Virus record (IMG/VR): IMGVR_UViG_3300011254_000005
Span: 1 to 23,652 of that record
Source of the DNA: a virus
Strand: one strand, 5' to 3'
Length of the DNA: 23,652 nucleotides
The notes below the pieces were generated by a model. That model did no database searches, had not been told where the DNA came from, and saw only the letters and a program-made list of their open reading frames with translations. Below, one piece after another: positions 1 through 23,652 of the stretch (position 1 is the first letter of the stretch; every line of letters starts with the position of its first letter). Made by a program: the position numbers and the translations under genes.

Positions 1-332
1 TTTTTTTTTTTGCATCAATACGTTTCTTGCGTTCTTCTAAGATAAACTCCCAAGTTCCATGACCAAAGCGAAGGTTGATTAATTGTTTCATTTCATAGAG
101 ATGCTCTTGTGCTAATTTAGCATCAATCACTTCCTTTGCCACATTTTCTACTGCAAAGTGGTCTACATTAGCTTTATCTCTGGCTTTTATAACTTCTTGT
201 TGACCATTAAGTGCTTTGTCTACATGACCAATAATATCACCAATATCTTGTGCTGTGCTTATATTGCTCTTAATAAAGTCTACAGATTTTTTAACTAAAG
301 CCAGTTAATACAGCACTTACTGGTTCAACCAT
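1..332 (-). pseudogene. Frameshifted, 3'-truncated conserved phage protein
   Basis: The ATG at 332 overlaps the stop of the preceding gene (ATGGTTGA), which supports this start. The frame reads MVEPVSAVLTGFS and stops at 291-293. A second frame, open from about 304, continues LALVKKSVDFIKSNISTAQD and runs to the window edge with the motif QLINLRFGHGTWEF near residue 90. The joined protein looks like a conserved marine-phage hypothetical that, from memory, begins 'EPISAILTGLALVKKSVDFI'. That fits a 5-base loss at a GCTT repeat or a one-base gain in TTT near 297-303. The downstream part is rich in charged helices and ends in poly-Lys at the 11-T run that opens the window. Function unknown. It may be a real mutation, an assembly error or, less likely, programmed frameshifting. 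Confidence 0.7.
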
Positions 333-573
333 TATGCTTCTCAATGAACCTGTCGAGTTTAACTTCTAGTCTTAATACTAGCTCTTTAATCTCTCTTGTT
401 TCATTGTGAAGCTCGGATTTTGTGGCATATTCTTTTCCTAAATCTTCTCTAGTTTTGTTTAGAAGTATTTGTAATCTTTTTACTTCATTAAACATTTTAG
501 AAAATGCCCATGCAAATGGTCCTAAAACCACAGTTATAATTATGTTCCACATCATCATAGGGTCAATCGACAT
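325..573 (-). CDS. Membrane-anchored coiled-coil protein of the lysis region
   Basis: An 82-aa protein with one hydrophobic segment at about residues 8-28 (IIITVVLGPFAWAF), followed by a charged helix to the end with heptad-like spacing (EVKRLQILL, EIKELVLRLEVKLDRFIEKH). This layout, one N-terminal membrane anchor plus a coiled coil, occurs in XhlA-like haemolysin/holin accessory proteins and in inner-membrane spanins. It starts inside the lysozyme gene (11-base overlap) and its stop overlaps the next start, so it is coupled to the lysis genes. No outer-membrane lipoprotein partner was found, so the spanin assignment is only one option. A role in lysis is inferred from position and topology. 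Confidence 0.75.
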   Translation of the reverse strand: MSIDPMMMWNIIITVVLGPFAWAFSKMFNEVKRLQILLNKTREDLGKEYATKSELHNETREIKELVLRLEVKLDRFIEKHNG

Positions 574-997
574 ACCATACCCCTTTACGCATCATTTGTG
601 ATAATCGTATAGCCCTTTGACCTACTTGTTTGGCCCATTTGCTCTCCAACATTTCATTTGCAGCTTTCTCAAAATCTTTATCTTGTATTGCTGCAAAGGT
701 CTTAACCCATGTATTAGCATTAAACCTACTAATACCCATATTAAATACCATGTCTAATAACACAGCTTGTCTAGGCTCTGCTAATGATTCCATAAATGTC
801 CAATGTTCTATTTCTTTTTGTATTCTTTGCAAATCATTTAATAATAAAAATTTTGCTTCTTCATCTGTAATACCTACATCAGATAAGTTTCTACCCACTC
901 CGATTGTTGTTTTATCTGCTGTACATTGATATGGTTTTAACTCTAATCCTTCATGTAGAATTAACATATCTATTAATTTACCTTTATCTACTCTCAT
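563..997 (-). CDS. Endolysin, GH24 (T4-type) lysozyme
   Basis: A 144-aa muramidase-type lysozyme that would cut the glycan strands of peptidoglycan at the end of infection. The N-terminal motif LHEGLELKPYQCT...KTTIGVG matches the GH24 active site: Glu16 is the general acid, Cys25 occupies the place of T4 Asp20, and Thr31 matches T4 Thr26. The spacing is the family's E-8aa-D/C-5aa-T. The C-terminal lobe has the usual MVFNMG motif (residues 83-88) and NTWVKTFAAIQ. It is slightly shorter than T4 lysozyme (164 aa). There is no signal peptide or N-terminal anchor, so release should depend on the holin encoded just upstream, whose stop overlaps this start (ATGA). Confidence 0.93.
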   Translation of the reverse strand: MRVDKGKLIDMLILHEGLELKPYQCTADKTTIGVGRNLSDVGITDEEAKFLLLNDLQRIQKEIEHWTFMESLAEPRQAVLLDMVFNMGISRFNANTWVKTFAAIQDKDFEKAANEMLESKWAKQVGQRAIRLSQMMRKGVWYVD

Positions 998-1362
998 TTT
1001 TTAAATTGTCCTATTGATTTTAAACCAAAACTAGCACCAATACTTGCAAGTATACCCCATGACAACCAATCTGGACAATCCTCTCTTAAAAATTTAAAAC
1101 CATCAGATAAGTATGGTTGACAAGCAGGAATGAAACAAGCAACAATTATAGAAATAAAGCAAATAGTCCATAACTCATCTTTCCAACTATCCGCTGAAGC
1201 ATCCATTGCTTTTTCTTCCCAATTAGCATCACTTTGTATTCTTTTTACTTGTGCTTCTATTTTAGCTACTTCTAATTTTTGTTTAGTCTCTGCTTTTTTT
1301 TGTCTACCTTTTAACCATGTTCCTGCTAAATTAGCTATAGGTGTAATAAATTGTAAAGCCAT
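994..1362 (-). CDS. Holin, GTA_holin_3TM-like
   Basis: A 122-aa membrane protein. Residues 1-60 form a charged amphipathic helix (KGRQKKAETKQKLEVAKIEA), then the motif ADSWKDEL, then hydrophobic segments at about 65-82 (LWTICFISIIVACFIPAC) and 100-116 (WGILASIGASFGLKSI), with a basic tail. A charged N-terminal helix, a 'SWKDE' segment and two or three membrane spans are typical of the GTA_holin_3TM family as I recall it. It would form the inner-membrane lesion that lets the lysozyme out. Its stop overlaps the lysozyme start, giving a holin-lysozyme cassette. Confidence 0.85.
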   Translation of the reverse strand: MALQFITPIANLAGTWLKGRQKKAETKQKLEVAKIEAQVKRIQSDANWEEKAMDASADSWKDELWTICFISIIVACFIPACQPYLSDGFKFLREDCPDWLSWGILASIGASFGLKSIGQFKK

Positions 1363-1370
1363 AATACCTC

Positions 1371-1676
1371 CTAATCGGCACTAAATGTACCTAGACTACT
1401 CCATAAAGAACCGGGAACTGTTGTACCATTTTGTTTACCTAATTGTGCCATTGATTGATTAACATTAATAAATGGGCCTGTATTCCAACTTGATACATCC
1501 CATTGTGCATTATCCCAAGCAGAGCCTTGTTCTTTTGTATACTGTAACATTCTTTCAGAAAATGTACCTGTAGTTATACCTGCTTCTTCAAAGGTTTTAA
1601 TCCAATCTTCATTATATGTACCTTCTGTATCTGAAGCATCTCTGCAACTCTGTTGTTTTAGTGATTGTTGGCTCAT
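1371..1676 (-). CDS. Tail-tip accessory protein, paralogue of its neighbour (WD motif)
   Basis: A 101-aa protein of unknown function. Residues 23-50 (NEDWIKTFEEAGITTGTFSE, then RMLQYTKE) align with residues 23-50 of the upstream neighbour. An aspartate-tryptophan stretch follows at about 53-66 (AWDNAQWDVSSWNT), which the paralogue lacks. The protein ends in SSLGTFSAD. It starts inside the upstream stop (ATGA overlap) and sits 8 bases before the holin. Position after fibre and adhesin genes suggests a tail-tip or fibre-associated structural role, which is inference. Codon use looks like that of its neighbours. Confidence 0.85.
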   Translation of the reverse strand: MSQQSLKQQSCRDASDTEGTYNEDWIKTFEEAGITTGTFSERMLQYTKEQGSAWDNAQWDVSSWNTGPFINVNQSMAQLGKQNGTTVPGSLWSSLGTFSAD

Positions 1677-1924
1677 GGTGTAAATGTCCCCATACTAGAA
1701 AAGTTAAAATCATCTTGGTCTGTAGCAAATGCTTGTAAGGCTAGGTTTATATCAGTGTAAGATGTACTTAACTCACCATTAATATAAGCTAACATTCTTT
1801 CGTTAAATGTACCTGCTGGAATAGACCTTGCTGCAAATAAAGCTAACCAATCTTCGTTATGTAATGCTGTTGTAGAGGTTACTGCTCTTATAGATGCTTG
1901 TCTTGCTTCTGAGTTTGTAGCCAT
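1673..1924 (-). CDS. Tail-tip accessory protein, first of a paralogous pair
   Basis: An 83-aa protein of unknown function. Residues 23-50 (NEDWLALFAARSIPAGTFNE, then RMLAYING) match the same positions of the downstream neighbour, and both proteins begin with a Ser/Gln/Arg-rich segment (RQASIR here, KQQSCR there). The C-terminus FSSMGTFTP resembles the ends of the neighbour (SSLGTFSAD) and of the glycine-rich adhesin (SSGTFTA). The start is shared with the stop of the 35-aa gene upstream (TAATG) and the stop overlaps the next start (ATGA). The pair looks like an old tandem duplication in a tail-tip cassette. Confidence 0.85.
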   Translation of the reverse strand: MATNSEARQASIRAVTSTTALHNEDWLALFAARSIPAGTFNERMLAYINGELSTSYTDINLALQAFATDQDDFNFSSMGTFTP

Positions 1925-2031
1925 TACTTATCCTTTCTAGGTCTACCCTTTTTTTTAGGCTTACATTCACATAGTTTACCAAACAATCTTTTTTTAATCT
2001 TTTGATAAATTTTTTTTATTTTATTTTTCAT
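1924..2031 (-). CDS. 35-aa lysine-rich protein with a CxC motif
   Basis: A very short gene reading MKNKIKKIYQKIKKRLFGKL, then CECKPKKKGRPRKDK. It is strongly basic, with an amphipathic first half and a Cys-Glu-Cys at residues 21-23. It starts inside the stop of the upstream gene (ATGA overlap) and its stop shares a base with the next start (TAATG). This two-sided coupling and the lack of any gap are the main support. Similar 'KK...FGKLCxCK' peptides occur in other phages as I recall, with no known function. Nucleic-acid or membrane binding would be a guess from charge alone. Confidence 0.7.
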   Translation of the reverse strand: MKNKIKKIYQKIKKRLFGKLCECKPKKKGRPRKDK

Positions 2032-2435
2032 GTACTTTTTGCATCAAATAATACTTTTCCATAAAATAATATCCATGTTTGGGTATCTTCTTTCCATACA
2101 TAACTTTTTCCATCATCTGGATATGCAACTGGTGCTTCCCATTGACAAGTATCTTCATTTAATGTCCAACTATTAAAAGGTTTTGGAGGTATGAAAGCAT
2201 CTTTACTAGCATCATATGTATAACCAACACCAGCATAGTTTTTTCTAAAAGCTGTACCACCTAGTTTGTGTTCACCAGCAATAGTATTATAAGATGTTTG
2301 TTTATAAGTTATTGTATTTTTATATAAATTTTGTAAAAAAGTTTGTCCTTTTGCTTCAGTAGGTGCATCACTATCTGCTACTACTATTACTTCTAATACT
2401 AAATTGTTTTCATCTAATTTTGCGAAATGTGCCAT
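2028..2435 (-). CDS. Conserved marine-phage tail-associated protein
   Basis: A 135-aa protein beginning MAHFAKLDENNLVLEVIVV. The second half carries the conserved pattern NSWTLNEDTCQWEAPVAYPD followed by DGKSYVWKEDTQTW, a pair of Trp-containing short repeats. From memory this family is widespread in cyanophages and other marine phages, often next to tail fibre genes, and has no assigned biochemical role. It follows the glycine-rich adhesin directly, sharing a TAATG stop/start. A fibre-tip or adhesin-associated role is inferred from this position. Confidence 0.85.
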   Translation of the reverse strand: MAHFAKLDENNLVLEVIVVADSDAPTEAKGQTFLQNLYKNTITYKQTSYNTIAGEHKLGGTAFRKNYAGVGYTYDASKDAFIPPKPFNSWTLNEDTCQWEAPVAYPDDGKSYVWKEDTQTWILFYGKVLFDAKST

Positions 2436-3343
2436 TATGCTGTAAATGTCCCTGATGATGTAAATTTATGATAATAGTAACCTCCACTTGAAGTTACTGA
2501 GCCTCCTGTTCCTAATTGTGTACCACTTTGGTATCTAATAATAACTATACCAGAGCCACCAGACCCACCATTTCCTGATGCTCCTGGTGATGAACCACCA
2601 CCTCCAGAGCCACCTCCAGTATTTGCTGAACCATCTGCACCTGTATTACCTGAAGTGCCACTAGTACCAGCACCATTACCACCACCTCCGTCAGAAGCAG
2701 TAGCACCAGCTACAGCATCTCCTCTACCTCCACCACCTCCTGAAGCATAATATCCATTATCTCCTGAAGATGTTGCAGTCGCCCAAGCTGAATAAGCATT
2801 ACTACCTGTACCACCTTGACCCCCATCTTTAGCATCTTGACCAACACTTCCAGCACCACCACCTCCTGAACCTCTGTCATTATCTTGATAAGAACTTCTT
2901 TGAGGAGAACCACCATCATTTCCTTGTCCAGAAGTTCCAGCACCACCAGTGTTAGAGGCATTTCGGTTTCCTCCACCTCCTGAACCTCCATCTTTACCAG
3001 ACTGATGACCTGATTGTTTACCACCAGAACCACCACCACCTATTGCAGTTTGAGTTGCTACTGTACCACCTGAAAAAACTGAGTTAGAACCATTTACACT
3101 AGTTGTAGCATTTGCAGCTCCAGCACCTACAGTAACAGTATAAGCTGTTCCTGTATTTACTTCTAAAGAAGTTGCTGCAAGTAAACCTCCAGCTCCTCCA
3201 CCACCAGAACCCCAACCATTACCACCAGAAGAATTACTTCCTCCACCTCCACCAGCAATAACTAGAGTGTCAATATTATATGCTGCTCCTGCAACTACCC
3301 CACCAGAGCCGAAACCTAATACATTATATCCAAAACTTGTCAT
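2435..3343 (-). CDS. Glycine-rich tail-tip adhesin
   Basis: A 302-aa protein dominated by glycine runs (GGGGG, SGGGG, GGAG) from about residue 33 to 265, interrupted by variable Ser/Asn/Asp-rich loops. It closes with the typical end of this family: SGIVIIRYQSGTQLGTGG and a YYHKFTSSGTFTA C-terminus. Such glycine-rich domains form polyglycine-type helical bundles whose loops contact the receptor, as in the gp38 adhesins of T2/T6-like phages, and they are frequent at tail-fibre tips in marine phages. It lies directly after the tail fibre gene and before other tip candidates. Receptor binding is inferred from family and context. The repetitive DNA is due to glycine codons and is not a repeat array. 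Confidence 0.85.
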   Translation of the reverse strand: MTSFGYNVLGFGSGGVVAGAAYNIDTLVIAGGGGGSNSSGGNGWGSGGGGAGGLLAATSLEVNTGTAYTVTVGAGAANATTSVNGSNSVFSGGTVATQTAIGGGGSGGKQSGHQSGKDGGSGGGGNRNASNTGGAGTSGQGNDGGSPQRSSYQDNDRGSGGGGAGSVGQDAKDGGQGGTGSNAYSAWATATSSGDNGYYASGGGGGRGDAVAGATASDGGGGNGAGTSGTSGNTGADGSANTGGGSGGGGSSPGASGNGGSGGSGIVIIRYQSGTQLGTGGSVTSSGGYYYHKFTSSGTFTA

Positions 3344-3351
3344 ATTAAACC

Positions 3352-4578
3352 TTATGCGTCATTTGCTGCATCAGTTGTAAAGAATAATTTAATTCCTAAT
3401 AATTTTGCATCTGCTGTTAAACTATCAGCAGAAACATCTCTCATTATTTGAAAAAAAACATACTCATCTACACTAGGACTACCAGCTATTGTTACTGCAC
3501 CACTTTCTGCTGTAACTGCTAAATCATTTGATGTTCCACTCATGGCTTTTGCTGTAGGCCCTACTGCTGTACCAAATGCTGTATTTAAATCACCATTATC
3601 AGCTAAAGCTACTGCATTTAATACAAAAGCTGTTGTTCCTGTATTAGTAGAAGCTGCTGTAAAAAATGCTTGAAAGGTTACTGTGCCTTCATTCCATGAT
3701 TTAGGAAAAGCTACTGCAAATTGTGCAAATTCATCTGAATCTTTATCAAAATCTAATGTTTTAATTTCAGGGCCATTACTTAGTTCTGTTTGTGCTAAAG
3801 CAGCACACCCATTTGTAGTATTAGGGTACATAGCAACTGCTGGAACCCATATAGTTTCTTTTCCTACTTTTTTAATAGTGCTATCTACACTTACTGTTAC
3901 TGTATCAGTTGAACCAACTACAGTGTCTATACCTGTGCCACCTGCTATATCTAATGTATTGCTGTCTGATATTGTTTGGTTGCTACCACTATCACCAGTA
4001 AGAGTAAATGAACTCATAGAACCACCTGCTGTACCTAATTGGCTTGTCATTTGAAATGATGTACCATCATATATTACAGATACAATTGCATTAGCTTCTA
4101 TATCTCCAGAAGCTATATCTTGATCATTTTTCTTTTTAATGTTTTTTGCACCAAGTGCATTTACATTTAATGTAGATGCTCCTGTAGATGCGTTGGCTGC
4201 TTTAAAATGAAATACTTGTCCTGCTACATAACCAGTTACTGCTGGTGTTAAAGCTATTGCATAAGTATTAGCACTACCACTATCTGTAGCTTGGAATATT
4301 AATCCACCATCTTGTATTTGCCCAGCATTTACTCCATCTGTATGTGCTGTACCATCAGCTAATCCTGTAATCTTTTGACTACCTAAGTTAGCTGCACCTG
4401 TAAAAGCATTACTTCCATCTTTGTTTATAGCTTGGTTTAATCCTGTTGCCATATCTTGGTCGTGTGTATCGTGCCTGTCTGCAACAATCTTTGTTCCTGC
4501 ATCTCTGTTATTTTGCCAAATAGATGTACCTGTAAATACTCCATCTGACCTTGTGTATGTTCCTCCTGACCAACCCAT
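3352..4578 (-). CDS. Tail fibre protein
   Basis: A 408-aa protein. The N-terminus (about 1-95) has the usual fibre-attachment pattern of phage side fibres: TSIWQNNRDAGTKIVADRHD, then HDQDMATGLNQAINKDG and NLGSQKITGLADGT. The middle (95-185) holds a repeat-like shaft segment (STGASTLNVNALGAKNIKKK). The C-terminal half (200-408) is Ser/Thr/Gly-rich and beta-prone with no enzymatic motif. A clear ribosome binding site (AAAGGAG) precedes the ATG, after a 54-base gap from the upstream gene. It probably attaches to the tail and carries or is followed by the glycine-rich adhesin that binds the host. Confidence 0.88.
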   Translation of the reverse strand: MGWSGGTYTRSDGVFTGTSIWQNNRDAGTKIVADRHDTHDQDMATGLNQAINKDGSNAFTGAANLGSQKITGLADGTAHTDGVNAGQIQDGGLIFQATDSGSANTYAIALTPAVTGYVAGQVFHFKAANASTGASTLNVNALGAKNIKKKNDQDIASGDIEANAIVSVIYDGTSFQMTSQLGTAGGSMSSFTLTGDSGSNQTISDSNTLDIAGGTGIDTVVGSTDTVTVSVDSTIKKVGKETIWVPAVAMYPNTTNGCAALAQTELSNGPEIKTLDFDKDSDEFAQFAVAFPKSWNEGTVTFQAFFTAASTNTGTTAFVLNAVALADNGDLNTAFGTAVGPTAKAMSGTSNDLAVTAESGAVTIAGSPSVDEYVFFQIMRDVSADSLTADAKLLGIKLFFTTDAANDA

Positions 4579-4632
4579 TTTTATTCTCCTTTTATTTGTT
4601 TTACCTTATTTTAGTTTATTAATCAAATTATT

Positions 4633-6804
4633 TTAAAAAAATATTGGTTCTAATACTTCCTTTACTCCTTGCGTTGCACCTCTAGGTATTTCTCCTAATT
4701 TGTTTTTTTCGTCTTGTGCTACTAAAGCAGCTAATGCTGGAGATAACGGATACTTTGCTATTGCTTTTATAAACTCAGGGTACATTATAATTAATTCTTC
4801 TAAAGTTGCTTTTTGTTGTAATTGTTTTTTTATAGTTTGTATTTCTATTTTACTTTTTCCTGTAGCTAATAGTATTCTTGCCATTTCTTTAGATAATGCT
4901 TTTTGTCTAGTTTTATCTGCATCTTTAGTTGAGATAGATATAGCATCCATTAATAAAGATGTTATTTCTCTAGATGGTTTATATGGTTGATCACCAGATT
5001 GTATTTTATTAATAAATGTTTGCCTTACTGCTGTTTTAGAATTACCTAATACAGATTGAGCTGTTTGTGCTGTAGTCATTTCATCAGTTAATTTACCCCA
5101 AAATTTATTAAAAGATTCATCTGTTCCACCCCATGCTAATCTTAATAACTTTCTATCTCTAGTGCTTCTAGCTATTTGTTGTGCTATGTTGCTATTAACT
5201 CCTTTTGATTCTATTTGTTGTATAAAAGAATTTAAAGCACCAATACGAAAAGCATCTTTTTCTGATTTACTCATAGTCCTAACCATTTGTTCTAATTCTG
5301 AATATTCATATTTATTAGATTTTATAGCCTTACCTAAATCCATAGCATTTAAAATAGAAGCATCTCCTGCCCATTGATCTCTAGCTTTTTTATATAAAGG
5401 ATTTAATGTATCTACTACTTGTAATAATTCATTTTTGTTAGCTACTATACCGCCTAATAATTCTTTGCCTGTTGTACCTGTCATATCTTTTTTTGCTGAT
5501 TGTATTAAATCGTCATATCCTCTTTTTATTAATTGAAAAAATTGTGTAGGTATCTCATTAACAACTTTTCCTTTTTCATTTTTTAAGGTTGCTACACCAT
5601 TAATAACATCTAAAGTATAATTATTATATTTTTTGAGACCACTTATAGGTCTTACTCTATTTAATTTTTGAGCATTTTTAAATGCAGATACAAAATCATC
5701 TCTACCCATATATTCTGCTATAGAAGTAATTTTTCCATTTATATCCACTCCTGTATTTATATTTAAAATACTATTTTTATTTTTTGGATTATAGGCTTCT
5801 CCATATAATTTATTTCCTTTGCTTTTCATTGCTGTTTGCAATGCTTTAAATTCATCTATCCAAGGGCCATTTTTAACATTATCAAATATATGATATAACC
5901 TATTAATTTTACCTTCGTTTCTAGCTCTTAAAAAATTAGCTGCGTCTTTTTTACCTACACCAGGAATAGCATTTAAAGCCCCTAATAATGCTTCTGTGTT
6001 TTCTCCTATATCTGCCATAGTAAATTCAGAATTATTTTTTTTCATAACTATTTCTATGGCTTTTGCTGCTGTAATCTCATCTAATTCTAAGGCTTCGTTT
6101 ACTAAATCTCTAGCTTGTTTTATACCTAAAACATTAGGATTAGGTTTTATTATTTTACTAAGTAATTCACCAGCTTTATCACTTACTAATTTACCTCCAA
6201 AAGAAAAAGGCAATGATACTGCTACATTGGTTGGTATTTTAGATAATCTATTACGAAAACTATCTTCCCCTCTCATAAAAGTTCCTAAAGCTGTTAATCC
6301 TGCTCCTGTTCCAACTGCACCTTTGTAAGTTTTTGGATTAAATAAAACATCTGTTGCTTTTTTAATAGCTGTTCCTGAACCTCTTCCTGCTGTAATAATT
6401 GCAGGTGCTAAAGTTCCCATAGCTTGTAAACCAAAAGCACCTACAGGATTTCTTTTTTGATAATCTTCTAAGTTTTTTCTTTGTAAAGCTAAATTTATAT
6501 CATATTGACTAGGAGGTGAAAAACCTTCCCTACCTTCTTCTGGTAATTTATTTTGCGATCTTAATGCATCAGATAATATTTTTGATCTATCTGATCTACC
6601 AAATAGTGCAGTAATTTCTTCACTTGGTATACCATATTCTTGTAAACCTTGTAATATTTGACCTGTTTTACCACTAGAAAAAAAATCTTGAGACTGTATA
6701 GCTTTTAATATTTCTTCTTCTTGTTGGTTTCTAATAGATTTACTTGCTAAATTTTTTTCTATTGCAGTTAGTCTATTTCTTATTTCTTGACTAGATAATG
6801 CCAT
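4633..6804 (-). CDS. Large internal virion / DNA ejection protein
   Basis: A 723-aa, mostly alpha-helical, Lys/Gln/Glu-rich protein. An N-terminal coiled-coil region (1-60) is followed by glycine/alanine-rich, membrane-seeking segments at about 123-172 (GAFGLQAMGTLAPAIITAG and GAVGTGAGLTALGTF), then long helices to the end. This architecture and its place as the last large gene before the fibres resemble the ejection proteins of podoviruses (P22 gp16/gp20, T7 gp15/gp16), which leave the head and help form a channel across the envelope. There is no recognisable lytic transglycosylase motif. Its start shares a base with the stop of the upstream gene. The role is inferred from architecture and context. 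Confidence 0.75.
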   Translation of the reverse strand: MALSSQEIRNRLTAIEKNLASKSIRNQQEEEILKAIQSQDFFSSGKTGQILQGLQEYGIPSEEITALFGRSDRSKILSDALRSQNKLPEEGREGFSPPSQYDINLALQRKNLEDYQKRNPVGAFGLQAMGTLAPAIITAGRGSGTAIKKATDVLFNPKTYKGAVGTGAGLTALGTFMRGEDSFRNRLSKIPTNVAVSLPFSFGGKLVSDKAGELLSKIIKPNPNVLGIKQARDLVNEALELDEITAAKAIEIVMKKNNSEFTMADIGENTEALLGALNAIPGVGKKDAANFLRARNEGKINRLYHIFDNVKNGPWIDEFKALQTAMKSKGNKLYGEAYNPKNKNSILNINTGVDINGKITSIAEYMGRDDFVSAFKNAQKLNRVRPISGLKKYNNYTLDVINGVATLKNEKGKVVNEIPTQFFQLIKRGYDDLIQSAKKDMTGTTGKELLGGIVANKNELLQVVDTLNPLYKKARDQWAGDASILNAMDLGKAIKSNKYEYSELEQMVRTMSKSEKDAFRIGALNSFIQQIESKGVNSNIAQQIARSTRDRKLLRLAWGGTDESFNKFWGKLTDEMTTAQTAQSVLGNSKTAVRQTFINKIQSGDQPYKPSREITSLLMDAISISTKDADKTRQKALSKEMARILLATGKSKIEIQTIKKQLQQKATLEELIIMYPEFIKAIAKYPLSPALAALVAQDEKNKLGEIPRGATQGVKEVLEPIFF

Positions 6805-8294
6805 TATTGAACCATATATTGTTTATACTCATCTTCATATGCGTTTTGTAAATATTTTAATTTACGAGCTTCTGCTTCTTGTAATTCTTTTAATACTTTT
6901 TTTAATGTATTTATAGTTTGATTTTTTAAATCTACTTTTACTTGTCCTTCTGAACCTTGAATTTTTTCTCCTTCTACTTCTGTTAATGAACCCATTCCTG
7001 TAGAACCTCCACCAGCTTCTTTTAATTTACCTGTTGCGGACACAAATACTGAACCTTTTAAAGTATTTATTAATCCTATTAATTGTGCAGCTGGGCCACT
7101 TGTGTTAATAAAAGCACTAGCAGAAATACCTCTACCTGTTATATTTAAATCTTCTAATTGTTTATATAATTGTTCTATTTTTGGTAAAGCATCTTTTAGT
7201 GTTGCTATTTTACTTCTAGTTAAATCAAGACTACCTACATCCGTAGATATAATTTGTATATTTTTTCTCTTTTTTTCTTTTGTTTCTTCTGTCTTTTTCT
7301 CTATATCTGCTTGTTCTTTCTTACTTAATCTTGGTTTTACTAAAGTATCATCAGTATCTTTTTGTTTATCTGTTTTAGATTCACCATTTAAAGAATCCAT
7401 AATATCACCAAAACCTAAATCATCCTCTATGATACTTATATCATTTTGTGTAGTATTTATATTATCTTTAGGTATATTCAGTTCATCTGCTAAACGATTT
7501 GCTGTTCTGACTACCTCTTCTATATCATAGTCTCTACCTGCTATATTTGATTTAATAGTAAAATCTGATACATAAGCTTTCATAAACTTGTCCCTTCTTG
7601 ATTCTACTGATTTACTAGTACTTAATCCTGTCGAATCAGTTAATTCATTTCCTTTTAAATCTGTATAATTAACAAAACTACCTCTATCATCTGTTTTCAT
7701 TAATACTGGTACTGCTTCCTCTCCTCTATATAAAGTAACAGGTGTAAGTGTTCCCTGTTTTTGTCTTTTATATAAATCTAAATCATCTGAAGATATCCCA
7801 ACATCTGCCATAGCTTGGTTTTTATTTTCTATTTTATAAGCATTTATAGCACCATTTACAAACCTATCTAAAAAACTAGAATCTTTACCCACTTCTACAC
7901 TAGAAGGTACTGATTGTGGTGTAACTTGTATTTGATTATTAACTATACTACCTTCTGCTGGGCCACCAGTCATTTGCCTTACTTGCCCTGTTTCATCAAA
8001 ATATTTATTGTCTGGTAATTGTTCATTTAGTGCATTTTGTTTTAATAAATCTACAATTTGATTTTCTTGAGCTTGTAAATTTTTTGCTTCTTTTATATTT
8101 GATCTTGCTGTTACACCTTTTAATATTTGTGATGTTAAAGTTCCAATAGGAAAATTACCACCATAAGCTTCTGCTGCATACTGACCTGCGGTGGTACTCA
8201 TTGCTGCCTGTGAATCTCTTGCTGCTTGTCTTAACAACTCTTCTACTAATGGATTTCTTTGTCTGTTAGCAAATGGGTTACTTGTTACTGCCAT
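6804..8294 (-). CDS. Putative internal virion / ejection protein
   Basis: A 496-aa protein without an enzymatic signature. It begins with a Gln/Ala/Arg-rich helical segment (NPLVEELLRQAARDSQAAM). The middle is polar, with a strongly charged stretch near 328-347 (KKEQADIEKKTEETKEKKRK). The last 150 residues are helical and include a Gly-rich turn (GKLKEAGGGSTGMGSLTEVE) and a coiled-coil C-terminus ending DEYKQYMVQ. Such proteins recur beside the S74-domain protein and the large ejection protein in marine podovirus genomes, as I recall. Ejection or internal-core function is inferred from position. Its start lies 2 bases after the stop of the preceding gene. Confidence 0.7.
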   Translation of the reverse strand: MAVTSNPFANRQRNPLVEELLRQAARDSQAAMSTTAGQYAAEAYGGNFPIGTLTSQILKGVTARSNIKEAKNLQAQENQIVDLLKQNALNEQLPDNKYFDETGQVRQMTGGPAEGSIVNNQIQVTPQSVPSSVEVGKDSSFLDRFVNGAINAYKIENKNQAMADVGISSDDLDLYKRQKQGTLTPVTLYRGEEAVPVLMKTDDRGSFVNYTDLKGNELTDSTGLSTSKSVESRRDKFMKAYVSDFTIKSNIAGRDYDIEEVVRTANRLADELNIPKDNINTTQNDISIIEDDLGFGDIMDSLNGESKTDKQKDTDDTLVKPRLSKKEQADIEKKTEETKEKKRKNIQIISTDVGSLDLTRSKIATLKDALPKIEQLYKQLEDLNITGRGISASAFINTSGPAAQLIGLINTLKGSVFVSATGKLKEAGGGSTGMGSLTEVEGEKIQGSEGQVKVDLKNQTINTLKKVLKELQEAEARKLKYLQNAYEDEYKQYMVQ

Positions 8295-8295
8295 A

Positions 8296-9471
8296 TTACA
8301 CTCTTTCCATGTTTATATCTAACTGGTTATAATCTACCATCATGTGTCCAAAGATATTTTCAGATACTGCTGATGGTTTTACTTTTTTAACTTCTTGTGC
8401 CATTACACCAGTGTATTTTTGTGGTGACCAATTATACTCAAACTCATATACATTTAATCCAGATTTAGATTTAGATTTGTATTTAATATTTTTCTTTAAT
8501 CTTCTGTCTGATTTTGATATTCCAGCAGCAGCTATATCTCCAACTGCTTTCATTTTAGCTCCATATCCTGCTATTTGATTTCCATATATATTTGTATCAT
8601 AAGCACCTTGTTGTTGTGTAGCTGCAAAGATTGGCGGTGGAGCTATACTTGTTGCAGGTACATTTAATCCTGTTGTAGCTACACTAGGAGGAGGAGCTGC
8701 TTGTCCTGATAAAGTAGCAATTTCACTAAGTGGTTGACTTCTACTTAGTAAATAATCACTTAATTGTCTATCTCTAATTCTTTCTTGTTCTCCTACTAAT
8801 CCTTGTCCTTCGCCTAATTGATAACTTCTCATACCTGTAGCTCTTTGTAATTGAGCATCAGCAAGTGCTTGTCCTTCTCTAATAGATTCACTAGCTAAAC
8901 CTCTTAATGTGTCTTGATGGCTCATTCTAAGCTCTGCAAGTGCATTGTTATGTGCTACTGAGCCTTCTGGTATACCTGCGTTAATTAATCGTGTTTGTAA
9001 ATCTATAACTTCTTGTTGTTGTGAAGGTTGTATTCTTTCTAATGCTCTATTATAATAATCGCCTTCTACTCTAGTTGCATAACTATTTATATCTTCCATT
9101 GTAGGTAACGCAGTTAAACCACTTCTGTCTATAAGACCTGGTTGTGCTGATAATCCAGATAATGAAAATGTTTCTTGTGGCAAACCTGATAAATAATTAC
9201 TAGCTGTATCTAAATATTTATCAGTAATACCTACTTGTTTTTGTCTTTGATCTTCATACTCAGGAGCTAAACTATATGTTTGTGCAAATCTATCGTTACC
9301 TAAATCTGTTATTAATGTTTGGTCATAAGGAGAAAATACATCAGGTCTATTCATTCTACCTTCTACCCTAGCTGTTTCTACATTAGCTGCTCCTTGAGCT
9401 TCAGCTGCACCTGCATAATCTGGTGCTGGTGGTGGTGATGGAGATTTAAATAAATTTCCTACAAATGCCAT
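8296..9471 (-). CDS. Virion protein with C-terminal S74 intramolecular chaperone
   Basis: A 391-aa protein. The C-terminal 71 residues, starting SDRRLKKNIK at 321 and containing YEFEYNW and TGVMAQEV, form a Peptidase_S74 domain. In that family the domain helps a trimer fold and then cuts itself off in front of the serine. The Ser321/Lys326 pair has the spacing of the known Ser-Lys dyad, so release of about 71 residues is predicted. The N-terminal 320 residues are helical and polar, with Pro-rich linkers (PSPPPAPDY near 11-19, PPPIF near 277-281), rather than the beta-helix of a tailspike. Similar proteins are annotated as tail fibre-domain proteins in marine podoviruses; a tail needle or ejection role is possible. 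Confidence 0.82.
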   Translation of the reverse strand: MAFVGNLFKSPSPPPAPDYAGAAEAQGAANVETARVEGRMNRPDVFSPYDQTLITDLGNDRFAQTYSLAPEYEDQRQKQVGITDKYLDTASNYLSGLPQETFSLSGLSAQPGLIDRSGLTALPTMEDINSYATRVEGDYYNRALERIQPSQQQEVIDLQTRLINAGIPEGSVAHNNALAELRMSHQDTLRGLASESIREGQALADAQLQRATGMRSYQLGEGQGLVGEQERIRDRQLSDYLLSRSQPLSEIATLSGQAAPPPSVATTGLNVPATSIAPPPIFAATQQQGAYDTNIYGNQIAGYGAKMKAVGDIAAAGISKSDRRLKKNIKYKSKSKSGLNVYEFEYNWSPQKYTGVMAQEVKKVKPSAVSENIFGHMMVDYNQLDINMERV

Positions 9472-9806
9472 TATACTTCCTTCCTTAATAAGACTGCTTG
9501 TTTTTTATAACCTTTTAATGCTTTTTCCCAACCCATTCTTCCTAAAATGTCAACATATTTATATTTTTTTTCTTTTGCATAAGTTATAATCTTTTTTTCT
9601 AATTTTTTCAAACTATTTAATTCTCCTCCTGCTAAACCTATACGTAATGCATCTTTGTAATCTGCTGTAATAACTACACTTTGTTCATCCATAAATATTT
9701 GGTATGTTCCATCATCAATACCTTTTTCTATATTTTCTTTTGTTAGATTTTCTCCAATACTTGTCGCTGGTTCTAATAGTTTCCATACTTTGTCTGTAAG
9801 CATCAT
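9471..9806 (-). CDS. Small GNAT-like protein of the internal virion block
   Basis: A 111-aa protein. The first half has IDDGTYQIFMDEQSVVIT, typical of the opening strands of small GNAT-like phage proteins. The second half has ELNSLKKLEKKIITYAKEKK, then YKYVDILGRMGWEKALKGYK, matching the helix and 'GR.GW...L..YG' end of truncated acetyltransferase-like proteins found near ejection proteins. I do not see a complete acetyl-CoA pyrophosphate loop (Q/R-x-x-G-x-G/A), so enzymatic activity is doubtful. It begins MM within the stop of the upstream gene (ATGA overlap) and shares a base with the next start. The assignment to this family is from pattern memory. Confidence 0.7.
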   Translation of the reverse strand: MMLTDKVWKLLEPATSIGENLTKENIEKGIDDGTYQIFMDEQSVVITADYKDALRIGLAGGELNSLKKLEKKIITYAKEKKYKYVDILGRMGWEKALKGYKKQAVLLRKEV

Positions 9807-11374
9807 AAACCTACTCCTTTTTCATAATAAATATCTACACTATGCCATTTAATACTTTGTGCTTGTGTACTAGTTTTAATTCTTATTGCTGCGTTCCATC
9901 CTATATCTGCAACACTTCTCCATACTAATTGAGAAGATATAGTTCCTGCCCATAATCCTACATCCCATGCAGTATTATCCCATTCAGAACCTGTAGTAGT
10001 AGCACTAGATGGTGTATAAGTAGAAGTACCATCATTAAAGTCTACATCAAATCCTATACTAACTGGTAATTGTGCATCTGATGATACAATAGGTCGTATA
10101 GCTGTAAATCTTTTTGATGTACCCCTTCCACCATAATAAACAAATGCTGTTTTTGCACTTCCTTGTATTTGTACTCCTGCATCACTAAATCCACTATCTG
10201 CTTTATATACTTTAGTATTACCACCAAAATATAAATCACCATTTAATAAACCCCAACAGTACGCATCTTGTCCTGTAAATCTACCCCATGCACCTGTGGA
10301 TAAGTTTACTACAAATTGCACAAATTCACCTGATACTCCGTTAGGTATATTAAATAAACCAAACTGTCCTTTAGGATAAATTAATGCTTCCCAACCAAAA
10401 GTAGATTTAAAATTAGTTACTGCTGTTATAATACTGCCACTTATTTTGTCTGATATTGCTTTAGAATAATTAGCTTCATTTTCTGCATACATTTGTGTTA
10501 ATGGCACAAAACCAGATTCTGTAATAACAATTAACTCTGGCCCTACATTAACAACACATCTTTTACCAATAGGCCTTGCTATTTTAAATACACCAACTAA
10601 AGCCCATTTATTAGCATCACTTGGGTCTGTTCCTTGATACACAGCTACTTCACCTTCTGATGTTATAAATGCTATGTAGTCATCCGAACCAGAACCACCA
10701 TCTCTTGTTAAGCTACCAGCTGCTACTAATTTACCACCAAAGTTAAATACACTTCCTAATGGAAATGTAGATACTGTTCCTGCTACTGCATTTATAGGTA
10801 AATAACCAAAACTTAAACTATCATTTATTATAAAAAATAATCGTTCTTTAAATACTGTTACATTGTTTAATGTAGAGCCTGTTACTCCACTTAAAGTAGG
10901 AGTTGCCCATGCACTACCATTATAATGTCTTGGAGCATCAGCACCATTTACTATAAATAAAAATGAACCTCCTGATGTTGTAAAGTTTACAGATTCCCAT
11001 TTAGCATTACTAAGTCCAGTTAAAACTGGAGAATTAGAAACACTTGCCCAACTAGATGTGTCCCATGATGCAGTGTCCCATGATGCTCCTATAGCACCAG
11101 CAGATGTAACGTCATAAATTTCTCCACTACTAGCAGCAAAAAGTTTATTAGCACTAGGAGATTGATATGTTAATAAACTTTGTATTGTGCTAGGCAAACC
11201 AGTTACATGGTTTGTATAACCTTTTCTTAAACTTACATCTGTAGAACCAGGAAAGAAATTATCTAATCGTATAGCATCAGTTTGTGGCATCAAGTCCACA
11301 GCATCTCTTGTGTTTAATCCACCAATAGGTGCAGATTGAGATGTACTTTCTCCTGTAGGATTAAATATTGCCAT
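9803..11374 (-). CDS. Putative tail hub / tail tubular protein (gp10-like)
   Basis: A 523-aa, beta-rich protein opening with FNPTGESTSQSAPIGGLNTR, then VDLMPQTDAIRLDNFFPG and LRKGYTNHV. That start is typical of the tail hub or 'tail tubular protein B' of short-tailed marine phages, often labelled packaged-DNA stabilisation protein gp10-like after P22 gp10 (472 aa). Repeated blade-like segments follow, consistent with a beta-propeller. Two aspartate-tryptophan stretches occur: SWDTASWDTSSWASV near 96-110 and EWDNTAWDVGLWAG near 464-477. It probably caps the portal/adaptor and carries the fibres. Its start lies inside the 57-aa gene upstream (14-base overlap). Confidence 0.8.
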   Translation of the reverse strand: MAIFNPTGESTSQSAPIGGLNTRDAVDLMPQTDAIRLDNFFPGSTDVSLRKGYTNHVTGLPSTIQSLLTYQSPSANKLFAASSGEIYDVTSAGAIGASWDTASWDTSSWASVSNSPVLTGLSNAKWESVNFTTSGGSFLFIVNGADAPRHYNGSAWATPTLSGVTGSTLNNVTVFKERLFFIINDSLSFGYLPINAVAGTVSTFPLGSVFNFGGKLVAAGSLTRDGGSGSDDYIAFITSEGEVAVYQGTDPSDANKWALVGVFKIARPIGKRCVVNVGPELIVITESGFVPLTQMYAENEANYSKAISDKISGSIITAVTNFKSTFGWEALIYPKGQFGLFNIPNGVSGEFVQFVVNLSTGAWGRFTGQDAYCWGLLNGDLYFGGNTKVYKADSGFSDAGVQIQGSAKTAFVYYGGRGTSKRFTAIRPIVSSDAQLPVSIGFDVDFNDGTSTYTPSSATTTGSEWDNTAWDVGLWAGTISSQLVWRSVADIGWNAAIRIKTSTQAQSIKWHSVDIYYEKGVGL

Positions 11375-11534
11375 TATTATTTATTGCTTCGTTTATTGAT
11401 TCATCTAAAGTTTTGTTAAAATCTGGTATATCTAATAATTCTTCTGCTCCTAATTCTTCTGGAGGATTACCACCATATACTAAATCTAAATAATTTTGTC
11501 TTGTTACTGGAATTTTATTTTTTTTCATAAACAT
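11361..11534 (-). CDS. 57-aa conserved acidic protein
   Basis: A small acidic protein reading MFMKKNKIPVTRQNYLDLVY, then GGNPPEELGAEELLDIP. The 'NYL.L.Y.GNPPEEL.AE' pattern is a recurrent small phage protein found beside tail and neck genes; its function is unknown. The frame stays open up to an ATG at 11594, but that start would overlap the upstream gene by 50 bases. I chose the ATG at 11534, 11 bases after the upstream stop, because conserved relatives begin near this 'MFM'. The ribosome binding site is weak (GGGAA about 15 bases upstream), so expression probably relies on coupling. Confidence 0.75.
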   Translation of the reverse strand: MFMKKNKIPVTRQNYLDLVYGGNPPEELGAEELLDIPDFNKTLDESINEAINNNGNI

Positions 11535-11544
11535 AATAGTTTCA

Positions 11545-13461
11545 TTATTCCCAGCTTGGAGGGTTGATTCCCCCTGCTCTTTTTTCAATTTCATCTAACA
11601 CCTCTTGTAATGTTAATTTATCATTTCTGTAATCATACCATAATTTACTTATATTTTCTACATTCTGCTCGTTTTGTTTGTATCCAGAAGTAAATAAACC
11701 TCTTATAGCTTCCCATGTAATAGATTGCATTTCTCTAGGCAGTATATTTCTTTCTTTAGCTGCCTTTCTGTATGCTTCTGCATAAATTCCGTATGTACCT
11801 TTATTACCACTTATAGAAGAATTTTTAGCTGCTCCTTGCCAGTCTTTTTGTCTTTTTCTTATTTCTGGTGATGTTCCAAAGTTGTGATAAACTGTTGTGC
11901 TATTACCACTAACTGGTTGTAGTGTTGCAGCTGCTACTGCGTGTGTATCTATAGTTACATCTCCATTTTTAGAATTAGGAGAAATAATGTTGTTATAAAA
12001 ACTTCTAACTTTATGTCTGTCTCCTAAATGATTAGTAATTTTTTTTGCATCTCCTCCACTATCCATTGATAATAAAGCAGATTTTATCATATGATTACTA
12101 CCCCAACCAATCTTAGCATTTTCTCCTTTATCTGTTTTTACAAATTTTCCAAATTTTCCTTCTGGTGTTAACACTTTAAAACTTTTATCATTATATGTTT
12201 CATCATATACTCTAGTCCATATAGCTTTTGCATCTAAAGAATCTAATTCTGATAGTTTTTTACCATCTATGTTTTTTAACATTTCTTTAAATACTGGTTT
12301 ACCATAAAGCTCTTTAGCTTTACTCATCATTTTTTTATCAAAAATAAAATCTTGTTTATTTTTATTAATATCTAAAACTCTGTAAGCTAAACTAGCATTC
12401 ATGTACCAATCTTTTTGTGGTGATAAAGCTGCTATAGTTCCTGCTACAGATGATGTTGGTATATTAAATTCTTTAGACCATGTATTAGCTACTTTATTAG
12501 CTCCGTCATACCATTTTTTTGATCTTTTTCTAGTGTTTTCTGGAACTTTATCATGCAAATATAATAAATTATTTTTAAGATGGTTAACATAAGTATCTGC
12601 TATTTCATCTGTTGTTTTATTGGTTATTTCATTTAATTTTAAATTTGGATACTCACTAATTATTTTTACATTGGCATCAAATTGAGGTTTTAATATTTTA
12701 CTTTCTGCTAAACCTACATTTAATATATTATTAATGCCATCTTCATTACTATTTACAGCGGTAGGTAATCTAGCAGATATTAATTCTGGTTCTGGAACAA
12801 AAATATTATTTGTATTATTTATTGGTTCAAAATTATTTACTTCTGTTTTAGTAGTAGGAATATCTATATTATCTTCTAATGTTTGTATTTCTGGAGATGT
12901 ATCATTTTTAGGTAATTCTATATCGGTAACGTTAAAACCTTGTGTTTTATCTCCAGTAAAGTTAGCTAATATTTGTTTTCCTGTTTTACTTTGTAAGATT
13001 AGTTTGCCACCTTTTGATAAACCTTTAACTACAAATCCAGCACCTAATAATAATGGAGCTAATGGCCCTGCTACTGCACTACCTAACATTAATCCTTCAC
13101 CTACTGTTCCAGTTCCTGTTAATAATGTTTCTGCTCCTTTTACTAAACCTTCAGTAGTTTTACCTTGTCTTAATAAATCTACTGTAGTATTAAATTGGTC
13201 TCTATAAGATGGTGTATATCCTTGACCTTTTATTACATCAGGTCTATAACCTAATGCTTCTGCTGTGGAGCTTCCTAATAAAAAATCACTTCCTAATTGT
13301 GTACCAAATCTTAAAGCATTAGTAAAAAATTTATTTTTAGGTTTAGGTAAGTTTTGATTTCCTACACCATATTTCAAAGACCTAGCTTGATTATTTATAG
13401 GTTGGCTATTTCTTAATGTATTAGCTATCATTTGTTTTTGTTCTTCTTCATCTATAATCAT
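11545..13461 (-). CDS. Virion-region protein with a putative HhH-glycosylase-like C-terminal domain
   Basis: A 638-aa two-part protein. Residues 1-170 resemble podovirus ejection proteins: polar helices, then a hydrophobic Gly/Ala segment at 118-149 (GEGLMLGSAVAGPLAPLLLG). A low-complexity linker follows (180-260). Residues 280-638 form a conserved phage domain (I recall the label DUF7178) with WYDGANKVANTW (317-328), VAGTIAALSPQKDW (339-352), HKVRSFYNNI (483-492), VTIDTHAVAAA (502-512) and REMQSITWEAIRGLF (576-590). The segments 339-352 and 480-512 look like the helix-hairpin-helix and D-T-H parts of endonuclease III-type glycosylases, with Lys484 and Asp505 as candidate catalytic residues. 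That reading is inference. The gene sits between neck and hub genes and starts in the stop of the 42-aa gene (ATGA). Confidence 0.85.
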   Translation of the reverse strand: MIIDEEEQKQMIANTLRNSQPINNQARSLKYGVGNQNLPKPKNKFFTNALRFGTQLGSDFLLGSSTAEALGYRPDVIKGQGYTPSYRDQFNTTVDLLRQGKTTEGLVKGAETLLTGTGTVGEGLMLGSAVAGPLAPLLLGAGFVVKGLSKGGKLILQSKTGKQILANFTGDKTQGFNVTDIELPKNDTSPEIQTLEDNIDIPTTKTEVNNFEPINNTNNIFVPEPELISARLPTAVNSNEDGINNILNVGLAESKILKPQFDANVKIISEYPNLKLNEITNKTTDEIADTYVNHLKNNLLYLHDKVPENTRKRSKKWYDGANKVANTWSKEFNIPTSSVAGTIAALSPQKDWYMNASLAYRVLDINKNKQDFIFDKKMMSKAKELYGKPVFKEMLKNIDGKKLSELDSLDAKAIWTRVYDETYNDKSFKVLTPEGKFGKFVKTDKGENAKIGWGSNHMIKSALLSMDSGGDAKKITNHLGDRHKVRSFYNNIISPNSKNGDVTIDTHAVAAATLQPVSGNSTTVYHNFGTSPEIRKRQKDWQGAAKNSSISGNKGTYGIYAEAYRKAAKERNILPREMQSITWEAIRGLFTSGYKQNEQNVENISKLWYDYRNDKLTLQEVLDEIEKRAGGINPPSWE

Positions 13462-13586
13462 GTTGTTTTCTTTTTATATCCAGAAGCATATATTGCTTTT
13501 GCTTGTTTATTAGCCTTTGTTTTAGTTTTATATACTTTTCCTTTTGTTCCAAACCTATAACCACCTTTTACTTTTTTAACAGGCAC
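13458..13586 (-). CDS. 42-aa basic protein with GTG start
   Basis: A tiny lysine-rich protein, M(V)PVKKVKGGYRFGTKGKVYK, then TKTKANKQAKAIYASGYKKK. The KGGY.(F/Y)G..GKVYK...A.KQA.AIYASG pattern is, from memory, a frequent small protein of podovirus structural regions. The GTG at 13586 shares its first base with the TAG stop of the upstream gene, and the TGA stop overlaps the next ATG (ATGA), so both junctions support translation. There is no ATG in a sensible place. A DNA- or virion-binding role can only be guessed from charge. Confidence 0.78.
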   Translation of the reverse strand: MPVKKVKGGYRFGTKGKVYKTKTKANKQAKAIYASGYKKKTT

Positions 13587-14041
13587 TACCTAATACCTAA
13601 CATTTTTGCTAATACATTTAATGGTAATTCTTTTAACCTATTTACTAATATGTCTTTACTTCTAATAGGGTCTGAAATCATATCTACACCACTTGGTAAA
13701 GGCATACTATCTTGAGACATACCCCTTTCATTTAATTCATCTCTAAATGGATTTGTTCCTACTTCAGGAACTGTACTCATACTCATATCCCTTTGTCCAT
13801 ATCCAAAACCACCACCAACATTATTAGGGTCTATATTAAGTTGTGCAGGTTGTTTTGTTATACCCATAGCTCTACTTAATACAGTTCCTTCTGGGTTATA
13901 ATCACTATCAATTAAACTTCTAGTAGCATCTTGAAAAGAACCAAACTCAGGTCTATCACCAAAAGCCTGATCTAACATATCTTCTTTCAATGCATCTCTT
14001 CTAAGCTCGTTAGCTAATCTTTCTTTTTCTTCTTCAGTCAT
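13586..14041 (-). CDS. Conserved Met/Asp-rich protein of the neck region
   Basis: A 151-aa protein of unknown function. It begins MTEEEKERLANELRRDALKE, has a polar middle (QATRSLIDSDYN-like and GGGFGYGQRDMSMSTVPEVG), and ends in a helix (RSKDILVNRLKELPLNVLAK). No known catalytic motif is visible. It has a good ribosome binding site (AAAGGTGAG) before the ATG, one of the few internal genes not coupled by overlap. It is placed between the putative head-tail adaptor and the ejection block, so a minor virion role is possible but unproven. Confidence 0.75.
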   Translation of the reverse strand: MTEEEKERLANELRRDALKEDMLDQAFGDRPEFGSFQDATRSLIDSDYNPEGTVLSRAMGITKQPAQLNIDPNNVGGGFGYGQRDMSMSTVPEVGTNPFRDELNERGMSQDSMPLPSGVDMISDPIRSKDILVNRLKELPLNVLAKMLGIR

Positions 14042-14056
14042 AACTCACCTTTATAA

Positions 14057-14761
14057 TTAAAGTGAGAAGTTTCCTTCTGGTTCGTTAACAGGTAGATATA
14101 ATCTGTTTGGTCCTGCCATACGAATGATTTGCTTCGCACCATCTTTGGATTGCTTTTCTGATAATTTCAATCTGTATTCTTGAAACTGGTTATCATAAGG
14201 CAAACCCTTTTGTTTTAAAAATCTCCATATTACACCAAGTGTAATTAAATCTTCGTCTAATACTGTTGTATTTGCATCTGCTGCAAAGCTAGTTGCGTTA
14301 GCTGTTGAGCCAGATGTTATCGCCCAGTTTTTACCTATGTATTCAAAAAACACAGATTCTCCTGCTGGGGGAGCTGGGTGAAATAATAACGCATTACCTC
14401 TTATTCTAAAGTAATTTGTTATACCACTACTAACACTTGCTTTTAGTCTTTGCCATTGTGCGTTGTTAAGTGGTCCGTAATACTTTCTATCTGTGGTTCT
14501 GTTCCACATAGTATCGTTACTAAATCTTAAAAAATCAGTAGCTATGGTACTCATATCTCCTTGCGATTCTGCTGCAAGTGTTGTATGTGCTTCTTCTTTA
14601 ATTAATGTTTGCCAGTCATATCCTGCAACAAGGTTTTTACCTTCTCTATTGGCAGCTGCTAATAATTGTATGTTAGTAGTATCAGTACTACCTACTACAG
14701 TAGAAGGAGAGGGTACTCCTATCTCATTAGCTGCATCTTGGCATATGGTTAATAAACTCAT
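14057..14761 (-). CDS. Putative head-tail adaptor (P22 gp4-like)
   Basis: A 234-aa protein starting MSLLTICQDAANEIGVPSPS. This start (LL.ICQ.AA.EIG...PS.VVGS.D....QLLA.AN.EG..L) is typical of phage head-completion or tail-adaptor proteins that bind below the portal; P22 gp4 has this job but is shorter (166 aa). The middle contains WQTLIKEEAHTT, FLRFSNDTMWNRTTDRKYYG and NYFRIRGNALLFHPAPPAGE, followed by a helical C-terminus with KQKGLPYDNQFQEYRLKLSE. It overlaps the upstream gene by ATGA. Adaptor assignment rests on pattern memory and gene order. Confidence 0.8.
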   Translation of the reverse strand: MSLLTICQDAANEIGVPSPSTVVGSTDTTNIQLLAAANREGKNLVAGYDWQTLIKEEAHTTLAAESQGDMSTIATDFLRFSNDTMWNRTTDRKYYGPLNNAQWQRLKASVSSGITNYFRIRGNALLFHPAPPAGESVFFEYIGKNWAITSGSTANATSFAADANTTVLDEDLITLGVIWRFLKQKGLPYDNQFQEYRLKLSEKQSKDGAKQIIRMAGPNRLYLPVNEPEGNFSL

Positions 14762-15153
14762 TCTTTACCTACTATTAATTGTGGTTTAATATCATGTTCT
14801 TTTGCTAAATAATTTCTAGCTTGTTTTCTGCAATCTAATACATCTTTACCTAGTCCATGACAAGCACCATCAGATAAGTCTGCTAGTTGTTCTATAGAAC
14901 TAATGCCTTCTAAATCAAAGAATTTTATTTTACTTTTATTAATTGTTTTTAATTTACTTATAGGAGTTGCTTTTGGTATTGGTTTTTTAGTTTTATAATA
15001 TGCGTTGTATTCAGCAGGAAATTCTTGTTTTACCTGTGCTTCTTTTTCACTCATTTTATATATAACAGTATTAGGGTCTCCGATTAGTTTAAACTCTACT
15101 AAATCTTGTTTACCATCTTCACTCTTAAATATGTTTACTCTTAAATTACCCAT
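14758..15153 (-). CDS. Conserved hypothetical protein, capsid-neck junction
   Basis: A 131-aa protein preceded by a strong ribosome binding site (AGGAGGT) and by a GC-rich stem-loop. The N-terminal half is strand-rich (LVEFKLIGDPNTVIYKMSEK). The C-terminal half has FFDLEGISSIEQLADLSDGA, then CHGLGKDVLDCRKQARNYLA, resembling a small helix-hairpin-helix-like element ('ISSIEQLADLSD') that recurs in phage proteins of this position. A virion assembly role is suggested by its place between capsid and adaptor genes. No enzymatic motif is visible. Confidence 0.75.
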   Translation of the reverse strand: MGNLRVNIFKSEDGKQDLVEFKLIGDPNTVIYKMSEKEAQVKQEFPAEYNAYYKTKKPIPKATPISKLKTINKSKIKFFDLEGISSIEQLADLSDGACHGLGKDVLDCRKQARNYLAKEHDIKPQLIVGKE

Positions 15154-15169
15154 GTTACCTCCTGTTTGT

Positions 15170-15190
15170 GTGGGGGAATCTCACCCCCAC
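15170..15190 (-). other. GC-rich stem-loop between decoration protein and next gene
   Basis: A perfect 7-bp stem, GTGGGGG paired with CCCCCAC around a 7-base loop, in the only sizeable gap (49 bases) of the capsid block. The very GC-rich stem is conspicuous in this AT-rich genome. On the transcribed strand it is followed by ACAAACAGGAGG, the next ribosome binding site, and not by a U-run, so it is not a standard terminator. It could slow 3' exonucleases to keep capsid mRNA abundant, or act as a partial terminator. The stem is seen directly; its function is inferred. Confidence 0.6.
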
Positions 15191-15202
15191 GATTATAATG
15201 CT

Positions 15203-15667
15203 TTAACCTGCAAATTGACAAGCAATTATTTTAGCTGAAGCATCTATAGCAAATGCACATATTGGGTCTGTAACAGCATCACTTAAATCTAATTTGCCAT
15301 CAGAAGAACCCACAGGTGTTAATGCTTGACCATCTGCACCTGCTGTTAATGCAACAGATAGAGTTGCTGTTCCACCTATCTGTATCCAACAATATTGTCC
15401 GTCTGTTGGAGCAGATTGTAAAACACCAGCACCTAAATTTGCTGAATCAGATAAATCACTTGTTACTACATTTACAGCACCTGCTGAAGCACCTGATGGT
15501 GCATAGTAATAAGCAACTTGTCCACTTACTGCTGCTACACTTCCAGCACCAGTATCGTATTGAACATACTTAAAGGTGTTTCCAGCTGCATCCATGCCTT
15601 TTTGACCGACTAGGAAAGTAGCAGAATCACTAACTTCAGTTTTGTCCATTCCAGTAATATAAGCCAT
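15203..15667 (-). CDS. Putative capsid decoration protein
   Basis: A 154-aa, Ala/Gly/Ser/Thr-rich, beta-prone protein directly after the major capsid gene (16 bases in transcription order) with a clear ribosome binding site (AAAGGAG). It starts MAYITGMDKTEVSDSATFLV, has CWIQIGGTATLSVALTAGAD in the middle and ends AFAIDASAKIIACQFAG. The 'G.cWIqigG.a....lta...G..L.......G.l' layout resembles small head-decoration or head-fibre proteins encoded beside capsid genes. It probably binds the outside of the shell, but I infer this from position and composition. Confidence 0.78.
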   Translation of the reverse strand: MAYITGMDKTEVSDSATFLVGQKGMDAAGNTFKYVQYDTGAGSVAAVSGQVAYYYAPSGASAGAVNVVTSDLSDSANLGAGVLQSAPTDGQYCWIQIGGTATLSVALTAGADGQALTPVGSSDGKLDLSDAVTDPICAFAIDASAKIIACQFAG

Positions 15668-15683
15668 AATTTTTTCTCCTTTA

Positions 15684-16637
15684 TTATGCTTGTATGATGC
15701 CTTGTCTTGCTCTATTTGAACAAGTCATATTACCTGCCCAAACGACTGGCAATACCATAGCATCTTGGTTAACAGAAGCCTTCTCACCTAAAGGAGAGAA
15801 TTCTCTACCTTGAGCTGGACGAAGGAATAAATAGTCTGAGTTTAACATATACATTTTATCACTCGGACATTGGTCGTCATAGTATACTGGTGCATCCATA
15901 AACATTAAGTTCATAAATCCAGCACTAGCACTATCATCACTTGTAAATCTTTGGTTAGTCTGTAAAGAACTCCAATAGAATTGAAAGTAATTAGTGTCTG
16001 CTACGATAACATCAGGGTGATCTGCACCTCTAGTTGTACTTAACCATAGTGTGTTCATAGCTGTTTGGATAGTAGTTGCACCAGGTGTTGCACCTGCTGC
16101 TGAAAAATCATACACTTGGTTTTTCCAGAATGTATAAGTACCTGCGTTAATACCACCAACTGTATTAGTGTTTGTACCAGCTACAATCAACTGTAGTCCA
16201 CCTAGTTCTTTTCCATCAGTACCTGTGCCATCAGCATATAAGCCAGTAGCCATAGTATTTTTTAGAGTTTTTTCTAAGTTTCTTACTCTTGATTTAAGTA
16301 AGTTAAAGATTGCTTCTTTACCAGAGTTTTCGACCTGTTCTAAACCTGATATAACCACATTACCAGCTAATTGTTTATAATTAAACTCAGCTGCTGTGAA
16401 TACATTAGATGTAGATGTATCTAATACCTCGTAGCCACTATACCATTTTGCAGTTGAGTTACTTGCGTATTCTAATTCCTGCACAATTGTTCTACCTGTG
16501 GCGATTTGTTTGTTGCCTTTTTCATCAATATGACGAAGTAAGGCATTACTGTTAGTTACGTTATCTGCAAGAGTTTTTGAATATCCTGCAAGAGTAGTTG
16601 TAACTATTTCAGTAAACGTACTATTTGGACTTGCCAT
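15684..16637 (-). CDS. Major capsid protein, HK97-fold family
   Basis: A 317-aa protein in the expected position after the scaffold gene, with a ribosome binding site GAGGT seven bases before the ATG. The N-terminal arm (1-40, STFTEIVTTTLAGYSKTLAD) is followed by QIATGRTIVQELEYASNSTA, a long spine-helix-like segment (EAIFNLLKSRVRNLEKTLKN near 108-128) and a C-terminal domain with HPDVIVADTNYFQFYWSSLQ and FMDAPVYYDDQCPSDKMYML. This resembles the major capsid proteins of marine podoviruses that use the HK97 fold. It forms the head shell around the scaffold. Confidence 0.9.
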   Translation of the reverse strand: MASPNSTFTEIVTTTLAGYSKTLADNVTNSNALLRHIDEKGNKQIATGRTIVQELEYASNSTAKWYSGYEVLDTSTSNVFTAAEFNYKQLAGNVVISGLEQVENSGKEAIFNLLKSRVRNLEKTLKNTMATGLYADGTGTDGKELGGLQLIVAGTNTNTVGGINAGTYTFWKNQVYDFSAAGATPGATTIQTAMNTLWLSTTRGADHPDVIVADTNYFQFYWSSLQTNQRFTSDDSASAGFMNLMFMDAPVYYDDQCPSDKMYMLNSDYLFLRPAQGREFSPLGEKASVNQDAMVLPVVWAGNMTCSNRARQGIIQA

Positions 16638-16673
16638 TTTTTTACCTCATTAAGTTATTGTTATACCCACAAC

Positions 16674-17801
16674 TCATTTAGTTATACCTGCACCACTAAT
16701 TGATTCCATAAGCAAAGAATCTAAATCGCTAGTTTTAACAGAGCCACTAGGAGGAGTTCCAGCACTTCTAGGTCTAACTTTTTTAGCCTTTTCTAATGCT
16801 GATTTTCTCTTAGCATCTTCTTCTGCTTTTACATTTTTTCTTTGTGATTCTAAAGATTGTTTATATAAATTATCATCTAATCGAACAGATTTAGCATAAG
16901 CATCTTCTAAGCCTTTAGCTTCTCCTGCATCTATTAGATTACCCATTTTAACTCTTAATTGCTCAAAATGAGGATATTTTAAGTTACCCTTAGCATCAGT
17001 TGATTGTGCAAAAGTAGAAATTTGATTTTCTGTTTGCTGTCTAGCCGATTGTAGATTTTGCTGTTTGAACTGATTTAGTTCAGCAAGTATCGCCTGATTT
17101 TGTTGTTGTAATTGGGTGATTTGGGGTTCAGATTCATTCCAATCCCCAGTTTCTTCTATTGATGAAAGATCAATGCCATAACCTTGTGCTAATTGTTTGA
17201 GGGCCATTTTAGGGTTATTTCTGAGGGCAATATCAGCATTAAGTAACCTAGAAACATATTCTGCTTCTCCTATACCACTTGCTTGTATTTGCTGTCTCAT
17301 TGGAGCTATAACTCTATCTAATGATTCATAACTTTTGCGTTGTTGAGCTACTTCTTGTGTCTTTCTAGTGTAATCAGCAGTCATCTCTTTATCTCGTTTT
17401 AACATATACTCCTGTGCTTCACGAGGTAAATCCTTAAACGTGCCTTTTACGTCCTCTGACCAGTTCTTAGGAGCTTCAAGAGGTGTTTCTTTCGAATCCT
17501 CACTCCCTACTTTTTCAGAAGGTTCTTCTGTAGAATCTTGAGTTTCTGGTTCATTCTCAGTAGCTACCTGATCTAATGATTCAGAATTAGATTCTTCGGA
17601 ATTATTTGTCTCCACTTGTTTAGGAGCATCAGGAATAGTAGTGTTTTCTATTTCTTCCTTTGGTGTATCATTGCTAGGTGTTTCAGGTTCTTTATCTATA
17701 GTTTGGTTAATAGCACCTTCTAATACAGCTTCCAATGTTGGTGCAGATGCTGGTGTTGTATTAGGTGCTGATTCCTGACTAGGAGTGCTTTCTTGTGTCA
17801 T
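16674..17801 (-). CDS. Scaffolding protein
   Basis: A 375-aa, highly charged protein between portal and capsid genes. Residues 1-115 are disordered and acidic (Glu/Ser/Thr/Pro-rich, e.g. EEPSEKVGSEDSKETPLEAP). Next comes the conserved NWSEDVKGTFKDLPREAQEY near 111-132, seen in many phage scaffold proteins. Coiled-coil helices rich in Gln follow (about 135-270), and the basic C-terminus has KKVRPRSAGTPPSG, which may bind the capsid protein. No protease motif is visible. It has a ribosome binding site (AGAGGA) close to its ATG and starts just after the stop of the small gene upstream. Confidence 0.9.
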   Translation of the reverse strand: MTQESTPSQESAPNTTPASAPTLEAVLEGAINQTIDKEPETPSNDTPKEEIENTTIPDAPKQVETNNSEESNSESLDQVATENEPETQDSTEEPSEKVGSEDSKETPLEAPKNWSEDVKGTFKDLPREAQEYMLKRDKEMTADYTRKTQEVAQQRKSYESLDRVIAPMRQQIQASGIGEAEYVSRLLNADIALRNNPKMALKQLAQGYGIDLSSIEETGDWNESEPQITQLQQQNQAILAELNQFKQQNLQSARQQTENQISTFAQSTDAKGNLKYPHFEQLRVKMGNLIDAGEAKGLEDAYAKSVRLDDNLYKQSLESQRKNVKAEEDAKRKSALEKAKKVRPRSAGTPPSGSVKTSDLDSLLMESISGAGITK

Positions 17802-17802
17802 A

Positions 17803-18069
17803 TTATCCTCTTTTGTTATTGTTAATCATATTATCCCAAAACTTAGGTTTTGTAGAGCCTACATAATCGTTACCTACTTGCCTAACATTATGTTTCCTTT
17901 CGTGTTCTTTTATTTGAGAACGACTGCCTATAACAGTCTTGTCGATTGGAGACACAAATTCTTGTATATCACCCATAACTTGATGTGATTTTGTTCTTTT
18001 TGTTGCTTTAGCAAACTTATAGTTACTTTTACCCCATTGGATATTATCATAGTTTTTATTGTAACTCAT
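17803..18069 (-). CDS. Small conserved protein between portal and scaffold
   Basis: An 88-aa basic protein. The centre holds the conserved pattern DIQEFVSPIDKTVIGSRSQI, then KEHERKHNVRQVGND, which matches a small phage protein family with 'G..I.SRS..REH...HG..EVGN' that usually lies close to the portal gene. There are no cysteines, so it is not a zinc finger despite the His residues. It starts within the end of the portal gene (14-base overlap). Function unknown; a role in head assembly is inferred from its constant neighbours. Confidence 0.8.
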   Translation of the reverse strand: MSYNKNYDNIQWGKSNYKFAKATKRTKSHQVMGDIQEFVSPIDKTVIGSRSQIKEHERKHNVRQVGNDYVGSTKPKFWDNMINNNKRG

Positions 18070-20011
18070 CTACTGCCTCTTCACTTAATTTTTCTGCTAT
18101 TTTCATGTCACTTTGTAATAATGCTAGTTCTTTCTTTGCATCCATTCTACCCTGACTAGCTTGTGCTTCTGTAGATGTTTTATTACCTACAGTTCTTTCT
18201 CTTGATTGTATATCTGCTAGTTTACCTTGTTGTTTTAATTGTTCTTTAGCCATTTCTGTTTGCATTTTCTGTGCTGCTATTCTTTCACCTTCTGTAGGTT
18301 GTGGCCCAGCTTGTTTCATTGCCTGTGCTTGTTGCATTAGTGTTGCTTCTGTTCTATCTATTACATCTTCAAAATTTCTACCTACTTTCCAAGCACCCAT
18401 TAAAAATCTTAATGCTTGAAATGCTAATGGGGTAAGGTCTGGAGCTTTAGTTGCAATACCTACTGCTCTTTCTAAATAACTACCAAATGAAGATAAAAAC
18501 TCTATTCTAGTTCTTTTCTCTTCTTCTTCATCTGTAAAAATTGTAGCATCTGATTCTATATCTATACTGTAGCTTCTAAGTTTATCATCTCTTAATATTT
18601 GCATCATTTCTGGTGTAATAGTAAGTGCGGTCATAGCTGCTAATACTTCTGGTTCATAATGTTCTGCTATCAATTCAGCTTTAATTCTAAATAAATCTCT
18701 TATATATTCAGCTATTTCAGATTGTTTTCTACGCATACGCATACTACCAAATTGTGCTTTTAATTGCTGAGCTGTAGCAGTTTCACTAGCTTTTGTAGAA
18801 CCTCTGATAAGATCAGATATGCCTGTTATTTGGTAAATAGTGTCTAATACCTGGTTTCTTTGTTGATATAAACCAGCTAAAACTTGTGCAATAGGAGCTA
18901 TATCTTCTTGTTGAAATACTGCACCTAACCCACCTTTTGATGCTAATTGTGCAAAATTTTCTGAAGGTACAAAATCATTATCTCCTGCGTCTGCTAAATG
19001 TGATAATTCTGGTACAGAAGCATCATAAATACCCCTTCTTTTTAATCCTTCTATTAAATTACTTATTCTAGTTGTAATTCTATCTAATTCATCTGCTTGA
19101 TCTTGGTATAATGTAAATTCTGGTATAGGAACACTAGTTTCATTGGTTCTTATTGCTACTAGTGAATCAGGACAAGGAAAAAATTTTTCTAATCCATAAG
19201 GGTCATCATCTTCTGCTAGTATTTCGTTATAACCCTTTGATATGTAATATCGTTTTTCTTTGTATTTATCCCATATTTCCCATACTTCCGCCCTAGAAAA
19301 TACTTCAGAATACTCTTCAGAATAGCCTTCTGATGGTTCAGGAGACCAATTTAGGGGTATATTGGATGCATTTTTAAAGCCTTTTTCTATTAACTCATCT
19401 CTTGTAAGTAAGTGCCTTCTTGCCTTCCAATATACATCTTCTGGTCTTTTTGCTGGACTTTCTCTATAATCTTCCCAATTTACATACTCAAAATAACACC
19501 TTTGATCTGCAATTCTTTCTTCTTCTTGGTCAATCATTATCATATTGCCAAATTCATCCATAGATTCTACTTTTATAGTTTCTTTCATTAAAATAGGTTC
19601 ATAAACTACCCAAACTACACCTCTTCCTGGTAGTAAATAGTCCTCTAATGCAGCTTTTATTGGTTTATCTGCTGAATATACCTCATTTCCGTATTGTAAT
19701 GCTCTTTCTAGCACTATAGCTGTTTGTCTAGTTATAGGATTATTGTCATTGTATCTTCTGCGTACATCTGCTTTAGGCATACGAGCAAATAATGCACCTT
19801 TCATGGTTTCTGTGTTAGACCATAAGATATTAAACTGCTTATATAACCCTGCACCAAAGCTATCTGCACTTCTATCGTCTCTATAACGTGCTACAACAGC
19901 TCTTCCTCTGTCTCTCCAATCTTTTTCAGTTTGGTCGGCACTTTCTAATTCCATTTGCCAGTATTGTGCAGTACCTTGCACTACTTCCATTTCTTTTCTA
20001 GTTTCTGCCAT
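18056..20011 (-). CDS. Portal protein, P22-like
   Basis: A 651-aa protein that would form the dodecameric DNA gate at the head vertex. The N-terminus has WQMELESADQTEKDWRDRGR, then RYRDDRSADSFGAGLYKQFN and LWSNTETMKGALFARMPKAD, a pattern I know from P22-type portals of marine podoviruses. The central stem region contains the long helix ELDRITTRISNLIEGLKRRG. The region ISDLIRGSTKASETATAQQL (around 416-436) is the usual conserved portal motif. The C-terminal 90 residues are a Gln/Lys/Ala-rich helix, like the barrel of P22 portal (725 aa). It follows the small Met-rich gene and shares one base with its stop. Confidence 0.92.
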   Translation of the reverse strand: MAETRKEMEVVQGTAQYWQMELESADQTEKDWRDRGRAVVARYRDDRSADSFGAGLYKQFNILWSNTETMKGALFARMPKADVRRRYNDNNPITRQTAIVLERALQYGNEVYSADKPIKAALEDYLLPGRGVVWVVYEPILMKETIKVESMDEFGNMIMIDQEEERIADQRCYFEYVNWEDYRESPAKRPEDVYWKARRHLLTRDELIEKGFKNASNIPLNWSPEPSEGYSEEYSEVFSRAEVWEIWDKYKEKRYYISKGYNEILAEDDDPYGLEKFFPCPDSLVAIRTNETSVPIPEFTLYQDQADELDRITTRISNLIEGLKRRGIYDASVPELSHLADAGDNDFVPSENFAQLASKGGLGAVFQQEDIAPIAQVLAGLYQQRNQVLDTIYQITGISDLIRGSTKASETATAQQLKAQFGSMRMRRKQSEIAEYIRDLFRIKAELIAEHYEPEVLAAMTALTITPEMMQILRDDKLRSYSIDIESDATIFTDEEEEKRTRIEFLSSFGSYLERAVGIATKAPDLTPLAFQALRFLMGAWKVGRNFEDVIDRTEATLMQQAQAMKQAGPQPTEGERIAAQKMQTEMAKEQLKQQGKLADIQSRERTVGNKTSTEAQASQGRMDAKKELALLQSDMKIAEKLSEEAVDELQ

Positions 20012-20325
20012 TAAGTTCCCATAGTCTGTTTAAGCATTTGTAATCTCATAATTTCTTCATCTATTTCTTGTGGGGTCATAGGCCTACCCATAGGACTTAT
20101 TCTTTCTACAGGTGGTGAATAAGGTTGTTCATTTCTTAATGTAGGGTTCATACTATCAGGCATAGGAACTCCTCTTGTTCTATCTGCTTCCATAGAAGGG
20201 TCATTCATCATATCTTGTTCTGCATTTGCCATACTCATGTTATTTTGCCTTAACCCTTGAATCATCATTAATCTTTTTTCTTCTTCTGTCATGGGTCTGT
20301 CATACATTCTAGGGTCTACTTGCAT
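20011..20325 (-). CDS. Small Met/Pro-rich protein between terminase and portal
   Basis: A 104-aa protein of unknown function, rich in Met, Pro, Glu and Arg (RPMTEEEKRLMMIQGLRQNN, ADRTRGVPMPDSMNP, PMGRPMTPQEIDEEIMRLQM). It is largely disordered with a short C-terminal helix. A ribosome binding site (AAAAGGA) precedes the ATG and the stop shares a base with the portal start. Small proteins in this slot are common in marine podoviruses; packaging or portal assembly is a guess. Its opening resembles that of the 151-aa gene at 13586-14041 (MTEEEK.RL), but the resemblance is too short to call homology. Confidence 0.75.
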   Translation of the reverse strand: MQVDPRMYDRPMTEEEKRLMMIQGLRQNNMSMANAEQDMMNDPSMEADRTRGVPMPDSMNPTLRNEQPYSPPVERISPMGRPMTPQEIDEEIMRLQMLKQTMGT

Positions 20326-20326
20326 A

Positions 20327-21661
20327 TTATATCCTTTTTTCTGGTTTTCTAAGTTGTTCTCTATCGTGCATATCCATCATTTCATCTAGTGTTGGAGTAC
20401 GCAGTAATTCTTTCATAATATCTGGTTCTTTTTCTTTTGGTTTTATATTTTTATAAGACATAGCTAAGTACCTAAAACTATCACTACCATGTGATGCCCA
20501 ATTATGTAAAGGATTTCTTTTAAATACTCTTTTAACATCATCCCATTCTCTTTGATAATTCCTCAAAGCATTAATACCATTTTCACATCTCTTAACATCA
20601 AAATAACAATTTTGCAATAATAATCGTACAGCATTGATTCCATCATCAACTTTATGGTTTGGTACGATACGAGGTCGTCTACCCATATTGATTAAAGTTT
20701 CTGCTCTAGTTCTACCTGTACCTAGTTCTCGTACTTTAGCATCATGTGGTAGGTAATCATCACCCCAGTATTCTATTTGCATCTCATCCATTACTTTTAC
20801 ATAGTGGTCTAATCCCACTCCTGCACTTTCATAATAATCAAATATTCTTATCTCGCCCATAGTTACTTGGAAAAACCATAATGCACAACTATCAGATATT
20901 CCTAAATCCCATGCTACATGAACAGGTAAGCTAGGGTCTCTTTCTACTTTTGTAATTCGTCCTTCTTGTTCTGCTTCTATAATTAAATTACCATAGTATG
21001 AGCCTTTAATAGCAGCTGCCCATGAACACTCAAATTCTTGCATAAACTCATCTTCACCCATTTGTTTTTTTGCAGCTTCTAATTCTACAGGGTCTACTAC
21101 TCCTGTTTCACTTGCACGATAGATAGCTCTATGCCAATCAGGTTCATGTTTAGCATCTTCATATAATTGCCAGAATTGATTTCTACCTTTTGGTGTACCA
21201 ATAAATATTGCCCACCCTTTTCTATCGGTTAAGGCAGGTCTTATAACTTCTGACCACATTCTAGGAGACATATCTGCATACTCATCCATTACACAACCAT
21301 CTAAGAATATTCCTCTCAAGGCATCTGGGTCATCTCCTGCACCATACAATCGTATACGACTACCATTTATTAAATCTACTCGTAGTTCGGATTGGTTAAC
21401 TTTAGTACCAGGAATGTTTTTTGTATAATATAATAAATAATCCCAAGCCACAGCTTTTGCCTGTCGGTAGTACGGAGCAATGTATGCGTATCTACCATCT
21501 TTTCTTTCTGTTTTTATTTCTAATGCTTTACGTAATATTTCTGTTATCGCATACACAGATTTACCCCAACGTCTGTGTGATACACAAATCTTAAATCGTT
21601 TATCATTTTTATGTAAGTCTGCTTGTTGTGGTCTGGGTGTGTAAGGAATAGTTATGTGCAT
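20327..21661 (-). CDS. terL: Terminase large subunit
   Basis: A 444-aa DNA packaging motor with both domains. ATPase: a Walker A-like SHRRWGKS at 28-35, Walker B VMDEYAD at 124-130 with the catalytic Glu, and the coupling motif GTPKGRNQF at 155-163. Nuclease (RNase H-like): HVAWDLGISDSCALWFF with Asp252, DYLPHDAKVRE near 302-312, and HGSDSFRYLAMSYKN near 391-405 supplying the last Asp. It docks on the portal to pump DNA and cut concatemers. Length is normal for this family. It starts 10 bases after the small DUF6321-like gene upstream. Confidence 0.96.
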   Translation of the reverse strand: MHITIPYTPRPQQADLHKNDKRFKICVSHRRWGKSVYAITEILRKALEIKTERKDGRYAYIAPYYRQAKAVAWDYLLYYTKNIPGTKVNQSELRVDLINGSRIRLYGAGDDPDALRGIFLDGCVMDEYADMSPRMWSEVIRPALTDRKGWAIFIGTPKGRNQFWQLYEDAKHEPDWHRAIYRASETGVVDPVELEAAKKQMGEDEFMQEFECSWAAAIKGSYYGNLIIEAEQEGRITKVERDPSLPVHVAWDLGISDSCALWFFQVTMGEIRIFDYYESAGVGLDHYVKVMDEMQIEYWGDDYLPHDAKVRELGTGRTRAETLINMGRRPRIVPNHKVDDGINAVRLLLQNCYFDVKRCENGINALRNYQREWDDVKRVFKRNPLHNWASHGSDSFRYLAMSYKNIKPKEKEPDIMKELLRTPTLDEMMDMHDREQLRKPEKRI

Positions 21662-21671
21662 AGGGAACAGG

Positions 21672-21923
21672 CTACCATTTCTTACACGACCAGTATCGAG
21701 CTGTTAGTTTAGAAGGTGGAGATGTGTCGCACTTATGTCTAGCTCGAAAACTTTTTCTTCTATCAGGACTACTTTTTTTTATTCTCATATTAGGGTCGCC
21801 AAATCGTATGAGTTTTGTTTGTCCATTAGCTCTTGCTAATACAGCAAATTTTTTATTTTTATTTGGAGTTCTTTTTGGTTTATTATAACCAGAAAATCTT
21901 TCACCCCTATAGTCTATACTCAT
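21672..21923 (-). CDS. DUF6321-like small basic protein
   Basis: An 83-aa basic protein. It has GERFSGYNKPKRTPNKNKKF, then AVLARANGQTKLIRFGDPNM and KSFRARHKCDTSPPSKLTAR, ending YWSCKKW. 'FSGYNKPKRTP..P.K.H.VLAK.G...KLIRFG...' followed by 'F..RH' and 'YW' is the pattern I recall as DUF6321, a small family found beside terminase genes in marine phages. Function unknown. Two cysteines (65, 80) are present near the end but no full metal site is visible. The ATG overlaps the stop of the 56-aa gene (ATGA). Confidence 0.85.
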   Translation of the reverse strand: MSIDYRGERFSGYNKPKRTPNKNKKFAVLARANGQTKLIRFGDPNMRIKKSSPDRRKSFRARHKCDTSPPSKLTARYWSCKKW

Positions 21924-22090
21924 GCCTTTTTAGCTTTACTCTTTGCTGTTTTAGATAAGTCTTTAAAGTGAAATAATTTAACACTGGTTTTACCATGTGT
22001 CTTACCAGAGTGTAAATCTCCGTTAGGCATTTTATGTGTATTGCCTTTAAACAAAGAACCATCTCTTTTATAATGTTTTACCCCTTTCAT
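21920..22090 (-). CDS. 56-aa basic His/Lys-rich protein
   Basis: A short gene reading MKGVKHYKRDGSLFKGNTHK, then MPNGDLHSGKTHGKTSVKLF and HFKDLSKTAKSKAKKA. The family pattern 'GVKHY..DG.L..G.THKMPNG.LH.G..H...S..L.HF.DLSK.AK.KAK' is one I recall from many marine podoviruses, always close to the terminase genes. Its ATG shares a base with the upstream stop (TAATG) and its TGA overlaps the next ATG. The high Lys and His content suggests nucleic-acid binding, but nothing more can be said. Confidence 0.82.
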   Translation of the reverse strand: MKGVKHYKRDGSLFKGNTHKMPNGDLHSGKTHGKTSVKLFHFKDLSKTAKSKAKKA

Positions 22091-22197
22091 TATGCCATCT
22101 TCTTTTTTGTTTTTTTCTTAGTCATAACTATTTTAGTTTTTTTCTTCATAGGTTTTTTCTTAGTCATTTTTTTACTGCTACCATATCCGTAATTCAT
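22090..22197 (-). CDS. 35-aa poly-lysine protein
   Basis: A tiny gene: MNYGYGSSKKMTKKKPMKKK, then TKIVMTKKKTKKKMA. Nearly half the residues are lysine. Both ends are coupled by TAATG overlaps to the neighbouring small genes, and comparable 'YG.KM.KKKPM.K' peptides occur in this slot in related phages, as far as I recall. Such proteins could neutralise DNA during packaging or be virion-associated, but this is speculation. Composition alone would also fit a chance A-rich frame, so the overlaps are the key support. Confidence 0.65.
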   Translation of the reverse strand: MNYGYGSSKKMTKKKPMKKKTKIVMTKKKTKKKMA

Positions 22198-22370
22198 TAT
22201 GTACTCCTTTTTTTAATTGTTTTTTTCTTTTTAATTTTATTTGCAATTTTCTTAAAGATACCTTTGGCTGGTGAACCTTTACTTCCTACTTTACGCATCT
22301 TTTCACCAGACCCTGCTGCTATACGTTTTCTTTTTGCGTTAATATTAGAATATAATCCTCTTTTAGCCAT
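22197..22370 (-). CDS. 57-aa basic protein (MAKRGLY family)
   Basis: A small gene reading MAKRGLYSNINAKRKRIAAG, then SGEKMRKVGSKGSPAKGIFK and a lysine-rich end. '(M/P)KRGLY.NI.AKR.RI.AGSGEKMRK.GSKG.P' is a very recurrent small phage protein found near terminase and portal genes in many tailed phages; its function is unknown to me. The ATG lies in the last codons of the small terminase gene (8-base overlap) and the stop shares a base with the next ATG. Confidence is high because the sequence pattern is so recognisable. Confidence 0.85.
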   Translation of the reverse strand: MAKRGLYSNINAKRKRIAAGSGEKMRKVGSKGSPAKGIFKKIANKIKKKKTIKKRST

Positions 22371-22752
22371 GTGTTAGTTTCTCCTTTACTACTTCAGCTT
22401 CAATTGGTTTCTTATCATCTAAATTAAAACTTACTGTTATATTACTAGGTAATCCTTCATGCTCGACAGTCTCTCTAAAACCGCCTTTGGTTTTAGCCAA
22501 AAATATTGCAGATATTGTATCTCCATTCATTGCTTTCTTATACAACTGACTACCTATATCCATAGTCAATCTTTCTTTGCCGCTTTCTAAAGCTCTTCTA
22601 AAATATTTTCTAAGTGTCTTAGGATCGCAGTCTACTAGCTTACCTATCTGCACATGACTAAGGCCAAACCCTACTGCTAATGATACTTGCCTTTCTAGTT
22701 CTTCCGTTACTTCAAAAGCTGGGCGACCTGTATTGCTTTTTGTATCACTCAT
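22363..22752 (-). CDS. terS: Terminase small subunit
   Basis: A 129-aa DNA-recognition subunit of the packaging motor. Residues 28-55 (GFGLSHVQIGKLVDCDPKTL, then RKYFRRAL) form a helix-turn-helix of the type that binds the packaging site. Residues 72-90 (YKKAMNGDTISAIFLAKTKG) match the oligomerisation region 'G....AIF.LKT..GWRE' of this family. The C-terminal 30 residues are acidic and basic in turn and probably contact the large subunit. It is the first gene after the 742-bp gap. There is no ribosome binding site in front of the ATG, and a candidate promoter ends within about ten bases of it, which could give a leaderless message. Confidence 0.88.
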   Translation of the reverse strand: MSDTKSNTGRPAFEVTEELERQVSLAVGFGLSHVQIGKLVDCDPKTLRKYFRRALESGKERLTMDIGSQLYKKAMNGDTISAIFLAKTKGGFRETVEHEGLPSNITVSFNLDDKKPIEAEVVKEKLTHG

Positions 22753-22759
22753 ATAATAG

Positions 22760-22788
22760 CATATATATAAAATAACAATTTATGTAAA
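22760..22788 (-). promoter_or_regulatory. Candidate promoter of the late (packaging/structural) operon
   Basis: On the minus strand TTTACA (22783-22788) is followed by 17 bases and TATATG (22760-22765); a TATATA is also possible at 15-base spacing. TTTACA is one base from the sigma-70 -35 consensus. Expected initiation is near 22753, immediately before the ATG at 22752. It is the only good candidate found upstream of the operon. It is a consensus match in AT-rich DNA, so chance is possible. Confidence 0.4.
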
Positions 22789-22821
22789 GCCTTTTTTATA
22801 TTTTTATATTATGTAAAGCCT
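22780..22821. repeat. Two direct copies of a 13-base motif upstream of terS
   Basis: The motif TTATGTAAAGCCT occurs at 22780-22792 and again at 22809-22821, identical and 29 bases apart (just under three helical turns). The minus-strand form, AGGCTTTACATAA, contains the -35-like TTTACA of the candidate promoter in the first copy. The second copy has no -10 element at normal spacing. A tandem binding site for a phage late regulator is the simplest reading, but only the repeat itself is seen. Confidence 0.7.
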
Positions 22822-23209
22822 AATGTATTATGTTAGATGTACAAGAGATATATGCCTATAGATAGTAGCCGACTACCCCCCACATCGGATTTTAAAAAAA
22901 AAAATCAAATAATAAAATATTTAATGAACCTTCTACTTGGTTATACATACATATATAATACTTCTAGCTTATTGATTGTTATATATACATATAAATATAA
23001 TACCTATATGCCATATAAAGTTATTTAAATGCTTATATAGTTACTGTTAATAGATTATAGATAGAAAGTAACACCGCTAAGTCTTAATGTTTATGTAGCT
23101 TTATTTCACAGGCCTTTTTTGTAGAAGGATAAAGATGTATTTTTATTATTGCCTAACATAAAACAAAAGAATGAAAGCTATAAGATATATTACAATAAGG
23201 TATACAGGC

Positions 23210-23225
23210 ATACTAGTGTTAGTAT
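23210..23225. repeat. Inverted repeat ATACTA-GTGT-TAGTAT
   Basis: A perfect 6-bp inverted repeat with a 4-base spacer inside the long non-coding region. It could be an operator half-site pair or a small hairpin. The AT-rich background makes such palindromes fairly common, so this is recorded as a site to test and not as a proven element. Confidence 0.4.
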
Positions 23226-23494
23226 ATATATTTATCTTTATATATTAGTATTGTATCAACACAGCTTAAACAGAATTGGTACAGGTGTTTGTACATATGC
23301 TTAACATAAACTGTACATAACTGGGATTATGTTTAAACAATAATAGAATTTAAAGTTAAATATAAAAGTATAGTTATAATGCTAGTATAATTAGTTAGTT
23401 GTTATAGGGGTATAATATTATATGTATTGGGTATAAGTGTTAGGGTTGGGTATGAATGGTAACACACAGCGAGTTATTCCCTTTTGAGGGGTAG

Positions 23495-23652
23495 TTAATT
23501 TACCTCTATTATCTTAGGTCTTTTAATAATAGTTTGCTTAATATTTTCATAGATATTGTGATCTGTTATCGTTGCTTTTAGTGTTACTATTTCTGTAGCT
23601 TCAGCAATAAAATGTGAGCCATAATAGATATAAATATTATCAGCATCATCTT
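23495..23652 (-). CDS. 3' end of an upstream phage gene, cut by the window edge
   Basis: An open frame runs from the window edge to a TAA at 23495-23497, giving the last 51 residues of a protein: DDADNIYIYYGSHFIAEATE, then IVTLKATITDHNIYENIKQT and IIKRPKIIEVN. The pattern 'F.A...vtLKATI..H..Y..iKQT.I.RPK' resembles the C-terminal tail of phage proteins from replication or DNA-metabolism modules, as I recall. I cannot name the protein. It is on the same strand as everything else and ends before the long non-coding gap, so it probably closes the early or middle gene block. Confidence 0.65.
   Translation of the reverse strand, partial: DDADNIYIYYGSHFIAEATEIVTLKATITDHNIYENIKQTIIKRPKIIEVN

Follow-up and report, generated by a model that had tools for sequence, protein, structure and literature searches.

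A phage virion-locus protein with an exchangeable payload domain of predicted HhH-GPD glycosylase fold

The window analysed here is a 23,652-nucleotide stretch of viral DNA (IMG/VR record IMGVR_UViG_3300011254_000005), and all of its genes named below lie on the minus strand. It harbours a virion gene cluster, with the terminase large subunit (20327..21661), the portal protein (phrog_12082, 18056..20011), the major head protein (phrog_9953, 15684..16637) and a tail protein (phrog_6013, 14057..14761) upstream of the gene under study, and a phrog_5107 protein (9803..11374) and a virion structural protein (phrog_6121, 8296..9471) with an S74 chaperone-of-endosialidase domain downstream, as assigned with PHROGs and, for S74, Pfam. 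These neighbours bear out the initial annotation, which had placed the protein in a virion region. The gene itself (11545..13461) encodes 638 residues, none of them a cysteine, and the plus strand across the same positions is full of stops. Its product is composed of a leader (residues 1-207, 12841..13461) and a payload domain (residues ca. 262-638, 11548..12678), which is the single domain recognised by the Pfam scan, unlike some relatives, in which several enzymatic domains are found. A further ORF lies immediately upstream (13586..14041), and a 77-residue ORF in the +1 frame (11361..11594) runs across the end of the payload gene.

The payload belongs by score to DUF7178 (PF23802; E 9.5e-27, with 94.6 bits where the cut-off lies at 27), matched in three stretches with the best at residues 290-369, and to phrog_3842 (E 2.2e-26), a family without assigned function, which confirms that the conserved C-terminal domain proposed earlier is real. 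DUF7178 itself has no stated function, and a literature search for it returned no paper. The window form adds long insertions and the leader, in contrast with the short forms of the family, which are free-standing proteins of ca. 200 residues. Concerning other profiles, a search against HhH-GPD families had been suggested for this protein, and the Pfam model PF00730 is not matched; Q_salvage (PF10343, DUF2419) is absent from the Pfam matches at E up to 1, NCBIfam yields no match, and PDB sequence searches yield no significant chain.

Among 50,697 phage records, tblastn with the window protein matches four, namely Phage zth2-2, Rhodobacteraceae phage LS06-2018-MD07, Roseobacter phage CRP-738 and Microbacterium phage Cece. 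In LS06-2018-MD07 the domain is part of a frame of 3100 residues or more whose annotation is 'methyltransferase', two genes past an 'internal virion protein'; in CRP-738 it forms the end of gp40, flanked by portal and coat genes; and the 207-residue Cece relative is already annotated 'glycosylase'. With the latter as query, tblastn matches 124 phage records, and the 60 listed include SIO1 gp9 and proteins of cyanophages, Streptomyces and Mycobacterium phages, some of these short relatives being annotated 'glycosylase' or 'N-glycosylase/DNA lyase'. IMG/VR scans return at least 585 relatives among 600 stretches with the long-form alignment and at least 547 of 600 with the short form (80 kept in each case), and GTDB contigs hold 11 loci with relatives. 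The DUF7178 Pfam model matches two of 398 Pseudomonadota genomes, one of which (G001) was picked because a known locus was present, and none of 14 controls.

The AlphaFold model of residues 252-638 (pLDDT 95.4, pTM 0.92) supports an HhH-GPD superfamily bundle in the payload. A predicted fold lacking this bundle had been named as evidence against a glycosylase; it is present in the models of both the long and the short form. VIA comparison of the long form gives the DUF2419 queuosine glycosylase (Z 7.7-8.4, best row over 218 aa, 4.3 Å) and Pa-AGOG (Z 7.9-8.0, best row over 209 aa, 4.9 Å), followed by other AGOG-type rows (Z 4.9-5.9) and by unrelated rows from 3.4 down. Foldseek against predicted viral proteins finds long relatives (best E 1.4e-42) as well as short forms, e.g. 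S-CBP42 G8EYE9 (E 2.5e-6); against the PDB its top row is trichodiene synthase, an unrelated enzyme (E 0.18, prob 0.14), with AGOG next (E 0.20, prob 0.63). This ambiguous ranking is resolved by the compact short form, modelled with a 196-residue relative (L098) that is 98% identical to SIO1 gp9 (pLDDT 91.5). AGOG and Ogg enzymes fill its first five Foldseek ranks (prob 0.99-1.00, E 0.04-0.17; prob 1.00 with E 0.04-0.06 for AGOG and MjOgg), and VIA yields archaeal and Thermotoga Ogg enzymes at Z 11.2-12.3, with SsOgg at 12.3 (176 aa, 4.2 Å), MjOgg at 12.3 (175 aa, 3.7 Å) and Tm1821 at 11.5, then endonuclease III (10.1), MagIII (9.4), AGOG (9.3) and OGG1 (8.8). The best 50 rows listed are all HhH-GPD enzymes.

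It should be noted that Foldseek E-values against the PDB never go down to 0.001 for either form, and that VIA Z values of 8-12 can occur by chance for helical bundles, which often give middling scores. Hence the protein might be structural only, its similarity reflecting a common helical arrangement. Chance similarity is unlikely because the short-form VIA list is uniform and the catalytic residues are in place; with invariant residues at catalytic and pocket positions (see below) and short forms that exist free-standing as small genes, a merely structural role is highly improbable.

In the model, the second helix of a helix-turn-helix pair (residues 472-493, 11983..12048) begins with Lys484 (12010..12012), and Asp505 (11947..11949) lies just before the next helix, as assigned with DSSP, which is the arrangement that marks HhH-GPD enzymes. 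Both are invariant in all 74 long-form rows (73 distinct sequences, since L010 is identical to the window), so that the residues whose variation had been held to count against the proposal do not vary. Similarity clustering gave a second alignment of 74 distinct rows, 50 of them long forms and 24 short, which omits the near-identical L010 and likewise conserves in every row Lys484, Asp505, Phe488 (11998..12000), Gln579 (11725..11727), Trp583 (11713..11715) and Trp352 (12406..12408), the last in a conserved SPxxxW loop; the same six are found in 13 of 13 widely spread members. The distance of 21 residues from Lys to Asp given by the initial annotation is correct and holds in the 50 long forms, the 24 short forms having 17 and the 13 spread members 17-21. 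The helix-hairpin-helix-like motifs quoted there are also present in the ORF. The canonical G-h-G hairpin is not found, only Gly480 being conserved in the long form (GxxHK); the HhH of AGOG has likewise been described as noncanonical.

As to the nearest known enzymes, the endonuclease III-like HhH-GPD domain initially suggested stands with respect to the predicted fold, and the nearest solved folds are of the Ogg/AGOG kind and not endonuclease III proper. The payload shares with endonuclease III (Nth) the HhH-GPD bundle (short form, Z 10.1) and a VDTH-like stretch, and differs from it by the lack of the 4Fe-4S cysteines and of a PF00730 match; in a cysteine-free protein the Fe-S cluster of that enzyme is impossible. 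Profile similarity is also weak: short form against endonuclease III-type sequences gives prob 6.5 (P 0.0056) with Lys aligned to Lys and Asp to Asp, the long form prob 0.4 with no alignment at the Lys/Asp region, and MutY-type sequences prob at most 1.0. For this reason the fold assignment rests on the prediction and the conserved residues. The models support a payload that is Ogg/AGOG-like, with a long form also near DUF2419. SsOgg, MjOgg and Tm1821 have the fold of the short relative, with 13-14% identity and without the long insertions of the window form.

AGOG shares the fold (Pa-AGOG and Pab-AGOG; Z 8.0 long, 9.3 short) as well as two spacings, Phe four residues after the Lys and a hydrogen-bonding residue four before a Trp, a correspondence made by spacing and helix order and not by superposition. 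In Pa-AGOG, K140 and D172 have been described as functionally equivalent to hOGG1 K249 and D268, and by analogy with AGOG K140/K142, Lys484 would be the Schiff-base nucleophile and Asp505 the catalytic aspartate. The base in Pab-AGOG is reported to be sandwiched by F146 (K142+4) and W212, with hydrogen bonds from Q24, W62, K149, P172, D174 and D208 (W212-4); Phe488 and Trp583 are thus proposed to stack on the base, and Trp352 adjoins a loop between two helices, as W62 is part of the loop between helices 4 and 5. The differences are the Lys-Asp distance (17-21 in DUF7178 against 32 in AGOG) and Gln579 where AGOG has Asp208. Gln in place of D208 suggests, by analogy, a base other than 8-oxoguanine as substrate.

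A nucleoside, nucleotide or RNA glycosidase would also be compatible with part of these data, since DUF2419 ties with AGOG as best long-form match and the insertions could remodel the DNA groove; an amoebal DUF2419 protein has been described to convert queuosine to queuine, a salvage activity that the payload might resemble. The short form, on the other hand, prefers DNA glycosylases, DUF2419 is not among its best 50 rows listed, and the Q_salvage model does not match, all of which leaves such an activity doubtful. The absence of DUF2419 proteins from a search of 150 genomes carries no weight, as the controls gave no match either. The long-form rows also include the 5-PmdU glycinyltransferase gp46 of PaMx11 (8z2n and 8z2m, Z 3.9 and 3.4), raising the idea of an enzyme of this fold that hypermodifies DNA. 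This match is weak, the profile comparison with gp46 gives prob at most 1.0, a protein in a virion cluster would be oddly placed for the task, and the glycosylase Lys/Asp pair is invariant, so that we consider it very improbable; a literature search for the PaMx11 glycinyltransferase PUGT found no paper.

The virion setting recurs across the long forms. Neighbouring ORFs of 100-900 residues were taken from the same strand, at most two per side and without larger ones, at 39 of 40 selected long-form loci. Of these 94 ORFs, one tail protein family matches 14 and one internal virion protein family 10, and several tail fibre families are found among the 25 of 92 families listed. When nine upstream neighbours were scanned singly, two, both the second gene upstream (L018 and L053), matched 'internal virion protein', and the remaining seven matched no family. 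A near-identical phage of 32.9 kb (G404) carries a Mom-like DNA modification gene (L268:3528-4154; PDB 8bv8 Mom, E 3.6e-9), and because of this homologue a link to DNA modification was considered; Mom is matched in two of 30 contigs (one of 21 with DUF7178, one of nine with another payload), and was rejected as a general partner.

Long forms are also domains of large proteins that carry ART-PolyVal, LPD22, LPD38, methyltransferase, GNAT and DUF3293 domains, with GGDEF below the cut-off. ART-PolyVal exceeds the cut-off in three of nine scanned DUF7178 proteins (L003, L041, L182) and falls below it in one more (L001). This company, and the fact that some HhH enzymes accept bulky bases, would fit an enzyme that excises bases altered by the host in the phage DNA, e.g. 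by ADP-ribosylation or deamination; no host defence is linked to the family, and this eraser function is quite unlikely.

A scan with residues 1-211, which take in the leader, finds nine contigs, in which the leader is 72-100% identical (in L208-L212 only from residue 23 or 24 onwards) and the C-terminal part changes. Two of them, L206 and L006, have a DUF7178 C-terminus, the contig of L206 matching the window at 99.99% identity across 13.9 kb, which makes L206 not independent. The other seven have four other C-termini, shared as L207 with L008 (cut off), L208 with L209 (identical proteins) and L210, L211, and L212. In L207, L208, L210, L211 and L212 the gene directly after the payload is the window's phrog_5107 gene (86-95% identity) and the upstream tail protein is kept as well; the ORF at 13586..14041 is present in L207, L008, L208, L209 and L210 and absent from L211 and L212. 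An LKEIFDEEYK tail is common to the alternative payloads of L207-L211, and L212 ends in KDEEYK. Judged by their motifs, the alternative payloads of L207/L008, L208-L210, L211 and L253 may be ADP-ribosyltransferases; for L207, L008, L208 and L211 this identity found no confirmation in Pfam, PHROGs or the PDB. L007, which is the same contig as L207, has a match to phrog_2579 ('ParB C-terminal domain', E 2e-26).

Another leader, the second, taken from L040, is found at 40 loci, 36 of which were examined (all except L247, L249, L257 and L263): 12 have all three DUF7178 motifs, one, truncated, has a single motif, and 23 have none. By eye, 13 of these 23 are of one type, which hhalign relates distantly to DUF7178 (L228-L262 type, eight sequences; prob 94.9 against the long and 92.2 against the short form, with Lys and Asp aligned). 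In L228-L240 and L262 the alternative payload is itself a distant DUF7178 relative. L241 gives prob 47.9 (short) and 0.6 (long), and the other seven payload types show no similarity to DUF7178 (prob at most 6.0). A third leader (L053; 11 loci, nine examined) has DUF7178 in eight and is cut off in one, with no exchange seen.

The initial annotation had described the N-terminus as ejection-like and hydrophobic, which does not hold as a family trait. One hydrophobic stretch occurs in the window leader (residues 125-145, mean 1.8, a value without shuffle comparison); of the best stretches in 28 further long-form leaders, a single one reaches 1.6 and none exceeds the highest of the 50 shuffles of its own leader, and a general hydrophobic leader was rejected on this test. 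A loose glycine-zipper pattern, for which PMC10240207 offers a parallel, occurs in 25 of the 28, a count without control that is not used as evidence.

The small +1-frame ORF goes with the long-form payload. The window copy matches phrog_31685 at E 0.0042. A profile built from 19 such ORFs (whose own 19 matches are partly by construction) recognises one where the domain ends in 74 of 78 distinct long-form loci, always in the +1 frame and always with an ATG, located between 115 bases before and 26 after the end of the domain; it is missed in L026, L182, L183 and L186, and L075 has too little flank. In 41 of the 74 the payload frame stays open throughout the small ORF, and in these the small frame averages 49% identity between pairs, compared with 32% and 31% for the other two frames. 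Substitutions at its codon positions 1, 2 and 3 amount to 0.199, 0.135 and 0.416 (pairs 60-97% identical; 13,294 non-independent codon comparisons), and the two results together indicate selection on the small frame. The ORF occurs in none of 80 short-form loci and in none of the loci with other payloads (0 of 14 chosen, 0 of 30 examined, some cut off), and is found in 11 of the 12 DUF7178 loci of the second leader; it is absent from L001-L003, although the long form is present there. It has no Pfam match, and tblastn with the L018 copy matches no phage record. From its sequence pattern, it appears to be under selection in its own frame and to go with the DUF7178 payload, which makes it a candidate partner or antidote.

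These last observations bear on whether the enzyme might give first aid to the incoming genome, repairing its oxidised or UV-damaged bases, with the short forms acting as early-expressed proteins. The closest folds include 8-oxoguanine glycosylases, relatives occur in phages of sunlit water (SIO1, cyanophages, Lentibacter phages), and the short form of cyanophage 9515-10a lies ca. 1.5 kb from an RNA polymerase gene. A repair enzyme would be at odds with a slot exchanged for unrelated domains and with a small overlapping partner ORF, and 8-oxoguanine may not be the substrate, given that the invariant Gln replaces AGOG D208 by spacing; hence genome repair is unlikely. We infer that a conflict role, either host attack or interference with defence, is likelier than plain repair of the phage genome, because the slot holds unrelated domains and the payload has its own partner ORF; both traits recall effector systems rather than a repair function.

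Taken together, the locus is probably best described as encoding an HhH-GPD-fold enzyme that is an exchangeable virion payload. The constant leader with its exchangeable C-terminus would make a virion-associated effector, whose DUF7178 version would be an Ogg/AGOG-kind enzyme with long insertions. The protein would be packaged into the virion and leave it together with the DNA; a base would be flipped into the pocket formed by Phe488, Trp583, Gln579 and Trp352; Asp505 and Lys484 would break the N-glycosidic bond, and Lys484 would form a Schiff base, nicking the strand. If the role is one of conflict, the small ORF may keep the enzyme harmless until ejection, as inhibitor or chaperone. Payload exchange by itself is no proof of ejection. 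Attack on the host, taken by itself, is a possibility that we put forward tentatively.

The closest known parallel is given by the internal proteins of T4, IPI, IPII, IPIII and Alt, which PMC9026906 describes as having a targeting N-terminus with diverse payloads and as being ejected into the host, IPI countering restriction and Alt being an ART. They differ in that their targeting sequence has 10 residues against a leader of ca. 200, and in that here one locus holds exchangeable domains, with no cleavage site shown. Polyvalent proteins (Iyer et al. 2017, PMC5512222) resemble the family through its fusions with ART-PolyVal, LPD22, LPD38 and others, unlike the window protein, which carries one payload only; the main text of that paper contains neither 'glycosylase', 'helix-hairpin-helix' nor 'endonuclease III', and 'HhH' once, for RadC fusions. 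With respect to the literature compared (DUF7178, polyvalent proteins, phage glycosylases and T4 internal proteins), what appears new is the occurrence of the same leader and flanking genes with other payloads and the swaps of the second leader, the long form as a domain of virion-locus and polyvalent proteins, and the small ORF after the domain, selected in its own frame.

It is conceivable, though we hold it as less than even, that a virion leader delivers one of several enzymes and that the glycosylase version brings its own out-of-frame antidote, conserved even inside giant fusions, which would liken this phage system to polymorphic toxins. Through the payload slot, nature supplies a set of close phage relatives distinguished by a single, putatively delivered, domain, and the conserved out-of-frame partner can be tested as inhibitor or chaperone. 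For a large phage family without known function (at least 585 related stretches), the analysis proposes a testable enzymatic identity. The actors described so far in the arms race of ejected proteins are restriction inhibitors, methylases and ADP-ribosyltransferases; if the proposal is true, base excision would be linked to it as well.
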